Shown here: positions 1-64,000 of the stretch, piece by piece
How the letters are laid out: each line of letters begins with the position of its first letter
Numbering within the stretch: the first letter of the stretch is position 1
Assembly: GCF_031954525.1 (NCBI RefSeq)
Contig: NZ_CP134867.1
Location: 3,534,001-3,598,000 of the forward strand
From: Dyella sp. BiH032
Lineage (GTDB): Bacteria; Pseudomonadota; Gammaproteobacteria; Xanthomonadales; Rhodanobacteraceae
Length of the DNA: 64,000 nucleotides
Direction of reading: 5' to 3'
Program-made: the position numbers and the translations under genes
Notes under the pieces: generated by a model
What the model was told of the DNA's origin: nothing
What the model saw: the letters and a program-made list of their open reading frames with translations, nothing else
Database searches by the model: none

Positions 1-226
1 CGCTTCGATCCGCACCGTTTGCCGCAGTGCAGCGTACGCAGCGCGGCTTGAATCGCTAACGTTTGGCGGCATAAACCGCTATAAAGAACACGCTGCCTCG
101 ACCCATCGCATCGCGCGGCCGGCGGCACCCCTCCCGTAGACGAATTGCCATGTTCCCCGTTCAACATGGCTCGGCCCGGCAGGATCGGGTCCTGAGGCTC
201 TCTTCGCGGATATCTGGAGGCAACGC

Positions 227-967
227 ATGACGCAGCGCACGGCATTGGTCACGGGTGGCACGGGTGGCATCGGCACCGCCATCGTTCGGTATCTGGCCCG
301 GCAGGGCCATCGCGTCGCCACCAACTATCGCGACCCGGCCAAGGCGGACGCTTGGCGTGCGGCAATGGCGCAAGAGGGCGTCGAAGTCTGTCTGGTACAG
401 GGCGACGTCTCCGACCCGGCGTCCTGCGAGACCATGGCGAGGGAGATCGAGTCGCAGCTCGGTCCGATCGAGATCCTGGTCAACAACGCCGGCATCACCC
501 GCGACACCACCTTCCACAAGATGACGTACCAGCAGTGGATGGACGTGGTGAACACCAACCTCAACGCCTGCTTCAACGTCACCCGCCCGGTGATCGACAG
601 CATGCGTTCGCGCAAATGGGGCCGGATCGTGCAGATCAGCTCGATCAACGGCCAGAAGGGCCAGTATGGCCAGGCCAACTACGCCGCCGCCAAGGCCGGC
701 ATGCACGGATTCTCCATTTCGCTGGCCCAGGAGAACGCCAAGTTCGGCATCACGGTGAACACCGTTTCCCCGGGCTATGTGGCGACGGACATGGTGATGG
801 CCGTACCGGAGGAAGTGCGCGAGAAGATTGTGGCGCAGATTCCGCTGGGCCGCCTCGGCAAGCCGGAGGAAATCGCCCACGCGGTGGCGTTCCTCACCGG
901 CGAAGAGGCGGGCTGGATCACCGGGACCAACCTGGCGATCAACGGCGGGCACTACATGGGCTGGTGA
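227..967 (+). CDS. phbB: Acetoacetyl-CoA reductase (PhbB type SDR)
   Basis: This 246-residue short-chain dehydrogenase should reduce acetoacetyl-CoA to (R)-3-hydroxybutyryl-CoA with NADPH in the cytoplasm, the second step of polyhydroxybutyrate synthesis. The N-terminal nucleotide loop TGGTGGIG, the NNAG motif (about residues 86-89), the catalytic Ser in QISSING and the YAAAK Tyr/Lys pair are all visible. The C-terminal region with AINGGHYMGW is typical of PhbB/PhaB and separates it from FabG. The length matches the family. The start is fixed by GGAGG seven bases upstream of the ATG. It is a single gene with its own terminator; no phaC or phaA lies within the window, so polymer synthesis must be completed by genes elsewhere. 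A generic 3-oxoacyl reductase role is the main alternative. Confidence 0.88.
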   Translation: MTQRTALVTGGTGGIGTAIVRYLARQGHRVATNYRDPAKADAWRAAMAQEGVEVCLVQGDVSDPASCETMAREIESQLGPIEILVNNAGITRDTTFHKMTYQQWMDVVNTNLNACFNVTRPVIDSMRSRKWGRIVQISSINGQKGQYGQANYAAAKAGMHGFSISLAQENAKFGITVNTVSPGYVATDMVMAVPEEVREKIVAQIPLGRLGKPEEIAHAVAFLTGEEAGWITGTNLAINGGHYMGW

Positions 968-990
968 GCGCCCCGCTGCGAGCCGAGGAC

Positions 991-1020
991 GGGCAGGCCC
1001 AGCGGCCTGCCCGTTTCGTT
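991..1020 (+). terminator. Rho-independent terminator of phbB
   Basis: A nine-base-pair GC stem (991-999 with 1004-1012) with a four-base loop is followed by TTTCGTTTT. It sits directly after phbB and ends at the stop codon of the convergent tcdA. Confidence 0.75.
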
Positions 1021-1021
1021 T

Positions 1022-1831
1022 TCAGCGCTCTGCCGCTTTTTCCGGCGCCTTCTCCAGCACCTTCTCCAGCGCCTTGCCTACCGCCGCGAAGGCAAACGTG
1101 CCGGTCACATGCGTGGCCGCACCCAGGCCTCCGCCGCAGGCCAGGTTGAGCGCATCGCCCCCGGGTGGGCGCGTGCCGCAGACCGTGCCGTCCGGCTGCG
1201 GGTACTGCACGTTCTGCAGCGAGTACACCGCCGACACGCCGAAATAGCGGTCCGGGTTGCGCGGAAAACCGAAGTCCTGGCGGAGCTTCTTGCGGATGAG
1301 GCTGAACATGGCGTCATGTTCGGTACGCGACAGATCGCGCACGCGGATCATGGTGGGGTCGGTACGCCCGCCAGCCGAACCCACGGTCACCATCGGCAGC
1401 TTGCGGCGGCGGCACCAAGCGATCGCCTCCAGCTTCACGCGAAAGGCATCGCAGGCGTCGAGCACCACGTCGTAGCCGCGGTCGAGTAGTTCATCGAGTG
1501 TGGAAGGCGTGAGGAAGCGCTCGATCGCGTCGATCTGGATCGCCGGGTTGATCGCCTTCGCGCGGGCGGCGACGACCTGCACCTTGGACTTGCCGTATTC
1601 GCCATCGAGCGCATGCAACTGCCGGTTGGTGTTGGATACGCACACTTCGTCGGCATCGATCAGTGTCAGCCGCCCCACGCCGCTGCGCGCCAGCGCCTCC
1701 GCGGCCCACGAACCGACGCCGCCGATGCCGATCACGCACACGTGCGCCCGGCTCAGGCGCTCGACGCTGCCGGCGCCGTAAAGGCGTTCCACGCCCTGGA
1801 AGCGCTCTGCGGGAAAAGCCATATCGCTCAT
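1022..1831 (-). CDS. tcdA: tRNA threonylcarbamoyladenosine dehydratase TcdA
   Basis: This 269-residue ThiF/E1-like enzyme should convert t6A37 to its cyclic form ct6A in ANN-decoding tRNAs, using ATP. The ATP-binding GIGGVGSW loop is near residues 36-43, followed by DADEVCVSNTNRQ, the family signature for adenylate binding, and by VLDACDAFRVKLE. The length matches E. coli TcdA (formerly CsdL/YgdL). The C-terminal Lys/Glu/Ala-rich tail KALEKVLEKAPEKAAER is probably a flexible helix. The ATG at 1829-1831 is used; an in-frame ATG three codons on is the alternative. It is monocistronic and convergent with phbB. Confidence 0.9.
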   Translation of the reverse strand: MSDMAFPAERFQGVERLYGAGSVERLSRAHVCVIGIGGVGSWAAEALARSGVGRLTLIDADEVCVSNTNRQLHALDGEYGKSKVQVVAARAKAINPAIQIDAIERFLTPSTLDELLDRGYDVVLDACDAFRVKLEAIAWCRRRKLPMVTVGSAGGRTDPTMIRVRDLSRTEHDAMFSLIRKKLRQDFGFPRNPDRYFGVSAVYSLQNVQYPQPDGTVCGTRPPGGDALNLACGGGLGAATHVTGTFAFAAVGKALEKVLEKAPEKAAER

Positions 1832-1992
1832 GCCTGCGCTCCGCAGGTTGCGGCCACAGCCTCGAAGGGACCGTACATCGGGAATCGACTCGAAGATTGG
1901 AAGCCCGTCATTTTAGCGGCGTGGCCGGGCGGGCGCCGAAAAGCCTTGTGCTAACCTCGCGAACTCTTTGTTTCCCGGATGGAAAACCAAGC

Positions 1993-2382
1993 ATGCGCGC
2001 AGCACTCCTGATCGTGCTCGGGCTGGCGATCGGCATCGTCGGCACCGTCTTCGCGATGAACGCCCTCAGCCAGCGGAACCCGTTCCCGCACGCGGTAATG
2101 GCAGTCATGGCGCATCACTCGGGCGAGCTGCGCAATGCGATCAAGGCCCAGCGCTGCGAGGCGGCGTCGACCAAGGAGCACCTGGAGCGCCTGCTTTCCA
2201 CCTCCGGCGACATCGTGCCGGCCTTCCCGGGTGTCGACCAGGCCTTCGCCGATGAAGCCGCGCAGCTGCGCACCGACCTGCAGGCGGCGGTCCAGACCGC
2301 ACCGGCCGACTGCGCCGCACTGGCGGCGGCCCTCAAGCCGGTAAGCGACGCCTGCCAGTCCTGCCACCAGAAGTATCGCTAG
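1993..2382 (+). CDS. Class II c-type cytochrome (c'/c556-like)
   Basis: A 129-residue exported heme protein. An N-terminal hydrophobic helix (MRAALLIVLGLAIGIVGTVF) acts as signal or membrane anchor. The single heme site CQSCH lies only four residues from the C-terminus (CQSCHQKYR), which is the class II cytochrome c arrangement with a four-helix bundle. The axial Met is not obvious, so high-spin c'-like heme is possible. The role is probably electron transfer or small-ligand binding in the periplasm. I start at the ATG at 1993 because it begins the signal sequence; upstream reading is not protein-like. It is isolated between tcdA and a leftward gene group. Confidence 0.75.
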   Translation: MRAALLIVLGLAIGIVGTVFAMNALSQRNPFPHAVMAVMAHHSGELRNAIKAQRCEAASTKEHLERLLSTSGDIVPAFPGVDQAFADEAAQLRTDLQAAVQTAPADCAALAAALKPVSDACQSCHQKYR

Positions 2383-2445
2383 CGCGAAACGGCGAACGGG
2401 AAGCAAAGGCTCGCGGAGCGCGTGGCTTGTTTTGTCCGCTCCGCC

Positions 2446-2748
2446 TCAGAGTTTGACCTTCCCGCGCAACACGTCCCAATACATCACCCAGTCCCCCATC
2501 AGGCTGTAGAGCGGATGGCGGAAAGTCGCGGGCCGGTTCTTCTCGAACACGAAATGCCCGACCCAGGCGAAACCGTAGCCGGCCACGGGCGCCAGCCAGA
2601 GCCACGCCCAGCGGCCGGTGAACGCGGCCAGCGCGATCACCAGCAAGACCAGCGTGCTGCCGGCAACATGCAAGCGCCGGCAGTTTCGGTCGCGGTGCTC
2701 ACCCAGGTAGAACGGATAGAACTCGCGGAAGCTGGCGAAACCGGACAT
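2446..2748 (-). CDS. Mpo1-like (DUF962/YGL010w) small membrane protein
   Basis: A protein of 100 residues with two to three hydrophobic helices. The motif FYLGEHRDRNCRRLHVAGSTL at the N-terminus and GYGFAWVGHFVFEKNRPATF in the middle are the DUF962/Mpo1-like signature. Yeast Mpo1 is an Fe(II)-dependent dioxygenase in alpha-oxidation of 2-hydroxy fatty acids, and the conserved His residues (HR, H, GH) fit metal binding. Activity of bacterial members is not established. The ATG at 2746-2748 has GAGGGA upstream and is preferred over a start six codons earlier. It is the last gene of a leftward run with pirin, flavin oxidoreductase and hydrolase. Confidence 0.78.
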   Translation of the reverse strand: MSGFASFREFYPFYLGEHRDRNCRRLHVAGSTLVLLVIALAAFTGRWAWLWLAPVAGYGFAWVGHFVFEKNRPATFRHPLYSLMGDWVMYWDVLRGKVKL

Positions 2749-2821
2749 GGTCGTTCCCTCATGCACTGCGCCAGCCTAGCGCCGCCGCCGTGCGGGCGCA
2801 TGCGCGCCCGCAGCATGGGCT

Positions 2822-3697
2822 TCAGCGCGTGGGGAGCGGAATGAACTCGTCCTCGTCCCCGGCGACCTTGCCGTAGCGCTGCTCCTGCCATTCGAGCTTG
2901 GCCTGCTCGATACGCTCTTTCCGGCTGGAAACGAAGTTCCACCACAAGTGGCGTTCGCCATCCAGCGGCGCGCCGCCGAACAGCATGACGCGGCTACGTA
3001 CCGCGGCGGTCAGCGGAGGCGCAGTGGCGCCGGTCTGGACCGCCGCATTCGCGGCGGGCACGGTCAGGCCGCCCCACTGCACCTCGCCCTCGATCACGCA
3101 GACGCCGCGCTCGATGTGGTCTTCCGGCCACGGCAGCTCGGCTCCTTTCTCCAGCGTCGCCTCCATGAAGAACATCGGCGCGAACACCTTGACCGGCGAA
3201 CGCTCGCCATAGGCCGCGCCAGCGATCAGGACCAGCTCGGCACCATCGCGCCGGATGCGCGGCAGCGCATCCGCATCGTGATGATGGAATTCGGGCGGCA
3301 CTTCCTCGTCGCTCTGCGGCAAGGCTACCCACACTTGCACGCCGTGCATGCGCTGGCCGTCGCGACGCTCGTCCGGCGGCGTGCGCTCGGAGTGCGCGAT
3401 GCCGCGCCCGGCGGTCATCCAGTTCACTTCCCCGGGCCGGATGTCGGCCAGGCTGCCCACGCTGTCGCGGTGCCGGATCGCGCCCTCAAACAGCCAGGTC
3501 ACGGTGGCCAGGCCAATGTGCGGGTGCGGGCGGACGTCCATGCCTTTGCCGGGCGCGAAAGCCACCGGGCCGATCAGATCGAAGAAAACGAAGGGGCCTA
3601 CGTGGCGGGCCAGGAGCACCGGCAGCAGCCGGCGCACCTGGAAGCCGTCGCCCAGGTCGTGCAGCCGGCCATCGATCAAAATCGGGTTCTGTTCCAC
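2822..3697 (-). CDS. Pirin family protein (bicupin)
   Basis: This 291-residue two-cupin iron protein resembles bacterial pirins, some of which are quercetin 2,3-dioxygenases. The metal-binding residues sit in RPHPHIGLATVTWLFEG (about residues 56-72) and HRDS, followed by the conserved MTAGRGIAHSER region. A second cupin covers the C-terminal half. The start is GTG at 3697, supported by GAGGA six bases upstream. It lies 12 bp downstream of the flavin oxidoreductase gene and is almost certainly cotranscribed with it. That pairing suggests a shared role in handling electrophilic or aromatic compounds, but the true substrate is unknown. Confidence 0.85.
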   Translation of the reverse strand: MEQNPILIDGRLHDLGDGFQVRRLLPVLLARHVGPFVFFDLIGPVAFAPGKGMDVRPHPHIGLATVTWLFEGAIRHRDSVGSLADIRPGEVNWMTAGRGIAHSERTPPDERRDGQRMHGVQVWVALPQSDEEVPPEFHHHDADALPRIRRDGAELVLIAGAAYGERSPVKVFAPMFFMEATLEKGAELPWPEDHIERGVCVIEGEVQWGGLTVPAANAAVQTGATAPPLTAAVRSRVMLFGGAPLDGERHLWWNFVSSRKERIEQAKLEWQEQRYGKVAGDEDEFIPLPTR

Positions 3698-3709
3698 GTT
3701 GTTTCCTCG

Positions 3710-4792
<1,083 letters not shown>

Positions 4793-4818
4793 TCAGATGC
4801 CGCCGACCTGCGCAGGCT

Positions 4819-5712
4819 TCAAGAGGCGGCGCGCCGGTTCTCCTGCCGCCGGACATCGGCGAGCACGCCAGCCACTTCCGCGGCCACCGCCGCAGGAGCC
4901 TTCATCCAGGAGAAATGATCGGCCGGCGCCTGCAGTTCGTCGGGGCCGAGCGTGACGCGCGAGGTACGGATGCGCGGCATTTTCGCCAGCAGCCAGTCCT
5001 GCGACGCTTCCGGGCCCAGCCAGTCGTCGCGCAGGCGCACGGCAGCCAACGGAAGCTCGACGCGCGCCAGCGCCGCTTCGAGGTCCCGGGGCACACCGGC
5101 GGCGGCATAACGGCCGGTGCGGCCACTGCGTGCCCAATCGGCGATCACTCCCCTCGCCTCGTTCCCGCCGAAGCCCAGGCGCCGCCCGGGCAGGTAGCCC
5201 ACCCACCGCGCCAGCCAAGGCGCGAGCAGGTAAAAGCCGCCGGTCAGCAGGGGATGCCGGAACTTCCTCCAGTACGGGGATCCGCTCGCGACCAGCACCA
5301 TGCCGTCGAGATCTTCAGGATGCAGCCCCGCATAAAGGCATGCCATCTGCCCGCCCAGGCTGTGTCCTCCAAGGAGGCCTGGCACACCGGGACAACGCTC
5401 GCGTGCCACGGCCAGCCCGGCCGGCAGGTCGTGGCCGAGCAGTTCGCGATAGCCCCAATCCTGGCGTCGCCCGGCACGGCGGTTGCTCGATCCGATCCCA
5501 CGCCACTCGTGCAAGGCCACGGCCAGGCCACGCGCGGCCAATGCCTGTGCCAGCGGCAGGTAGTGCTTGGCGGCGACACCCATGGCGGGCAGCCAGTACA
5601 GCAGCGCCGACGGCCTTTGCGCCGGCAGAACCAGCAGCAGCTCCGAAGCGCTGCCGTCGGACGCCATGACAGGAAGCACTTCGGCCGGTGCCTGGTCGGG
5701 CATGTCCTGCAT
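4819..5712 (-). CDS. Alpha/beta hydrolase, predicted
   Basis: A 297-residue cytoplasmic alpha/beta hydrolase with nucleophile elbow GGHSLGG (Ser near residue 117) and a C-terminal PADHFSW segment that supplies the likely catalytic His. The oxyanion region YWLPAMGVAAKHY precedes a long fold body. It is of the same COG4757-like group as small esterases or lipases of unknown substrate. The start at 5712 is preferred because GGAG lies six bases ahead; TTG and ATG codons a few residues earlier overlap that ribosome site. It is the first gene of the leftward run with the flavin oxidoreductase and pirin. Confidence 0.75.
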   Translation of the reverse strand: MQDMPDQAPAEVLPVMASDGSASELLLVLPAQRPSALLYWLPAMGVAAKHYLPLAQALAARGLAVALHEWRGIGSSNRRAGRRQDWGYRELLGHDLPAGLAVARERCPGVPGLLGGHSLGGQMACLYAGLHPEDLDGMVLVASGSPYWRKFRHPLLTGGFYLLAPWLARWVGYLPGRRLGFGGNEARGVIADWARSGRTGRYAAAGVPRDLEAALARVELPLAAVRLRDDWLGPEASQDWLLAKMPRIRTSRVTLGPDELQAPADHFSWMKAPAAVAAEVAGVLADVRRQENRRAAS

Positions 5713-5776
5713 GGCCATCTCCAATGCGGGAAAGGCGGCAGGCTAGCATGCGGAGAGCGAAGAACCGGCCAAGAAA

Positions 5777-5801
5777 AAGGCCGGCTTGCGCCGGCCTTTT
5801 C
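5777..5801 (-). terminator. Terminator of cold-shock gene 1
   Basis: A ten-base-pair stem (5777-5786 with 5791-5800) with a TTGC loop is followed on the minus strand by a run of T. It lies between the first cold-shock gene and the downstream hydrolase gene. Confidence 0.75.
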
Positions 5802-5825
5802 GCTACGCGTGCATGGTGTCACGCG

Positions 5826-6047
5826 TCACTGCGGTTGTACTTCCTCGGCTTGCAGTCCCTTCTGGCCCTTCGCGACCTTGAAGCTGACTTTCTGGCCTTC
5901 CTTCAGGCTTTTGAACCCCTGGCCCTGGATCGCGCGGAAATGCACGAAGACGTCGTCCCCGCCGTTATCCCTGTTGATGAAGCCGAAGCCCTTTGCATCG
6001 TTGAACCATTTCACCGTGCCGGTTTCACGGCCATTGACTTCCGACAT
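5826..6047 (-). CDS. Cold-shock protein, CspA family (copy 1)
   Basis: A 73-residue single cold-shock domain protein that binds single-stranded RNA and DNA and acts as an RNA chaperone. RNP1 KGFGFINR and RNP2 VFVHFRAI are intact, as is the GTVKWFND start of the OB fold. It differs from its two neighbours by two extra N-terminal residues (NG) and GDDVF instead of PDVF. The ATG is set by GGAGTGAG. It has its own leader and terminator, so it is an independent unit and not part of an operon with the other two copies. Confidence 0.92.
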
Positions 6048-6202
6048 GACTCACTCCAATCGAATCGATTTGAGACAAGCCAGCCTCCCCCTTACGGCCG
6101 ACGACTTACTGGCTGCAGGGAACCGGTGAAGCGATGCGAGGCATAGGGACCGGGACATCGTGGCACGCGCGTGGCCTGGCAAACACAGTGCGACCGAGGA
6201 TA
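6048..6202 (-). promoter_or_regulatory. Promoter and long 5' leader of cold-shock gene 1
   Basis: A -10-like TATCCT (6197-6202, minus strand) is followed at the predicted transcript start by an element (6173-6192) that reads CACTGTGTTTGCCAGGCC and recurs in the other two cold-shock leaders. About 143 nt separate it from the ATG. Further shared blocks are GCATCGCTTCACC (around 6127-6139) and CAGTAAGTCGTCGGC (around 6096-6112). This placement resembles the cold box and structured leader of E. coli cspA, which controls mRNA stability and translation at low temperature. Confidence 0.6.
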
Positions 6203-6251
6203 GCTGATTTTTCCGGAGCCGGTAGATGCGCCGCCCTGCGGCACGAATGAG

Positions 6252-6281
6252 CAAAAAAAGCCGGGCGTCGCCGCCCGGCTT
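6252..6281 (-). terminator. Terminator of cold-shock gene 2
   Basis: A nine-base-pair stem (AGCCGGGCG, 6259-6267, with 6272-6280) and TCGC loop is followed on the minus strand by seven T. Confidence 0.8.
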
Positions 6282-6308
6282 CCATTCGCAACGTGTTTCC
6301 CCAGGAAC

Positions 6309-6524
6309 TCAGACCGGCGTGACTTCCTCGGCCTGCAGGCCTTTCTGGCCAGTGACGACTTTGAAGGTCACTTTCTGGCCTTCCTTGAGGCTCTTGAAGC
6401 CCGAACCTTGGATCGCGCGAAAATGCACGAACACGTCCGGCCCGTTTTCACGGCTGATGAAGCCGAAACCCTTGGCGTCGTTGAACCACTTCACCGTGCC
6501 GGTTTCACGATTACCATCCGACAT
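6309..6524 (-). CDS. Cold-shock protein, CspA family (copy 2)
   Basis: A 71-residue cold-shock domain protein with intact KGFGFISR and VFVHFRAI nucleic-acid-binding motifs. It is nearly identical in its core to the copies on either side and most likely arose from them by tandem duplication. Its C-terminus ends in EEVTPV, where copy 1 ends in EEVQPQ and copy 3 in DEVQVA. The ATG is preceded by GGAGTGAG exactly as in copy 1. It has its own promoter, leader and terminator. Confidence 0.92.
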
Positions 6525-6677
6525 GACTCACTCCGATCGACTCGATACTGAGACAGGTCGGCCTCCCCCTTGCGACCGACGACTTACTGGGCATGCAGGT
6601 AATCGGTGGAGCGATGCGGGATGAACCATACATCGGGGCACACGCATGGCCTGGCAGACACAGTAAGCGCGAGCATA
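6525..6677 (-). promoter_or_regulatory. Promoter and long 5' leader of cold-shock gene 2
   Basis: A -10-like TATGCT (6672-6677, minus strand) precedes the conserved start element TTACTGTGTCTGCCAGGCC (6648-6666). The leader is about 140 nt and shares the GTAAGTCGTCGG block and GCATCGCTCCACC block with copy 1 in the same order and spacing. Confidence 0.6.
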
Positions 6678-6724
6678 ACGGATTTTCGTGCGGGCATGCG
6701 CCGGCCCGGCCGCTCCGCAGGCAT

Positions 6725-6757
6725 AAAAAAAGCCGGGCATCGCTGCCCGGCTTTTTT
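6725..6757 (-). terminator. Terminator of cold-shock gene 3
   Basis: A symmetrical stem AAAAAAGCCGGGCA with TGCCCGGCTTTTTT around a short ATCGC loop; the minus strand ends in a T run. It could also act on plus-strand transcripts. Confidence 0.85.
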
Positions 6758-6778
6758 CAGGCCTTGCGGCCCCAGGAA

Positions 6779-6988
6779 TCAGGCGACCTGAACTTCGTCG
6801 GCCTGCAGGCCCTTCTGGCCCTGCACGACCTTGAAGCTGACCTTCTGGCCTTCCTGCAGGCTCTTGAAGCCATTGCCCTGGATCGCGCGGAAATGCACGA
6901 AGACGTCCGGGCCATTGTCACGGCTGATGAAGCCGAAACCCTTGGCATCGTTGAACCATTTGACGGTACCGATCTGACGATCAGACAT
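6779..6988 (-). CDS. Cold-shock protein, CspA family (copy 3)
   Basis: A 69-residue cold-shock domain RNA chaperone with [16 protein letters not shown] and VFVHFRAI intact. I start at the ATG at 6986-6988 because GGAGTGATTC lies immediately upstream, matching the other two copies; a GTG three codons earlier lies inside this ribosome site. It is the first of the three tandem genes in transcription direction. Its leader is longer and more diverged than those of copies 1 and 2 but keeps the start-site element. Confidence 0.92.
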
Positions 6989-7153
6989 GTGAATCACTCC
7001 ATAGGATTTAAATGAGGCTCAGCCCTTCCAACGGGAAAGGCCGACTTACTGAGCTGCAAGGAAACCCTAAGGGTGAGGCGATGAAGCGGATCGCTGATCA
7101 GCGGCATCGGGTCACAAGGAGGTGACCCCGGCAAACACAGTGCGCGCATCATA
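6989..7153 (-). promoter_or_regulatory. Promoter and 5' leader of cold-shock gene 3, with anti-SD-like hairpin
   Basis: A good -10 TATGAT (7148-7153, minus strand) is followed by GCGCGCACTGTGTTTGCCGG, matching the start element of the other two copies. Directly after it lies a seven-base-pair hairpin (GGGTCAC, 7122-7128 with 7109-7115). Its strand and loop read TCACCTCCTT (7116-7125), the sequence of the 16S rRNA 3' end that pairs with ribosome sites. The leader is about 153 nt long. Confidence 0.6.
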
Positions 7154-7372
7154 GCTGCTTTAAAGGTACGAAAGCGAACGTGGGGCTTACGCCGAACCTG
7201 AACGAAGCTAAGCGCGGCAGCTTCCATGCTGTCCTCTTTCACCCATTAGCGCGCCCGATTCAGCTTTTCTTTACAGCCTGCATTGTCTATTGCGACTGGC
7301 TACGCAACCGGGCGTGGCCGGCTTCCCCATGCGACGCCGGCCTATCCGGACCACCCGTCAAGGAGATCGCTC

Positions 7373-7840
7373 ATGACCAGACTTCCCTCGTGTCTCGCCC
7401 TGCTCGTGCTCGCTGGCGGACTGGCCCTGGCCGGATGCAACGACTCGAATACCCGACCGACCTCCACCACCAGCGGCACGGCGTCATCCAGCTCCGGTTC
7501 GACCACTTCCCGTTCCGCTTCCGCGACCACGCGCACGGCGGCCAAGCCGAGGCCCTCGCGCACGGAGGCCCTGCCTGACCAGACCGGCATTCCTGCCTGC
7601 GACAACTACCTGGCGACCTATATCGCCTGCCACCAGGCGGCCGGCATCTATCCGCCGGACCAGATCGAAGGCCGTTACGAAGCCATGCGGGAAGGCCTGC
7701 TGAAGGACTCCCTCGACCCCGACATCCGCCCGCAGCTGGGCAACCGCTGCACGTCGCTCGCCAATCAGTTGCATCAGGCGTTGCATGGCAAGTCCTGCGC
7801 CACCCAGCCGGCCGCGCCGGCCACCAGCGGCTCGCGCTGA
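7373..7840 (+). CDS. Hypothetical exported lipoprotein
   Basis: A 155-residue protein with signal sequence and lipobox LALAGC (Cys near residue 23), so probably a membrane-anchored periplasmic lipoprotein. A Ser/Thr-rich linker (about residues 25-65) leads to a small domain with four Cys (PACDNYLATYIACH, NRCTSLA, KSCATQ) that could form two disulfides. The domain pattern with Cys-x-x-tyrosine-rich helices resembles DUF5339-like secreted proteins, but I do not recognise it firmly. The ATG follows AAGGAG by seven bases. It is convergent with the YcaQ-like gene. Function unknown. Confidence 0.65.
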   Translation: MTRLPSCLALLVLAGGLALAGCNDSNTRPTSTTSGTASSSSGSTTSRSASATTRTAAKPRPSRTEALPDQTGIPACDNYLATYIACHQAAGIYPPDQIEGRYEAMREGLLKDSLDPDIRPQLGNRCTSLANQLHQALHGKSCATQPAAPATSGSR

Positions 7841-7860
7841 CCGGCTCGGTTCGGATCGAT

Positions 7861-9105
7861 TCAAATCACGCCGCGCCAATGCGCGCGAAGCGCTGCCGCC
7901 AAGCCCGCCGGGCGGCAGCGCCCCAGCCGGATCGCCGGCGTACCGTGCCAACGGGCAGTGGCTGCGATGGCTTCCGCCACGTCGGCCACCCAATCTTCCG
8001 TCGGGGTTTCCCCCTCTTCGAGATAGAGCGCCTTCACCTCAAATACACCGTCGGCACGATGCGCCTTGGCATCCAGGCGCCCTACCAGCCGGCCGCGACG
8101 CAGAATGGGCAACACGTAGTAGCCATAACGCCGCTTCGCTGCGGGCACGTAGCATTCGATGGTGTACTCGAAGCCGAACATCGCCTGCGCGCGGGCGCGG
8201 TCCCAGACCAGCGGATCGAAGGGGGAAAGCAGCGTGGTGTAGGTGGCCCGCAGGCCGCCGCGCGAAGCCTGCGCGAGCAGGTCCCCATGATCGGCATGCA
8301 CGTAACCGGGCACTTTCCAATCCGCCACCGCCACCTCGACCAGCTCGCCTGACGCGACCAGCGGCGCGAGCTCGCGATCGGTCACGGCAGGCTTGAGGCG
8401 GTAGTAGTCCGCAATCCACCGAGCCTGGGTGACGCCCAGGGCACGTACGCTGTCCAGGATGAAGCGCCGGCGCAAGCTTTCGTGGTCGAGCTGTCGCGGC
8501 GCGGGATCCAGCGGCGGCTGCAGCCGTTCAATCACGCGCTCCGCGAGGTCGTAGACGCGCTGGAAACGCTCGCGTCGGCTCACCATCAGCTCGCCCAGGG
8601 CGAACCAGGCCTCCAGCCAGCGCTTCTCCGGTTTCCATGACCACCAGCCGCTCGCCGCGCCGCGCTCCTCGCGCTCGAAGTCGGCGGCACGCACGGGACC
8701 TCCCGTGCGGACGCGTTCGAGCAGTCCATCCATGCCCTCGCGCTGCTCCCGATGCATGCGTTCGGCATGCCGATGTGCCCAATGCGCGCCGCGACGCGCG
8801 CTCCATGCGCGGTGCCAGGCGTAATCGGCTGCGGGAACGAAACAGGCCTCGTGCGCCCAGCACTCGGCGATCCGGCCTTCGGCCAGTGCATCGTCCAGCC
8901 ATGTCGGCTCGTAGTCGCCAAGGCGCGAATGCAAAACCAGATAAGGACTTCGCGCGACGACGTGAATGGTGTCGATCTGCAACAGGCGCATGCGCGAAAT
9001 CGCATTCACCACATCGCTACGCCGCGCGCGCCGGCGCGGTGGGCGCAACAGCCCCTGCGCGGCGAGCTGCAATCGCTGCGCCTGCACAAGCGTCAGGCGC
9101 TGCAT
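7861..9105 (-). CDS. YcaQ-family winged-helix protein (crosslink-repair glycosylase type)
   Basis: A 414-residue HTH_42/YcaQ-family protein. E. coli YcaQ (Nei-independent) unhooks DNA interstrand crosslinks, and its Gln-x-Asp catalytic motif is visible here as QIDTIHV in the expected N-terminal place. Downstream are DYEPTWLDDALAEGR, CWAHEACFVP and the C-terminal LSPFDPLVWDR and KRRYGYYVLPIL blocks that define the family. A role in repair of bulky or crosslinked bases is likely but substrate range differs across the family. The ATG at 9103-9105 has AGGA upstream; reading upstream gives a Ser-rich, non-conserved stretch. Monocistronic. Confidence 0.82.
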   Translation of the reverse strand: MQRLTLVQAQRLQLAAQGLLRPPRRRARRSDVVNAISRMRLLQIDTIHVVARSPYLVLHSRLGDYEPTWLDDALAEGRIAECWAHEACFVPAADYAWHRAWSARRGAHWAHRHAERMHREQREGMDGLLERVRTGGPVRAADFEREERGAASGWWSWKPEKRWLEAWFALGELMVSRRERFQRVYDLAERVIERLQPPLDPAPRQLDHESLRRRFILDSVRALGVTQARWIADYYRLKPAVTDRELAPLVASGELVEVAVADWKVPGYVHADHGDLLAQASRGGLRATYTTLLSPFDPLVWDRARAQAMFGFEYTIECYVPAAKRRYGYYVLPILRRGRLVGRLDAKAHRADGVFEVKALYLEEGETPTEDWVADVAEAIAATARWHGTPAIRLGRCRPAGLAAALRAHWRGVI

Positions 9106-9295
9106 GGTTGTTTCCTGCGAGGAAAACGACGACGAACTCTTCACGTCCATGACATCAAGTGGTTGTGCAGGCATTTACCCAGCCTTTGTTAGCGTTGCCG
9201 TCAGCGCGGGAGGTGCGGAGGCCCGGCACGACGCGGTCGCTTTCGGCTCCCACGCCTTCCCGTTCTCGAGCCAGTCATTCTGGCATGGAGCATCG

Positions 9296-9745
9296 ATGAT
9301 GAACCCCCGCAAGCCTCTCCTCACGCTTCTCGCCTCTGGTTCGCTGCTGTTCGCAGGCACCCTGCTGGCACAAGATCAGCAGACGCAACCGCCCATGCCT
9401 CCGCCGCCGCCCGCGCCGCAGACCACCATGCCGACGCCGCAACCACAGCCGCAACCGCAACCGCAGGCCATGCCGCAGCCGCAGGCGGCGCCCACGCCAC
9501 CGGCAGGCCCGGACAGCACGAAGTTCGACAGTGCGCAGGGCCAGGTCACCGTCAACTCCAGCATGCCGGCCGTCAAGGATGCTGGCCCGCCGCCGGATTT
9601 CGCCACGCTCGCCAATGGCAAGGCGTACATCACGGAAGACGATGCGGCCGCCTATCCGCCTCTCGCGAACGACTTCCTGCATGCGTCCGGTGGCAGCCAG
9701 CATTTGAATAAGTCCGCCTATGCGCGCTGGTTGAAGCAGCGCTGA
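9296..9745 (+). CDS. Exported Pro/Gln-rich protein with degenerate EF-hand-like C-terminus
   Basis: A 149-residue predicted periplasmic protein. It has a Sec signal (cleavage after LLAQ), a long Pro/Gln-rich repeat stretch (about residues 30-70, many PQ pairs), and a compact C-terminal region (about 100-149). That region has the spacing of a calmodulin-like pair, with FATLANGKAYITEDDAAAYPPL then FLHASGGSQHLNKSAYARWL, but most calcium-ligand Asp residues are replaced. Related proteins in this order carry intact DxDxDG loops, so this looks like a non-binding derivative. Two adjacent ATG codons (9296, 9299) follow GGAG. A strong terminator follows. Function unknown. Confidence 0.65.
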   Translation: MMNPRKPLLTLLASGSLLFAGTLLAQDQQTQPPMPPPPPAPQTTMPTPQPQPQPQPQAMPQPQAAPTPPAGPDSTKFDSAQGQVTVNSSMPAVKDAGPPPDFATLANGKAYITEDDAAAYPPLANDFLHASGGSQHLNKSAYARWLKQR

Positions 9746-9760
9746 GCTTCCGGCACCCTG

Positions 9761-9796
9761 ACGCCGGCCGCGGCGCGCCGCGGCCGGCGTTTTTTG
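9761..9796 (+). terminator. Strong terminator
   Basis: A perfect GC-rich palindrome (9761-9790) followed by TTTTTT ends the EF-hand-like gene. Confidence 0.85.
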
Positions 9797-9892
9797 TGTG
9801 CGGCACTCGCTTTGTCGCGCCATCCCCACGCCCGGATGGGCCCGCCTGCCTTTCGAGGCACCTTTCATGGAACACGTTTCGTGGAGTACGCA

Positions 9893-10984
9893 ATGACGCG
9901 ACCGAACATCCCGATCGCATGGCTGCTGACCGCGGCATGCATCGCCCTGCCAGCGCATGCGCAGAACCCCGATCCGATGGACATCCGCGCCTGCACCGCC
10001 GTCGAAAGCGACGCGCAGCGCCTGGCGTGCTACGACCACGCGACCGGCCGCGTCAATCTGCCTTCCGCACAGAAGAAGGCGAACGAGGCGGCCATCGCGC
10101 CCGGCGTCTTCCCCTCCGACCGGAGCCAACGCGACGTCGCCACGCAGGGCAATCCCGAAGTGTCCCGTCCGCTCTCGCTGCTGGACTCGCGCTGGGAACT
10201 GACGCCCGAGAGCAAACTGGGCACGTTCAATCTGCGCGGCTACAAGCCGCTGTACCTGATGCCGGTATTCGCCACCAGCAACCAGAACGCGCGGCCGACC
10301 AGTCCCAACCCGGAAAACACCGTCGCTACGCCGCAGCGTGTGCAGAACGTCGAGGCGAAATTCCAGATCAGCCTCAAGACCAAAGTCTGGCAGGGCGTGT
10401 TCGGCGACGCCGGCGACCTGTGGGTGGGCTACACGCAGTCCTCCCGCTGGCAGGTCTACAACAGCCACACCTCGCGTCCTTTCCGCGAGACCAACTACGA
10501 ACCCGAAGCCCTGCTGATCTTCAACACGAACTACAACCTGTGGGGCTGGGACGGGCGCCTGCTCGGCATCGGCGTCAACCATCAGTCGAACGGCCGCTCC
10601 AATCCGCTGTCGCGCAGCTGGAATCGCGTGGTCGGCAACATCGGCTTCGAGCGGGACGGCTGGACCGTCATGTTCCGCCCCTGGTGGCGCGTGCCGGAGA
10701 AGGCCAAGGACGACAACAACCCGGACATCAGCGACTACGTGGGGCGCGGCGACGTGCAGATCGTGCGCGAATGGAACGGGCAGGAATTCGGCCTGATGCT
10801 ACGGCATTCGCTACGCGGCGGCAGCCGCAGCCACGGCGCCGGGCAGCTCACCTGGGCGTTCCCGATGAGCGGCAACCTGCGTGCCTACGTCGAGCTCTTC
10901 AAGGGCTACGGCGAAAGCATGATCGATTACAACCACAACGCGACGTACCTGGGCATCGGCATCTCCCTGCTCGACTGGTACTGA
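9893..10984 (+). CDS. pldA: Outer-membrane phospholipase A
   Basis: A 363-residue outer-membrane beta-barrel phospholipase (A1/A2 activity) that removes phospholipids mislocalised to the outer leaflet. It has a Sec signal ending at PAHAQ and a mature N-terminal extension with CTAVESDAQRLACYDH. The catalytic NHQSNG supplies the His and Ser, with Asn in RSWNRV, matching His142, Ser144 and Asn156 of E. coli OmpLA. Repeated amphipathic strands end in an aromatic C-terminal residue (LLDWY), the usual barrel-assembly signal. The ATG follows GGAG. The gene ends at a terminator that lies inside the 3' end of the convergent monooxygenase gene. Confidence 0.9.
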   Translation: MTRPNIPIAWLLTAACIALPAHAQNPDPMDIRACTAVESDAQRLACYDHATGRVNLPSAQKKANEAAIAPGVFPSDRSQRDVATQGNPEVSRPLSLLDSRWELTPESKLGTFNLRGYKPLYLMPVFATSNQNARPTSPNPENTVATPQRVQNVEAKFQISLKTKVWQGVFGDAGDLWVGYTQSSRWQVYNSHTSRPFRETNYEPEALLIFNTNYNLWGWDGRLLGIGVNHQSNGRSNPLSRSWNRVVGNIGFERDGWTVMFRPWWRVPEKAKDDNNPDISDYVGRGDVQIVREWNGQEFGLMLRHSLRGGSRSHGAGQLTWAFPMSGNLRAYVELFKGYGESMIDYNHNATYLGIGISLLDWY

Positions 10985-11002
10985 GCAGGATGCGGACACC
11001 CG

Positions 11003-11035
11003 AAGGCCTGGTGGTCAACGCCACCAGGCCTTTTT
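11003..11035 (+). terminator. pldA terminator overlapping the convergent gene's end
   Basis: A 12-base-pair stem (11003-11014 with 11021-11032) and six-base loop followed by five T. The stop codon of the convergent FAD monooxygenase (11015-11017) is in the loop. There is no T run on the minus strand. Confidence 0.85.
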
Positions 11036-12202
11036 CGTGCCAGTGAGGATCTTCAGTGTCTGCCCGCGCGCCAAGGGCAACCGGCTCAGCGGATGAAACG
11101 CCAAGTCGCGCCACCACGCGATGCCGTCGTGACCGGACTGGAACAGCGGCGTCAGCCACCGGCTCACCCGCTGGTAGACGGCCAGATGATCGCGCCGGCG
11201 CCTGGCGTAGCCAGCCAGCGCCTCGCTCAGGGAAGCGTGTTCCGCGAGCGCGTCGGCCAGCGCCTCGGCGTCGAGCAGTGCCATGTTCACGCCCTGCCCC
11301 AGCTGCGGGCTCATGGCATGCGCCGCATCGCCGACGAAGACCAGCCGCCCCTGCACCGGATGGCGCAGCACCACGTCGCGGTAACGCGCGCGCTGGAGCT
11401 GTTCCGGCGCGTCGATGCCTTCGAGTAGGCTCGCCGCTTCCGGCCACAGTGTCGCCACGCGCCGATGCAGGTTCGATAGTGCGTTGGCATCGAACCTGTC
11501 CACCTGCTCGCCCGGCAGGCTGAAAAAGAACGTGAGCCACTCCCCGTCATGGTCCACGCGCTTCCCCACCGGAAGCAGGCCGATCATTTCCCGCGCGCCC
11601 GCATAGCGCTGGCGGAGTTCGCCGCCGTGCGGCCAGTCCCGCATCGGCAACAGACACCACACCGCTCCCCAGGGATACAGCGTCTCGCGGCGCCGCTGCG
11701 CGTCCGGCAACGCGCGGCGCAGGCGCGAGTGGGCGCCATCGGCGGCAATGATCAGATCGAACGGGCCGTGCGTGCGCCCCTCGCGGTCGCGCAGACATGT
11801 GCCCTCTGCGGTCACATCCTCGATAGGCACACCCGTGTGGATGCGGTGCGCATCGTCATACGCATCGCGCAGCAAGCCGAACAAGGCGCCACGTGTCAGG
11901 CCGAGCCCGAAGCTGTCCGGCGCGTGATCGGCGTAGCGCATGTCCATGACGCGACGCCCCTGGGCGTTGACGCCGAACAGCCGCTCGATGCGCCGCCCCT
12001 GGGCGAGCGCGCGCTCGTGCAGGCCCAGCCTGGCCAGCACGCCCAGGCCCGTCGGCTGCAGCAGAAAACCGGCCCCGACCGGACCGGGCGCGGGCGCCTG
12101 CTCGTAGATGCTCAGCGCGTGTCCCTGGGCCCCAAGAAAAAGCGCGGCGGCCTGGCCGGCGGCGCCGTAGCCGACGATGGCGATGTGCAGGAGCTGCCGC
12201 AT
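11015..12202 (-). CDS. FAD-dependent monooxygenase (UbiH/PhhA class)
   Basis: A 395-residue class A flavoprotein monooxygenase that uses NAD(P)H and O2 to hydroxylate a small substrate. The FAD-binding IVGYGAAGQAAALFL begins at residue 8; the DG-type motif DLIIAADGAHSRLR is in the middle; the C-terminal FVGDAAHAMSPQLGQGVNMALLDA binds the FAD pyrophosphate. All three are canonical. The substrate cannot be told from sequence, though salicylate or 6-hydroxynicotinate hydroxylase relatives are similar. Start ATG at 12200-12202. Its last codons (KKAWWR and stop) form one arm and loop of the pldA terminator. Confidence 0.82.
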   Translation of the reverse strand: MRQLLHIAIVGYGAAGQAAALFLGAQGHALSIYEQAPAPGPVGAGFLLQPTGLGVLARLGLHERALAQGRRIERLFGVNAQGRRVMDMRYADHAPDSFGLGLTRGALFGLLRDAYDDAHRIHTGVPIEDVTAEGTCLRDREGRTHGPFDLIIAADGAHSRLRRALPDAQRRRETLYPWGAVWCLLPMRDWPHGGELRQRYAGAREMIGLLPVGKRVDHDGEWLTFFFSLPGEQVDRFDANALSNLHRRVATLWPEAASLLEGIDAPEQLQRARYRDVVLRHPVQGRLVFVGDAAHAMSPQLGQGVNMALLDAEALADALAEHASLSEALAGYARRRRDHLAVYQRVSRWLTPLFQSGHDGIAWWRDLAFHPLSRLPLARGQTLKILTGTKKAWWR

Positions 12203-12244
12203 GCGACTCCGTCCATGAGAGTTGCCGGGGCCAAAGTCACCCCA

Positions 12245-12280
12245 TAAAAAAAAGCCGGCCCGGCGAAAGCCGGGCCGGCG
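12245..12280 (-). terminator. slyD terminator
   Basis: A 12-base-pair GC stem with GAAA loop (about 12254-12279) is followed on the minus strand by eight T. Confidence 0.85.
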
Positions 12281-12290
12281 CGAGCCTCGC

Positions 12291-12773
12291 TCAGTGGTGG
12301 TGGCCGCCTTCGCCGTGGACGTGGCCGTGGGCCAGCTCTTCCTCGGTCGCCTGGCGCACGTCCGTCACTTCGATGGCGAAGTGCAGGGTCTTGCCGGCCA
12401 GCGGATGGTTGCCGTCGATATGCACGACGTCGTCGTCCACCTTGGTCACGGTGACATTGATGACACCCTGGGGACCATGGCCCTGGAACTGCATGCCCGG
12501 CTGGATGTCCTCCACGCCCTGGAACGCCTCGCGCGGCACGGACTGGGTCAGCTCGGCGTGATGGACGCCGTAGCCCTCTTCCGGCGCCACGTCCACCTTG
12601 AACTGGTCGCCGGCCTGCCGACCGGTCATGGCCTTCTCCAGGCCCGGCACGATCTGGCCGACGCCGTGCAGATACGTCAGCGGCTCGCGGCCTTCGGAGC
12701 TGTCGAGGACCTGACCCTGGTCATCGGTCAGCGTGTAATGGAAAGACGCGACGGAGCGCTCGGCGATCTGCAT
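12291..12773 (-). CDS. slyD: FKBP-type peptidyl-prolyl isomerase SlyD
   Basis: A 160-residue cytoplasmic prolyl isomerase and chaperone with a metal-binding tail. The FKBP domain starts FHYTLTDDQGQVLDSS and includes the GVGQIVPGLEKAM segment; the inserted IF chaperone domain follows (AEL to HGPQG). The C-terminus HGHVHGEGGHHH is His-rich but shorter and Cys-free compared with the E. coli tail. SlyD supplies nickel to hydrogenase and urease in other bacteria; none of those genes is in the window. The start is the ATG of MQIAERS. Divergent from the MATE exporter with a short shared promoter region. Confidence 0.9.
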   Translation of the reverse strand: MQIAERSVASFHYTLTDDQGQVLDSSEGREPLTYLHGVGQIVPGLEKAMTGRQAGDQFKVDVAPEEGYGVHHAELTQSVPREAFQGVEDIQPGMQFQGHGPQGVINVTVTKVDDDVVHIDGNHPLAGKTLHFAIEVTDVRQATEEELAHGHVHGEGGHHH

Positions 12774-12930
12774 GGTGTTCTCACAAACAGGGGAATGAAG
12801 AGAGGGACGGCCGGACGCATCCGGCGGAACGAACGGTAAGCCTAGCATCCGCCGGGTCAACCTGCCGAGAAACGGCCCTCGGCGCCATGGGCGAACGTGC
12901 CAGAATGGCGCCCCTTTGCCCACCCGCGCC

Positions 12931-14268
12931 ATGTCCCCACTGACCGACGCCTGGCGCCATCGCCCCACTCACCGCCAGGTCTGGGCGCTGGCCGTGCCGA
13001 TGATCCTGTCGAATCTCACCGTGCCGCTGGTCGCGCTGGTGGACAGCACCGTCGCGGGCCACCTGCCGCGCACGCAGGACCTCGGCGCCGTCGCCGTCGG
13101 CAGTGCGATCTACGCGCTGCCGGTATGGAGCCTCGGCTTCCTGCGCATGGGCACCACCGGCTTCGCCGCGCAGGCCGAGGGCGCCGGCGATCGTGTCGCG
13201 CTACGCACGGTGCAAGCCCAGGCCCTGCTCCTGGCCGCCGCGCTCGGCATCGCCACCGCCCTGCTCATGCTGCCGCTGCTGCCTTGGATGGTCGGCCAGA
13301 TGCGCGTCACACCGGCGCTCGCGGGCACCGGCCTGGATTACCTGCACATCCGCCTGCTCGGCCTTCCCGCGGCGCTGCTCAATTACGCGCTGGCCGGCTG
13401 GTTCATCGGCGCGCAGCGGGCCGGCACGACATTGGCGCTGCTACTTGCCGCCAACCTGGTGAATATCGCGCTGAACCTCCTGTTCGTGCTCGGCTTCGGC
13501 TGGGGTGTGCCGGGCATCGCGCTCGCGTCCGCCTGCGGCGAGTGGTGCGGCGCGTTGTATGGGCTGTGGCGCGCGCGGCGCGCCATGCGCGGCTGGGACG
13601 GCGAGGTGGATTGGCGCGCCATGCGCGGCTTTGCGCACTGGCGCCCGCTGCTGACGGTGAACCGCGACATCTTCGTGCGCACGCTGGCGCTGGAAGGCGT
13701 GTTCTTCAGTCTTTCGCTGCTGGGCGCGCGCCTGGGCGATGCCACCGTGGCAGCGAATGCCTTGCTGCTCAACGGCCTGATGCTCACGGCCTTCGGCCTG
13801 GACGGCCTCGCCAATGCGGTGGAGGCCCTGTGTGGCCATGCCATCGGAGCGCGCGATCCGCTGGCGCTGCGCAGGGCACTGGTGGTGGCCGGTGGCTGGT
13901 CCGTGCTGGGCAGCCTCGGCTACGCGCTGCTGTTCGCCCTGGGTGGTCATCGTTTCGTCGACCTGCAGACCAGCCTGCCCGAGGTGCGCGACGTGGCCTA
14001 CCAAGCCCTGCCTTGGCTGGCCGCGCTGCCGGTCGTCGCGGTGTGGAGCTACCTGCTCGACGGCCTGTTCATCGGCGCGACGCGAGCGCGCGAGATGCGC
14101 GACGGCATGCTGCTGGCGGTGGCGCTGTTCGCCCTGCTCGCCTGGGCCGCGCGTCGCTGGGGCAACGATGGACTGTGGCTGGCCTTCCTCGCCTTCATGG
14201 CGATCCGAGGTGCCAGCCTGGGCTGGATTGCCTGGCGCCTGCGCCGCCGGGGCGCGTGGGCTGCCTGA
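12931..14268 (+). CDS. MATE family efflux transporter (DinF type)
   Basis: A 445-residue inner-membrane protein with twelve predicted helices in two related halves, the MATE fold. It exports drugs or metabolites in exchange for Na+ or H+. The signature PMILSNLTVPLVALVDSTVAGHL in helix 1 and the second-half NRDIFVRTLALEGVFFSLSLLGARLG fit the DinF branch. No ribosome site precedes the ATG at 12931; a -10-like CAGAAT sits about 30 bp upstream, so a short leader is likely. The 37-bp gap to dacB and shared direction suggest joint transcription. Confidence 0.88.
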   Translation: MSPLTDAWRHRPTHRQVWALAVPMILSNLTVPLVALVDSTVAGHLPRTQDLGAVAVGSAIYALPVWSLGFLRMGTTGFAAQAEGAGDRVALRTVQAQALLLAAALGIATALLMLPLLPWMVGQMRVTPALAGTGLDYLHIRLLGLPAALLNYALAGWFIGAQRAGTTLALLLAANLVNIALNLLFVLGFGWGVPGIALASACGEWCGALYGLWRARRAMRGWDGEVDWRAMRGFAHWRPLLTVNRDIFVRTLALEGVFFSLSLLGARLGDATVAANALLLNGLMLTAFGLDGLANAVEALCGHAIGARDPLALRRALVVAGGWSVLGSLGYALLFALGGHRFVDLQTSLPEVRDVAYQALPWLAALPVVAVWSYLLDGLFIGATRAREMRDGMLLAVALFALLAWAARRWGNDGLWLAFLAFMAIRGASLGWIAWRLRRRGAWAA

Positions 14269-14305
14269 GCAGCACCTGGCGCGGGCCTGCGCGATACTCC
14301 GCGCC

Positions 14306-15868
14306 ATGAACGATCGCCGACGCTTCCGCCGCTGCCTCGCCCTGCTGACGGCCCTGCTGCTGGGCGCCTTCGCGCACGCCGACGAACCAGCGCCCCTTGC
14401 CAGCCGCATCGAGGCCCACATCAGCCAGCCCCGTTTCGCCGGCGCGCGCTGGGGCATCGCCGTGGTGTCGCTGGATACCGGTCGCCTGCTCTACGCACAC
14501 GACGGCGACCGGCTGTACCAGACGGCTTCCACCGCGAAGCTGTTCACCGCCGCCTTGGCGCTGAGCGAACTGGGGCCCGACTACCGTATTCCCACCCGCC
14601 TGCTGGCCAAGGACCGGCGGCATGGCACCGCGCTCGACGGCCCCCTGGTCCTCTACGGCATGGGCGACCCCACCCTGGGCTCGGACCCGGCGACCGCGGA
14701 CTGGGCCGAGCGCATGGCAAGACAGGTGGCCGACCGCGGCATCCGCACGATCAAGGGCGGCATCGTCGCCGACGACACTTACTTCGCCAGCCCCGCCATG
14801 GGTTCGGGCTGGGAGGCCGCGGACCTGCAGAGCTGGTTCGCCGTTCCTTCTTCCGCGCTGAGCGTGCAAGAGAACCAAGTGGAGGTGACGGTCGCGCCCG
14901 GCGTGCGCGAAGGGCGCCCCGCCATCGTCTCGATGGAGCCGGCGAGCGCGCTGCCAGAACTCGACAACCGCATCGTGACCGGCGCGCCCGGCGTGCGCAA
15001 CGACATCAATCTCTACCGCGCGCCCGGCGAGGGCACGCTGTACGCCTTCGGCAACATTGCCGCGAAGGGACCGGCGCAACGCTTCAAGCTCGCCGCGTTC
15101 GACCCGGCCTTGCTGGCCGGCAAGCAGCTGCAGTCCGCGCTGATCCGGCACGGCGTCACGGTGCAAGGCGGCGTGCGCGCGCTGCACTGGCCGCAGAACG
15201 GCGACGCCCTGCGTGAGAACGCCCAAGTCATCGCCGAGGTGGAATCGCCGGTGCTGGGCGAGATCCTGCAGCGCGGCCTCAAACGTTCGCAGAACCTCTA
15301 CCTGCAGAACCTGCTGCTGATCGCCGGCGTCCGCGCCCAGGCCGACGCGGCGCAAGGCCCCTCGCCGCCGAGCGGCTTCCTGTCCACCGAGAACTGGGGC
15401 ATACGCGGCCTGCGCCAGCTCCTGGAACACATGGGCTTACCCGTCGGTTCCACCGTCATCGAGGAAGGCACCGGCCTGTCGCGGCGCGACCTGAGCACGC
15501 CCAGCGCGATGGCGCGGCTCTTGTCCTTCCTCGCCTCGCAGTCCTACGCACCGGCGGTGCTGGAAGCCCTGCCGATCGCCGGCGTCGATGGCACGCTGCA
15601 ATGGCGCATGCGCGACACGCCAGCTGCCAACAACCTGCGCGCGAAGACCGGCAGCATGTCCCTGGTGCATTGCCTGGCAGGCTACGTCACCACCGCCGGC
15701 GGTGAACGACTCGCCTTCGCCATCATGCTCAACAATTACGACCCGCCGGCCGGTGCGCCGAGCGCCAGCCGCGACATCGACGCCATCGCCGTGATGCTGG
15801 CCGGCTTGCGCGCGGATGCGCCGGCGCCGGAAAAGAGCGGTGCGGTGGCCGCTCAGCCGGCCAATTGA
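14306..15868 (+). CDS. dacB: D-alanyl-D-alanine carboxypeptidase/endopeptidase (PBP4)
   Basis: A 520-residue periplasmic penicillin-binding protein of peptidase family S13 that trims pentapeptides and cleaves peptidoglycan cross-links. Motifs are present in order: signal peptide (cleavage after AHA), STAKLF (nucleophile Ser75, Lys78), KRSQN in place of SxN, and RAKTGSM as the KTG box. The large inserted domain typical of PBP4 lies between the first two. The protein has an extra Ala/Pro tail after LRAD. The start is ATG at 14306; no clear ribosome site is visible. Its 3' end overlaps the convergent glutathione peroxidase by 16 bp. Confidence 0.9.
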   Translation: MNDRRRFRRCLALLTALLLGAFAHADEPAPLASRIEAHISQPRFAGARWGIAVVSLDTGRLLYAHDGDRLYQTASTAKLFTAALALSELGPDYRIPTRLLAKDRRHGTALDGPLVLYGMGDPTLGSDPATADWAERMARQVADRGIRTIKGGIVADDTYFASPAMGSGWEAADLQSWFAVPSSALSVQENQVEVTVAPGVREGRPAIVSMEPASALPELDNRIVTGAPGVRNDINLYRAPGEGTLYAFGNIAAKGPAQRFKLAAFDPALLAGKQLQSALIRHGVTVQGGVRALHWPQNGDALRENAQVIAEVESPVLGEILQRGLKRSQNLYLQNLLLIAGVRAQADAAQGPSPPSGFLSTENWGIRGLRQLLEHMGLPVGSTVIEEGTGLSRRDLSTPSAMARLLSFLASQSYAPAVLEALPIAGVDGTLQWRMRDTPAANNLRAKTGSMSLVHCLAGYVTTAGGERLAFAIMLNNYDPPAGAPSASRDIDAIAVMLAGLRADAPAPEKSGAVAAQPAN

Positions 15869-16338
15869 GCAGCCACGTCCTTGGCGATCTTCTCCGGCGT
15901 GTCGGTGGGCGCATAGCGCTTCACCACCTGGCCGTCGCGGCCGACCAGGAACTTGGTGAAGTTCCATTTGATCGATTCGCTGCCGAGGATGCCCTTGCCT
16001 TCGCTCTTCAGCCATTTGTAGAGCGGATGGGTGCCGTCGCCATTGACCTCGACCTTGGCGAACAGCGGGAACGTCACGTCATAGCTGGTGCTGCAGAAGT
16101 TCTTGATCTCGGCTTCGTCGCCCGGTTCCTGGTGGCCGAACTGGTCGCACGGGAAACCCAGCACGGCCAGCCCCTGGTCGCGCTGGCTCCGCCACAGCTT
16201 TTCCAGGCCCTCGTACTGGGGGGTGAAGCCGCACTTGGAAGCCACGTTGACCACCAGCAGCACTTTGCCGCGCCACTCGGCGAGGGAGCGCTCGTTGCCG
16301 TCGATGTCGCGCGCGCTGAAGTCGTAGGCCGTGGTCAT
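15853..16338 (-). CDS. Glutathione peroxidase (thioredoxin-dependent type)
   Basis: A 161-residue thiol peroxidase of the GPx fold that reduces H2O2 and lipid hydroperoxides. The catalytic tetrad is visible: Cys in NVASKCGFTPQ (about residue 36), Gln in the following helix, and Trp/Asn in KWNFTKFLV. FPCDQFGHQEPG supplies a second Cys, the usual resolving residue of thioredoxin-dependent bacterial enzymes. The length is standard. Divergent from metN with 93 bp between start codons. The stop codon lies inside the end of dacB. Confidence 0.9.
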   Translation of the reverse strand: MTTAYDFSARDIDGNERSLAEWRGKVLLVVNVASKCGFTPQYEGLEKLWRSQRDQGLAVLGFPCDQFGHQEPGDEAEIKNFCSTSYDVTFPLFAKVEVNGDGTHPLYKWLKSEGKGILGSESIKWNFTKFLVGRDGQVVKRYAPTDTPEKIAKDVAAQLAG

Positions 16339-16431
16339 GGGCGAAGCTCCGGTAAGGGTGCGCGGCAGTCTACGCCAAGGCCGGGCGTGCTGGCATAGAA
16401 TGCCGCCTCCGGTCACTGTCCAAGGCCCGTT

Positions 16432-17442
16432 GTGATCCGCTTCGTCGATGTCCACAAGTCCTACCGCGTCGACGGCAAGGACATCCCCGCCCTGCAGCCC
16501 TTCAGCCTGGACGTCGCAGACGGCGAGGTGTTCGGCATCATCGGCCATTCGGGCGCCGGCAAATCCACGCTGATCCGGCTGATCAACCTGCTGGAGCGTC
16601 CGAGCGGCGGCGGCATCCTGATCGACGGCACCGACATGACCACGCTGGGCGACCATGAGCTGCGCATGCAGCGGCGCCGCATCGGCATGATCTTCCAGCA
16701 CTTCAACCTGCTCAGCTCGCAGACCGTGGCGGACAACATCGCCTTTCCGCTGCGCCTGGCGGGCGAACGCGACGAACAGACCATCCGGGCACGCGTGGAT
16801 GAGCTGCTGCGCCGGGTCGGCCTGGAAGCCCATGCGGCCAAATATCCTTCGCAGCTGTCGGGCGGCCAGAAGCAACGCGTCGGCATCGCGCGCGCGCTCG
16901 CCAATCGGCCGTCCATACTGCTGTGCGACGAAGCGACCAGCGCGCTGGATCCGCAGACCACGGCCTCCGTGCTGGACCTGCTGGCCGAGATCAACCGCGA
17001 ACTGAAGCTCACCATCGTGCTGATCACCCACGAGATGGACGTGGTGCGCCGCGTGTGCGACCGCGTGGCGGTGCTCGACGCCGGGCGCATCGTGGAACAA
17101 GGCACCGTGGCCGACGTGTTCCTGCATCCGCGGCACTCCACCACCAGGCGCTTCGTCAACGAGGCGCTGCCCGAGGAAGCGGCGAGCGAACTGGCACCCT
17201 ATGCCCATGTCCCCGGCCGCATCCTGCGCCTGTCCTTCCGCGGGGACACCACCTGGACGCCCGCGCTGGGCCGCGTGGCACGCGAGACGGGCGTCGACTT
17301 CAACATCCTTGCTGGCCGCATCGACCGCATCAAGGACCTGCCATACGGCCAGCTGACGCTGGCCATGCAGGGCGCCGGCGTGGACGACGCGCTCGCCGCA
17401 CTGCGTGCCGCCGGCATCGAGATCGAGGAGCTGAGCCGATGA
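16432..17442 (+). CDS. metN: Methionine ABC importer ATPase
   Basis: A 336-residue ATPase of the MetNIQ importer for D- and L-methionine. The Walker [10 protein letters not shown], signature [15 protein letters not shown], Walker [13 protein letters not shown] and switch His in LITHEMDVV are intact. The C-terminal region (about 245-336) is the NIL domain, which in E. coli binds methionine and shuts off transport when the pool is full. The start is GTG at 16432 with AAGG upstream, and a -10-like TAGAAT lies at 16396-16401. The stop overlaps the metI start (ATGA). Confidence 0.95.
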
Positions 17443-18122
17443 GCGCCCCCTTCCTGCAAAGCCTCTTCCCCAACATCGACGACTGGGCCGAAATCGGCGG
17501 CGCCTGCATCGACACCTTGCTGATGCTCGGGGGCTCGCTGGCGCTGACCGTGGTGATCGGCCTGCCGCTCGGCGTGCTGCTGTACCTCACCGGCAAGGGC
17601 CAGCTGCGCGAGATGCCCAAGCTCTACGCCGTACTGTCTCTGGTGGTGAACATCCTGCGCTCCATTCCCTTCATCATCCTGATGATCGTGCTGATGCCGC
17701 TGACCTATGTGCTGGTCGGCACCAAGCTGGGCATCCGCGGCGCGATCCCGCCGCTGGTGATCGGCGCGGCGCCGTTCTTTGCGCGCCTGGTCGAGACGGC
17801 GCTGCGCGAAGTGCAGCGCGGCGTCATCGAGGCCAGCCAGGCGATGGGTGCCAGCACCTGGCAGATCGTGCGCCACGTGCTGCTGCCGGAAGCCCGGGGC
17901 GGCCTGATCGCCGGCGTCACCGTCACCGCCATCGCCCTGGTCGGCTATACCGCCATGGGTGGCGCCGTCGGCGCCGGCGGACTGGGCGACCTGGCCTATC
18001 GCTACGGCTACCTCGGCTACAAGCAGGATTACACCGTCGTGACGGTAGTCCTGCTCATCGTGCTGGTGCAGCTGCTGCAGGTGATCGGCGATCGCGTGGT
18101 GGCGCACTTCACGCGGCAGTAG
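17439..18122 (+). CDS. metI: Methionine ABC importer permease
   Basis: A 227-residue inner-membrane permease with five predicted helices, partner of metN through the EAA coupling loop ([22 protein letters not shown]). The binding-protein-dependent permease fold and length match MetI. It starts by ATGA overlap with metN, so translation is coupled. It is followed by a 130-bp gap before metQ. Confidence 0.95.
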
Positions 18123-18252
18123 GCGGAAGCCGGCCGCATGGCCGGCGCCAGCCGTCCCCCGATTCCCGGCCAGGGGCTGCCTTTGCATCCAGCCGTATGG
18201 ACGGCTACTCTGGTGCGCCGCATCAAGGGCGTGTCCCTGTGAGCTCGAACCC

Positions 18253-19053
18253 ATGAAGAAGCTGCTCGTCGCCCTTTCCGCCCTGCTCGCGCTGGCCGGC
18301 TGCTCATCCTCCGGCTCCGGCGATGGCGCCGGCGGCCAGAAGCTCGTCGTAGCGGCCACCGCCGTGCCGCATGCGGAGATCCTCAAGCAGGTCAAGCCGC
18401 TGCTGGCCAAGGAAGGCGTGGACCTGGAGATCAAAGTGTTCTCCGACTACGTGCAACCGAACGTCCAGGTCATCGAGAAGGCCGTGGACCTGAACTATTT
18501 CCAGACCAAGCCCTACCTGGACGAGTTCAACAAGAAGCGCGGCAGCCAGCTGACCATCGTCACCGGCGTGCACATCGAGCCGTTCGGTGCGTACTCGCGC
18601 AAGCTCAAGAACATCGCCGAGCTGCCGGACGGCGCCACCGTGACCTTGCCGAACGACCCGAGCAACAACAGCCGCGCCCTGCTCCTGCTCGCCCGCAACG
18701 GCATCATCACGATGAAGGACCCGAACGATGAGCTGGCCACGCAGAAGGACATCACGGCCAATCCCAAGCACCTGCAGTTCCGCGAGCTGGAAGCGGCGAT
18801 GCTGCCGCGTACGCTGGACGAAGTGGACCTGGCGCTGATCAACACCAACTACGCGCTCGCCGCCGGCCTGAACCCGACCAGGGACGCGCTGCTGATCGAA
18901 GGCAAGGACTCGCCGTATGTGAACTACCTGGTCGGCCGCCCTGACAACAAGGACGACCCGCGCGTGCAGAAGCTGGCCAAGGCGCTGACCAGTCCGGAGG
19001 TGAAAGCCTTCATCGAGCAGAAGTACCAGGGCGCGGTGCTGCCGGCGTTCTGA
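18253..19053 (+). CDS. metQ: Methionine-binding lipoprotein
   Basis: A 266-residue lipoprotein that delivers methionine to MetNI. The signal ends in the lipobox LALAGC (Cys17). The NlpA-family blocks are clear: VKPLLAKEGVDLEIKVFSDY, VDLNYFQTKPYLDEFN, NDPSNNSRALLLL and INTNYALAAGL. The 130-bp gap before it is longer than expected in an operon and contains a -10-like TACTCT near 18207, so metQ may have an extra promoter to make the binding protein in excess. Confidence 0.95.
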   Translation: MKKLLVALSALLALAGCSSSGSGDGAGGQKLVVAATAVPHAEILKQVKPLLAKEGVDLEIKVFSDYVQPNVQVIEKAVDLNYFQTKPYLDEFNKKRGSQLTIVTGVHIEPFGAYSRKLKNIAELPDGATVTLPNDPSNNSRALLLLARNGIITMKDPNDELATQKDITANPKHLQFRELEAAMLPRTLDEVDLALINTNYALAAGLNPTRDALLIEGKDSPYVNYLVGRPDNKDDPRVQKLAKALTSPEVKAFIEQKYQGAVLPAF

Positions 19054-19077
19054 ACGACCGGTTCCGCTGCCGACAAG

Positions 19078-19105
19078 AAAACGCCGGGCACCGCCCGGCG
19101 TTTTT
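19078..19105. terminator. Bidirectional terminator between metQ and pncB
   Basis: A nine-base-pair stem ACGCCGGGC (19081-19089) with 19093-19101, flanked by an A run on the left and T run on the right, serving both convergent genes. Confidence 0.85.
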
Positions 19106-19112
19106 CGTTCGA

Positions 19113-20309
19113 TCAGGCCGCTACTTCGTCGACCGGCGCGGGGATCTCGAAGACCTGCCGCAGATAAGCCACGTACGCCTTGTCCTCGCACATGTTCTTG
19201 CCGGGCGAATCGCTGAGCTTGGCCACTGGCTGCCCATTGCAGCGGACCATCTTGATCACGATGTTCAGCGGCGTCGGGCCGACGTCGTTGGTGAGGTTGG
19301 TGCCCACGCCGAACGCCAGCAGGCAGCGGCCACGGAAATGCTCGTAGAGGCTCATCACCTTCGGGATATCCAGGCTGTCGCTGAACACCAGTACCTTGTT
19401 GCGCGGATCGACGCGGTTGGCGCGGTAGTGCGCGAGCACGCGTTCGCCCCAGGCGAACGGGTCGCCGGAATCGTGCCGCGTGCCATCGAACAGCTTGCAG
19501 AAGTACATGTCGAAGTCGCGCAGGAAGGCGTTCAGGCCATAGACGTCCGACAAGGCGATGCCGAGGTCCCCGCGGTATTCCTTCGCCCAGGCTTCCAGCG
19601 CCGCCACCTGCGAATCGCGCAGGCGCGGCCCCAGGGCCTGGTGAGCCTGCAGGTATTCGTGCGCCAACGTACCCAGCGGCGTGAGCCCGAGCTTCCAGGC
19701 CAGCCAGACGTTGCTCGTGCCCGCCAGTTGCGGGCCCAGGCCATCGCGCAGCGACTTCACTACTTCCGCATGCCATTCGCGCGAGAAGCGCCGGCGCGTG
19801 CCGTAGTCGGCGATCTTGCAGCCGTCGTAATGGGTCGTATCGCGCAGCAGCGCGATCTTCTCGCGCAACCGGCGGCGTCCCTCGGCCAGGTCCAGGCCGC
19901 CGTGCGTGTTGCGGAAATACACTTCATTGATGATCGCCAGCAGCGGCACTTCGAACAGGATGGTGTGCAGCCAGGGGCCGACGATGTGGATCTCGATCTC
20001 GCCGTTGCCGCTCTCGGCCGGCTCGATCCGGACGTATTTCGAGTTGAGCTGGAATAGCCCCAGGAAATCGATGAAGTCGCTCTTGATGAAACGCCAGCTG
20101 CGCAGATAAGCCAGCTCCTCCTCGGTGAAGCGCAGACTGCACAGCGCATCCAGTTCGGCGCGGATCTCGTCGATGTAGGGCACCAGGTCGATGCCCGGAT
20201 TGCGGCACTTGAAGCGGTACTCCACCTGGGCCGCGGGGTATTGGTGCAGTACCACCTGCATCATCGAGAACTTGTACAGGTCGGTGTCGAGCAGCGAGCT
20301 GATGATCAT
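19113..20309 (-). CDS. pncB: Nicotinate phosphoribosyltransferase
   Basis: A 398-residue cytoplasmic enzyme of NAD salvage that joins nicotinate to PRPP with ATP hydrolysis. It starts with [17 protein letters not shown], the family hallmark. HDSGDP, VFSDSLD and [12 protein letters not shown] bind phosphate and PRPP; the His in [13 protein letters not shown] region is the phosphorylation-site neighbourhood. Length equals E. coli PncB (400). The start is ATG at 20307-20309. A minus-strand terminator 180 nt upstream belongs to the candidate small RNA or to a long pncB leader. Confidence 0.93.
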
Positions 20310-20484
20310 CGGGCGTCCATGGGGAGGAGAAGCGGCGCGCGCGCCGGGGCCGATTATCCTCGCGCGCCACGGCCTGGCGCGAGTCCGGCGGACCTCGGTC
20401 TGTCGAAAGTCCGCGTTCGAAAAGCAGGTAGCCGAACAGCGCACCTGTCGAAAGCGCACCTGTCGATGAAAAAAATGGGGAACC

Positions 20485-20630
20485 CGGAAAAATGAAAACC
20501 CCGGTAGCCAGGGGAGTAGCTACCGGGGTCTTGTCAGGCCGTCCTCTACAAAGAGGGGGAGAAAAAGAGGCGGCCCCCGACGACGCGATCCACTGCACCG
20601 TCTCATGTCGCCTCACGGCGATATGGTGGC
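20485..20630 (-). ncRNA. Candidate small RNA with C-rich loops upstream of pncB
   Basis: On the minus strand, hairpin 1 (20567-20575 with 20537-20546) has a 20-nt pyrimidine loop containing CTCCCCC. It is followed by a perfect ten-base-pair terminator stem (20519-20528 with 20499-20508) whose loop reads TACTCCCCTG and which ends in TTTTCATTTTT. A small TCGCC/GGCGA hairpin lies at the 5' end, and a -35-like TTGAAC about 20658-20663. Two CUCCCC loops on stable stems recall the Xanthomonas sX13 family of regulatory RNAs. The alternative is an attenuator: a 28-codon frame with LFLPLFV codons in the first loop exists, but pncB is not an amino-acid gene. Confidence 0.45.
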
Positions 20631-20779
20631 TTAGTGTGGCCGGGCCCGGCTTAGTTCAAGGGCGAATTTGGATCGGTTCAGGTTTCCGCCAGCTTCGCGA
20701 AAGGACCGTGGCAAGACGGGCGCCGCCGCCCGTCTCCCATGCCACAATCGCCCGCTTTCCACCCAAGGAAGGAGCCGCC

Positions 20780-21592
20780 ATGCCCCTGCTTCGCCGCCTC
20801 TGCCTGCTCGCGCTGCTGGTCGCCCTTCCCGCCGGGGCCGCCGAGCTGAAGATCGACCTGGGCCATGGGGCACAGACGCTGGAAAGCGCCCGGCTGGCAG
20901 CGCGCAAGGACGCCCGGCAGATCGACATCCCCCAGGACGTGGCCTACCACCGCCCCATGCGCTACCTCGCGGTGCCGCTGAAGGCCCTGCTGGCCGGCGC
21001 GACGTCCGCCGATCACCTGCAGTTCGTCGCCAGCGACGGCTTCGCGGCCGAGATCCCAGCTTCGCTCATCCTGGACGGCCATGGCGCGGAAGCCTGGCTG
21101 GCCGTGGAGGACCCGGCCAGCCCCTGGCCGGCGCTTCCGGGCAAGAGCCAGGGCGCGGGCCCGTTCTACGTCGTGTGGACGCGCCCGGAGGCAGGTGGAG
21201 TGAATCCCGAACAGTGGCCGTACCAGCTGGCCGCGATCCGCCGGCTGGACGAGGTCGCTGCGCGCTTCCCCGCCATGGCGCCGGACGCGTCGTTGCCCGC
21301 GGGGAGTCCGGAGCGCCGCGGTTTCGAGGTATTCCAGCGCATCTGCCTGGCCTGCCATACGCTCAACGGCCAGGGCGACGCCAGGCTGGGGCCGGATCTC
21401 AATATCCCGTACAGCCCCACCGAATATCTGCGCGCCGACCTGCTGCGCGCCTACGTGCGCGATCCGCAGTCACTGCGCCGCTGGCCGCAGGCCAAGATGC
21501 CCGGCTTCGACGCCAAGGTGCTGAGCGACACGGACCTCGACGCACTGCTGGCCTACCTGCGCCACATGGCCGGCCGCAAGAGCGGCCAGTAA
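20780..21592 (+). CDS. Exported monoheme cytochrome c with N-terminal molybdopterin-oxidoreductase-like domain
   Basis: A 270-residue secreted protein. The signal is cleaved after GAA. Residues about 25-150 resemble the small sulfite-oxidase-type molybdopterin-binding fold (VPLKALLAG, FVASDGFAAEIPASL) but I see no Mo-ligand Cys, so the domain probably binds no cofactor. Residues about 180-270 form a class I cytochrome c domain with heme site CLACH and a likely axial Met in KMPGF. The ATG has AAGGAAGGAG upstream. It stands alone and is convergent with the symporter gene. Electron donor or acceptor is unknown. Confidence 0.7.
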   Translation: MPLLRRLCLLALLVALPAGAAELKIDLGHGAQTLESARLAARKDARQIDIPQDVAYHRPMRYLAVPLKALLAGATSADHLQFVASDGFAAEIPASLILDGHGAEAWLAVEDPASPWPALPGKSQGAGPFYVVWTRPEAGGVNPEQWPYQLAAIRRLDEVAARFPAMAPDASLPAGSPERRGFEVFQRICLACHTLNGQGDARLGPDLNIPYSPTEYLRADLLRAYVRDPQSLRRWPQAKMPGFDAKVLSDTDLDALLAYLRHMAGRKSGQ

Positions 21593-21602
21593 GGCGCGCG
21601 GC

Positions 21603-22877
21603 TCAGCGCGCGGGTTCCTCCGCGCGCACGCCATCGGGCGCGGTGTCCGGCTGATAGACGTCCATGTCCAGCAGGCCCTGTTCGCGCGCCACCAGCACCG
21701 GCACCAGCATCTGGCCGGTCACGTTGGTCATGGTGCGCATCATGTCGAGCACGCGGTCGATGGCGACCAGATAGCCGATGCCCTCCACCGGCAAGCCGGC
21801 GGAACTGAGCACCAGCGTGACCATCACCGTCGCCGTGCCCGGCACGCCGGCCGTGCCGAACGAGCCCAGCACGGACGCCAGCAGGATCACGAAGTACTGC
21901 GTGGGCTCCAGATGCAGACCGAAGTACTGCGCGACGAAGATCGAGCTGATCGCAGGATAGATGGCTCCGCAGCCGTCCATCTTGATACTGGCGCCCAGCG
22001 GCACCGCGAAGGACGCATAGGCCGGCGACACACCCAGGTTCTGCGTCACGCTGCGCAACGCCACCGGCATCGAGGCGAAGCTGGAAGACGAGGTGAAAGC
22101 CACCTGCATGGCGGGAAACACCCCGCGGAAGAACCGCCGCGGGCTGAGGCCATGCGCCATCAACAAACCGCCGTAGACCACCACGATCTGCACCGCGCAG
22201 GCCAGGTAGAGCGCCAGCACGAATTTGCCCAGCGGCAGCAGTTTCTCGAAACCGTAGCCGGCGACGAGGGCGGCGATCAGGCCGAAGGTGCCGATGGGCG
22301 TCATCTCCAGCACGAAGCGCGTGACCTGGATCATCGCGTCGTTGGCTTCGCCGAACAGCTCGCGCAGCCGCGCGGACTTCTCGCCGATCTTCACCAGCGC
22401 CAGCCCTAACAGTGCGGCGAAGAAGATCACCTGCAGGATCTTGCCCTCCGACAGCGCGCGGAACGGATTGGTCGGCACCACGTCGAGCAGCACCTTCACG
22501 GCCGAAGGCACCTCGCGCACCTTGTAGTCCGCCGCCTTTGCCAACTGCCCCACGCCCAGCCCCGGGTCGGTGAGCTCCCCCACCAGCAGACCCACGCCCA
22601 CCGCCAGCGCCGCGGTCACCGCGAACCAGAGGAAGGTGCGTCCGCCGAGCGCGGCCATGCGCTGCACGCCATGCAGACTCGCGACGCTGTTCACCACGGC
22701 GAAGAACACCAGCGGCACGGCGATCATCTTGATCAGCGCGACGTAGACTTCCCCCATAGGCTGGAACCACGCCACGGAGGCCGGCCCGCATGCCCAGCCG
22801 GCCAGCGCGCCGAGCACGAAGCCCGCGAGCACACGCTTCCAGAAACGGATGCCGAGCCACCAGGAAACCAGCTTCAA
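21603..22877 (-). CDS. Dicarboxylate/amino acid:cation symporter (DAACS)
   Basis: A 424-residue inner-membrane transporter of the GltP/DctA family that imports C4-dicarboxylates, glutamate or aspartate with H+ or Na+. Key motifs are SSSSFASMP (hairpin 1), the NMDG-like KMDGCGAIYPAI helix 7 and TAGVPGTATVM (hairpin 2). Substrate is uncertain; the helix 8 region DRVLDMMRTMTNVTGQ is closer to the DctA/GltT branch and includes the conserved Asp and Asn. Start is TTG at 22877 with AGGAG seven bases upstream. Confidence 0.88.
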   Translation of the reverse strand: MKLVSWWLGIRFWKRVLAGFVLGALAGWACGPASVAWFQPMGEVYVALIKMIAVPLVFFAVVNSVASLHGVQRMAALGGRTFLWFAVTAALAVGVGLLVGELTDPGLGVGQLAKAADYKVREVPSAVKVLLDVVPTNPFRALSEGKILQVIFFAALLGLALVKIGEKSARLRELFGEANDAMIQVTRFVLEMTPIGTFGLIAALVAGYGFEKLLPLGKFVLALYLACAVQIVVVYGGLLMAHGLSPRRFFRGVFPAMQVAFTSSSSFASMPVALRSVTQNLGVSPAYASFAVPLGASIKMDGCGAIYPAISSIFVAQYFGLHLEPTQYFVILLASVLGSFGTAGVPGTATVMVTLVLSSAGLPVEGIGYLVAIDRVLDMMRTMTNVTGQMLVPVLVAREQGLLDMDVYQPDTAPDGVRAEEPAR

Positions 22878-22973
22878 GGGCGCACTCCTGCCGAACCAAA
22901 GGCCCGACCTTACACCCGGAACGGCCGTCTGGACGTCCAGACGGCAACACAGCGTTTCCTCACGAGAACGATC

Positions 22974-24071
22974 TCAGGGCGCCCCGATGCTGCCTTCCGC
23001 CGAACCGGCGACGAGACGACGCAGAGTGCGGTCGCGCTCGTCCTTGGGCTGGCGGGCGAGCCGCCGCACATCCGCATAAAACAGCTGCCACTGCCCTTCC
23101 GCCTGCCGGAAGATCGCCGCGAAGGCGGGCTTCCACTGGTCGTAGAGGCCGAAGGGCAGCAGCCGCGCGTTATTGATGGGGGCCGCCACCCAGGCGTCGT
23201 AACGGTGATCGTCCGGCCAGTTGGCGTCGCGCCACTCGCGGTAGCGCTCGCGGAAGGCGGCGATCTCCGCCTGCTTGGCCTGCTCCAGGGCGGCGGCGTC
23301 GCCACCCCTGGCGTAGGCCTCGCGCAACCGGTCGCGCAGACCCAGCACCAGGCGGGTGAATCCGTCTTCTTCGGCCTGCAACCGGCCCGATGGCGGCGGA
23401 AGGCCGCGCGACGCGCGCCAGGCGGCCAGGCCCTGCTCCTGGACGAAGCTGGCGAAGGACTCATTGAAAGCGCTGTCGTCCTGCACGTAGATCAGCTGGT
23501 GCGCCAGCTCGTGGAAGATGGTGCCGGCCAGTTCGTCGTCGTCCCAGCGCAGCATGCTGCTGAGGATCGGGTCGGCGAACCAGCCCAGTGTCGAATAGGC
23601 GGCCACGCCCCCTACGTAGACGTCGTCGCCCAGACCCTTCAGCCTTGCCGCCTCACCCTTGGCCCTGGCTTCGTCGAAATAACCGCGGTAGGCCACGCAG
23701 CCGGCGATGGGAAAGCAATGCCGCACGGCATCCACCGAATAACGCGGCGTGGCGAACACGTTCCACACCACGTAGGGGCGGCCCAGGTCGACGTAGCGGG
23801 TATAGCTGCGGTTGTCGGGCAGGCCCAGCCGCTCCGTGGCGAACCGGCGCGCCTGCTGCGCCAGCTCCAGGCGGCGCGCCAGTTTGGGGTCGGTGTCCGG
23901 ATCGGCGATGACCCGCGCCACCGCGCGCTGGTTGAACAGAAGCTCGCTCTGGCCATGGGCCACGTGCGCGTAATAGCGCAGTCCGCCGCAGGCGGATAAC
24001 GAAAGGCCCACCGCCACGAGGGCGATGAGCCTGTTCAGTCGTTGCGGTCGACGCGTTCCCGGCCATTCCAT
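22974..24071 (-). CDS. Putative zinc aminopeptidase (COG4324), lipoprotein
   Basis: A 365-residue predicted metallopeptidase. A lipobox LSLSACGG anchors it to a membrane. HELAHQLIY in the middle is the zinc-binding HExxH, and NESFASFVQEQG about 20 residues later supplies the third ligand Glu. Flanking blocks GVAAYSTLGWFADPILSSML and NNARLLPFGLYDQW identify the COG4324 family annotated as predicted aminopeptidase; substrates are not established. The ATG at 24069-24071 is chosen; a GTG at 24107 in frame is possible. It follows a small lipoprotein gene on the same strand. Confidence 0.8.
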   Translation of the reverse strand: MEWPGTRRPQRLNRLIALVAVGLSLSACGGLRYYAHVAHGQSELLFNQRAVARVIADPDTDPKLARRLELAQQARRFATERLGLPDNRSYTRYVDLGRPYVVWNVFATPRYSVDAVRHCFPIAGCVAYRGYFDEARAKGEAARLKGLGDDVYVGGVAAYSTLGWFADPILSSMLRWDDDELAGTIFHELAHQLIYVQDDSAFNESFASFVQEQGLAAWRASRGLPPPSGRLQAEEDGFTRLVLGLRDRLREAYARGGDAAALEQAKQAEIAAFRERYREWRDANWPDDHRYDAWVAAPINNARLLPFGLYDQWKPAFAAIFRQAEGQWQLFYADVRRLARQPKDERDRTLRRLVAGSAEGSIGAP

Positions 24072-24128
24072 GGATCGATTGTGCCGGGCGCCGGTATCGG
24101 CCGTCACCCGGCAGGAACGGAGAGACGC

Positions 24129-24494
24129 TCAGCGCCCGTGGCCGTTCCAATGCCCCCGGCCGCCGCCCCAGCCGCCCCGGTGTCCGCCGCCCCGCCAGCC
24201 GCCACCGCGATCCCAATAGCGGCCGTGGTCGTGCCAGCGGGAGCCGCCGCCGTACCACACCCCGCCAATGCTCACGCTTACCGGCGGCGCGTAGCAGCAA
24301 CCATAGCCGCCGTAGTAGGCCGGATAAGCCGGCGCGTAATACCCGTCGTCGTAGACCACCGTCGAACCGCGGCCGTAGTAGGCGTCGCCGACGTAGGTGG
24401 AGCTGCGGACGTAGCTATAACCCGGGTCGTAATAGCAACCCGACAGGGCCGCGGTCGCGGCGACGAGCGAAAGGCCGGCAAGCAGGCGTTTCAT
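24129..24494 (-). CDS. Small Tyr/Gly/His-rich lipoprotein
   Basis: A 121-residue low-complexity lipoprotein with lipobox ALSGCYYD. A Tyr-rich stretch (about residues 18-70) is followed by a Gly/Trp/His/Arg-rich C-terminus. Similar low-complexity YXX-repeat lipoproteins are common in Xanthomonadales and often sit near stress genes, but no function is known. The ATG follows GAGGTG. It lies 57 bp ahead of the aminopeptidase gene and may be cotranscribed with it. Confidence 0.65.
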   Translation of the reverse strand: MKRLLAGLSLVAATAALSGCYYDPGYSYVRSSTYVGDAYYGRGSTVVYDDGYYAPAYPAYYGGYGCCYAPPVSVSIGGVWYGGGSRWHDHGRYWDRGGGWRGGGHRGGWGGGRGHWNGHGR

Positions 24495-24554
24495 GGCGCA
24501 CCTCGGAAGTCGATGGCGCCACGCTAGGCCCGCCGCGTTGAATGCGCACTGAGC

Positions 24555-24575
24555 GAAAACCCGCCGCATGGCGGG
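24555..24575 (-). terminator. Terminator after the rhomboid gene
   Basis: A six-base-pair stem CCCGCC (24560-24565) with 24570-24575 and GCAT loop is followed on the minus strand by TTTTCG. Confidence 0.55.
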
Positions 24576-24595
24576 CGTTTAGCCGGTGGCGGGCG

Positions 24596-25201
24596 TCAGA
24601 ATCGCGGCTGGGCGAGCTGGCTCAGGAAATGCGAGATCACTTCCGGCCGGATCAGAACGGTGAACGCGATGCCATACGCCGCGCCCCACAGATGCGCGCT
24701 GTGGTTGACGTTGTCCCGGCCGTGCCGGTCCATCCAGATCGAATACGCCACGTACAGCACGGCGTAGATGATCGCCGGCATCGGCAGCACGAACACCACG
24801 ATGCGTGCCCACGGCGCCAGCAGGATGAACGCGAACAGCACCGCCGATACCGCGCCGGAGGCGCCCAGGCTGCGATAGCTGGCGTTGTGCCGGTTCTTCA
24901 GGAAGGTCGGCAGGATCGAGACCACCAGCGCGCCGATGTAGAACAGCAGGAACCCGGTCTTGCCGAGCCGGTCGGCGTAAAAGCCTTCCATCACGCGCCC
25001 GAAGAAGAACAGCGTGATCATGTTGAACAGCAGGTGCCCGAAGTCCGCGTGGATCAGCCCGTAGGTCACCAGGCGGTGGTATTCCTTCTTCTTCTCGATC
25101 GCCGGCGGCCACAGGATCAGGTCTTCCATCAGGCGCCCGTTGTTGAGCGCCATGAACGACACGATGCAGGTGACGGCGATGATGAGCAGGGTGATCAGCA
25201 T
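24596..25201 (-). CDS. Rhomboid family intramembrane serine protease
   Basis: A 201-residue membrane protease with six hydrophobic segments. The catalytic dyad is clear: GASGAVSA with Ser115, and HSAHLWGAAYG with His170 in the last helix; HADFGHLLFNM carries the conserved His-x-x-x-x-His and Asn of helix 2 that form the oxyanion hole. It should cleave transmembrane segments of unknown client proteins. It is divergent from the phzF-like gene with 135 bp between. Confidence 0.9.
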   Translation of the reverse strand: MLITLLIIAVTCIVSFMALNNGRLMEDLILWPPAIEKKKEYHRLVTYGLIHADFGHLLFNMITLFFFGRVMEGFYADRLGKTGFLLFYIGALVVSILPTFLKNRHNASYRSLGASGAVSAVLFAFILLAPWARIVVFVLPMPAIIYAVLYVAYSIWMDRHGRDNVNHSAHLWGAAYGIAFTVLIRPEVISHFLSQLAQPRF

Positions 25202-25336
25202 GCGGAGGGTTCCGGGGCGGATACGGCAAAGCGCGCATCTTGGCGGCCCGGCGCCCGCTTGTCGACCTCGCCCGCGGTGCGGCGGCGACGTATGATGCGC
25301 GGCTTGCGCGCCTCCTCCCCCGCGATACCTCCCCTC

Positions 25337-26221
25337 ATGTCACCCATTCGTTATCTGCATCTGGACGTCTTTGCCGCTTCTCATGGCGGCGGCAACCACC
25401 TGGGCGTGGTCACCGACGCCACCGGCTGGAGCGATGACCAGATGCAGCGTTTCGCTCGCTGGACCAACCTGGTCGAGACCACTTTCCTGCTGCCGCCCAG
25501 CGACCCGAAAGCCAGCTACCGCGTGCGGATTTTCACCCCGCACAAAGAAATCCCGTTCGCCGGCCACCCCAGCATCGGCAGCGCGCATGCCGTGCTCGAA
25601 TGCGGGCTCGCCTCGCCGCATGACGGTCTGTTGTGGCAGGAATGCGGCGCCGGCGTGCTGCCGATCCGTGTCGAGGGCGAAGCTGCCGCGCGCCAGTTGC
25701 TATTGCATTCGCCCGACGCGGTGGTGGAGAAGACCGGCACCGACGCCCATCCGCTGCTCGCCGCGGCTCTGGCCGGCATCGGGCTCGGCACCTTGCCGCC
25801 TGCCTACGTCGCCGGCGGCCGCCACTGGTGGCTGGCCGAATGCGCCGACGAGGCGAGTCTGCGCGCCTGGCAGCCGGACCATGCCGCGATCGGCGCCCTG
25901 GCACGCGCCACCGACAGCCTCGGCCTGTGTGCCTTCGCGCGCAGCGCGCACCCGGACTACCAGCTGGTGGTCCGTGCCTTTCCGGCGGGTGTGGGCATCG
26001 TCGAAGACCCCGCCTCCGGCGCGGCGAACGGCCTGATCGCCGCCTATATCGCCCACGCCGAACCGCAAGGTCCGCTGGCGTCCGGCTACACCGTCAGCCA
26101 GGGCCGCGAGATCGGCCATGACGCCAGCCTGCGCGTGCGCATCATCGACGGCGCGGTGTGGATCGGCGGCCGCACCAACACTGTGGTCGACGGCACGCTG
26201 CGCTGGGACGGCACCGCTTGA
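25337..26221 (+). CDS. PhzF family epimerase/isomerase
   Basis: A 294-residue protein of the PhzF/diaminopimelate-epimerase fold. The catalytic Glu in NLVETTFLL (about residue 47) and the [11 protein letters not shown] loop are conserved, as is [21 protein letters not shown]. No other phenazine genes are present, so phenazine synthesis is not implied; most such orphan members have unknown substrates. A -10-like TATGAT lies at about 25291. The stop codon overlaps the TTG start of the next gene. Confidence 0.85.
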
Positions 26222-26712
26222 AGCTCCCGCCTGCCTATGCGGATGCCAGCATCTGGGTGGACGCGGACGCCTGCCCCGTCGCCATCAAGGAAATCCTGTT
26301 CCGCGCCGCCGAACGCGAACAGGTGCCGGTCACGCTGGTCGCCAACCAGTTCCTGCGCACGCCCCCGTCGCGCTTCGTGCGCGCCATCCAGGTGGCCGGC
26401 GGCTTCGACGTCGCCGACGCGGAAATCGCCCAGCGCGTCGCGCCCGGCGACCTGGTAGTGACCCAGGACATCCCACTCGCCGCTCAGGTGATCGCCAAGG
26501 GGGCGCTGGCCGTGCATCCGCGCGGCGAACTGTTCACCACCGATACCATCGCCCAGCGCCTGGGCATGCGGAACTTCATGGAAGAACTGCGCGGCGCCGG
26601 CATCGATACCGGCGGCCCCGCCGCCTTCCACCCGCGCGACAAGCAGGCATTCGCCAACCAGCTCGACGCCTGGCTCGCCCGCCGCCGGCAGGCGCGCCAG
26701 ACGCGCGGCTGA
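26218..26712 (+). CDS. yaiI: YaiI/YqxD (DUF188) family protein
   Basis: A 164-residue cytoplasmic protein of the UPF0178 family, a PIN-like fold of unknown substrate. The signature [15 protein letters not shown] opens the domain; [12 protein letters not shown] and the C-terminal [10 protein letters not shown] also match. No ATG exists in frame ahead of the conserved region; the TTG at 26218, whose last two bases begin the phzF stop, is the only plausible start and implies coupling. It is about 12 residues longer than the E. coli protein at the ends. Confidence 0.82.
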
Positions 26713-26713
26713 T

Positions 26714-27598
26714 TCAGCCTGCGCGATCCAGTCCCGCGCGCCGCGCAGCGACCATCGCCAGCGCCGACCAGTCCACGTCCTCGTCGCCCAGCGCCAGCGT
26801 TTCCAGCAGGCTGTCGCGCAGCACGCTGGCGAACGGCAGCGGCACGCGTGCCGCGTCGGCGGCGGACAAGGCCAGGTTGATGTCCTTGTAGCCCAGCGGC
26901 AGCGCGAAGCCGGCCGGCTTGAAGCGCTGTTCCGCGATCAGCTTCGCGTAGCCCTGGTAGGGCGGCGAGGCGAACAGCGTGCTGGTCATCAGTTCCAGGA
27001 AATCGCCCGCGCTCACGCCATGGGCGCGCGCCAGCGCCGAAGCTTCGGCCATGCTTTCGATCGCCGCGCCCAGCATGAAGTTGCCCGCGATCTTCACCAC
27101 GTTGGCGCGTTCCGCCTCCTCGCCCATCGGCCAGATCGCGCTGCCCATGGCCTCCAGCAGCGGCCGCATCCGCTCGACGACCGCCGGCTTGCCGGCGACA
27201 ACGATATTGAGCCGTCCGGCCGCGGCGACGTCCGGACGTCCGAACACCGGCGCCGCCAGATAGTCCAGCCCGCGCTCCTCATGCGCTGCCGCCAGCTCGC
27301 GCGCCAGGGCCACCGACACGGTGGCGTGGTTGACGTGGGCCGTACCCTTGTCCATCTCGTCGAGCAGGCCGCTGTCCAGCACCACCTCGCGCACGGCCTT
27401 GTCGTTGGACAACATGCTGAACAGCACCTCGCCCTGCGCGGCGCGTTCCGGCGTGCTCGCCACTTTGGCGCCCAGCGATGCGAGCGGTTCGGTGGCTTCG
27501 GGCGAACGGTTCCAGACCGTTACCGCATGGCCGGCCTTGATGAGATTGCTGGCCATCGCGCTGCCCATCGCGCCCAGGCCGATGAATCCGACTTTCAT
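26714..27598 (-). CDS. NAD(P)-dependent 3-hydroxyacid dehydrogenase (GarR/3-HIBADH family)
   Basis: A 294-residue beta-hydroxyacid dehydrogenase. The N-terminal GFIGLGAMGSAMASNLIKAGH is the Rossmann loop; NHATVS is the substrate-binding block (usually D-x-S-T); KIAGNFMLGAAIESMAEA has the catalytic Lys. Related enzymes oxidise 3-hydroxyisobutyrate, tartronate semialdehyde or glyoxylate. The substituted VNHATVS suggests a non-standard substrate such as a succinic semialdehyde-type compound. ATG with GGAGAG upstream. Convergent with yaiI with almost no gap. Confidence 0.82.
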   Translation of the reverse strand: MKVGFIGLGAMGSAMASNLIKAGHAVTVWNRSPEATEPLASLGAKVASTPERAAQGEVLFSMLSNDKAVREVVLDSGLLDEMDKGTAHVNHATVSVALARELAAAHEERGLDYLAAPVFGRPDVAAAGRLNIVVAGKPAVVERMRPLLEAMGSAIWPMGEEAERANVVKIAGNFMLGAAIESMAEASALARAHGVSAGDFLELMTSTLFASPPYQGYAKLIAEQRFKPAGFALPLGYKDINLALSAADAARVPLPFASVLRDSLLETLALGDEDVDWSALAMVAARRAGLDRAG

Positions 27599-27723
27599 GC
27601 ATGCTCTCCGCGAACGAATGGGAAATGGAAAGGCATCGGGAATCTCTATCGGGGTGGCCGAAGAGATGCCTGGTTTTCGCGTGCATTCACCATGCGCCGG
27701 CGCCAGTGGACATCGCGTGCACT

Positions 27724-28902
27724 TCAGGCCACCAGCCCGGCGGCATGCCCAGAAGCCCAGGCCCACTGGAAGTTGTAGCCGCCCAGCCAGCCAGTGACAT
27801 CCACCACCTCGCCGATGAAGTACAGGCCCGGCACATGTTTCGATTGCATCGTGGCCGACGACAGTCCGTCGGTATCGACGCCACCCAGCGTCACTTCGGC
27901 AGTCCGGTAGCCCTCGGTGCCGCTGGCGACGATGGGCCAGTCGCGCAGCTGCGCGCCGATGGCATCCAGCTCCGCCGGGCGGTACTGCTTCATCGGCCGG
28001 CTCTCGAACCAGACCTCGCACAGGCGCTGCGCCAGCCGACGCGGCAGCACGTCGGCCAGCACGTTCTTCAGCTCCATGGCCGGGCGCGCATTGCGCTGCG
28101 CCTGCAGCCAGCCGGCCACATCCTGGCCGGGCAGCAGGTCGATCCGCAGGTCGTCGCCCGGTTGCCAGTAAGAGGAAATCTGCAACACCGACGGACCGCT
28201 GATGCCGCGATGCGTGAACAGCATGCCCGCACGGAAACGGCGCTTGCCGATCCGCGTTTCCACCAGCGGCAGGGCCACGCCGGCCAGATCCTGGTAGCGC
28301 TCCTGGTGCTTGCCGCTCAACGTCAGCGGCACCAGCCCCGCCCGGGTCGGCAGCACGTCGTGGCCGAACTGCCGCGCCAGCTCATAGCCGAAGCCGGTCG
28401 CGCCCATGCTCGGGATCGACAAGCCGCCCGTGGCGACGACCAGCGCGTTGGCATGCACCTCGCCCCGCGCGGTCTGTAAGGAAAAACCCTCGTCCGTCCG
28501 GCGCACGCGCTCCACCGCGCAACTGGTTTCCACGCGCGCGCCGACGGCGGCGCACTCGTCCAGCAGCATGCGCACGATGAGCTTGGAAGACTCGTCGCAG
28601 AACAGCTGCCCCAGCTCTTTTTCGTGATAGGCGATGCGGTGCTTCTCCACCAGCGCGATAAAATCCGCCGGCGTGTAGCGCGCCAGCGCCGACTTGGCGA
28701 AGTGCGGATTGGCGGACAGGTATTGCGCCGGCGTCACGCCGAGGTTGGTGAAATTGCAGCGGCCGCCGCCGGACATCAGGATCTTCTTCCCCGGCTTGTT
28801 GGCGTGGTCGACCACCAGCACGCGGCGCCCGCGCTGTCCCGCGACGATCGCGCACATCAGTCCCGCCGCACCCGCGCCGATCACCAGCACATCCACCTTC
28901 AC
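27724..28902 (-). CDS. YhiN/HI0933 family flavoprotein
   Basis: A 392-residue NAD(P)/FAD-dependent protein. DVLVIGAGAAGLMCAIVAGQRGRRVLVVDHANKPGKKILMSGGGRCN-type sequence at the N-terminus (two-nucleotide binding loop, then the SGGGRCNFTN family block) and the C-terminal GLYFIGEVVDVTGWLGGYN define the HI0933 group. Function is not established; an early proposal was a membrane-associated or tRNA-related oxidoreductase. The start is GTG at 28902. Divergent from yajQ with 87 bp between. Confidence 0.85.
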   Translation of the reverse strand: MKVDVLVIGAGAAGLMCAIVAGQRGRRVLVVDHANKPGKKILMSGGGRCNFTNLGVTPAQYLSANPHFAKSALARYTPADFIALVEKHRIAYHEKELGQLFCDESSKLIVRMLLDECAAVGARVETSCAVERVRRTDEGFSLQTARGEVHANALVVATGGLSIPSMGATGFGYELARQFGHDVLPTRAGLVPLTLSGKHQERYQDLAGVALPLVETRIGKRRFRAGMLFTHRGISGPSVLQISSYWQPGDDLRIDLLPGQDVAGWLQAQRNARPAMELKNVLADVLPRRLAQRLCEVWFESRPMKQYRPAELDAIGAQLRDWPIVASGTEGYRTAEVTLGGVDTDGLSSATMQSKHVPGLYFIGEVVDVTGWLGGYNFQWAWASGHAAGLVA

Positions 28903-28989
28903 GCCATCACCCGCTGCCGCCTGCCCAAGGGGACGGATTATCCCCTACCCGCGTACACTTCCCCACTGGTTTTCCCAAGAGAAACGGCC

Positions 28990-29472
28990 ATGCCCTCCTT
29001 CGACGTAGTTTCCGAAGTCGACAAGCACGAACTCACCAACGCCGTCGACCAGGCCAACCGCGAGTTGGCCAACCGGTTCGACTTCAAAGGCACCGAGGCG
29101 AAGTTCGAGCTGGACAAGTTCGTCATCACCCAGAGCGCCCCCAGCGAATTCCAGCTGCAGCAGATGCTGGACATCCTCCGCGGCCGCCTCGTCTCCCGGA
29201 AGATCGACGTCCGCGCCCTCGACGTCGCCGAGCCCGAAACCAACCTCGGCGGCTCCCGTCAGAAGATCACCGTGAAACAGGGCATCGAACAGGCCATCGC
29301 TAAGAAACTCGTCGCCACGCTGAAAGAAGCGAAGATCAAGGTCGAAGCCCAGATCAACGGCGACAAGCTGCGCGTCACCGGCAAGAAGCGCGACGATCTG
29401 CAAATGGCGATGCAGGTGTTGCGCAAAGCGGAAGTGGAATTGCCATTGCAATTCGATAATTTGAGGGATTGA
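28990..29472 (+). CDS. yajQ: YajQ family cyclic-di-GMP/nucleotide-binding protein
   Basis: A 160-residue protein made of two ferredoxin-like domains (UPF0234). It starts MPSFDVVSEVDKHELTNAVDQ, the family hallmark, and keeps RFDFKGTEA and GKKRDDLQ. In Xanthomonas a YajQ protein binds c-di-GMP and modulates a LysR regulator of virulence; by homology this may be a signal effector here. A putative -10 TACACT precedes it by about 40 bp. The first copy of the dispersed repeat starts about 110 bp after the stop. Confidence 0.93.
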   Translation: MPSFDVVSEVDKHELTNAVDQANRELANRFDFKGTEAKFELDKFVITQSAPSEFQLQQMLDILRGRLVSRKIDVRALDVAEPETNLGGSRQKITVKQGIEQAIAKKLVATLKEAKIKVEAQINGDKLRVTGKKRDDLQMAMQVLRKAEVELPLQFDNLRD

Positions 29473-29580
29473 TGAGAGCGTCCGCCAGCCCTTTCGTTCG
29501 CGCGTGCTGGCCAGCTCAACATCAGTGGTTCTTTTGCGAAGCGTAAGGCAGGTTGTTTTGGCTCTAGCAGCGGTATCGCG

Positions 29581-30049
29581 AGCACCCGCCCCTCATCCCG
29601 CCTTCTCTCCCACGGGGACTACCTTCGGGTCGCCCGGAGGGGAGAAGGAGAAGTGCGTACCGAGGCAAGCAAGAACAAAAACAAGAGCGAGCGAAGCGAC
29701 GCTCCGTGATGCTCTTGATCTCCCGGGTTCCCTTCGCGGCGGTGAGGGCTGGACGATCAGGCCGCCGCAGGCGGGCGGGGACATGAATGTCCCCGCCTTT
29801 TCGATCAGGGCATGGATGCCCTGTCGAAAAGCCCGGCCAGCCCTCAACGCACCCGGAGCAGCGAAGGCTGCGGAGGGCGCCGCGCAGGGGGCCCTTCTTC
29901 TTGGTTACTTCTTCTTGGGCAAGCAAGAAGAAGTAACTCGCTCTCCGGCAGGAGAGCGAAACCCTCGCCCTCCGGGCGAGACAAGGCCAGCGACCACGCC
30001 GCGACAACCGAGCCGTGCCGCCGCGGGACGACTCGCTACGCCCGCCCGT
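29581..30049 (+). repeat. Dispersed structured repeat, copy A (3'-truncated)
   Basis: A ~470-bp copy of a repeat family seen twice more in this window. It is built from consecutive inverted repeats: GGCGGGGACAT with its complement (29774-29797), TTTTCGATCAGGGCAT (29798-29830), GCAGCGAAGGCTGC (29858-29871), the palindrome GTTACTTCTTCTTGGGCAAG (29904-29937 in full) and CTCGCCC/GGGCGAG (29964-29980). It ends at the stop codon of the DUF1345 gene, lacking about 250 bp present in copies B and C. Open frames in it are not conserved between copies. Confidence 0.9.
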
Positions 30050-30718
30050 TCAAGCCTTCCCCGCCACCACATTCACACTCAACGCAATAATGAAAACATT
30101 GAAAAAAAACGCAATCACACTGTGCAACAACGCCACCCGCCGCAAATAGCGACTCGTAATCTGCACATCCGACACCTGAAACGTCATCCCGATCACGATC
30201 GAGAAATACGCGAAATCCCAGTAATCCGGCTCCGGCGTCTCCGGAAACTGCAAACCCTCGTGCTTCTTGCCGAAATCCCCGTAATAACCGTGCGCGTAAT
30301 GCATCGCGAACATCGTGTTCATGAACAGCCACGACAACACGATGCTGCCCGCCGCCAGCACGATGGCGCCGGTGCCGCCCTTGCCGTGCAGCTCCGCACC
30401 CAGCGCCACCATCACCACGCCCGTCAGCACGATCGCGCTCCACAGGAACCCCCAGCGGCCCGTGTCCTGCGCGCGCGCCTGGCATCGCATTAGTTCCGGG
30501 GTCGCTCGGCTGAACAGCACGGCCAGCAGGCTCAGGTAGACCAGGGCGGCGAAGTCGAACGCCAGCAGCAAGCCCATCGAGGTGCCCACGCCGGAGCCAT
30601 ACAACGCGATGAGCGTCACCAGAAAGATGGCCATCGATCCCATCAGGCGCGGCCGCGCGCGCAGGTAATGGAAGCGACGGTGCGTCTTCGGCCGTCGCGT
30701 TCCGGCAGTGCTGTTCAT
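30050..30718 (-). CDS. DUF1345 integral membrane protein
   Basis: A 222-residue inner-membrane protein with about five hydrophobic helices. The SWLFMNTMFAMHYAHGYY and PDYWDFAYFSIVIGMTFQVSDV blocks are diagnostic of DUF1345, a family of unknown function. The conserved aromatic/His positions suggest a channel or quinone-like binding role, but no activity is known. ATG with AGGAGGAT five bases upstream. The stop codon abuts repeat copy A. Confidence 0.87.
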   Translation of the reverse strand: MNSTAGTRRPKTHRRFHYLRARPRLMGSMAIFLVTLIALYGSGVGTSMGLLLAFDFAALVYLSLLAVLFSRATPELMRCQARAQDTGRWGFLWSAIVLTGVVMVALGAELHGKGGTGAIVLAAGSIVLSWLFMNTMFAMHYAHGYYGDFGKKHEGLQFPETPEPDYWDFAYFSIVIGMTFQVSDVQITSRYLRRVALLHSVIAFFFNVFIIALSVNVVAGKA

Positions 30719-30766
30719 CGCGATCCTCCTGGGTCGATGGCGACCACAGGCATCATAGCGATGCGC

Positions 30767-31045
30767 TCAGCTCGCGCGCAGATTCTCGTAATCGTGATGG
30801 CGGCGCATCCAGGCGTCGGCGTAAGAACACGCGGGCCGCACCTTCCAGCCCTGTTCGCGGGCGTAGTCCAGCGCGGCCTTGACCAGGGCGGAGGCGATGC
30901 CCCGCCCTTCCACCGGCGGCGGCACCTCGGTGTGCGTGATGGTCATGACGTTGCCCGACAGGGTGTAGTCGAGCAGGCACAGTTCCAGCTCCACCGCGGT
31001 GGAGAAACGCTGTTCGTTCGGCTGGTGCTTGATGTCGTAGCTCAT
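30767..31045 (-). CDS. Small GNAT-like acetyltransferase (YjdJ type)
   Basis: A 92-residue single-domain protein of the short YjdJ/Gcn5-related group. PPPVEGRGIASALVKAALDYA is the acetyl-CoA pyrophosphate loop and helix, and the C-terminal WKVRPACSYADAWMRRH matches the family. At under 100 residues it lacks the first strands of a full GNAT fold; whether it is catalytic is unknown. Lies just upstream of the DUF1345 gene on the same strand (48-bp gap). Confidence 0.85.
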   Translation of the reverse strand: MSYDIKHQPNEQRFSTAVELELCLLDYTLSGNVMTITHTEVPPPVEGRGIASALVKAALDYAREQGWKVRPACSYADAWMRRHHDYENLRAS

Positions 31046-31180
31046 CGGCGGTTACCGGCGGGTGGCGAAGAGACGCCAGCATAGGGCAGCGCGCGTGCCC
31101 CGCGCCGTGAACGGCACGTTCGCGTTCCCTGCATGCCGGGAGGCGCACGCTGTGCGTTCCACCACCACGGGAGCATCGCC

Positions 31181-31606
31181 ATGAAACGCCGCGCATCCGC
31201 CCACTGGAGTGGCAACCTCAAGGACGGCAAGGGCCAGATTTCCACCGAAACCGGCGTGCTGCGCGATGCGCCCTATGGATTCCGCTCGCGCTTCGAGGAC
31301 GGCCCGGGCACCAACCCGGAGGAGCTGATCGCCGCCGCGCATGCGGGCTGCTACACAATGGCCCTGGCGGCAGCGCTGGGCCAGGCCGGGTTTACCGCCG
31401 AACGGATCGAGACGAACGCCGTCGTCACCCTCGACAAGGACGGCGAAGGCTTTGCGATTACCGCAGTCACCCTCACCTGCCGGGCCAAGGTGCCGGTCAT
31501 CGATACCGCCGCCTTCGACGGCATCGCGCAGGACACCAAGCGCAACTGTCCCGTGTCGAAGGTGCTCCGGGCGGACATCAGCCTGGACGCCGCGCTGGAA
31601 GGCTGA
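31181..31606 (+). CDS. OsmC family peroxiredoxin
   Basis: A 141-residue organic-hydroperoxide reductase of the OsmC type. The two reactive cysteines are present in AAHAGCYTMAL (Cys57) and RNCPVSK (Cys123). Homodimeric, cytoplasmic. FEDGPGTNPEELIAAA precedes the first Cys as in OsmC rather than Ohr, so osmotic/general stress induction is likely. ATG with GGAG seven bases before. Its 3' end faces aroG with 59 bp between. Confidence 0.9.
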   Translation: MKRRASAHWSGNLKDGKGQISTETGVLRDAPYGFRSRFEDGPGTNPEELIAAAHAGCYTMALAAALGQAGFTAERIETNAVVTLDKDGEGFAITAVTLTCRAKVPVIDTAAFDGIAQDTKRNCPVSKVLRADISLDAALEG

Positions 31607-31665
31607 CGCCGGCAAGTTGTCCTTCGATGGAAGGAACGAAGCGTTCCCGCTCCAGAGCGCATCGC

Positions 31666-32763
31666 TCAGCAACCCACCGCCTGGCGCCGCCGCGCCGCCG
31701 CGCCGGAGCCCGCGCGGCGCCGGCGTACGGCTTCGTCCAGCCGCTCCAGGACACTCACCGAGGCGTCCCAGTCGATGCAGCCGTCGGTGATGCTCTGGCC
31801 GTAGCGCAAGGGCTGGCCGGGGACCAGATCCTGGCGCCCACCCACCAGGTGGCTTTCCACCATGACGCCGATGATGCGGCGTTCGCCGTCCTCGATCTGG
31901 CCCGCGATATCGTCGATCACGCGCGGCTGGTTCTCCGGCTGCTTGGCGCTGTTGGCGTGACTGGCGTCCACCATCAGCCGCGGCGCGACGCCGGGCTTCG
32001 CGATCGCCTCGCAGGCCGCGTCGACGCTGCGCGCGTCGTAGTTCGGCTGGCGGCCGCCGCGCAGGATCACGTGGCAGTCTTCGTTGCCCAGGGTGCTGGC
32101 GATCGCCGTGCGGCCGTCCTTGGTCACGGCCATGAAATGATGCGGCTGCGATGCCGCCTGCACCGCGTCCACGGCGATCTTCACATTGCCGTCCGTGCCG
32201 TTCTTGAACCCCACCGGGCAGGACAGCCCCGAGGCGAGCTCGCGATGCACCTGGCTCTCCGTGGTGCGCGCGCCGATCGCGCCCCACGCCACTAGGTCGG
32301 CGATGTATTGCGGCGTGATCATGTCCAGGAATTCGCAACCGGCCGGCACGCCCAGCTCGTTGATGTCGCGCAGCAGGGTGCGCGCAAGGCGCAGGCCCTT
32401 GTCGATCCGGAAGCTGCCGTCCAGGTCGGGATCATTGATCAGCCCCTTCCAGCCCACCGTGGTGCGCGGCTTCTCGAAATATACCCGCATGACGATCTCC
32501 AGCGTGTCCGCGAAACGGCGCCGCTGTGCCACCAGCCGGCGCGCGTATTCCAACGCCGCGGTGGTGTCATGGATCGAACAAGGTCCGATCACCACCACCA
32601 GGCGGTCGTCCTGTCCGGCGAGGATGTCGTGCACGGCCGTGCGGGCATGCGCCACGGTGTCGAGAGCACGCTCGCCCGCGGCGCAGTCGTGCATGACCTC
32701 CGCGGGCGTGCTCAGCGGTGTGATGGCGCGGATGCGCAGGTCGTCGGTGTGGGGCACTGTCAT
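31666..32763 (-). CDS. 3-deoxy-7-phosphoheptulonate (DAHP) synthase, AroG-type
   Basis: A 365-residue class I-alpha DAHP synthase that condenses phosphoenolpyruvate and erythrose 4-phosphate, the first step of aromatic amino-acid synthesis. The family blocks VVIGPCSIHD, YFEKPRTTVGWKGLINDPDLDGSF and VDASHAN (metal and PEP binding) are present; GPCSIHD contains the metal-ligand Cys. It has an Arg-rich C-terminal tail (RRRRAGSGAAARRRQAVGC) not usual in AroF/G/H. Which aromatic acid inhibits the enzyme cannot be read here. A transcription attenuator lies directly upstream. Confidence 0.93.
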   Translation of the reverse strand: MTVPHTDDLRIRAITPLSTPAEVMHDCAAGERALDTVAHARTAVHDILAGQDDRLVVVIGPCSIHDTTAALEYARRLVAQRRRFADTLEIVMRVYFEKPRTTVGWKGLINDPDLDGSFRIDKGLRLARTLLRDINELGVPAGCEFLDMITPQYIADLVAWGAIGARTTESQVHRELASGLSCPVGFKNGTDGNVKIAVDAVQAASQPHHFMAVTKDGRTAIASTLGNEDCHVILRGGRQPNYDARSVDAACEAIAKPGVAPRLMVDASHANSAKQPENQPRVIDDIAGQIEDGERRIIGVMVESHLVGGRQDLVPGQPLRYGQSITDGCIDWDASVSVLERLDEAVRRRRAGSGAAARRRQAVGC

Positions 32764-32800
32764 GGCTCGGGGTTCCTGGTGGGGATCCAGCGGCGGCCAT

Positions 32801-32834
32801 GAAAAAAGCCGCCAGTGGAAGGCTGGCGGCTTTT
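32801..32834 (-). terminator. Attenuator terminator upstream of the DAHP synthase gene
   Basis: A perfect 12-base-pair stem AAAAGCCGCCAG/CTGGCGGCTTTT (32804-32815 with 32823-32834, seven-base loop) followed on the minus strand by TTTTTTC. It lies between the leader peptide and the DAHP synthase start, 38 nt upstream of the latter. Confidence 0.85.
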
Positions 32835-32858
32835 CGGGATGGTGATCGATGTTGCTGC

Positions 32859-32939
32859 TTACGATCGCGCCCCTTCCTCCGCCTGCGGCATCGGATAGCC
32901 GTAAAACCAAAAGTAATAGCGGGCGGAGGAAAGGTTCAT
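32859..32939 (-). CDS. Aromatic leader peptide of the DAHP synthase gene
   Basis: A 26-residue reading frame that starts MNLSSARYYFWFYGYPM and ends before the attenuator. Residues 8-15 are YYFWFYGY: seven aromatic residues of eight, covering all three aromatic amino acids. In attenuation, a ribosome that stalls at such codons when aromatic tRNAs are uncharged prevents the terminator from forming. No ribosome site is seen; the promoter's -10 box TATCCA lies eight bases before the ATG, so translation is probably leaderless. The codon run sits in the loop of a hairpin between the arms TTTCCTCCGCC (near 32925-32935) and GGCGGAGGAA (near 32873-32884). Confidence 0.8.
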   Translation of the reverse strand: MNLSSARYYFWFYGYPMPQAEEGARS

Positions 32940-32947
32940 GGGGCGTA

Positions 32948-32975
32948 TGGATAACACAGCGGCCGGCGGATGCAA
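32948..32975 (-). promoter_or_regulatory. Candidate promoter of the DAHP leader
   Basis: On the minus strand TTGCAT (32970-32975) and TATCCA (32948-32953) are 16 bp apart. Transcription would start at or within a base or two of the leader-peptide ATG. Confidence 0.45.
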
Positions 32976-33100
32976 ACCCCCGGGTGGCAAAAAAGTATCG
33001 GGAACACCTTCGGCGGAATTTGGACGTCCATACGCCTCGCGCCCCGGACATGGGATTAGCGCGGGCATGCCACTAGGCCGGCCGGCCTACAATGGCGCGC

Positions 33101-34024
33101 ATGACCTCCCCCATGGAGCTGCTGACCCTGCCCGCCCGCGCCTCGATCCGGCGCTGGGTGCTCGGCGCCTTTCCCCGCCACGGCAGTGGCGGGCTCGACT
33201 ACGACCAGCCCGTGGGCGATCCCGGCCTGTTCGGGCCGGACAGCGCCACCTGGCGCGTGCATTCGGACTTCCCCGGCATGCTCGCCGGCGGCCTCGCCGC
33301 CCTGATGCTGCAGACCCTGCATCCGCTGGCCCTGGCCGGCGTGTGGGACCACTCCAATTTCCGCGAGGATCTGGTCGGACGCCTGCGCCGCACCACCGCC
33401 TTCGTCGGCGGTACCACTTACGCACCCCGCGAAGCCGCGGAACGGCTCATCAGCCATGTCAGGCACATCCACGCCCAGGTGGTCGGCACGGCGGAAGACG
33501 GACGCCCCTACGCCGCGGACGATCCGGACCTGCTGACCTGGGTCCATGTCACCGAGGCGCACAGTTTCCTGCAGGGCTATCGCCGTTTCAGCGGCATCTC
33601 CATGCCGGCCGGCGCGGCGGACCGCTACTACGACGAGGTCCGCCGCGTGGCGGAAGCGCTGGGCGCCCGCGACGTGCCTGCGTCGGAGGCGCAAGTCGCC
33701 GCCTACTTCGAGCACGTGCGTCCCCAGTTGGAATATGGCGAACGCTCGCGCACGGTGCTGGCGATCCTTTCGCGCGTACGCCTGCCCGTGCCCGCCGCCG
33801 GCCTGTCGCGCGATCTGTTCCTGCAGGCCGGCGCTTCGCTGCTGCCGCCCTGGGCGGGGGTGCTGCTGGAACGCACGGCCTTGCAGAACGCCCAGGCCAG
33901 GCTCACGGCACGCACGCTGCGGACCTTGTCGCCGCTGTTCCGCGCCGCGCTGCGGGACGGCATCGCCAGCCGCGCCTGCCGCCGGGTCGGCATGCCGCCC
34001 GAGGCGCTGCACCGCTGGCTCTGA
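33101..34024 (+). CDS. MpaB/DUF2236 family oxygenase-like protein
   Basis: A 307-residue heme-type oxygenase family protein (DUF2236, to which fungal MpaB and rubber oxygenase LCP belong). The ATWRVHSDFPGMLAGGLAALMLQTLHPLALAGVWDHSNF region near residues 45-85 and HVTEAHSFLQGYRRF (His ligand candidate) are the family core. The substrate is unknown. I use the ATG at 33101: a -10-like TACAAT lies seven bases before it and overlaps the alternative ATG at 33092, so a leaderless start is favoured. Divergent from the attenuator-controlled DAHP gene. Confidence 0.8.
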   Translation: MTSPMELLTLPARASIRRWVLGAFPRHGSGGLDYDQPVGDPGLFGPDSATWRVHSDFPGMLAGGLAALMLQTLHPLALAGVWDHSNFREDLVGRLRRTTAFVGGTTYAPREAAERLISHVRHIHAQVVGTAEDGRPYAADDPDLLTWVHVTEAHSFLQGYRRFSGISMPAGAADRYYDEVRRVAEALGARDVPASEAQVAAYFEHVRPQLEYGERSRTVLAILSRVRLPVPAAGLSRDLFLQAGASLLPPWAGVLLERTALQNAQARLTARTLRTLSPLFRAALRDGIASRACRRVGMPPEALHRWL

Positions 34025-34501
34025 TCAGGCGCCGGCCATCAACTCGTCGTAGCGCCGCTGCATTTCCTCGGCACTGACCTCCTCGATGGTGTGGCCGATC
34101 AGCCATTCATGGCCGAAGGGGTCTCGCACCATGCCGCCCCGCTCGCCGTAGAAGGCATCCGCTGGCGGGCGCACCAGCGTGCCTCCGGCCGCCACCGCGC
34201 GCGCGAGCAGCCGGTCGGCATTGTCCACGTGCAGATGCAGGGTGACGCTGGCGCCGCCCACGCTGCGCGGCCCGAGGATGCCGCACTCAGGGTATTCGTC
34301 GGACACCATGATCACGGCGGTGCCGAGCACCAGCTCGGCATGGCCGATCCGGCCCGTGCCCTTCTCGTCGAGCCGCAGCCGCACGTTCGCCCCGAAGACT
34401 TGCCGGTAATAGGCCAGCGCGGCTTCCGCGTCGTGCACGCGCAGATAGGGGAAAACTTCGTGGATGACGGGCAGTGCCTGGGTATCGTCGGCGGCGTGCA
34501 T
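34025..34501 (-). CDS. VOC/glyoxalase-fold family protein (PhnB-like)
   Basis: A 158-residue vicinal oxygen chelate protein with two babababa repeats. VFPYLRVHDAEAALAYYRQVFGA and VTLHLHVDNADRLLARAVAAGGTLVRPPADAFYGERGGMVRDPFGHEW are the PhnB-like blocks. A metal-ligand set is not complete by eye, so it may be a binding rather than catalytic protein. ATG with GGAG eight bases upstream. Starts divergently from the helicase gene and ends at the stop of the MpaB-like gene without overlap. Confidence 0.83.
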   Translation of the reverse strand: MHAADDTQALPVIHEVFPYLRVHDAEAALAYYRQVFGANVRLRLDEKGTGRIGHAELVLGTAVIMVSDEYPECGILGPRSVGGASVTLHLHVDNADRLLARAVAAGGTLVRPPADAFYGERGGMVRDPFGHEWLIGHTIEEVSAEEMQRRYDELMAGA

Positions 34502-34653
34502 GGCGGGGCTCCGTGGTGGTCACGGCCGCCATGGTGCGCCGCCCCGCGCCGGCCGTCTTGAAGAAAATCCGCGGCCGCCCGCGCCAGGCCGCGAATTGAC
34601 ACGGCACCACGATCCGTTAACGTCGCCGCCACCACGTTCGTAGGGAAGCCCCG

Positions 34654-36522
34654 GTGGCGACGCTCATTCCGACCCGATCCAGCTGCCTGCCGCGGATGAC
34701 CAGCGGCGAAAAGCGCTTCTCCGAGCGGCTGGAGCAGAAACTCGAAGACGACTACCTGCTGTGGTACGACGTGCCGATCGGCCCGCGCCAGCGCCACCCC
34801 GACTTCATCGTGTTCCATCCGCGCCGCGGCCTGCTGACGCTGGAAGTGAAGGACTGGAAGCCGGACACCATCCAGCAGGCCGACCCCACCCTGTTCACCC
34901 TGCTCACCGGCCGCGCCAGCGTGAAGGAGCACAACCCGCTGATGCAGGCACGCGACTGCGCCACCGAGGTGTACAAGGTGCTGCAGCACGACCCCGCGCT
35001 GCGCCATCCACCCGGGCATCCCTATGCGGGCAAACTGATCATGCCGTGGGGCTACGGCGTGGTGCTGTCCAACATCAGCCGCAAACAGTTCATCGCCGGC
35101 GGCCTGGATGCCGTGATCCCCTCGCACCTGGTGATCTGCCAGGACGAGATGTACGAATCGGTCGATTCGGAGACGTTCCAGGAACGGCTGTGGGCCATGT
35201 ACCCGCAGATCTTCCCCACCGCGCTCACGCTGCCGCAGATCGATCGCGTGCGCTGGCACCTGTTCCCGGAAATCCGCGTGGAGCCGGGCTCCGGCCAGTT
35301 CGGCCTGTTCGACCAGGCGACCGGCGGCGCAGTCGCCAAGGTCGAGATTCCCGATCTGATCAAGGTGATGGATGCGCAGCAGGAACAGCTCGCGCGCTCG
35401 CTGGGCGACGAGCACCGCATCATTCATGGCGTGGCCGGTTCCGGCAAGACCATGATCCTCGGCTTCCGCGCGATGCATCTGGCGCGCGCGCTGAACAAGC
35501 CCATCCTGGTGCTCTGCTACAACAAGACGCTCGCCGCGCGCCTCGACCAGCTCATGGGCGAGCGCGGCCTGAGCGACAAGGTGCAGGTATACAACTTCCA
35601 CAAGTGGTGCCGTGCGATGCTCACCGCGTACCACGTGCCGCTGCCGCCGGAGGGGCGCGGCTTCTTCGACGCGCTGCCGCCAGCGGTGATCGAAGGCGTG
35701 GACAAGGGACAGATCCCGCGCTTCCAGTACGGCGCCGTGCTGATCGACGAAGGCCACGACTTCGAGCCGGAGTGGTACAAGCTGATCGTGCAGATGATCG
35801 ATCCGAGCACCAACTCGCTGCTGGTGCTGTACGACGACGCGCAGAACATCTACGGCAAGCCCGACCGCAAGCGCCTGAGCTGGAAGAGCCTGGGCGTGCA
35901 GGCGCAGGGCCGCACCACCATCCTCAAGCTCAACTACCGCAACACGCTGGAGATCCTCTCGGTGGCGCGCGGCTTCGCCAACGAATTGCTGCTGGGTCGC
36001 GACGAAGACGGCGACGACGGCGTGCCGCTGGTCGCGCCCGAAAGCGCCGGCCGCCGCGGCGCCTTGCCCGAGCTGATCCGCGTGGAGCGCACGGAGGACC
36101 AGCTGCCGGCGATCATCGATCGCCTGCGCGAGGAGCGCACGCTGGGCCGCCCGCTCGCGAACATGGCGGTGATTTTCCGCAACAAGTGGGAAGGCGAACG
36201 CTTGCACGAGGCGCTGCAGCGCGCGGAAATTCCCAGCACGCTCGCCGACGGCGACGGCAAGCGCACGCTGTTCGCGCCTGGCGAGGACACGGTCAAGCTG
36301 GTCACCATGCACTCGAGCAAGGGGCTGGAGTTTCCGCTGGTGATCATCCCGGGGCTGGGGTCGTTGCCGATGCCGGGCAAGGACGAGGCGGAGGAGGCGC
36401 GGCTGTTGTACGTGGCGATGACGCGCGCGACGGAGCGGCTGGTGATGATTCACCATGCGGATTCGACGTTCAGTGCGCGGATTCGTCATTCGATTAATGA
36501 GGTGCAGGCGCAGTTGGAGTGA
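34654..36522 (+). CDS. NERD-domain/UvrD-type helicase fusion
   Basis: A 622-residue two-part protein. Residues about 14-120 form a NERD nuclease-related domain: SGEKRF supplies a conserved Glu, HPDFIVF an Asp, and LTLEVKDWK the ExK motif of a PD-(D/E)xK-like site. From about residue 250 a superfamily 1 helicase follows: Walker A GVAGSGKT, Walker B VLIDEGHDF, an QAQGRTTILKLNYRN block, HSSKGLEFPLV (motif V) and YVAMTRATERL (motif VI). Such fusions process or destroy DNA; several are found in defence islands, but no partner gene is adjacent here. GTG start with AGGGA upstream. Flanked downstream by repeat copy B. Confidence 0.85.
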   Translation: MATLIPTRSSCLPRMTSGEKRFSERLEQKLEDDYLLWYDVPIGPRQRHPDFIVFHPRRGLLTLEVKDWKPDTIQQADPTLFTLLTGRASVKEHNPLMQARDCATEVYKVLQHDPALRHPPGHPYAGKLIMPWGYGVVLSNISRKQFIAGGLDAVIPSHLVICQDEMYESVDSETFQERLWAMYPQIFPTALTLPQIDRVRWHLFPEIRVEPGSGQFGLFDQATGGAVAKVEIPDLIKVMDAQQEQLARSLGDEHRIIHGVAGSGKTMILGFRAMHLARALNKPILVLCYNKTLAARLDQLMGERGLSDKVQVYNFHKWCRAMLTAYHVPLPPEGRGFFDALPPAVIEGVDKGQIPRFQYGAVLIDEGHDFEPEWYKLIVQMIDPSTNSLLVLYDDAQNIYGKPDRKRLSWKSLGVQAQGRTTILKLNYRNTLEILSVARGFANELLLGRDEDGDDGVPLVAPESAGRRGALPELIRVERTEDQLPAIIDRLREERTLGRPLANMAVIFRNKWEGERLHEALQRAEIPSTLADGDGKRTLFAPGEDTVKLVTMHSSKGLEFPLVIIPGLGSLPMPGKDEAEEARLLYVAMTRATERLVMIHHADSTFSARIRHSINEVQAQLE

Positions 36523-36574
36523 AGGGCTTCGCGGTTGGCGTTGGGGTGTTGCTCGTTGTGACGTGACGTCATGG

Positions 36575-37178
36575 GGCGAGCCCGCGGACTCCAACGGACG
36601 CTGAGGGCCGCCTCGCACTCACCTACTCGTCATGCCGGCGCAGGCCGGACGGAGCGCGTAGTGCGGAGAACGCTTGGAGGGCGGCCCCGAAGGGGCGAGC
36701 GCAGCGAGTCACCCGGGGGCGACACGGCTCGGTTGTCGCGAGGTGGTCGCCAGCCGTGTCTCGCCCTCTCGGGCGAGGGTTTCGCTCTCCTGCCGGAGAG
36801 CGAGTTACTTCTTCTTGCTTGCCCATCCCCTCAAGGGGGACCACGAGAAGAAGTAACCAAGAAGAAGGGCCCCCTGCGCGGCGCCCTCCGCAGCCTACGC
36901 TGCTGCGGGTGCGTTGAGGGCTGGCCGGGCTTTTCGACAGGGCATCCTGCCCTGATCGAAAAGGCGGGGACATCCATGTCCCCGCCCGCCTTTGGCGGCC
37001 TGATCGTCCAGCCCTCACCGCCGCGAAGGGAACCCGGGAGATCAAGAGCGGCACGGAGCGTCGCTTCGCTCGCTCTTGTTTTTGTTTTTGCTTGCCTCGG
37101 TATTCACTTCTCCTTCTCCCCTTCGGGCGATCCGAAGGTAGTCCCCGTGGGAGAGAAGGTGGGATGAGGGGCGGGGCT
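36575..37178 (-). repeat. Dispersed structured repeat, copy B (inverted)
   Basis: The same ~600-bp element as copies A and C but on the other strand. Equivalent hairpins are GCAGC/GCTGC (36890-36903), CTCGCCC/GGGCGAG (36760-36777) and GACACGGCT/AGCCGTGTC (36721-36729 with 36752-36760). The central TTACTTCTTC palindrome is interrupted by a short insert with its own CCCCTCAAGGGGG hairpin (about 36824-36842). It fills the 739-bp gap between the helicase and the Rieske oxygenase. Confidence 0.9.
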
Positions 37179-37261
37179 CGCCGGAACCTGACCTACACGG
37201 CCCCTTCCCCCCACCGCCCCCCACGCCGATACTCACCCTTCACACCCGGCGGACCCGGATC

Positions 37262-38356
37262 ATGACCGACCTCCTTTCGCCCGACGTCCTCGCTCCGCAG
37301 GCGCTCGATCACGCGCTCGCGCTTTCCTCCCGCTTCTATGTCCATCCGTCCGCACCGGCGCTCGATGCGCGCGCGGTCTTCGCGCGTAGCTGGCAGTTGG
37401 TTTGTCACCAATCGCAGCTGGCGGGTGTGGGGGATCATGTGGTCGCGGAGGTCGCGGGGCTGCCGTTGCTGGTCGTGCGTAGTGACGAGCGCAGCATCCG
37501 TGCCTTCCACAATGTCTGCCGCCATCGCGCCGGGCCGATCGCCAGTTGCGACGGCAAGGGGGCGAAAGCGTTGCGCTGCCGCTACCACGGTTGGACTTAT
37601 GGCTTGGACGGCGTGCTGCGCGGGGCGCCGGAGATGGGGCGGACGCCGGATTTCGATCCGGCGGCGATCCGCCTGCCGGAAGTGCGCCTGCGCGTATGGC
37701 AGGGCCTCGTCTTCGTGGCCATCGGCGAGGCGCCGCCGTTCGAGCGCTTCGTCGATGGCATCGATCAGCGGCTTGGGGCTGGCCGCACACTGGGCGATTT
37801 CGAGTTTCACCACCATGTCGGCTACGACGTGGCCTGCAACTGGAAGGTGTACGTGGACAATTACCTGGAGGGTTACCACGTACCGCACATCCACCCGGGA
37901 TTGAACAGCCTGCTCGACTATCGCAGCTACGTCACCGAAACCGCTGAGTGGTACTCCTACCAGTTCAGCCCGCTGGAAAGCGCCGGCGATCTCTACGGCA
38001 GCGGCGAGGCGCTGTACTACTTCCTCTATCCCAACACCATGCTCAACATCCTGCCCGGCCGCCTGCAGACCAATCGCGTGCTGCCGCTGAGCGTGGATCG
38101 TTGCCGCGTGGAGTTCGACTTCTACTACGCGCCGGATGCGAGCGAAGCCGCGCAGGCGCGGCGTGCCGCCGATATCGCTTTCAGCGACGAAGTGCAGGTC
38201 GAGGATGTGACCATCTGCGAGGACGTGCAGCGCGGGCTGGCCTCCGGCTCTTACGAAGCCGGACGGCTCAATCCCTTGCGTGAGAACGCGGTGCATCACT
38301 TCCACGAACTGCTGCGCCGCGCCTATCGCGACGCCTCGGCCGACGCCGGCGCATGA
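37262..38356 (+). CDS. Rieske non-heme iron oxygenase, alpha subunit (quaternary-amine type)
   Basis: A 364-residue oxygenase. The Rieske [2Fe-2S] ligands are CRHRAG (Cys86, His88) and CRYHGW (Cys106, His109). The mononuclear iron site is NYLEGYHVPHIHP (His206, His211; Glu203 at the bridging position, where most family members have Asp). Glu at that place is described for carnitine oxygenase CntA/YeaW. The sequence class includes betaine and stachydrine demethylases. No reductase gene is adjacent, so electrons must come from elsewhere. The stop overlaps the permease start by ATGA, so the two are translated together. Confidence 0.82.
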   Translation: MTDLLSPDVLAPQALDHALALSSRFYVHPSAPALDARAVFARSWQLVCHQSQLAGVGDHVVAEVAGLPLLVVRSDERSIRAFHNVCRHRAGPIASCDGKGAKALRCRYHGWTYGLDGVLRGAPEMGRTPDFDPAAIRLPEVRLRVWQGLVFVAIGEAPPFERFVDGIDQRLGAGRTLGDFEFHHHVGYDVACNWKVYVDNYLEGYHVPHIHPGLNSLLDYRSYVTETAEWYSYQFSPLESAGDLYGSGEALYYFLYPNTMLNILPGRLQTNRVLPLSVDRCRVEFDFYYAPDASEAAQARRAADIAFSDEVQVEDVTICEDVQRGLASGSYEAGRLNPLRENAVHHFHELLRRAYRDASADAGA

Positions 38357-39657
38357 CCCGGCCGGCCCGCATGCTGGGCCCATGGATGCTCACCGCACTG
38401 GTGGTGGGCAACATGATCGGCTCGGGCGTGTTCGTGTTGCCGGCATCGCTCGCGCCCTATGGAGCGGCGAGCCTGCTGGGCTGGGGATTCACGCTGGCCG
38501 GCGCGCTGCTGCTGGCGTTGGTGCACGCCTGGCTGGCGCAGATCGTGGCCAACCACGGCGGCGCATATGCCTATGCGCGGCTCGCCTTCGGCGACGCCGC
38601 GGGCTTCGTCGCCGCATGGAGTTACTGGACCTGCGTGTGGACCGCCAATGCGGCGATCGCCGTGGCGTTCGCCGGCAGCCTGGGCGCGATCTGGCCGGCC
38701 GCCGGCGCCGCACCCTGGCGCGGCACCGCGGCGGCGCTGGCCGCGCTGTGGCTCTGCACGGCGGTCAACGCGGCCGGCGTGCGCGAAGCCGGGCGCATGC
38801 AGCTGGCCACCACCGCCTTGAAGATCGTGCCCCTGATCGTCTTCGGCATAGCCGGACTCGCGCTGGTACACGGGAATGCGTACCGCCCCTTCAATCCCAG
38901 CGGCCAGTCCCTGGCCGCGGTGACCACCGCCACGGCCTCGCTCACCCTGTGGGCGTTTCTCGGCCTGGAGGCGGCGACGGTGCCCACCGGCGTGGTGCGC
39001 GATCCACTGCGCACGGTGCCGCGCGCCACCGTGGCGGGCATGTTGATCGCGGGCCTCGCTACCATGCTTGCCTGCACCGCTGTGATCGGCCTGTTGCCGC
39101 GCAGCGCCGCGCAGGCCTCCGCCGCACCGATGGCCGCCGCGGCCGCGCAGGCCTGGGGTCCGGCTGCCGGATGGGCGATGGGGCTGGTCGCGGCGGTGTC
39201 CTGCCTCGGCGCGCTCAACGGGTGGGTGCTGCTGCAGGGACAGACACCCTATGCCGCCGCGCAGGACGGCCTGTTTCCCGCGCCGTTCGCGCGCACCGAC
39301 GCACGCGGCACACCCTGGTTCGGACTCCTGCTCAGCAGCGTGCTCGCCAGCGTCCTGATCGCCGCCAACGGCAGCAAGACGCTGGTGGCGCTGTTCACCC
39401 TGTCGATCTTGCTTTCGACGGCCGCGACCCTGCTCCCCTACGTGCTCACCGTGCTGGCGTGGTGGCGCATCGAACGGACGGCCGGCATCGCGCGGCGCGC
39501 GGTGGCGGCGCTGGCGCTGGCATACAGCCTGTGGGCGCTGGTCGGCACCGGGGCCGAGGCGCTGCTGTGGGGCGGCGTGCTGTTGCTGCTCGGGCTGCCC
39601 GTGTTCCTGTGGCAGCGCCGGCGCGCCATGGCCAAAGGCATCTCGCCGGAAACCTGA
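38353..39657 (+). CDS. APC-superfamily amino-acid/amine permease
   Basis: A 434-residue inner-membrane transporter with about twelve helices of the AdiC/YjeH subgroup. The unwound helix 1 GNMIGSGVFVLPASLAPYG and the helix 6 LTLWAFLGLEAATVPTG are canonical substrate sites. Overlapping start with the Rieske oxygenase suggests that it imports that enzyme's substrate or exports its product, presumably an amino acid or amine. Exchanger or uniporter mode cannot be told. Confidence 0.85.
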   Translation: MTRPARMLGPWMLTALVVGNMIGSGVFVLPASLAPYGAASLLGWGFTLAGALLLALVHAWLAQIVANHGGAYAYARLAFGDAAGFVAAWSYWTCVWTANAAIAVAFAGSLGAIWPAAGAAPWRGTAAALAALWLCTAVNAAGVREAGRMQLATTALKIVPLIVFGIAGLALVHGNAYRPFNPSGQSLAAVTTATASLTLWAFLGLEAATVPTGVVRDPLRTVPRATVAGMLIAGLATMLACTAVIGLLPRSAAQASAAPMAAAAAQAWGPAAGWAMGLVAAVSCLGALNGWVLLQGQTPYAAAQDGLFPAPFARTDARGTPWFGLLLSSVLASVLIAANGSKTLVALFTLSILLSTAATLLPYVLTVLAWWRIERTAGIARRAVAALALAYSLWALVGTGAEALLWGGVLLLLGLPVFLWQRRRAMAKGISPET

Positions 39658-39746
39658 CGGCGGTCGCTTGCGTCGAGCCGGCTTCGGGCGTCACAGTGCG
39701 CCGGCTGGTTCGCCGGCCCGTCGATTCACGGCCTGGGAGTAACGCG

Positions 39747-40361
39747 ATGAAACGCCTCCTGCAGTACGTGCTCGCCTTTTTCGCCGCCCTTGCCCTGCCC
39801 GCCTTTGCGGCCGATGGCTACGTGACCGGCAACGTGAACCTGCGCGCCGGACCGGACATCCAGTATCCGGTGGTCACCGTCGTGCCGATCGGCAGTCCCG
39901 TGTCGATTCAAGGCTGCACCGAAGGCTGGGAATGGTGCGACGTCGTCGCCCTGGGCGCGCGCGGCTGGGTTTCCGGTACCTACGTCCAGTACACCTACCA
40001 GGACCGGCCCGTGATCGTGCGCGACTACGGCGCGCGCATCGGCATTCCGGTCATCACCTTCGTGATCGGCAGCTACTGGGGCAGCTATTACAGCGACCGC
40101 CCGTTCTACCGCCATCGCGATTACTGGTATCACCGCCCCATCCACCGGCCTCCGCCGCGCCCGATCGTCCGCCCGCCGCCGCCCCGCCCCATCGTCCGTC
40201 CCCCGCCGCGCCCCCACCCCGGCTGGAACGGAGGACACCGTCCGGGACCCGGCCCGGGTACGCGGCCGCCTGGCCCCGGTAACGGCCCGGGTCCGGGCAA
40301 CGGCCCACGCCCGAAGCCCCAGCCACGTCCCGCACCCACTACGCAGGGAAGCGGCAACTGA
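39747..40361 (+). CDS. Exported SH3-domain protein with Pro/Arg-rich tail
   Basis: A 204-residue secreted protein. After the signal (AFAADG) comes a bacterial SH3 domain: GNVNLRAGPDIQYPVVTVVPIGSPVSIQGCTEGWEWCDVV and RGWVSGTYVQY. Two short hydrophobic stretches and then a long Pro/Arg/His-rich tail with repeated RPPP and GPGP units follow (about 125-204). Such proteins bind cell-wall or other surface polymers. ATG with GGGAG upstream. Lies 90 bp after the permease; not obviously part of its operon. Confidence 0.72.
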   Translation: MKRLLQYVLAFFAALALPAFAADGYVTGNVNLRAGPDIQYPVVTVVPIGSPVSIQGCTEGWEWCDVVALGARGWVSGTYVQYTYQDRPVIVRDYGARIGIPVITFVIGSYWGSYYSDRPFYRHRDYWYHRPIHRPPPRPIVRPPPPRPIVRPPPRPHPGWNGGHRPGPGPGTRPPGPGNGPGPGNGPRPKPQPRPAPTTQGSGN

Positions 40362-40541
40362 GCGCCCCCCGTCGCGGCTCGGCCCGCGCCCGTTCCGACC
40401 GGGGACCTGCCGGCCCAGGTGCCGGTCGCGCCTCGTCATTTTGTGACCAAGCGCAAACACCTGATCTCGCGCATTCAGGTAAGCGCGCACAAAGGGGCGC
40501 GTATGTCACTGTTTTTATAGCCAATTCAGCGGCGCCCGCCA

Positions 40542-40556
40542 TGGCATAGCTTTTGC
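40542..40556 (+). promoter_or_regulatory. Candidate sigma-54 promoter
   Basis: TGGCATAGCTTTTGC has the GG and GC dinucleotides at the -24/-12 spacing of sigma-54 promoters (consensus TGGCACG-N4-TTGC), with two mismatches. It is in the 338-bp gap before the glycosyltransferase; transcription would start about 130 nt ahead of its ATG. The rest of this gap shows nothing I can identify. Confidence 0.4.
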
Positions 40557-40699
40557 CACTCCATGCAGCGAAAGACCGGGCCGGAAGCAGGCACAGGCCC
40601 GGAACCGATTCCATCGCAAGCGAACCACGTTCCACTCCGGCGCCACGCTGGCAGGGGCAGGTAGTCCTCGTGCCGTCGCCGCCCATCACGGAAGCCGCC

Positions 40700-42100
40700 A
40701 TGAGCACGCATGCCCAAGACTGGTCCAAGTATCCGGCACCGCTGCCGCCGATCGCGCCATCGCCCAGCGTGGCGGCCGACGCCGAGCGTCATCGCCGCTA
40801 CTACCTCTCGGTACGCATGAAGTTCGCCTTCACCGTGGCGACGGCGCTCGCCTGGTCGATCGTGTCGTACCTTTTGGCGCGCCGCTGGGTGCATGACCTG
40901 GCCGCGGTGGAAGGCAACTTCCTGGCGATGCTGATGATCTTCGGCATCGCGATCCTGCCGGGCTTCATGAACGCCTTCCTGGTCGCTGGCCTGCTGTTCG
41001 ACCGCCGGCCGAAGCGGCGCCCGATTCCGGACGCCGAACTGCCCGGCATCACCGTGCTCGTGGCCGCCTACAACGAGGAAGAGTCGATCCTCTCCACGCT
41101 GTCGAGCATCGATAAGCAGCACTACGGCGGCACGCTGGAAGTCATCGTCATCAACGACGGTTCCACCGACGGCACCATGGACAAGCTCCGTACCGTGCGC
41201 TACCCGTGGCTGCACGTGATCGACCTGAAGTGCAACGGCGGCAAGGCCAACGCGCTCAATGTCGGGCTGCGCCACGCCACGCAGCCGCTGACCATCACGC
41301 TGGACGCGGATTCGTATCTCTATCGCCACGCGCTGCGCCGCCTGGTCGAGCGCTATCTGAGCGATCCGCCGAACACCGCCGCGGTGGCGGGTGCCGTGCT
41401 GGTGCGCAACTCGCGCCTGAATCTGATCACGCGCATGCAGGAGTGGGATTACTTCCACGGCATCGCCGCGGTGAAGCGCCTGCAGAGCCTGTTCCAGGGC
41501 ACGCTGGTGGCGCAGGGCGCGTTCTCGCTCTATCGCACCGACATCCTCCGCCAGGTCGGCGGCTGGCCGGAATGCGTGGGCGAAGACATCGTGCTGACCT
41601 GGGCGATCCTGCGCCTGGGCCATCGCGTGGGCTACTGCGAGGACGCGGTGACCTTCACCAACGCGCCCACCACCTTCCACCAGTTCATCCGCCAGCGCCA
41701 GCGCTGGTCGCGCGGCCTGATCGAAGCGTTCAAGACGCATTGGGAACTGCTGTTCCAGCGCCGCATGAGCACGCTCTTCATCTGGTGGAACCTGCTGTTC
41801 CCGTACATGGACCTGGTCTACACGCTGGTCTTCATCCCGGGCCTGATCCTGGCCTGCTTCGGCATCTACTGGCTGGCCGGGCCGATGACCTTGCTGGTGC
41901 TGCCGATGGCCGGCCTGGTCAATTACCTGATGTTCTTCATCCAGTCGCGCATGTTCCGCGCGCAAGGACTGAAGGTGCGTCACAACCCGCTGGGGCTGCT
42001 GGTCTATACGCTCTTCTACGGCATCGTGCTGCAGCCCGGCTGCGTGCTGGGCTACGCCGCCGAGCTGCTGAGGATGCGCAAGCGCTGGGGAACGAAATGA
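40700..42100 (+). CDS. PgaC/HmsR-like family 2 polysaccharide synthase
   Basis: A 466-residue processive glycosyltransferase of the inner membrane, related to the poly-N-acetylglucosamine synthase PgaC. The GT2 core shows the expected Asp residues in VINDGSTDG and TLDADSYL, the ED motif in VGEDIVLTW and the QRQRWSRG product motif. Two hydrophobic helices precede and three or four follow the catalytic domain, forming the polymer pore. The sugar is not determined. No PilZ domain is present. The next gene starts at the stop codon (ATGA), so both are translated as a pair. Confidence 0.88.
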   Translation: MSTHAQDWSKYPAPLPPIAPSPSVAADAERHRRYYLSVRMKFAFTVATALAWSIVSYLLARRWVHDLAAVEGNFLAMLMIFGIAILPGFMNAFLVAGLLFDRRPKRRPIPDAELPGITVLVAAYNEEESILSTLSSIDKQHYGGTLEVIVINDGSTDGTMDKLRTVRYPWLHVIDLKCNGGKANALNVGLRHATQPLTITLDADSYLYRHALRRLVERYLSDPPNTAAVAGAVLVRNSRLNLITRMQEWDYFHGIAAVKRLQSLFQGTLVAQGAFSLYRTDILRQVGGWPECVGEDIVLTWAILRLGHRVGYCEDAVTFTNAPTTFHQFIRQRQRWSRGLIEAFKTHWELLFQRRMSTLFIWWNLLFPYMDLVYTLVFIPGLILACFGIYWLAGPMTLLVLPMAGLVNYLMFFIQSRMFRAQGLKVRHNPLGLLVYTLFYGIVLQPGCVLGYAAELLRMRKRWGTK

Positions 42101-43515
42101 ACATGCGTTGGCCATTGATGGCATTGCTGCTCGCGCCGGCCGCGGCGCTGCATGCCCAGGCGGTCTCCGTGGCGGAGGACATCCGCGCCGGCCGCGAGGC
42201 GCTCGCCGCGAACCAGCCGGCGCAGGCGCGCGACCATTTCGCCGCGGCGCTGGCGGGCGACGGCGCGTCGAACGACGAACGCTACGCCGCGGCGATGGGC
42301 CTGGGCCAGGCGACGCTGTGGCTGGGCGACTATGCCGCGGCCGATCGCGCCTTCCGCATCGCCCGCGATGCCGCCGCCGACGACGCCGCGAAGCAGGCCG
42401 CGTCCACCGGCCTGGCCCAGGCGCTCAACGCGCGCGATTTCCCGCGTGAAGCGCATGCGCTGGTCGCGCCTTACGCCATGAGCCAGACGCGGCCCACGGT
42501 GGAGCTGCTGCGCGCCGAGCAGGCCTTGGGCTGGCTCGATCGCGGCGAGCCTTATCTCGACGCCGCACCCGCACCTTCCACCGAGGGTTACCTCGGCACG
42601 CAGTACCGGCTGCTGAAGGACGACGTGGCCTTCAACCACGCCGCCCAGGTGGAAGGCGGCTTCGGCTACAGCCACGACAGCGATGGCCTGGACACCTGGC
42701 GCGTCGCCGCCGCCTATCGGTTCGCGCCCTCCTCCAGCGAGAACGTCTCGCAGCGCTGGGGCGTCGCCGCAGGCACCACGCACGTCGACCACGCCGGCCG
42801 TTCGCGTCATCTGGACGACCTGTCGCTGACCGGGCAGATCCGCCTGGGCGAGGACCATGCGATCAACCTGCGCGTCGGCCCCGGCCGCAGTGGCGGCAGG
42901 AGCTATGCGCAGGGCAATGCCGACTGGACGATCCAGCCGAACGACCGCTTCAGTTTCACCGCCGGCGCCGAGCGCGCGCCGGTGCCGACCGATACGGCGA
43001 TCGACCATCACCTGCTCTACAACCTGTTCAGCGCCGGCGTGAGCGTGCGTCCCGCCGCGCGCCTGTACATCCTGCCGACCTATTACCGGCAGAACTTCAA
43101 CGACGGCAACCACCGCGACGGCGGCGCGCTGCGCGTGCTGCTGAGCCCGTACGACATTCCCGGAACCAGCGCGGCGATCGGCGGCGAGTTCTCCGGCCGC
43201 ATCTTCCACAGCGACCAGCCCAGCCGCGGCGTCTACTTCAACCCGCGCAATTACCGTTCCGGGCAGTTCGGCCTGATCGGGGTGTACAGCCTCAACCAGG
43301 ATTGGAAGGTCCGCGCGCTGGCTTCCGGCGGACGGCAGGTGATCGACGGCGCGGGCGCCGGCGTCTACACCGTGGGCATTTCGCTGCAGGGGCGCCTGCC
43401 CGGCAACGGACGCCTGGATCTGCAGCTGGCGCGCAGCTCGGCCGCGTCGGCCAGCAATGGCGGTTCTGGCTACTGGAACAACAGCATCAACCTGGTGGTG
43501 CGTTACCCGCTCTGA
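42097..43515 (+). CDS. TPR-beta-barrel outer-membrane protein, putative polysaccharide exporter
   Basis: A 472-residue exported protein. After a Sec signal (HAQA), residues about 24-160 form a TPR-like helical repeat region (ARDHFAAAL, AADRAFRIA); the rest (about 170-472) is an alternating-strand beta-barrel with aromatic-ended C-terminus VVRYPL. Layout and gene position match PgaA of the poly-N-acetylglucosamine system, which carries TPRs followed by a porin barrel. It is much shorter than E. coli PgaA (about 800 residues), so a different polymer or a minimal version is likely. Its end overlaps the convergent gene by 29 bp. Confidence 0.72.
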   Translation: MNMRWPLMALLLAPAAALHAQAVSVAEDIRAGREALAANQPAQARDHFAAALAGDGASNDERYAAAMGLGQATLWLGDYAAADRAFRIARDAAADDAAKQAASTGLAQALNARDFPREAHALVAPYAMSQTRPTVELLRAEQALGWLDRGEPYLDAAPAPSTEGYLGTQYRLLKDDVAFNHAAQVEGGFGYSHDSDGLDTWRVAAAYRFAPSSSENVSQRWGVAAGTTHVDHAGRSRHLDDLSLTGQIRLGEDHAINLRVGPGRSGGRSYAQGNADWTIQPNDRFSFTAGAERAPVPTDTAIDHHLLYNLFSAGVSVRPAARLYILPTYYRQNFNDGNHRDGGALRVLLSPYDIPGTSAAIGGEFSGRIFHSDQPSRGVYFNPRNYRSGQFGLIGVYSLNQDWKVRALASGGRQVIDGAGAGVYTVGISLQGRLPGNGRLDLQLARSSAASASNGGSGYWNNSINLVVRYPL

Positions 43516-43990
43516 ACCGCCAGGGCCACCATGCGGCGCCGCCGTGCCGCGCGTAGCGGTCGGCGGCACGCTCGAACGGATTGCGCGCGCTCACGCCGCC
43601 GCACAGCAGATACAGCGGCAGGAATAGCGGACCCAGCAGCATGTATTGGTACACATGCGCGCGCTCGTGCGCGGCCAGCGACACCGGCGGCTCCGCACCG
43701 AAGCCCGCGCGATGCGCATAGGTGAGGCAAAGCCGGTCCAGTTCGCGACCGGTGGACAGGATCACGTTGCCGAACGTGATCGCGCCGCCGGCACCGCGCC
43801 ACGGCACACCGAGGAACACCAGCGCCAGGCCGTCGCGCCGCCAGCGCATGCGTGCGCCGAATGGCAGGCAGCACAGGCCGGCCATGATGCCCAGCGCGGT
43901 ATTCGGGACGGTCCACAGCGCACCGGCGCACAGCAGCGCCCGCCTCGCCGCGCCCGGTCCGCGTCTTGTTTCCTGCTCCGCCATCACCAT
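43487..43990 (-). CDS. Membrane protein with HExxH motif, unknown function
   Basis: A 167-residue protein with two or three hydrophobic segments. AAHERAHVYQYMLLGPLFLPLYLLCGG contains an HExxH zinc-binding motif followed by NPFERAADRYA, where a third acidic or Asn ligand could come from. The HExxHxxQ...NPFExxAD pattern resembles DUF4157/M56-like membrane zincins, but no family is certain. Start is the ATG at 43988-43990 (a second ATG at 43984 is possible). Divergent from trxC with 35 bp between start codons, so they may share a regulatory region. Confidence 0.6.
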   Translation of the reverse strand: MVMAEQETRRGPGAARRALLCAGALWTVPNTALGIMAGLCCLPFGARMRWRRDGLALVFLGVPWRGAGGAITFGNVILSTGRELDRLCLTYAHRAGFGAEPPVSLAAHERAHVYQYMLLGPLFLPLYLLCGGVSARNPFERAADRYARHGGAAWWPWRFRAGNAPPG

Positions 43991-44025
43991 CTTTGCGCTC
44001 GAAGTCCAGGCCGCCGGAGTCTGCC

Positions 44026-44463
44026 ATGTCCGCCACCGCGAATGTCCCCTGCCCTCACTGCGGCGCGCTGAACCGCGTGCCCGCGGAACGCCTTGGCGAG
44101 CGCCCTTCGTGCGGCCGCTGCAAGCAATCCCTGTTCGACGGCAGGCCGGTGGAGCTGGATACCGCGCATTTCGATGCTGTTGCCTTGCGCGGCGATCTGC
44201 CGGTGCTGGTGGACTTCTGGGCCACCTGGTGCGGCCCCTGCCGTTCGTTCGCACCGGTATTCGCCGACGCGGCGCGGCAATGGGAACCGCGCGTGCGCTT
44301 CGCCAAGGTCGACACCGACGCGCAACCGGCGCTGGCGCAACGCTACGGTATCCGCAGCATTCCCACGCTGATGCTGTTCCGCGGCGGACGCGAGATCGCG
44401 CGGCAGGCCGGTGCGCTGCCGCCGGCGCAGCTGCGGCAGTTCATCGAGAGTGCGTTGCGCTGA
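44026..44463 (+). CDS. trxC: Thioredoxin 2 (zinc-binding N-terminus)
   Basis: A 145-residue cytoplasmic thioredoxin. The N-terminal zinc finger is formed by CPHC and CGRC (Cys9, Cys12, Cys29, Cys32); the thioredoxin domain carries DFWATWCGPCRSF (Cys69, Cys72) and the cis-Pro in IRSIPTLML. It reduces protein disulfides using thioredoxin reductase and is induced by oxidative stress in other bacteria. ATG with GGAG six bases upstream. Overlapping promoter region with the HExxH membrane protein. Confidence 0.92.
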   Translation: MSATANVPCPHCGALNRVPAERLGERPSCGRCKQSLFDGRPVELDTAHFDAVALRGDLPVLVDFWATWCGPCRSFAPVFADAARQWEPRVRFAKVDTDAQPALAQRYGIRSIPTLMLFRGGREIARQAGALPPAQLRQFIESALR

Positions 44464-44493
44464 TCCCGGACAGCTCTTGGTGTGCCGCCAGCT

Positions 44494-44865
44494 TCAACGG
44501 CGCGCTCCGCCCGGCGCCTCATCCTGGCGGGGGAAGAGCGTAGCGCGGGGAACCTGGGTACGGTCGTTCATTCCGTAGTCGCGCACCATCTCGGCGACGC
44601 GCAACCGGTAATCGCGGAACAGCCCCTGGCGTCCGCGCACTTGCGCGGCGCGATGGGCCTCGAACTCGCGCCATGCCGCCACGGCGGCCTCGTCGCGCCA
44701 GAACGATAGCGACAACAGCCGGCCCGGATCGGACAGGCTCTCATAGCGCTCGATCGAGACGAAGCCGTCGATGCCTTCCAGCTGCGGACGCAAGCTGGCG
44801 GCGATCTCCAGATAGGCGGCACGGCATCCCTCGGCCGGCGCGACCTCGAAGATCACGGCGATCAC
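44494..44865 (-). CDS. Antibiotic-biosynthesis-type monooxygenase (ABM/EthD-like)
   Basis: A 123-residue ferredoxin-like alpha-beta barrel. IFEVAPAEGCRAAYLEIAASLRPQL and GFVSIERYESLSDPGRLLSLSFWRDEAAVAAW are the ABM-family blocks. Family members are small cofactor-free oxygenases or stress proteins. Start is GTG at 44865, whose TGA is the stop of the upstream hydrolase gene, so the two are coupled. No nearby biosynthetic cluster indicates a substrate. Confidence 0.8.
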   Translation of the reverse strand: MIAVIFEVAPAEGCRAAYLEIAASLRPQLEGIDGFVSIERYESLSDPGRLLSLSFWRDEAAVAAWREFEAHRAAQVRGRQGLFRDYRLRVAEMVRDYGMNDRTQVPRATLFPRQDEAPGGARR

Positions 44866-45845
44866 GGCCGCTGCGCCTCCGCCGCCTCGATGAAGGCCTC
44901 GACGCTTCGATACAGCGAATCGCGATACCGTTCCAGGTGCATCACGTGCGAACCATGGTCGATGCGCAGGCGCCACACGAGCGGGCTGTGGCTGAAGCGC
45001 GTGAGGAAGGCCGCCGCGTGCGTATCGTCGACGATGTTGTCGTGGTCGCCGTACACCGCGAACACCGGCACGGTGACCTGCCCGGCATCGTACGGATAGT
45101 CGCCGCGCTGTACTTCGGCGATGTCCGCCAGCGGCCCGGCGGGAATGCGCAGTTGCCCTGGCGCGTCGCCCGGCACGTGCGGCGCCGAGGCCTCGAAGGC
45201 GGCGGCCCAGCGCGACGTCACCGCCGGCTCCAGCAGGCGCATGTCCTTGGGCAGGACATCCGCGAACAGCAGTTGCCGATAACGCTCTTCTGCGGTGATC
45301 GACCACCACGCCTGCTGCGTCGGTGCCTCCTGCGCGCCATCGGGCACCACCGGGCCGAACAGCGTGAGCGAGGCCAGCGTCGCGGGATGGCCGGCCGCAT
45401 ACGCGGCGGCGGGAATCGTGCCCCAGGAATGCGCGACCAGATGGACCGTCATGCCGCGCGTGGCGTGCAGCGCGTCGACCGCCAGGCCGATCTCCCGCGC
45501 GGCTTCCGGCGCGCGCGTCACCGGTGCGTCCGCAGCGGCGCGGCCGGCCATCGCGGGCGGCCGGCTGGAAGCGCCGAAACCGAGGAAATCCAATCCGCAG
45601 GCGAGGTAGCCGCGGCGCGCCATGAACGCCATCCACGAATCGCCCGGCGCGAACTCGAAGCCCGCGGCCAGCAGGGTCGGAAAGCTGGCGCCGTGCACGA
45701 ACAGCACGGCATGGCGCGCAGGCGCGGCCGGCTCGATGCAATGCAAGGCCACCCGTTGGCCGGGCTCGCCCGCCGGCAGATATTCGGTGCGTACCTGGGT
45801 TGCGCCGAGCGCGGCCGCCAGGCCGATGGAAAGCAGGAGAGACAT
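44862..45845 (-). CDS. Exported alpha/beta hydrolase
   Basis: A 327-residue alpha/beta hydrolase. HSWGT (nucleophile Ser near residue 145) in LVAHSWGTIPA, the Asp in VYGDHDNIVDD and the His in DHGSHVMHL form the catalytic triad. An N-terminal hydrophobic segment (MSLLLSIGLAAALGA) suggests export. Lipid, lactone or small-ester substrates are possible. Start ATG at 45843-45845. It overlaps the ABM gene (GTGA). Confidence 0.78.
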   Translation of the reverse strand: MSLLLSIGLAAALGATQVRTEYLPAGEPGQRVALHCIEPAAPARHAVLFVHGASFPTLLAAGFEFAPGDSWMAFMARRGYLACGLDFLGFGASSRPPAMAGRAAADAPVTRAPEAAREIGLAVDALHATRGMTVHLVAHSWGTIPAAAYAAGHPATLASLTLFGPVVPDGAQEAPTQQAWWSITAEERYRQLLFADVLPKDMRLLEPAVTSRWAAAFEASAPHVPGDAPGQLRIPAGPLADIAEVQRGDYPYDAGQVTVPVFAVYGDHDNIVDDTHAAAFLTRFSHSPLVWRLRIDHGSHVMHLERYRDSLYRSVEAFIEAAEAQRP

Positions 45846-45957
45846 GCGAAGGACCTCGTGAGAACAAGCACGCATCCTCGCGTGCCTCTCCCCGCGATCG
45901 TTTCGCCACCTGTCGAAACGATCGGCGCCGCGCCTCGCTAGGCTTCGTCCGGCGCTG

Positions 45958-47514
45958 TCAGGAACTGCACGACAACATGGAGCAGCCGGCCTTCGTCCGC
46001 GCCCAGTCCGGCCGCTTCTGCGCGAAACGCTCGCGCCCCGGCTGGTCGTCGTACGGATGGCGCAGCACGTCCAGCAGCTCGCCGATGCCGGCATAGTCGC
46101 CCTGCTCCGCGCGATCGATCGCCTCCTGCGCCAAGTAGTTGCGCAGCACATAGCGCGGATTGACGCCATGCATCAGCGCGCGGCGCGCCTCCCGCGTCTG
46201 CGGGTCTTCCACGAGGCGCGCGGTGTACCGGGCCAGCCAGGCCTGGAAGCCCGCCTCGGTGCGCCACTGTTTCTCCGGGTCGTAGAAGGCGTGGCGCAGC
46301 GGCTCCAGCGTCGGCGCGTAAGGGTCCACATCAGCCAGCGCGCGGAAGAACAGCGTCATGTCCACCTCGCCTTCCTTGAGCAGCGACTGCAACGACTGCA
46401 TCAGCGCCACGTCCTCGTCGCGGCATTCGGTCAGGCCGAGCTTGGCGGCGACGAAACGGCGGTCGGCATCGGCGAAGGCCTGGGCGTAACGATCCAGCCC
46501 CGCCTGCAACGGCTCCACGCCGCCGAACAGAGGCGCGAGCGCGCCGGCCAGGCGGCTCAGGTTCCACCATGCGATGTCCGGCTGCTGCCCGAAGCGATAG
46601 CGGCGGCGGCCCGCGTCCGTGGTATTGGGCGTCCAGTCCGGATCGAAATCGTCGATCCATCCGTACGGACCGTAGTCGATGGTCAGGCCGAGGATGGACA
46701 TGTTGTCGGTATTCATCACGCCGTGCACGAAGCCGACGCGCATCCAGTGCGCCACCATCAGCGCGGTGCGCTCGCATACCTGGCCGAACCATTCGGCGTA
46801 AAGCGCTTCGCCTTCGCCGCGCAGCTCCGGGAAATCGCGCCGGATGGTGAAGTCCACCAGCTGCCGCAGCAGCGCGGTATCGCCGCGCGAGGCGGGCAAC
46901 TCGAAGTTGCCGAAGCGGATGAACGATGGCGCCACGCGGCACACGACCGCGCCCAGTTCTTCGCGCGGATGGCCGTCGTAGAACATGTCGCGCACCACCT
47001 TCTCGCCGGTGAGCACCAGGCTCAGCGCACGCGTGGTGGGCACGCCCAGGTGCTGCATGGCCTCGCTGCACAGGAATTCGCGGATGGAGGAACGCAGCAC
47101 CGCGCGGCCATCGGCGCCGCGCGAATACGGCGTGGGCCCCGCACCTTTCAGTTGCAGTTCCTGGCGCCGCCCCTGCTCGTCGACCAGCTCGCCCAGCGAG
47201 ATCGCGCGGCCATCGCCGAGCTGTCCCGCCCACACACCGAACTGGTGTCCGCCGTAGTTGGCCGCCCATGGCTCCATCCCCGGCAGCAGCGCATTGCCGC
47301 CGACGACCCGGACGAATTCCGGCCTGGACAGGTCTCTCTCGTCCAGACCGAGCCCGGCGGCCACTTCCGGGGACCAAGTGACCAATTTGGGCGCTGCCAC
47401 CGGCGTCGGTTCCACGCGGGAAAACGCCGCCGCCACTTGCCGCACCGCAACAACCTGCTCGGGATCGGCAGGAAGTTCGCGCACGAAGGCATTGTCGAAA
47501 CGGAGTTTTTGCAT
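45958..47514 (-). CDS. selO: Protein adenylyltransferase SelO
   Basis: A 518-residue pseudokinase-fold enzyme that transfers AMP from ATP to protein hydroxyls. Blocks [41 protein letters not shown] and [23 protein letters not shown] define SelO (the DYGP motif is the metal-binding site). The C-terminus ends GCSMLSCSS with two redox-active Cys where eukaryotic SelO has selenocysteine. Known targets in E. coli are redox and metabolic enzymes. Start is the ATG of MQKLRF. It is transcribed leftward after the small 47.7-kb gene's promoter region. Confidence 0.93.
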
Positions 47515-47728
47515 GAGGGGAAACGGGCGATGGGAGCGGCGTTTCCGATATCGCGGCGGCGCGGCGCGAACGCAAGGCTCGCCGATGCTCCCGGTACGAA
47601 CATTGCTAGCCGGATTCAGGCGAAGACGGAGCGGTCCAGGACCGTCTTCACATTTCACACACATTCCCTTAGTTTGCGTTTACGATGCGTTCACGGCTGC
47701 ACAGGGGCAGCCCAGGGGGTCCCAGACT

Positions 47729-47941
47729 ATGCAGATGATCCATGGCCAATCCGCTTTAGGACGCGGCATCCAGCGAATCGCAGAAATGCTCGCGATGAAG
47801 GCGGGGCAGGACGCCAAGAGCAAGCGCAAGTCGGCATCGGAATTCCATCTGGTGTCCTGGCAGCCAGGCGCACGCTCGCGCCGCGAGGACGAGCTCGCCC
47901 GCGCGCGCCAGCAGATGCTTTCCGTTCCGGCCGAGTCGTAA
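47729..47941 (+). CDS. Small basic protein, unknown
   Basis: A 70-residue polar, basic protein (MQMIHGQSALGRGIQRIAEM, then KSKRKSASEFHLVSWQPGARSRR) without signal or membrane segment. It has no motif I recognise. The ATG follows a weak GGGGGT. A -10-like TACGAT lies at about 47681. It sits alone in the gap between selO and rsuA and its codon use is normal, so I regard it as a real small gene at moderate confidence. Confidence 0.5.
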   Translation: MQMIHGQSALGRGIQRIAEMLAMKAGQDAKSKRKSASEFHLVSWQPGARSRREDELARARQQMLSVPAES

Positions 47942-47946
47942 GCGCG

Positions 47947-48651
47947 TCAGCTGCGGAAGATCGCGGCGACCTCGTCAGCCGCGAGCATCCGCCACGCGCC
48001 CGCGGCCAACTGCCCGTCCAGCACCAGCCCGCCGATCGAGGCGCGATGCAGCGCCTCCACGTGATTGCCCACGGCGGCGAACATGCGCCGCACCTGGTGA
48101 TAGCGCCCTTCCGTAATGGCCAGCCGCGCGCGCCGCGGACCGAGCACTTCCAATCGCGCCGGTTCCAGCGGCTCCGTTTCCGCTTCGAGCATCATCTGCC
48201 CGCTGGCGAACAGTTCGCCCTCGTCGCCACGCAGACCGTGCGCGAGTTCCGCTTCGTACACCTTGGTGACGTGAGCGCGCGGAGAAATGATCCGGTGCAA
48301 TAGCGCGCCATCGTCGGTGAACAGCAACAGCCCCGACGTGTCGCGATCGAGCCGCCCCACCGTCGACAGCGCGGGGTCGCGCATGCGGTAGCGCGGCGGC
48401 AGCAGATCGAAAACCACCCGGCCCGGGTCCTTGCGTGAACAGGTGTAGCCAACCGGCTTGTGCATCATCAGCACCATGCCCGGCGGCGGATCGAGCGGCT
48501 CACCATCGAGGCGGACCTCGCCGTGCGGCACCTTGTCGTCCGCGTACAGCACCTCGCCCTGCGCGTCGGTGACGCGCCCCTCGCGGAACATCCAGGCCAC
48601 GTCCTTGCGGCTGCCGTAGCCGAGGTTGGCGATCAGCTTGACCAGCTTCAT
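47947..48651 (-). CDS. 16S rRNA pseudouridine synthase, RsuA family
   Basis: A 234-residue cytoplasmic RNA-modification enzyme. An S4 RNA-binding domain covers the first 60 residues; the catalytic Asp is in GRLDRDTSGLLLFTDDG, and ITEGRYHQVRRMFAAVGNHV follows as in RsuA, which modifies U516 of 16S rRNA. The RluE/RluF group is similar, so the target base is inferred. The start overlaps the methyltransferase stop (ATGA). Confidence 0.85.
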   Translation of the reverse strand: MKLVKLIANLGYGSRKDVAWMFREGRVTDAQGEVLYADDKVPHGEVRLDGEPLDPPPGMVLMMHKPVGYTCSRKDPGRVVFDLLPPRYRMRDPALSTVGRLDRDTSGLLLFTDDGALLHRIISPRAHVTKVYEAELAHGLRGDEGELFASGQMMLEAETEPLEPARLEVLGPRRARLAITEGRYHQVRRMFAAVGNHVEALHRASIGGLVLDGQLAAGAWRMLAADEVAAIFRS

Positions 48652-49712
48652 GCGCGCACACCCCGCGCTTCGATCACCTTGAAGCCCTCCTGCGTCACCA
48701 CCGTGCGCACCTCGGCGAAACGCGCGGCGAGCGTCGCCTCATAAGGCAGGTGCCGGTTGGCGACCATCCAGAAGCGTCCTCCCGGTTGCAGCGCCGATGC
48801 CGCCGCATCGATGAAGGCGCGGCCGAGCGCCGGCAGGTCCTCGCGCCCTTGGTGGAACGGCGGGTTGCTGACGATGGCGTCGTAGCGCGACGGCAGGCCG
48901 GTGGTGACGTCATGCCAATGCACGCCCACCGACACGTCGCGGCCCACTTCGCGGCATGCCGCGTCCATGTTGCGCCGCGCCGGTTCCAGCGCGCGTGCTT
49001 CGGCTTCGTAGAGATCGATACCCGCCACCTGCGGGCAGCGCGCCAGCACTTGGGCGGAGAGATAGCCATAGCCGGCACCGAGATCGGCGACGCGGCCGTG
49101 CAAGTCTTCCGGGAGATGCGCCGCGAGCAAGGCCGACGCCACGTCGACGCGATCCCACGCGAACAGGCCGGGCCGGCTCAAGTAACCGGCCGCGTTGAGG
49201 CGCGGTTCGTCGAATGCGCTCCAGGTGTCGCGCAGCGCGAGGTCAACGCGTTCGCCCAGCGGAGCGGTCCAGAACACGCGGCACTTATGCTTGGACAGAT
49301 GCGCCACCGGGCCGGCCAGTTGCGCGAGATCCGCTTCGCCGGAGCGCGCACCGCCGGCATTGGGCATGCAGGCGAGCACGACGCCGCCGCCGCGCGCATG
49401 CCGCACAGCGCGCGCGAACAACGCCCGCGCTTCGTCGCGCTGGCGCGGCGGCAGTACCAGCACCAGCGCGAAGGGTTGGTCCGCGGCAGGATCGGCTACC
49501 CGCAGGCCGCTACGCTCCAGCTCGGTGGCGAATGGCTTGAAACTCTGCTCGCACAGCCAGCCCGGCTGCACCATCTCGCGCAGGCGGAAGCCGTCGCGCG
49601 CATGCAGGAACAGCACGCGCCCGTCGGGCGGCAGGCGCAGCTCGCCGGAAGCGAGCGGAACGAACAGGGCCTCCAGCGCCATCTGCGCGGAAGACAGTGC
49701 GGCAGCATTCAC
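48648..49712 (-). CDS. 16S rRNA (guanine-N2) methyltransferase, RsmC-like
   Basis: A 354-residue SAM-dependent methyltransferase in the RsmC/RlmG family. The C-terminal half contains the SAM loop VADLGAGYGYLSAQVL, the DLYEAEARAL acidic end of strand 2 and the catalytic NPPFHQG. The N-terminal half is a degenerate duplicate used for substrate binding. By homology it methylates guanine in 16S or 23S rRNA. GTG start at 49712 with AAGG upstream; the stop overlaps rsuA. These two rRNA modifiers form a small operon. Confidence 0.83.
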   Translation of the reverse strand: MNAAALSSAQMALEALFVPLASGELRLPPDGRVLFLHARDGFRLREMVQPGWLCEQSFKPFATELERSGLRVADPAADQPFALVLVLPPRQRDEARALFARAVRHARGGGVVLACMPNAGGARSGEADLAQLAGPVAHLSKHKCRVFWTAPLGERVDLALRDTWSAFDEPRLNAAGYLSRPGLFAWDRVDVASALLAAHLPEDLHGRVADLGAGYGYLSAQVLARCPQVAGIDLYEAEARALEPARRNMDAACREVGRDVSVGVHWHDVTTGLPSRYDAIVSNPPFHQGREDLPALGRAFIDAAASALQPGGRFWMVANRHLPYEATLAARFAEVRTVVTQEGFKVIEARGVRA

Positions 49713-49801
49713 TGGCCGGCCTTTCTCGAAAGGGAAACGCCGGCATTTTACGCGCCGGCGCCGCGGTTTCGCGCAGCAACGCGCTGCGCTACCGTGTCGC
49801 C

Positions 49802-50239
49802 ATGCGGCGCGCACCGACCCTGTTTGACGCTCTGCTGGCCGGCCTGGCCTGCCTCGTCGCCGGCTGCGGCCCTTCGCCGCCCTCCAGTTCCTCCCTGCCG
49901 CCGCACGTTGCCGCCGCCCCCGCCTTCGAGGGCCGCTATGCACACGGGAGCCTGCGCCTGGACATTGCTCGTCGTGGCGATGGCTACTGGCTGGACATCC
50001 GCGACGACGGCCCGACGGCCTGCGCCTTCAGCGCACCGGCCATCCGCCTGGACAATCGCCTGCTGGCCTCGCTACAGGACTGGAAGAGCGGCGCCGTACT
50101 CACCGTGCGGCCTGCCGATGACGGCGTCGATGTGCTGAGCGAACAGGAAGACGACCACTTTTCCCTCGCCTATTTCTGCCGCGGCGGCGCCAGCCTCTCC
50201 GGCACTTATCGGCCGGCCGGCGATACGGCCACGCTGTGA
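49802..50239 (+). CDS. Hypothetical lipoprotein
   Basis: A 145-residue protein with lipobox CLVAGCGP (Cys near 22) and a Pro/Ser linker, then a beta-rich domain (residues about 50-145) with FEGRYAHGSLRLDIARRGDGYWLDI and two Cys (CAF, YFCRGG). No family is recognised; a small calycin-like or META-like fold is possible. Start ATG at 49802, divergent from rsmC. It is convergent with the SLAC1-type gene. Confidence 0.6.
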   Translation: MRRAPTLFDALLAGLACLVAGCGPSPPSSSSLPPHVAAAPAFEGRYAHGSLRLDIARRGDGYWLDIRDDGPTACAFSAPAIRLDNRLLASLQDWKSGAVLTVRPADDGVDVLSEQEDDHFSLAYFCRGGASLSGTYRPAGDTATL

Positions 50240-50242
50240 CGC

Positions 50243-51220
50243 TCAAGGTGGCGCGGGAACCGCCCGCAACGCTCGGCTCCGCACGATAGTCCGCAGGCTG
50301 AGCCCGAGCAGCGCCCCGATCGCCAGCGTGCTCAGCGCCAGCAGCGAGAAAGCCGCGATCCTGCCCGGCGTCGACGGCCATGCCGCGGCGTAACGTTGCG
50401 CGGCCACCGCGGTAGCCGCCAGGGGAAAACTCAGCGCCCACCAGGAGAACTCGAATGGCCGCTCGCGCACCATGGCGTAGACGCGCGGCAGCAGCACAGC
50501 GAGCAGGAACACGGCGAGATAGAACAGCGAGCGCGCGAACGTATCCACGGTCCCTGTTACCGCCACCCAGGCGGAGAAACCGACCGAGAACGGCGCCAGC
50601 AGGATCAGCAGCGCGGGCTGCGGCGACGACGGACGCAACATCAGACGCGCGAACACCAAGGCCAGCAACGGCAGACCGAGCACCAGGCCAGCCGCGGTCG
50701 CGAACACCATCGCCTCGCGCAGGCTGCTGCCGCCCAGGGCGGGATAGGCGAGCGGAATGTCCAGCAGGCCCACCACGGGAATCAGCCACGCCGGGCCCAC
50801 ATGCGCTTCCTCCTGCCCGCCGGACAGCCAGCGCGAGAGGCTCCACCACGCGAACACCGTCATGCCCGCGACGCCTGCCAGCCACATGCCGCGCGCCAGA
50901 GATGCCACCGCCTCGGGCAGCAGCATTGGCAACAACAGCACGCTGATCCAGAACGTGCCGGCGAAAGGCTGTGTCGCCGGATGGCGCAGCTCGGCCAGCC
51001 AGGCCTCGCGCGCATATCGCGCGCGTCGAAGCTGCACCGCGGATTGCAGAAAGAAAACGGCCCATGCCACTACGGCCAGCGCGTCGCCCATCCATCGCGG
51101 CGCCAGCGCAGCCTGCGCTGCCAACCGCCACGCGAGCGACAAGCCCGCCAATCCCATCGCCGAGCCAAACAGACCCACCGGCCACGGCGTGATCGCGCTG
51201 GCCGTTTCCTGCGTGCGCAT
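50243..51220 (-). CDS. SLAC1/TehA-family anion channel-like protein
   Basis: A 325-residue protein with about ten hydrophobic helices of the TehA/SLAC1 fold. PWPVGLFGSAMGLAGLSLAWRL, PFAGTFWISVLLLP and PFSVGFSAWVAVTG are family blocks; the third supplies the gating-type helix. Bacterial members transport anions, tellurite or sulfite, and TehA gives the SLAC1 structure. Substrate unknown. ATG with GGAGAA eight bases upstream. It lies 63 bp downstream of the AhpD-like gene on the same strand. Confidence 0.8.
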   Translation of the reverse strand: MRTQETASAITPWPVGLFGSAMGLAGLSLAWRLAAQAALAPRWMGDALAVVAWAVFFLQSAVQLRRARYAREAWLAELRHPATQPFAGTFWISVLLLPMLLPEAVASLARGMWLAGVAGMTVFAWWSLSRWLSGGQEEAHVGPAWLIPVVGLLDIPLAYPALGGSSLREAMVFATAAGLVLGLPLLALVFARLMLRPSSPQPALLILLAPFSVGFSAWVAVTGTVDTFARSLFYLAVFLLAVLLPRVYAMVRERPFEFSWWALSFPLAATAVAAQRYAAAWPSTPGRIAAFSLLALSTLAIGALLGLSLRTIVRSRALRAVPAPP

Positions 51221-51283
51221 GGTGCTTTTCTCCGGAAAGTCCCCGTGCGTCCGGCCGCGGCTGCGCGCGGCCGGACATCTCGA

Positions 51284-51625
51284 TCACGCCGCCTCGTGCG
51301 CGGCGACGGCATCTAGCGTGCGCGCGGAGTACACCAGCGCCGCGCCCGCATTGATCGCCACGGCCACGCCGAGCGCCTCGGCGATTTCCTCGTGCGAAGC
51401 GCCCAGCTTCAGCGCCTTGGCGACGTGGATGGTGATACAGCCGTCGCAGCGCGCGGTCACCGCCACGGCCAGGGCGATCAGCTCGCGCGTCCTGGCATCG
51501 AGATGGCCGGTCTTGTCGCCCGCGGCGGACAGCGCCTGATAGCCGGCGAGCGTGCCGGGACTCAGCTTGCCGAACTCGCCGACACGGCCGAGCAGTTCAT
51601 CGCGGTATTGGGTCCAGTCGAGCAT
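51284..51625 (-). CDS. Carboxymuconolactone decarboxylase/AhpD-like protein
   Basis: A 113-residue alkylhydroperoxidase-D fold protein. The redox motif is ARCDGCITIHVAKA: Cys60-x-x-Cys63 and His67, the AhpD catalytic signature, so thiol-peroxidase reductant activity is more likely than decarboxylation. It is cytoplasmic and probably multimeric. Divergent from an AraC regulator with about 120 bp between start codons and followed by the SLAC1-type gene, a common three-gene layout. Confidence 0.85.
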   Translation of the reverse strand: MLDWTQYRDELLGRVGEFGKLSPGTLAGYQALSAAGDKTGHLDARTRELIALAVAVTARCDGCITIHVAKALKLGASHEEIAEALGVAVAINAGAALVYSARTLDAVAAHEAA

Positions 51626-51743
51626 GGCGGTTCTCCTCATCTTGGTTGGCAAGCGGGCCGGTGGCCCGTCATGCCGCGCAGTGTTGCGCCGCCCGCCGCT
51701 GCGCTGAATACTCCGGCGACTCCATTGTTGGCGCGAACGTCTC

Positions 51744-52673
51744 ATGGACGCCCTCAGCCGTCTGATCCAGCTCGCGCAACTGCAAGGCAGCCTCGATGTG
51801 CGCTGCCAGTTCGCCGGCGGTTTCGCCGTCGACCACGACCCGGCCGCTCCTGGCGAAGCCTTGTTCCACCTGGTGCTGGATGGCGATTGCGCGATCGAAC
51901 CGGCCGGCGAGGCGACCGTCCCGCTGGAAACCGGCGACCTGGTGATCTTCCCGCGCGGTGCCGCGCACCGTATCCGCGATCGCACGGGCCGCGTTCCCGC
52001 CGCGCCGATCCGGCTCGAACACGACGGCCTGCTGCCGCTGCGCCGCAATGCCGACGGCCCGGCGGATCTCGATCTGCTGTGCGGCCGCTTCCGCTACGCG
52101 CCAGCCTCCGCCAGTCTGCTGCTCTCCACCTTGCCCGCCACCCTGAAGGTGTCGTTGCGGGACAGCGCGGGCATGGATGCACTGCAGGCCCTGGTCGCGC
52201 TGATGCGCCTGGAAGCCGACCAGCGCCAACCTGGCGCACTCGCCGTCGTCACCGCCCTCACCCACGCCCTGTTCGCACTCGCTCTGCGCGCCCATGCCGC
52301 CAGCGACTCGCCACAAGCCGGTCTCCTCCCCCTGCTCGCCGACCCCCGCCTCGGCGCCGCCGTGCAAGCCATGCTGGCCGATCCGGCGCGCGCCTGGACA
52401 CTGGAGGAACTCGGCCGCCTCGCCGCCATGTCCCGCGCCAGCTTCGCCCGCCACTTCGGCGAACGCGCCGGCATGACCCCCGCCGACTGCCTCACCCGCC
52501 TCCGCATGCAAATCGCCGCCGACCTCCTCCTACGCACCCGCCGCCGCACCGGCGACATCGGCCAGGACGTCGGCTACCAGTCGGAAGCCGCATTCGGCAA
52601 AGCGTTCCGGCATTACATGGGAAATACGCCGGCGAGGTTTCGGAGGGAACATGGAGGCTTTGAGGCGCCGTAG
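51744..52673 (+). CDS. AraC family regulator (cupin sensor)
   Basis: A 309-residue transcription factor. Residues about 1-190 form an AraC_binding-type cupin (FHLVLDGDCAIEPAGEATVPLETGDLVIFPRGAAHRI). The two-helix DNA-binding domain lies at the C-terminus (WTLEELGRLAAMSRASFARHFGERAGMTPADCLTRLRM, then GDIGQDVGYQSEAAFGKAFRHYMGNTPARFR). It most probably controls the divergent AhpD-like gene and the SLAC1 gene behind it. The inducer is unknown. Confidence 0.87.
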   Translation: MDALSRLIQLAQLQGSLDVRCQFAGGFAVDHDPAAPGEALFHLVLDGDCAIEPAGEATVPLETGDLVIFPRGAAHRIRDRTGRVPAAPIRLEHDGLLPLRRNADGPADLDLLCGRFRYAPASASLLLSTLPATLKVSLRDSAGMDALQALVALMRLEADQRQPGALAVVTALTHALFALALRAHAASDSPQAGLLPLLADPRLGAAVQAMLADPARAWTLEELGRLAAMSRASFARHFGERAGMTPADCLTRLRMQIAADLLLRTRRRTGDIGQDVGYQSEAAFGKAFRHYMGNTPARFRREHGGFEAP

Positions 52674-52742
52674 GGTGGCATCGGTCTTGCGCGTCTTGCG
52701 CGTGAATGCTTTCGAGCGATTCGATGGTCAAGGTTCCCGCAA

Positions 52743-53312
52743 GCACCCACCCCTCATCCCGCCTTCTCCCCGGAGGGGAGAAGGAGAAGTGAATACCGAG
52801 GCAAGCAGCCAACGACCAAGCAAGAGCGAGCGAAGCGAAGCTCCGAGTGGCTCTTGATCTGCCGGGTTCCCTTCGCGGCGGTGAGGGCTGGACGATCAGG
52901 CCGCCGCAGGCGGGCGGGGACAGGACGTCCCCGCCTTTTCGATCAGGGCATGGATGCCCTGTCGAAAAGCCCGGCCAGCCCTCAACGCACCCGGAGGTGG
53001 CGAAGGCCACCGGAGGGCGCCGCGCAGGGTGCCCTTCTTCTTGGTTACTTCTTCTTGGGCAAGCAAGAAGAAGTAACTCGCTCTCCGGCAGGAGAGCGAA
53101 ACCCTCGCCCCGCGAGGGGCGAGACACGACTGGCCGTGAGGCGACAACCGAGTCGTGTCGCTACTGGGTGACTCGCTGCGCTCGCCCCTTCGGGGCCGCC
53201 CTGCGGGCGTTCTCCGCGCTTCGCGCTCCGTCAGGCCTACACCGGAATGACGAGGATGGAAGTGCGAGGCGCCCCTGAGCGCCCGTTGGGGTTCGCGGGC
53301 TCACCCCAACCT
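52743..53312 (+). repeat. Dispersed structured repeat, copy C
   Basis: The full ~570-bp form of the repeat. Hairpins corresponding to those of copies A and B are at 52913-52935, 52996-53011 (GGTGGC/GCCACC), 53044-53077 (palindrome), 53104-53123 (CTCGCCCC/GGGGCGAG) and 53123-53131 with 53151-53159 (GACACGACT/AGTCGTGTC). Stem bases differ from those of A and B while pairing is kept. It fills the gap between the AraC gene and endonuclease V. Confidence 0.92.
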
Positions 53313-53375
53313 ACGCCATATCGCGACAGCGACGACGCAACACACACCCCACGTCGCCCCAGCGCATCAACAACT

Positions 53376-54053
53376 TCATTTGCGCCGCGACGCCAGGCGA
53401 TCCGCCAACCGCGTCGCCTCCGGCAACCGATACCGCGTACACCCCCGCAACACACGCTCCACCGCCCCCTCCACACTCATCCGATGCCCCGGCGACACCA
53501 CCAGCGGCCGCACCCGCTCCTTGCTGCGCAACACCATGCCCACCACGTTCCCGCGAAACACCAGCGGCACCCGGTCGCCGCGCTGATCGCCCAGCGGCCC
53601 GTGCTTGCCCACCAGGATCGTCTTGGCCACGCCGATCGTCGGCAGACCCGTGATCACCCCCAGATGCGAAGCGATGCCGAGCCCACGCGGGTGCGCGATG
53701 CCCTGCCCGTCCACGAACACCAGCCCCGGGCGCTCCGGCAGCGACGCCAGCGCCTCCAGCACGGCGGGCAGCTCGCGGAACGACAGCAGGCCGGGGATGT
53801 ACGGCATGCGCGTGGGCAGGCGCGCGACCGCTTCCGCCAGCGGCAGCAGCGTGCGTGCGTCGAGCAGCACCGCTGCCGCGCGCGTGATCGCGCCCTGCTC
53901 CTCAAAACCCACGTCGACGCCCGCGATGCGCTCGGGTTCGGGGAAGTCTTCCACCAGGCTTACGCGCTTGGCCCACGCGGTCTGCAACGCGCGGGCCTTG
54001 GCCACGTCGCCGTCCCACGCCGGCACCGCGCCGATGATCGTCGTCCAGTCCAT
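53376..54053 (-). CDS. nfi: Endonuclease V
   Basis: A 225-residue repair nuclease that nicks DNA one base 3' to deoxyinosine and other deaminated bases. [11 protein letters not shown] supplies the first metal-binding Asp, [11 protein letters not shown] the Glu, and [21 protein letters not shown] the second Asp, the standard endonuclease V pattern. [11 protein letters not shown] is the wedge region. Length is usual. The start is ATG at 54051-54053. It ends in RLASRRK, 64 bp before the repeat. Confidence 0.92.
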
Positions 54054-54144
54054 GGGCGCAGCGTGGCGGCAAAGGACTGAACGGGTCGTCAAGAAAGCGC
54101 CTTCTTTGATTGACCATGCACGGACGCGCCCGGATCATGCCGCC

Positions 54145-56622
54145 ATGCGCAACCTGCTCCGTACCGTGCTGATCCTGCTGCTGGCCATCGGCGGCGACTC
54201 CCTGGCCATGGCCCAGGACACCCCGCCCGCGGCGCCTGCCCAGGCCACGCCGGTCAACGTAGACCAGCTCAATGGCCAGCTCGAGCAGATCCGCCAGACC
54301 ATCGCCGATTCCGACAAGCTCGGCGATGCCGCACTGCAGGATCTGCGCATCCGCGCGCAGACGTTGCAGCAACAGGCCGACCAGCTGGTGAACGGCCTGG
54401 CGCCGCAGTCGGACGCGCTCAAGGCCAAGCTCGACGTGCTCGGGCCCGCTCCGGAGAAGGGCCAGCCGGCGGAACCGCCCGAGGTCGCCAACCAGCGCAA
54501 GGAGCTGAGCAAGGACAAGGCCGACGTCGACGCGCAGATCAAGCAGGCGAAGACGGTGAGCCTGGAAAGCCAGCAGCTTTCCAACCAGGTCGCGACGCTG
54601 CGCCGGCAACTGTTCGAAGCGCAGATCAGCCAGCGCACCTCTTCGCCGCTGAGCCGCGCGTTCTGGGCCTCGCTCTCGCGCAACGGACCGGATGACCGCG
54701 CCGGGCTGGCCGCGCTCGGCAGGGACGCCTGGAACGGTATCGCGCAAGCCTGGCAGCCGGGCAACCGCACGCCGCTGATCGCGTGCCTGCTGGCCGCGGT
54801 GGCACTGTTCGCGGTGGGCCGTCGCCTGCTCGAGCACGCGCTAGTCCGGCTCACCAGCAACCGCATGCCGGCCGGCCACCTGCGGCGCAGCGCGCTGGCG
54901 ATGCTGATTACGCTCGGCACCACGCTCACCTACGGCTTCGCGGCCTATCTGCTGTATCTGGCGATCGACTGGAACGGCACGCTGGGCGAGGACGTCGGCG
55001 GCATCGCCGCCGCGCTGGTGTCGTACGCGTGGCTGAGCTCGTACACCGCCGGCCTGGGCCGCGCCCTGCTCAGCGCGGGCCGCCCCTCGTGGCGCGTGCC
55101 TGCGCTCAGCGACGGGCTGGCGCGCAGCCTGCGGCCGTTTCCGCCCTTGCTGGCGTGGTGTTCGCTGTTGCTAGGGCTGACCGAGCACATCACGGCGCAG
55201 ATCGCCGCCTCGCTGTCGGCGACGGTCGCGGTCAACGGCCTGATGGCCCTGCTGGTCGGCGGCCTGATTGCCGCCGCGCTCGTACGCATGGGCCGCGCGC
55301 GGCGCGCGCTGCTCGCCGCCGGCGGAACGCCCGGCAAGCGCCCGCTATGGGTGGGCTTGCTGGTGGCCGCGGCGTTCGTCGGCGTCGCCATGGTGTTCCT
55401 GGGGCTGCTCACCGGCTACATCGCGTTCGCGTTCTTCGTCGCGCGGCAGATGCTGAGCGGCGGCGTGATCGTGGGCTCGGTGTACCTGCTGATGCATCTG
55501 ATCAACGACGTGTTCGAGACGTTGTTCTGCCCGGATTCGCGGACCGGCTCGCGCCTGCAGGAATCCTTCGGCATCGCGCCTGCGCGGCTGGAACAGACCG
55601 CGGTGGTGCTGTCCGGCGCCGCCCGCGCCTTCCTCCTGCTGCTGGCGATCCCGCTGCTGCTCGCGCCCTACGGCGCCGGTCCCGACGAGCTGCTCAGCCG
55701 CGGCGGGCAGCTGTTCGCCGTACGCACGATCGGCACGCTGCCGATCGTGCCGGGCAACATCTTCAAGGCGCTGGTGGTGCTGGTTGCGGGCGTGGCCGCG
55801 ACACGCCTGATCAAGCGTTGGCTGTCGCAGCAGTTCCTGCCCAAGACCGTGCTCGAACCGGGCATGCAGATGTCCATCGTCACGCTGCTCGGTTATGTGT
55901 GCGGCGTGCTGGTGTTCGTGCTGGTGCTCGCCGCGCTGAAGGTGGACCTGCAGAGCATCACCTGGGTCGCCTCGGCCTTGTCCGTGGGCATCGGCTTCGG
56001 CCTGCAGGCGATCGTGCAGAACTTCATCTCCGGCCTGATCCTGCTGGCCGAGCGCCCGGTGAAGGTGGGCGACTGGGTGAGCCTGCCCGGCGCGGGCGTG
56101 GAAGGCGACATCAAGCGCATCAACGTGCGCGCCACGGAAATCCAGCAGGGCGACCGCTCCACCGTGATCGTGCCCAACTCGCAGCTGATCACGCAGAACG
56201 TGCGCAACGTGACGCAGGCCGGTGCGCTGGGCCGCGTGCAGATCCGGCTGCCCCTGCCGCTGGGCATCGACGCGGGCAAGGCGCGCAAGGTGCTGATCGG
56301 CTCGATGAACGACCATCCCTCCACGCTGGAAACGCCCAAGCCGAACGTGCAGCTGGACACCATCGAGGGACAGGCGCTGATCTTCGTGTGCACGTCCTAC
56401 GTGAACAGCCCGCGCGACGTCGGCGCGGTGAAAAGCGACCTGCTGTTCGACATGCTCGACCGGCTCGCCACCGCGCAGGTGCCGATGGCGCTGCCGCAGA
56501 ACATGGTCCTGCACCGGCCGCCCGCCGAACCCAGGCCCGCCGAATCGAAACCTGCCGAACCGAAGCCGGCGAACGACGCCGGGCTGGTGCAACCGCCGAA
56601 GCCGGAGCCGCCCGCCGCCTGA
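54145..56622 (+). CDS. Large mechanosensitive channel (MscK/DUF3772 type)
   Basis: An 825-residue inner-membrane channel. After a Sec signal (AMAQ), a long periplasmic coiled-coil region (about 35-170, many Gln/Leu heptads, DUF3772) precedes about ten hydrophobic segments. The C-terminal MscS core shows LSVGIGFGLQAIVQNFISGLILLAERPVKVGDWV (pore helix) and VEGDIKRINVRATEIQQGDRSTVIVPNSQLI, then a cytoplasmic domain with a Pro/Ala tail. It should open under osmotic downshock. ATG at 54145. The AraC gene starts 28 bp after its stop. Confidence 0.88.
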   Translation: MRNLLRTVLILLLAIGGDSLAMAQDTPPAAPAQATPVNVDQLNGQLEQIRQTIADSDKLGDAALQDLRIRAQTLQQQADQLVNGLAPQSDALKAKLDVLGPAPEKGQPAEPPEVANQRKELSKDKADVDAQIKQAKTVSLESQQLSNQVATLRRQLFEAQISQRTSSPLSRAFWASLSRNGPDDRAGLAALGRDAWNGIAQAWQPGNRTPLIACLLAAVALFAVGRRLLEHALVRLTSNRMPAGHLRRSALAMLITLGTTLTYGFAAYLLYLAIDWNGTLGEDVGGIAAALVSYAWLSSYTAGLGRALLSAGRPSWRVPALSDGLARSLRPFPPLLAWCSLLLGLTEHITAQIAASLSATVAVNGLMALLVGGLIAAALVRMGRARRALLAAGGTPGKRPLWVGLLVAAAFVGVAMVFLGLLTGYIAFAFFVARQMLSGGVIVGSVYLLMHLINDVFETLFCPDSRTGSRLQESFGIAPARLEQTAVVLSGAARAFLLLLAIPLLLAPYGAGPDELLSRGGQLFAVRTIGTLPIVPGNIFKALVVLVAGVAATRLIKRWLSQQFLPKTVLEPGMQMSIVTLLGYVCGVLVFVLVLAALKVDLQSITWVASALSVGIGFGLQAIVQNFISGLILLAERPVKVGDWVSLPGAGVEGDIKRINVRATEIQQGDRSTVIVPNSQLITQNVRNVTQAGALGRVQIRLPLPLGIDAGKARKVLIGSMNDHPSTLETPKPNVQLDTIEGQALIFVCTSYVNSPRDVGAVKSDLLFDMLDRLATAQVPMALPQNMVLHRPPAEPRPAESKPAEPKPANDAGLVQPPKPEPPAA

Positions 56623-56649
56623 CCATGGCGGCGCGCCGGGAGAGCGATC

Positions 56650-57465
56650 ATGGGACACCACGCCATCACGCCCGCGCCGCCGCTGGACCTGTGGGTCGAC
56701 CGGCTATGGGACTGGGACATGCCGCCAGCCGCGCACCGTTTCGAGCGCATCCTGCCGGCACCCGGCACGTCGCTCATCGTCAATCTTCATGAAGACGAAA
56801 CCCGCGTCTACAGCGACGACGACGCGCGCCTCTGCGTGCGCTCCGCCGCCGCGGTGCTCGGCGGCCCCAGCCTGCGCAGCCAGGTCATCGACACGGCCGA
56901 ACAGGTGCGGGTGATGGGCGTGGTGTTTCGGCCGGGCGGCGCCTATGCGCTGACCGGCGAAGACCAGTCCGCGCTGGCCGGCCGCGACATCGCACTGGAA
57001 GACCTGTTCGGCACCGCCGCGCGTCGGCTGCGCGAACGCCTGCTGCATACCGCCGCGCCGCGGGAGCGCCTGGCCGTGCTCGAGCAGTGGCTTCGCGCGC
57101 GCCTGCGCATCGCCGCGCCCGACGCCACGCTCGCCTACGTCGCCGAGGCGCTGGAGCGCCGGTCGCAGGTTGCGCGCATCGCGCCGCTGGTGCGCGAAAC
57201 CGGGTGGTCGGAGGATCGCTTCCAGCGGCATTTCCGGCGCCAGTTCGGCATGGGGCCGAAGCGCTATGCGCGCCTGCTGCGTTTCCGCGCGGTCGTCGAG
57301 GAAGCGCACGCGTCGCCCGCGATCGAGTGGAGCCGCGTGGCCGCCGACAACGGCTACGCGGACCAGGCGCATCTCACGCGCGAATTCCGCGAGTTCGCGG
57401 GCATGACCCCGGCCGCCTTCCTGGCGGCGCGGGGGCCGTACGCCAATCACGTACCGCTCGATTGA
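56650..57465 (+). CDS. AraC family regulator (DUF6597 N-terminus)
   Basis: A 271-residue regulator. Residues about 1-150 form a sensor domain of the DUF6597 type (VNLHEDETRVYSDDD, FRPGGAYALTGED). The AraC domain follows (RIAPLVRETGWSEDRFQRHFRRQFGMGPKRYARLLRFRA, then YADQAHLTREFREFAGMTPAAFL). It may be cotranscribed with the channel gene (GGGAGAG site, 28-bp gap), but the target genes are unknown. Confidence 0.82.
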   Translation: MGHHAITPAPPLDLWVDRLWDWDMPPAAHRFERILPAPGTSLIVNLHEDETRVYSDDDARLCVRSAAAVLGGPSLRSQVIDTAEQVRVMGVVFRPGGAYALTGEDQSALAGRDIALEDLFGTAARRLRERLLHTAAPRERLAVLEQWLRARLRIAAPDATLAYVAEALERRSQVARIAPLVRETGWSEDRFQRHFRRQFGMGPKRYARLLRFRAVVEEAHASPAIEWSRVAADNGYADQAHLTREFREFAGMTPAAFLAARGPYANHVPLD

Positions 57466-57475
57466 TGCCTCCGCG

Positions 57476-58354
57476 CTACGCCAGCGGCAGATAGATGTCC
57501 GTGCGCAGCAGCACTTCCGGCGTCTGCTCGGGATCGTCCAGGTAGTGATGGAACAGGGGCTCGTCGCGAAGCTCGCGGCCGCTGTCGGCGAGCCAGCCGG
57601 CAAGCATCGCGTCGGTGACTTCGTCCAGGAGATCGAAGCTGCCCACGTGACGGAACCGCGCCCATTCCCCGCCGCCCAGGTCTTCGGCGATCAGGCCGTC
57701 GCCCGGCTCGGCCGGCCGGCCGAAGGCCACGGCGCAGTCGAAATCGAGACCCGCCGCCGGCGCGTCGCGCGGGTCGCCGTACGGCACGCCGTAGATGCCG
57801 GTCACGTGCTCCACCAGCCCCTGCGTGGCGGCCCACTCGAACACGCGCCCGTACACGAGGTTCAAGCCATCGAAATCGCCGCGATGGCGCACGGCGATCA
57901 CCCGGAACGGCTCCACCGACACCACCTCCACGCGCAGTTCCGCGGCAGGCTCGCGTTCAAGGGCTGGCGCCTGGCTGCACCGCGCGATGGCCCGCGCCAG
58001 GCGTTCGGCTTGTCCGCGCAGTTCGCTCGGCGAGGCATCGAAAGCCTGGCGGAAAGCCCGCGCGAAGGCCTGCGGCGTTTCGTAGCCCACCGCGAGCGCC
58101 GCCTCGGTGACCGGCTGCGCCGGATCGGCCAGCAGGCGCAACGCGCGCAACAGACGCAGGCGCAATACCGTGCCGCCGGGGGTCTCGCCCGTCAGGGCGC
58201 GATACACGCGGTGGAAATGGAACGGCGACAGGTGCGCCGCTTCGGCCAGCTGCCCCGGGTCGGGCAGTTCGGCGCCGGTGTCGACGGCGTGCTGCAACAA
58301 GGCCACCGCGCGATCGATGCCCTGCAGATAACGGTGGCGCGTCTGATCTCTCAT
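57476..58354 (-). CDS. AraC family regulator with GyrI-like effector domain
   Basis: A 292-residue regulator of the Rob/BmrR type. The AraC helices come first (LAEAAHLSPFHFHRVYRALTGETPGG, YETPQAFARAFRQAFDASPSEL, residues about 30-110); the C-terminal half is a GyrI-like small-molecule domain (VEVVSVEPFRVIAVRHRGDFDGLN, DFDCAVAFGR, GGGEWARFRHVGSFD). Such proteins bind drug-like compounds and activate efflux genes. ATG with GGAGAG upstream. Its 3' end faces the other AraC gene with 10 bp between. Confidence 0.87.
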   Translation of the reverse strand: MRDQTRHRYLQGIDRAVALLQHAVDTGAELPDPGQLAEAAHLSPFHFHRVYRALTGETPGGTVLRLRLLRALRLLADPAQPVTEAALAVGYETPQAFARAFRQAFDASPSELRGQAERLARAIARCSQAPALEREPAAELRVEVVSVEPFRVIAVRHRGDFDGLNLVYGRVFEWAATQGLVEHVTGIYGVPYGDPRDAPAAGLDFDCAVAFGRPAEPGDGLIAEDLGGGEWARFRHVGSFDLLDEVTDAMLAGWLADSGRELRDEPLFHHYLDDPEQTPEVLLRTDIYLPLA

Positions 58355-58577
58355 GCTCGGCTCTCCAGGGGAAAGGAAGCGCAGGGTCGATGATGCCCCC
58401 GCCAAGGCGCGGTTCCGATCTTGCGCATCGGCGCCGCGCCCCAGCCGGATGCCACCCGAGAGTAGGCAAGAAGTCATGGTGGGCACCGCCGGGGCTTGCC
58501 CGTAAAGTCGATGTTCATCATCCCTGCCCCCTACGCCGCCCGCGACGGACCGCCCCGCGGCTCTGCCTGGAGGTTTC

Positions 58578-60515
58578 ATGTCCATTCGTCGTCCCTCGTT
58601 CGGCCCGTCGTTCCTTGCCGCTACGCTCGCCGCGGTGCTCGGCGCCGGACTCGCCCATGCGCAGACCGCTCCGCTCACTCCGGACATCCCTGCCAAGTTC
58701 GACTCGCCCACCGCCGGCTACGACTATGTCAAGCGCGAGGTGATGATCCCGATGCGCGACGGCGTGAAGCTGCACACCGTGATCGTGATCCCCAGGGGCG
58801 CCAAGCACGCGCCGATCCTGCTGACGCGCACGCCATACAACGCCAGCGGCCGCGCTGCGCGGCTGGAGTCGCCGAGCATGCTGGCCGAGCTGCCCCAGGG
58901 CGACGAGGTGTTCGTGCGCGGCGGCTATATCCGCGTGTTCCAGGATGTGCGCGGCAAGTACGGCTCCGAAGGCGAATACGTCATGACGCGCCCGCTGCGC
59001 GGGCCGCTCAACTCCAGCGAAGTCGACCACTCCACCGACGCCTACGACACCATCGACTGGCTGGTGAAGAACTTGCCCGAATCCAACGGCAAGGTCGGCA
59101 TGCTCGGCTCCTCGTACGAGGGCTTCACCGTGGTGATGGCACTGATCCATCCGCACCCCGCGCTGAAGGTGGCCGCGCCGGAAAGCCCGATGGTGGACGG
59201 CTGGATGGGCGACGACTGGTTCCATTACGGTGCGTATCGCCAGACCAACTTCGACTACATCCGCGGCCAGACCGCGCAGAAGGGCAAGGGCTCCGGTGCG
59301 CCGCGCACAGGCTTCGACGACTACAGCAACTTCCTGGAGGCGGGCTCGGCCGGCGATTACGCACGCGCCAACGGCTTCGATCAGCTGCCGTTCTGGCGCA
59401 AGCTCGACGAGCACCCCGCCTACGATCAGTTCTGGCAGGAGCAGGCGCTGGACAAGATCATGGCCAAGCAGCCGTTGAAGGTACCCACCATGTGGCTGCA
59501 GGGCCTGTGGGACCAGGAAGACATGTGGGGCGCGATCCACAGCTACGAGGCCACCGAGCCCAAGGACAAGGGCAACGACAAGAACTTCCTGGTGATGGGC
59601 CCCTGGCGCCACAGCCAGGTGAACTACGACGGCACCTCGCTCGGGCCGTTGCAATGGGATGGCGACACTGCGCTGCAGTTCCGCCGCGACGTGCTCAAGC
59701 CGTTCTTCGACCAGTACCTGGTGGATGGTGCGCCGAAAGCGAACACGCCGCCGGTGCTGATCTACAACACGGGCGAGAATCACTGGGACCGTTACAAATC
59801 CTGGCCACTGAGCTGCGACCAGGGCTGCGCGGGCAAGCCGAAATCGCTGTACCTGGCAGCGGACAGCAAGCTGTCGTTCGACGCGCCGGCCGCAGGCGCG
59901 GCCAAGTATGACGAGTACGTCTCCGACCCGGCCAAGCCGGTGCCGTACCAGCCGCGCCCGGTCCATTTCGCCGATCACGACGCATGGACGCGCTGGCTGG
60001 TGGTCGACCAGCGTTTCGCGGATGGCCGTCCGGACGTCCTTACCTACGTCACCGAACCGCTCAAGGCGCCGTTGCACGTCGGCGGTGCGCCGCAGGTCAA
60101 CCTGTACGCTTCCACCAGCGGCACCGACAGCGACTGGGTGGTGAAGCTGATCGACGTGTATCCGGATACCAACGCATCGGCGCCTGACATGGGCGGCTAC
60201 GAACTGGCCGTATCGCTGGACATCTTCCGCGGCCGCTACCGCACCAGCTTCGAGCATCCGCAGGCGATCGCGTCCGACCAGCCGCTGCTGTACAGCTTCG
60301 GCCTGCCCACGGTTAACCACGTGTTCCAGCCGGGACACCGCATCATGGTGCAGGTGCAGTCCTCGCTGTTCCCGCTGTACGACCGCAATCCGCAGACCTT
60401 CGTACCGAACATCTTCGATGCCAAGCCGGCGGATTACCGCAAGGCGACGCAGCGCGTGTGGCACACGCCGGGCACGGCGAGTGCGATCAGCTTGCCGGTG
60501 GTGTCGGGCAAGTAA
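58578..60515 (+). CDS. Alpha-amino-acid ester hydrolase (CocE/NonD family)
   Basis: A 645-residue exported serine hydrolase with signal AHAQ. It belongs to the AEH group that hydrolyses and makes beta-lactam side-chain esters. Ser179 (GSSYEG), Asp312 (LWDQED) and His345 (GPWRH) form the triad, and Asp213, Glu314 and Asp315 the carboxylate cluster. Each is at exactly five residues above the position known in the Xanthomonas citri enzyme (174, 307, 340; 208, 309, 310). The fold (alpha/beta core, helical cap, jelly-roll C-terminus) and length fit. ATG with GGAGG upstream. Confidence 0.92.
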   Translation: MSIRRPSFGPSFLAATLAAVLGAGLAHAQTAPLTPDIPAKFDSPTAGYDYVKREVMIPMRDGVKLHTVIVIPRGAKHAPILLTRTPYNASGRAARLESPSMLAELPQGDEVFVRGGYIRVFQDVRGKYGSEGEYVMTRPLRGPLNSSEVDHSTDAYDTIDWLVKNLPESNGKVGMLGSSYEGFTVVMALIHPHPALKVAAPESPMVDGWMGDDWFHYGAYRQTNFDYIRGQTAQKGKGSGAPRTGFDDYSNFLEAGSAGDYARANGFDQLPFWRKLDEHPAYDQFWQEQALDKIMAKQPLKVPTMWLQGLWDQEDMWGAIHSYEATEPKDKGNDKNFLVMGPWRHSQVNYDGTSLGPLQWDGDTALQFRRDVLKPFFDQYLVDGAPKANTPPVLIYNTGENHWDRYKSWPLSCDQGCAGKPKSLYLAADSKLSFDAPAAGAAKYDEYVSDPAKPVPYQPRPVHFADHDAWTRWLVVDQRFADGRPDVLTYVTEPLKAPLHVGGAPQVNLYASTSGTDSDWVVKLIDVYPDTNASAPDMGGYELAVSLDIFRGRYRTSFEHPQAIASDQPLLYSFGLPTVNHVFQPGHRIMVQVQSSLFPLYDRNPQTFVPNIFDAKPADYRKATQRVWHTPGTASAISLPVVSGK

Positions 60516-60533
60516 GCCGCAAACGCTGCGTAA

Positions 60534-60568
60534 AAGAAGGGGCTGGCGCAACACGCCAGCCCCTTCTT
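60534..60568. terminator. Long hairpin between convergent hydrolase genes
   Basis: A 15-base-pair stem AAGAAGGGGCTGGCG (60534-60548) with 60554-60568, loop CAACA. T content on either strand is modest, so it is a likely but not certain terminator. Confidence 0.55.
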
Positions 60569-60585
60569 CGTGCCAAGAAGCAGAC

Positions 60586-62223
60586 TTACTTTGCCGGCGC
60601 GGCGTTGGCCGGCGGCTTCAGCGTCGAGCCCGGACGCGCGATCGCGTACATCTCCCAGGTGATCTGCTTGAGCAGTGCGATGCGATCGCCGCCTTCGACG
60701 TACAGGTCGAAGTGCGTGCGGTCAGGCACGAAGCGCACTTCGGCCTTCGCATGCAGTCCATCCAGCACGGCTTTCAACCGGTGCGCCGCGCCGTCGAGAT
60801 AGAACGTATCCGCCGTGCCGATGATGAGGTGGATCTTGCCGTCCAGGTCGGGCTTCAGCGTGGGCCATTCCCTCTGCAGGCGGCGCGCGATGTCGAAATG
60901 CTCGCTCCAATACGACGCCACCGCCGGATCCACCGCGCCCGTGTCGCGATCGAACATCGGCAGCGGGCGCCCATCCGCGCCGCGCGGCGAGAACACCCAT
61001 TCGAACGAGGCGATCTGCCCGCCATACTCGCCCAGCACGCGCTCCAGCTTCGAGAACTGCTCGAATGTGGCCAGCACCTTGCCCTTGTCGCGGATCAGCG
61101 GATTGGGCGAGCCGTCCGGCTTGCGATAGGCGTTGGCATTCGGCGCATAGAGATCGACGCCGGTAAAGTCATGGAAGTCGCTCGGATCGGGCGAAGTCGA
61201 CCAGGTGCCGCCGAAGACCTTCGGGTAGCGCGTCTGCAACCACAACGTGGCCCAGCCGCCGGACGAATGGCCATTGAGGAAGCGCCCCTGCGGCTTGCCG
61301 TCCATGCGGTACTGCTTTTCCAGCTGCGGGATGAGTTCTTCGGTGAGCGCCTTGCCCCAGGGTCCGTTGTTCACCGAGTCGGCGAACTCGTGCGTGCCGG
61401 TCGGACTGGACTCGTCGAGGAACACCCAGATCATCGGCGGCATCTCACCCTTGCTCATCGCCGCATAGCTGTTGACGACCGGGCCGTATAGCCGCTCCAG
61501 GCTGCCGCCGAAACCGTGCGTGTAGTAGACGACCGGATAGCGCTCGGCCTTCTTCGCGTCGTAGTCCGGCGGCAACAGCACCCAGCCGCGCATGTGGATG
61601 GGACGTCCCCAGAAGGCCGACAACGCGGGGCTGACGAAATCGATGGAACGCGTGTGCTCGCGCGCGGCCGGAATCGCATCGCGCACGGCCTGCGGCACGG
61701 AGGGCGGCAGTGTCCATGCCTCGTGCGCCGGCAGCGTCCGGGCCAGTTGCAACGCGGGCAGTTCGGTAGACGGCAGATGCAGCGATACGACGTCGCTGAC
61801 CACATCGCCCACGCCGCGGCCACCGTAGTTGTAGTTGTGGTTGACGTCGAGCACCGCCTGCATCACGTAGTCGCCGGGGGGCAGCTGCGCGAGCGGCCCC
61901 GGAAAGGCCAGGTCGTCGGCGTCCAGGCTCACCGTCGCGCCAGGCGCCAGGTAAGTCACTTCCCGTGCGGCGACCAGCGTCTGGTTCGGCTGCAACGGAT
62001 TGATGTCGACTTCCTCCACCTTGCCGTCCTTCGCCTGCGCCTTGGCGGCGCCGGCTTCGGTGACGAACAGCAGCAGGCGGCCGGATACCGGCTTGTCCTG
62101 CGCGCCGCCCAGCCCGACGCGGACCAGGTGGTGAGCGCTCGGCGCATCGGTGCGGGCCAGTGCAGTGCCGCCGAGCAGGGCAAAGCCCAGCAGCGCGGCG
62201 GCGACGGGACGGCGTAGAAGCAT
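60586..62223 (-). CDS. Exported esterase, esterase-D fold with N-terminal extension
   Basis: A 545-residue secreted alpha/beta hydrolase. Signal cleavage is after LAR. An N-terminal region of about 200 residues resembles Ig/beta-sandwich material with no catalytic motifs; the hydrolase domain (about 225-520) has YYTHGFGGSLERL (oxyanion), LNGHSSGGWATLWL (Ser nucleophile), an Asp in IIGTADTFYLDG and His in VPDRTHFDLYVEGG. The closest groups are ferulic-acid or S-formylglutathione-type esterases. It follows the serine hydrolase by 79 bp on the same strand. Confidence 0.8.
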   Translation of the reverse strand: MLLRRPVAAALLGFALLGGTALARTDAPSAHHLVRVGLGGAQDKPVSGRLLLFVTEAGAAKAQAKDGKVEEVDINPLQPNQTLVAAREVTYLAPGATVSLDADDLAFPGPLAQLPPGDYVMQAVLDVNHNYNYGGRGVGDVVSDVVSLHLPSTELPALQLARTLPAHEAWTLPPSVPQAVRDAIPAAREHTRSIDFVSPALSAFWGRPIHMRGWVLLPPDYDAKKAERYPVVYYTHGFGGSLERLYGPVVNSYAAMSKGEMPPMIWVFLDESSPTGTHEFADSVNNGPWGKALTEELIPQLEKQYRMDGKPQGRFLNGHSSGGWATLWLQTRYPKVFGGTWSTSPDPSDFHDFTGVDLYAPNANAYRKPDGSPNPLIRDKGKVLATFEQFSKLERVLGEYGGQIASFEWVFSPRGADGRPLPMFDRDTGAVDPAVASYWSEHFDIARRLQREWPTLKPDLDGKIHLIIGTADTFYLDGAAHRLKAVLDGLHAKAEVRFVPDRTHFDLYVEGGDRIALLKQITWEMYAIARPGSTLKPPANAAPAK

Positions 62224-62302
62224 GATGGGTCTCCCCTGCGAAGAAGCCGATGGCGACGGCTGGCGGCGCGGGCTTCCCATCGCGCCGCCGCCGTGGATGG
62301 GA

Positions 62303-63949
62303 TCAGCCTTCCTTGGCGTTCTTCACCGGCGCAAGGCGCAGGTCCTGGAAGTCGAAGCTGAAATCGGTGAGCGGCGAGATCGGCTGCATGCGCACCTCGC
62401 GGATCGCGCCGTCGGCGTCGAGCGAGAAAGTGACGAACGCATCGGCGTTGAGCGAGCGGTCGTCCCAGCGCACCACGAAGGTGTCGTGCTGCCACGGCGT
62501 CATGGTGCCGACCAGCTGCGGCGTCTTGCTGAAGCGCAGGCGCAGCTTGCCGCCTTCCTGCACGACCGCGACATCGCCGTACCACGGATCGCGGTAAGTA
62601 CCGGCGTACTTCGTCATCGGCAGCGAAGGCTTGCTGTTCTTGTCGCGCGCGGCCTCATGCTTCTTCCAGCTGTCGTCGGCCTTGGCTTCCGACTTCTTCA
62701 CCGCGGCCGCATACGCGGCGGCCCAGTCGGTCTTGTCGCGGCCGAGGTAGGCATCGAGCACGCGATACGTGACGGCGTTGAACGCCGCGCCGGATTCCTG
62801 GTTGGTCAACACCACCACGCCCAGCTTCAGTTCCGGCACCAGGGTCAGGCGCGACACCATGCCTGGCCAGCCGCCGGTGTGCCACACCAGACGCTGCCCG
62901 CGATAGTCGGAAAGGAACCAGCCTTCGCCGTAGCCGGCGAAGTTCGGCTTGGTCGCGGCCAGTTCCGGCACGGACGGTTCGCCGATCTTCATCGGCGTGA
63001 GCATCGACCACATCTGCTTCTGGCTGTCTTCCTTGAAGAGGCGCGCATCGCCACCCGGCAGCTTGCCGCCGGCGAGCTGCACGTTCATCCACTTGGCCAG
63101 GTCGTGCACGCTGGCGTAGATGCCGCCGGCGCCGGGGTTGTTGACCCAGGCCATCGGCGGCACGGGCTTGAGGTCCTTGAAGTCGAACTTGGCGTGGCCG
63201 ACGGCCACGTTCATGCCCGGCTTGAGGTAGGTCATGTCGACCAGCGACTCGTCCATGCCCACCGGCTTGAAGATGTGGTCGCGCAGATAGTCCGCATAGC
63301 TCTGGCCGGAAGCTTCCTCGATCACCAGCGTGGCCACGGCGAACAGGATGTTGTCGTAGGCGTAGGCGCTGCGGAAGCTGGTGGCGAGCGGCACCTCGCG
63401 CAGGCGCTGCACCACTTCCTTGGTGGTGTACTTCGTCGGCGGCCAGTACAGCAGGTCACCCGCGCCCAGGCCCAGGCCGCTGCGGTGCGCGAGCAGGTCG
63501 CGGATGCGCATCTCGCGGGTCACGTACGGATCGGACATCTGGAACCAGGGCAGATGGTCGATCACATGATCGTCCATCTTCAGCTTGCCCTGCTCGGCCA
63601 GCATCTGCAGCGCGGCGGCGGTAAAGGCCTTGGTGTTGGAAGCGATGGCGAACAGCGTATGCGCGTCGACCGCGCCGGCCTTGCCGGTTTCCTTCGTGCC
63701 GAAGCCCTGCTCCAGCACCACCTGGCCGTCCTTCACGATGGCCACGGCGATGCCTGGTACGTCGAACTGCTTGCGCGCGCTGTCCACGTAGGCGGTGAAA
63801 TCCTGCAGCTGTGCCGGCAGGGCCGGGCTGGCCGACAGCGCCGATTCCGGTGCGGTGTCCTGCAGAGGCGGCTGCGCCCAGATCGGGGCGGCAAAGATCA
63901 GCAGCGCGGCGCAGCAGGCCAGGCGCGGGGACAGGACTCGTCGGGACAT
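62303..63949 (-). CDS. Serine hydrolase, class C beta-lactamase-like with DUF3471
   Basis: A 548-residue exported enzyme. After the signal (PIWAQ) the beta-lactamase/penicillin-binding fold shows SNTK (Ser104, Lys107), the Tyr-Asp-Asn triad in YAYDN (Tyr198) and the HTGG in place of KTG. A DUF3471-type C-terminal domain follows (about 450-548). Such proteins are esterases or D-amino-peptidases more often than true beta-lactamases. GGAG seven bases before the ATG. Probably transcribed with the esterase gene. Confidence 0.85.
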   Translation of the reverse strand: MSRRVLSPRLACCAALLIFAAPIWAQPPLQDTAPESALSASPALPAQLQDFTAYVDSARKQFDVPGIAVAIVKDGQVVLEQGFGTKETGKAGAVDAHTLFAIASNTKAFTAAALQMLAEQGKLKMDDHVIDHLPWFQMSDPYVTREMRIRDLLAHRSGLGLGAGDLLYWPPTKYTTKEVVQRLREVPLATSFRSAYAYDNILFAVATLVIEEASGQSYADYLRDHIFKPVGMDESLVDMTYLKPGMNVAVGHAKFDFKDLKPVPPMAWVNNPGAGGIYASVHDLAKWMNVQLAGGKLPGGDARLFKEDSQKQMWSMLTPMKIGEPSVPELAATKPNFAGYGEGWFLSDYRGQRLVWHTGGWPGMVSRLTLVPELKLGVVVLTNQESGAAFNAVTYRVLDAYLGRDKTDWAAAYAAAVKKSEAKADDSWKKHEAARDKNSKPSLPMTKYAGTYRDPWYGDVAVVQEGGKLRLRFSKTPQLVGTMTPWQHDTFVVRWDDRSLNADAFVTFSLDADGAIREVRMQPISPLTDFSFDFQDLRLAPVKNAKEG

Positions 63950-63971
63950 CGTCGGCTCCAGGTTCTTTGGA

Positions 63972-64000
63972 TTACTTTTTCTGCGAGTCAGAAAAAGTAA
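63972..64000. repeat. Palindrome at window edge, related to repeat centre
   Basis: A 12-base-pair stem TTACTTTTTCTG (63972-63983) with 63989-64000 and loop CGAGT. It matches the TTACTTCTTCTT...AGAAGAAGTAA core of copies A-C in layout. The element is cut by the window end, so it may be the start of another copy. Confidence 0.5.

What the first reader, a model, noticed from the sequence alone, without database searches (positions are those of the whole stretch)
32801..32975. Aromatic leader peptide and attenuator controlling DAHP synthase
A 26-codon leader frame has seven aromatic codons in eight (YYFWFYGY), including Tyr, Phe and Trp together, then a perfect terminator 38 nt before the synthase ATG. 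The arms TTTCCTCCGCC and GGCGGAGGAA pair around the aromatic run (1:2 hairpin). The downstream GCAGGCGG can pair with CCGCCAGC of the terminator arm (2:3, one mismatch). A ribosome stalled on any of three aromatic amino acids would open the 1:2 stem and allow the antiterminator, so one leader would sense all three. Classic E. coli leaders sense one each (Phe or Trp).
Basis: partly seen in the sequence, partly recalled or inferred. Interest (0 to 1): 0.85.

Follow-up and report, generated by a model that had tools for sequence, protein, structure and literature searches.

The report
Three-aromatic leader switch before DAHP synthase
A short stretch of RNA in front of the gene that starts aromatic amino acid synthesis encodes a tiny peptide packed with tyrosine, phenylalanine and tryptophan, and very probably works as a stalled-ribosome switch that turns the gene on when one of the three runs short; the same device is conserved in alpha-, beta- and gammaproteobacteria.

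Summary
On the minus strand a 26-codon frame (MNLSSARYYFWFYGYPMPQAEEGARS, 32859-32939) precedes a 13-bp intrinsic terminator (32802-32835) that ends 38 nt before the ATG of a class I DAHP synthase. No other place in the window's six frames has 6 or more aromatic codons in 8. Of 80 synthase loci, 57 carry the same arrangement, in gamma-, beta- and alphaproteobacteria. In 200 genomes of the own order, strong leader hits and synthase hits fall in the same 42, adjacent and on one strand. A leader segment (arm 2, core GGCGG) is complementary to the terminator's 5' arm; the pairing is conserved, with limited covariation, and 12 leaders read arm 2 in other frames, so RNA is selected there. Folding reproduces the switch: no translation gives 1:2 plus terminator; stalling at Tyr8, Tyr9, Phe10 or Trp11 gives the antiterminator; later aromatic codons do not. 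Best reading: classical ribosome-mediated attenuation with one leader covering Phe, Tyr and Trp. The mechanism is a known kind; nine literature searches found no description of this leader. Response to each amino acid is untested.

The parts
32859..32939 (-). leader ORF, 26 codons + TAA: MNLSSARYYFWFYGYPMPQAEEGARS
   Evidence: aromatic leader with terminator in 57 of 80 synthase loci
32895..32918 (-). aromatic run, codons 8-15 (Y Y F W F Y G Y)
   Evidence: aromatic-for-aromatic exchange predominates in relatives
32922..32934 (-). arm 1, CCTTTCCTCCGCC, pairs with arm 2 (13 bp)
   Evidence: 1:2 pairing across the alignment
32871..32883 (-). arm 2, GGCGGAGGAAGGG, inside the 3' part of the leader ORF; the antiterminator part GCAGGCGG is 32879-32886
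   Evidence: conserved core GGCGG
32823..32835 (-). arm 3, GAAAAGCCGCCAG, 5' arm of the terminator; its CCGCC core also pairs with arm 2
32803..32815 (-). arm 4, CTGGCGGCTTTTT, 3' arm of the terminator; U run continues to 32802
32948..32953 (-). putative -10 element (TATCCA), ending 8 nt before the leader ATG; possible -35 near 32970-32975 (TTGCAT)
   Evidence: similar elements at similar distance in relatives; weak consensus match, not found by the promoter scan; inferred
31666..32763 (-). class I DAHP synthase gene (regulated gene)
   Evidence: TIGR00034 533.8 bits, PF00793 316 bits; frame

Best explanation
It is a ribosome-mediated transcription attenuator of the class I DAHP synthase gene. 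RNA polymerase starts close to the leader AUG and a ribosome begins the 26-codon leader without a Shine-Dalgarno. If Tyr, Phe and Trp are all charged, the ribosome runs on to the stop, covers arm 2, and arms 3:4 form the terminator. If one of the three is short, the ribosome stalls at Tyr8, Tyr9, Phe10 or Trp11, keeps arm 1 covered, arm 2 pairs with arm 3, the terminator cannot form and the synthase is transcribed. If the leader is not translated, 1:2 forms and termination follows. Shown here: parts, conservation, gene linkage, mutually exclusive pairings, folding consistent with each state. Inferred: translation of the leader, the transcription start, and response to each of the three amino acids.
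For: Leader plus terminator before the gene in 57 of 80 synthase loci. Own order, 200 genomes: leader hits with E <= 2.8e-16 in 42 genomes, one such hit each, next hit E 2.9e-6; synthase (E <= 1e-60) in the same 42; always same strand, 35-130 nt apart. Eleven of the weak full-length hits of that search were fetched and none has an aromatic-run leader. Phylum, 349 genomes: 32 of the 33 with the closest synthases (E <= 1.1e-159) have it; exception G508. Terminator stem: 95.3% of cells paired on 45 sequences. 2:3 pairing on 98 rows: 84.7% of cells paired against 16-54% when slid; four pairs with changes on both sides (3 of 500 shuffles as high), 24 such cells against 9.2 +/- 4.4. Arm 2 lies in another reading frame in 12 leaders of several lineages, so its nucleotides, not amino acids, are kept. 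Inside the aromatic run 113 of 163 amino-acid differences are aromatic-for-aromatic (pairs not independent). A ribosome footprint on the aromatic codons yields 2:3 in 58 of 58 leaders for at least one codon, and in 54 of 58 for every aromatic kind present. The model, built from these leaders alone, has pheST leaders (pheM) of enteric genomes as its two best hits away from DAHP synthase in the phylum search.
Against: No expression or ribosome data. Of 199 phylum genomes with a class I synthase only about 42 have the leader by this model; enteric and many other synthases do not. The 1:2 stem is the least conserved pairing, 70.8% of cells against 38-51% slid, and in 41 of 58 untranslated nascent RNAs arm 3 pairs with something upstream (5 or more pairs; not only arm 2). 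In the full-length stalled RNA the terminator is the minimum-energy fold in 48 of 58, so the switch must be kinetic. The core GGCGG/CCGCC hardly varies; two-sided changes sit mostly in two flanking pairs, one of which pairs in only 31 of 97 rows, and changes in arm 3 are also bound by arm 4. On the first 45 sequences the 2:3 covariation score is not exceptional, 51 of 500 shuffles as high. Against shuffled spacers the per-sequence 2:3 signal is modest: 53 of 58 pair all five core bases, control mean 3.1 of 5, but only 16 of 58 reach a fraction of 0.1. 22 of 131 leaders lack Trp and one lacks Tyr. In C. glutamicum a Tyr codon in a DAHP synthase leader gives no Tyr response.
Confidence: 0.88

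Rival explanations
1. Attenuator that in practice senses only one aromatic amino acid (most likely Phe or Tyr); the other aromatic codons are tolerated but not regulatory.
For: The C. glutamicum leader with Phe-Tyr-Phe responds to Phe and not Tyr (review PMC11802643, passages). 22 of 131 leaders lack Trp. In this leader the later codons F12, Y13 and Y15 are predicted ineffective.
Against: 108 of 131 distinct leaders hold all three kinds; every aromatic kind present has an effective stall codon in 54 of 58 leaders; here Tyr, Phe and Trp all lie among the four effective codons.
Confidence: 0.28
2. The leader makes an arrest peptide (as TnaC or the macrolide leaders do) that stalls on a free aromatic ligand rather than on uncharged tRNA.
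For: Aromatic-rich nascent chain at a fairly constant distance from the RNA arms (median 17 nt from run to arm 2, loose motif); the frame of the run is conserved.
Against: The order and identity of the aromatic residues change between leaders (113 of 163 inner differences aromatic-for-aromatic), and the peptide over arm 2 shifts frame in 12 leaders, whereas arrest peptides need specific residues (recalled).
Confidence: 0.05
3. A conserved small protein gene followed by its own terminator, with no regulation of the synthase.
For: Conserved start codon and frame through the aromatic run; terminator follows.
Against: In the own order found only with the synthase, 42 of 42 and 0 of 158 at the thresholds used; arm 2 kept as RNA in different frames; arm 2 to arm 3 complementarity.
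Confidence: 0.03
4. Trans-acting product: the terminated leader RNA or the peptide also regulates other genes, as described for S. meliloti rnTrpL and peTrpL.
For: The closest experimental parallel of an AUG-starting attenuator RNA acts in trans (PMC7298713, passages).
Against: Nothing here tests it; it would be an addition to attenuation, not an alternative.
Confidence: 0.1

Closest known systems
aroR leader of aroF, Corynebacterium glutamicum
   Same: A leader peptide attenuator in front of a DAHP synthase gene, with Phe and Tyr codons (PMC11802643 passages; PMC4046766 passages).
   Different: Actinobacterium; Phe-Tyr-Phe; reported to respond to Phe and not to Tyr. Here a longer aromatic run with Trp as well, in three proteobacterial classes.
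uORFC-13-1 motif before aroF, Acholeplasma
   Same: Predicted uORF and terminator before DAHP synthase (PMC8632094 passages).
   Different: 24 sequences, with a ribosome-binding site and at least one Phe codon; other bacteria. Tyr or Trp codons are not mentioned in the passages seen. The same passages note that attenuation of E. coli aroF was once hypothesised.
Putative attenuators before DAHP synthase-tyrA operons (two Vibrio species, a Thermus species) in a table
   Same: Predicted attenuator before a DAHP synthase gene (PMC1173090 passages).
   Different: Taken there from a prediction database; no leader peptide is described (the word leader does not occur in the text); DAHP synthase followed by tyrA in those operons.
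pheM (pheST) and pheL (pheA) leaders of enteric bacteria
   Same: Aromatic-rich short leader followed by a terminator, same order of parts; found by the model built here (the names pheM and pheL are recalled from the peptide and, where fetched, the downstream gene).
   Different: Other target genes, Phe-dominated leaders (FFFYF, FFFAFFF), no Trp.
thrL and ilvL multivalent attenuators (recalled)
   Same: One leader carrying codons for several end products of related pathways.
   Different: Threonine and branched-chain pathways, not aromatic.
S. meliloti trpL attenuator
   Same: RNA that starts at the AUG of the leader ORF (PMC7298713 passages).
   Different: Trp leader of 14 codons, controls trpE(G).

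Membership tests
Ribosome-mediated amino acid attenuator (Yanofsky type) | short translated leader with a run of codons for the end products of the regulated pathway | tested here: met
   7 aromatic codons in 8 before DAHP synthase; aromatic class conserved in relatives. Translation itself is inferred.
Ribosome-mediated amino acid attenuator (Yanofsky type) | intrinsic terminator between leader and gene | tested here: met
   13-bp hairpin and U run; same arrangement in 57 of 80 relatives; the simple scan missed it
Ribosome-mediated amino acid attenuator (Yanofsky type) | mutually exclusive 1:2, 2:3 and 3:4 pairings | tested here: met
   computed only; 1:2 weakest
Ribosome-mediated amino acid attenuator (Yanofsky type) | readthrough rises on starvation for the amino acid | not testable with these tools
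   needs a reporter experiment
Rfam Phe_leader (RF01859) | match at the family's gathering score | tested here: not met
   16.8 bits against 55, E 2; no Rfam family at gathering in the window
Multivalent attenuator | codons of more than one end product at effective stall positions | tested here: met
   Y8, Y9, F10, W11 each give 2:3 in the constrained fold; computed only
Multivalent attenuator | independent response to each amino acid | not testable with these tools
   needs experiment
Leaderless leader ORF | transcription start at the leader AUG | tested here: inconclusive
   -10-like elements whose hexamer would end about 6-10 nt before the ATG in many leaders; SD-like sequence before 2 of 131 leader starts; no start-site data; consensus scan found no promoter
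Arrest peptide | specific conserved residues | tested here: not met
   aromatic residues exchange within the run; the peptide over arm 2 shifts frame in 12 leaders

The most novel reading that the evidence does not exclude
One leader is a pan-aromatic sensor: shortage of any of Phe, Tyr or Trp releases the committing enzyme of the whole pathway, with a positional code. Only aromatic codons close enough behind arm 1 count, so codon order sets how strongly each amino acid is heard. In the own order the leader and its synthase occur only together, related units exist in alpha- and betaproteobacteria, and in several lineages the leader is translated from an mRNA that begins with its AUG.
Probability: 0.5. 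Interest if true: 0.68.

Novelty: new variant of a known kind. Interest (0 to 1): 0.58.

Why it matters
E. coli splits control of this step among three isozymes with separate regulators (recalled). Here one RNA switch appears to integrate all three end products at the first step of the pathway, in bacteria that include Xanthomonadales, Burkholderiales and Rhizobiales. If true, it explains how one class I synthase gene can answer to three products, gives a natural test of how stall position sets attenuator output, and offers a compact aromatic sensor. It also points to a widespread RNA that Rfam does not hold at its thresholds in this window and to small ORFs without a Pfam or NCBIfam model in the seven tested.

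Tried and rejected
Rfam at gathering and relaxed thresholds: no real match. Pfam and NCBIfam for seven leader peptides: none. Copies of the leader before other genes: in the phylum table the 40 hits with E <= 3.7e-9, read against the synthase table by eye, lie before DAHP synthase, and weaker ones in G402 and G419 do too. Of the other weak full-length ones that I fetched, three were pheM, two pheL (for one, L191, only the peptide was seen) and five had no aromatic leader; one of those five (G308) scores above pheL. Eleven weak full-length hits of the order search: none with an aromatic-run leader. Weak hits not fetched were not examined. The class II DAHP synthase of the same genome has no aromatic leader. 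Second class I synthases of seven genomes: no such leader in the fetched upstream stretches, except a Trp-rich frame in L184 that I judge chance; L189 was taken downstream by mistake and says nothing. Among the 19 loci counted as without leader, five (L054, L060, L064, L074, L081) have a weak aromatic frame (score 2.7-2.8) that I judged chance without further test. Whether leaders lack Trp when the genome has more than one class I synthase: looked at by eye for a handful of genomes, no pattern, not counted. Codon-position differences over arm 2 were uninformative. The first count of arm 2 frames used a loose motif and was wrong for three leaders; one search replaces it, and there one more (L138) is a wrong motif match, corrected by eye. 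A Xanthomonas oryzae sRNA paper (PMC3039613, passages and outline) concerned another RNA; PMC2965389 (passages) gave no hit for aroA, aroF, aroG, aroH or pheA. Nine literature searches gave no description of this leader; most subscription papers, among them older comparative attenuator surveys, are not in the library, so prior mention cannot be excluded.

Full report
What is there. The feature lies on the minus strand in a divergent intergenic region between an MpaB-type oxygenase gene (33092 onward, plus strand) and a class I DAHP synthase gene that starts at 32763. The leader frame runs from ATG at 32939 to TAA at 32859 and reads MNLSSARYYFWFYGYPMPQAEEGARS. The terminator hairpin (arms 32823-32835 and 32803-32815) ends in a U run at 32802, 38 nt before the synthase ATG. 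The region folds far below shuffles, z -4.34, 0 of 200. The window has no other place, in six frames, with 6 or more aromatic codons in 8. The simple scan for terminators and promoters found neither here; the hairpin is nevertheless a 13-bp stem in the fold.

The host. The nearest synthases are from Dyella and Rhodanobacter, up to 87% identity, so the window is from a Rhodanobacteraceae-like genome of 5.25 Mb. It has two PF00793 matches: this gene and one at L083, which I take from its neighbours and from memory to be kdsA; and one class II synthase, whose upstream stretch holds no aromatic leader with a terminator.

Conservation by locus. A scan of 80 synthase loci from named genomes found an aromatic leader followed by a terminator in 57; two more (L047, L070) had an aromatic frame for which the script found no terminator; two (L041, L071) were dropped from the tree, one with only a weak frame and one with 49 nt of upstream sequence; the other 19 I count as without, five of them with a weak frame judged chance. 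Examples: YYFWFYGY (Dyella), FYFWYYGF (Xanthomonas), FYFYFFWYL (Burkholderiaceae), YFYFS (Oxalobacteraceae, no Trp), YFWYFSY (Bradyrhizobium). On a maximum-likelihood tree of 79 synthases the leader label needs 7 changes against 18.7 shuffled, 0 of 500 as low; the leader-bearing part mixes gamma-, beta- and alphaproteobacteria. Shuffles only show that the label is clustered.

Conservation by genome. A covariance model from 45 leaders, the window's and 44 of the loci, was run on 200 genomes of the own order and the synthase protein on the same 200. The strong hits coincide: 42 genomes each, same contig and strand, 35 to 130 nt apart. Leader hits are bimodal, E <= 2.8e-16 or >= 2.9e-6; eleven of the weaker full-length ones were fetched and none has an aromatic-run leader. 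In 349 genomes of the phylum 199 have a class I synthase match at E <= 1e-60; 32 of the 33 closest carry the leader, as do, read from the tables, eight genomes of one further family of the same class and G331 and G413; enteric and many other synthases do not. The leaders trained the model, so hits on their kin are expected; the coincidence with the gene is not.

Independent yardstick. In the phylum search the two best hits away from DAHP synthase are leaders of phenylalanyl-tRNA synthetase (peptide [14 protein letters not shown]; a third follows lower), and two further ones are pheL-type leaders, one seen before a P-protein gene (MKLFPFFFAFFFTFP), in enteric genomes. An unrelated terminator (G308) scores between them. 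The names pheM and pheL, and their proven role, are recalled. So a model built only from the new leaders recognises classical aromatic attenuators, though its weak hits are mixed.

RNA or peptide. Within the aromatic run, 113 of 163 inner amino-acid differences between leaders of equal layout exchange one aromatic residue for another (155 pairs of leaders, not independent). From the code one would expect roughly one in seven (my estimate, not computed in a call). So what is kept is the aromatic class. Over arm 2 the opposite holds: of 131 leaders a motif search placed arm 2 in 129, in the usual frame in 116, in the other two frames in 6 and 7, of which one (L138) is a wrong match. The 12 real exceptions come from several lineages (for example L022, L035, L036, L065, L160). 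There the nucleotides are kept and the amino acids are not.

Pairing. 3:4 pairs in 95.3% of cells on 45 sequences. 2:3 pairs in 86.1% there and 84.7% on 98 rows (one row is a partial hit on the opposite strand), against 16 to 54% when slid; 24 cells carry changes on both sides against 9.2 +/- 4.4. On the 45 sequences the 2:3 covariation score is not exceptional (51 of 500 shuffles as high). 1:2 pairs in 70.8% against 38 to 51% slid and is the weakest. The two-sided changes in 2:3 lie mostly in two flanking pairs, one of them formed in only 31 of 97 rows, and arm 3 is bound by arm 4 too. So the conserved complementarity is strong evidence and the covariation modest.

Mechanism in this leader. 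Untranslated RNA: 13-bp 1:2 stem, then the terminator. Ribosome at the stop: terminator. With a footprint placed on each aromatic codon in turn, codons Y8, Y9, F10 and W11 leave all five core bases of arm 3 in the antiterminator; at F12, Y13 and Y15 arm 1 has left the ribosome and 1:2 re-forms across it. Over 58 leaders, effective stall codons are 184 of 197 Phe, 119 of 139 Tyr and 39 of 46 Trp, and in 54 of 58 leaders each aromatic kind present has one. The footprint (12 nt upstream of the P codon, 13 nt from the start of the A codon) is an assumption. In full-length stalled RNA the terminator is the lowest-energy fold in 48 of 58, so the antiterminator must win by being made first, as generally accepted for attenuators (recalled). 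Against shuffled spacers the 2:3 signal of single sequences is modest.

Start of the transcript. In Xanthomonadales-type leaders a TGTGYTATCAAT-like element, and in Rhizobiales a GCTATAT-like one, stand close before the ATG; the hexamer would end about 6 to 10 nt before it, 8 nt in the window. That would put the start at or near the AUG. In Burkholderiales a TTATAAAG- or TTATAGT-like element stands further upstream. SD-like sequence precedes 2 of 131 leader starts but 32 of 50 synthase starts checked (seven loci without a start found by the script were left out). The S. meliloti trp attenuator RNA starts at its leader AUG (PMC7298713, passages), so this is possible, not shown.

Which amino acids. 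108 of 131 distinct leaders hold Phe, Tyr and Trp, 22 Phe and Tyr, one Phe and Trp. These leaders were picked for aromatic content in general, not for Trp. Having a codon is not proof of sensing: the C. glutamicum aroF leader has Phe-Tyr-Phe and answers to Phe, not to Tyr (PMC11802643 passages).

Known or new. Attenuators before DAHP synthase are published for C. glutamicum, predicted for Acholeplasma (PMC8632094 passages), and listed as putative, without a leader peptide, for DAHP synthase-tyrA operons of two Vibrio species and a Thermus species (PMC1173090 passages). Multivalent leaders are known (recalled). Nine literature searches and Rfam, Pfam and NCBIfam gave nothing on the proteobacterial three-aromatic leader. 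I therefore call it a new variant of a known kind: the mechanism is classical; the combination of three end products, the breadth, and the possibly leaderless start are not described in what I could search.

Noticed in passing
leaders of 54 named loci, against the synthase genes behind them: Leaders use TTT for Phe (143 TTT to 42 TTC) although their synthase genes use TTC (55 TTT to 282 TTC); in the window the synthase has no TTT. Rare-codon slowing or keeping the loop unstructured are possible reasons.
   Followed up: partly
L047 (Candidatus Burkholderia humilis), upstream of the synthase: The leader frame of this symbiont departs from its relatives after the first aromatic codons and runs on into the terminator region, as if the attenuator were decaying.
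   Followed up: no
L084 (own genome, class II DAHP synthase): The host has a class II DAHP synthase shortly behind another reading frame, without aromatic leader and terminator, so the attenuated gene is not the only entry to the pathway.
   Followed up: partly
L070 (record titled uncultured Anaerolineae bacterium): A Chloroflexota-labelled MAG contig carries a synthase that groups with proteobacterial ones and an aromatic frame (MSRYFSFFSWYGYF...) upstream, but no U-run terminator was found; transfer or mis-binning.
   Followed up: no
G508 (L140): The only one of the 33 closest synthases of the phylum sample without a leader hit; its upstream stretch has only a 51-codon frame with scattered aromatics, judged chance.
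   Followed up: partly
L060 (Rhodocyclus tenuis), 257-206 nt before the synthase match: A short frame MPWGFYGPSPYWRYRR (score 2.8) might be a diverged leader; not examined.
   Followed up: no
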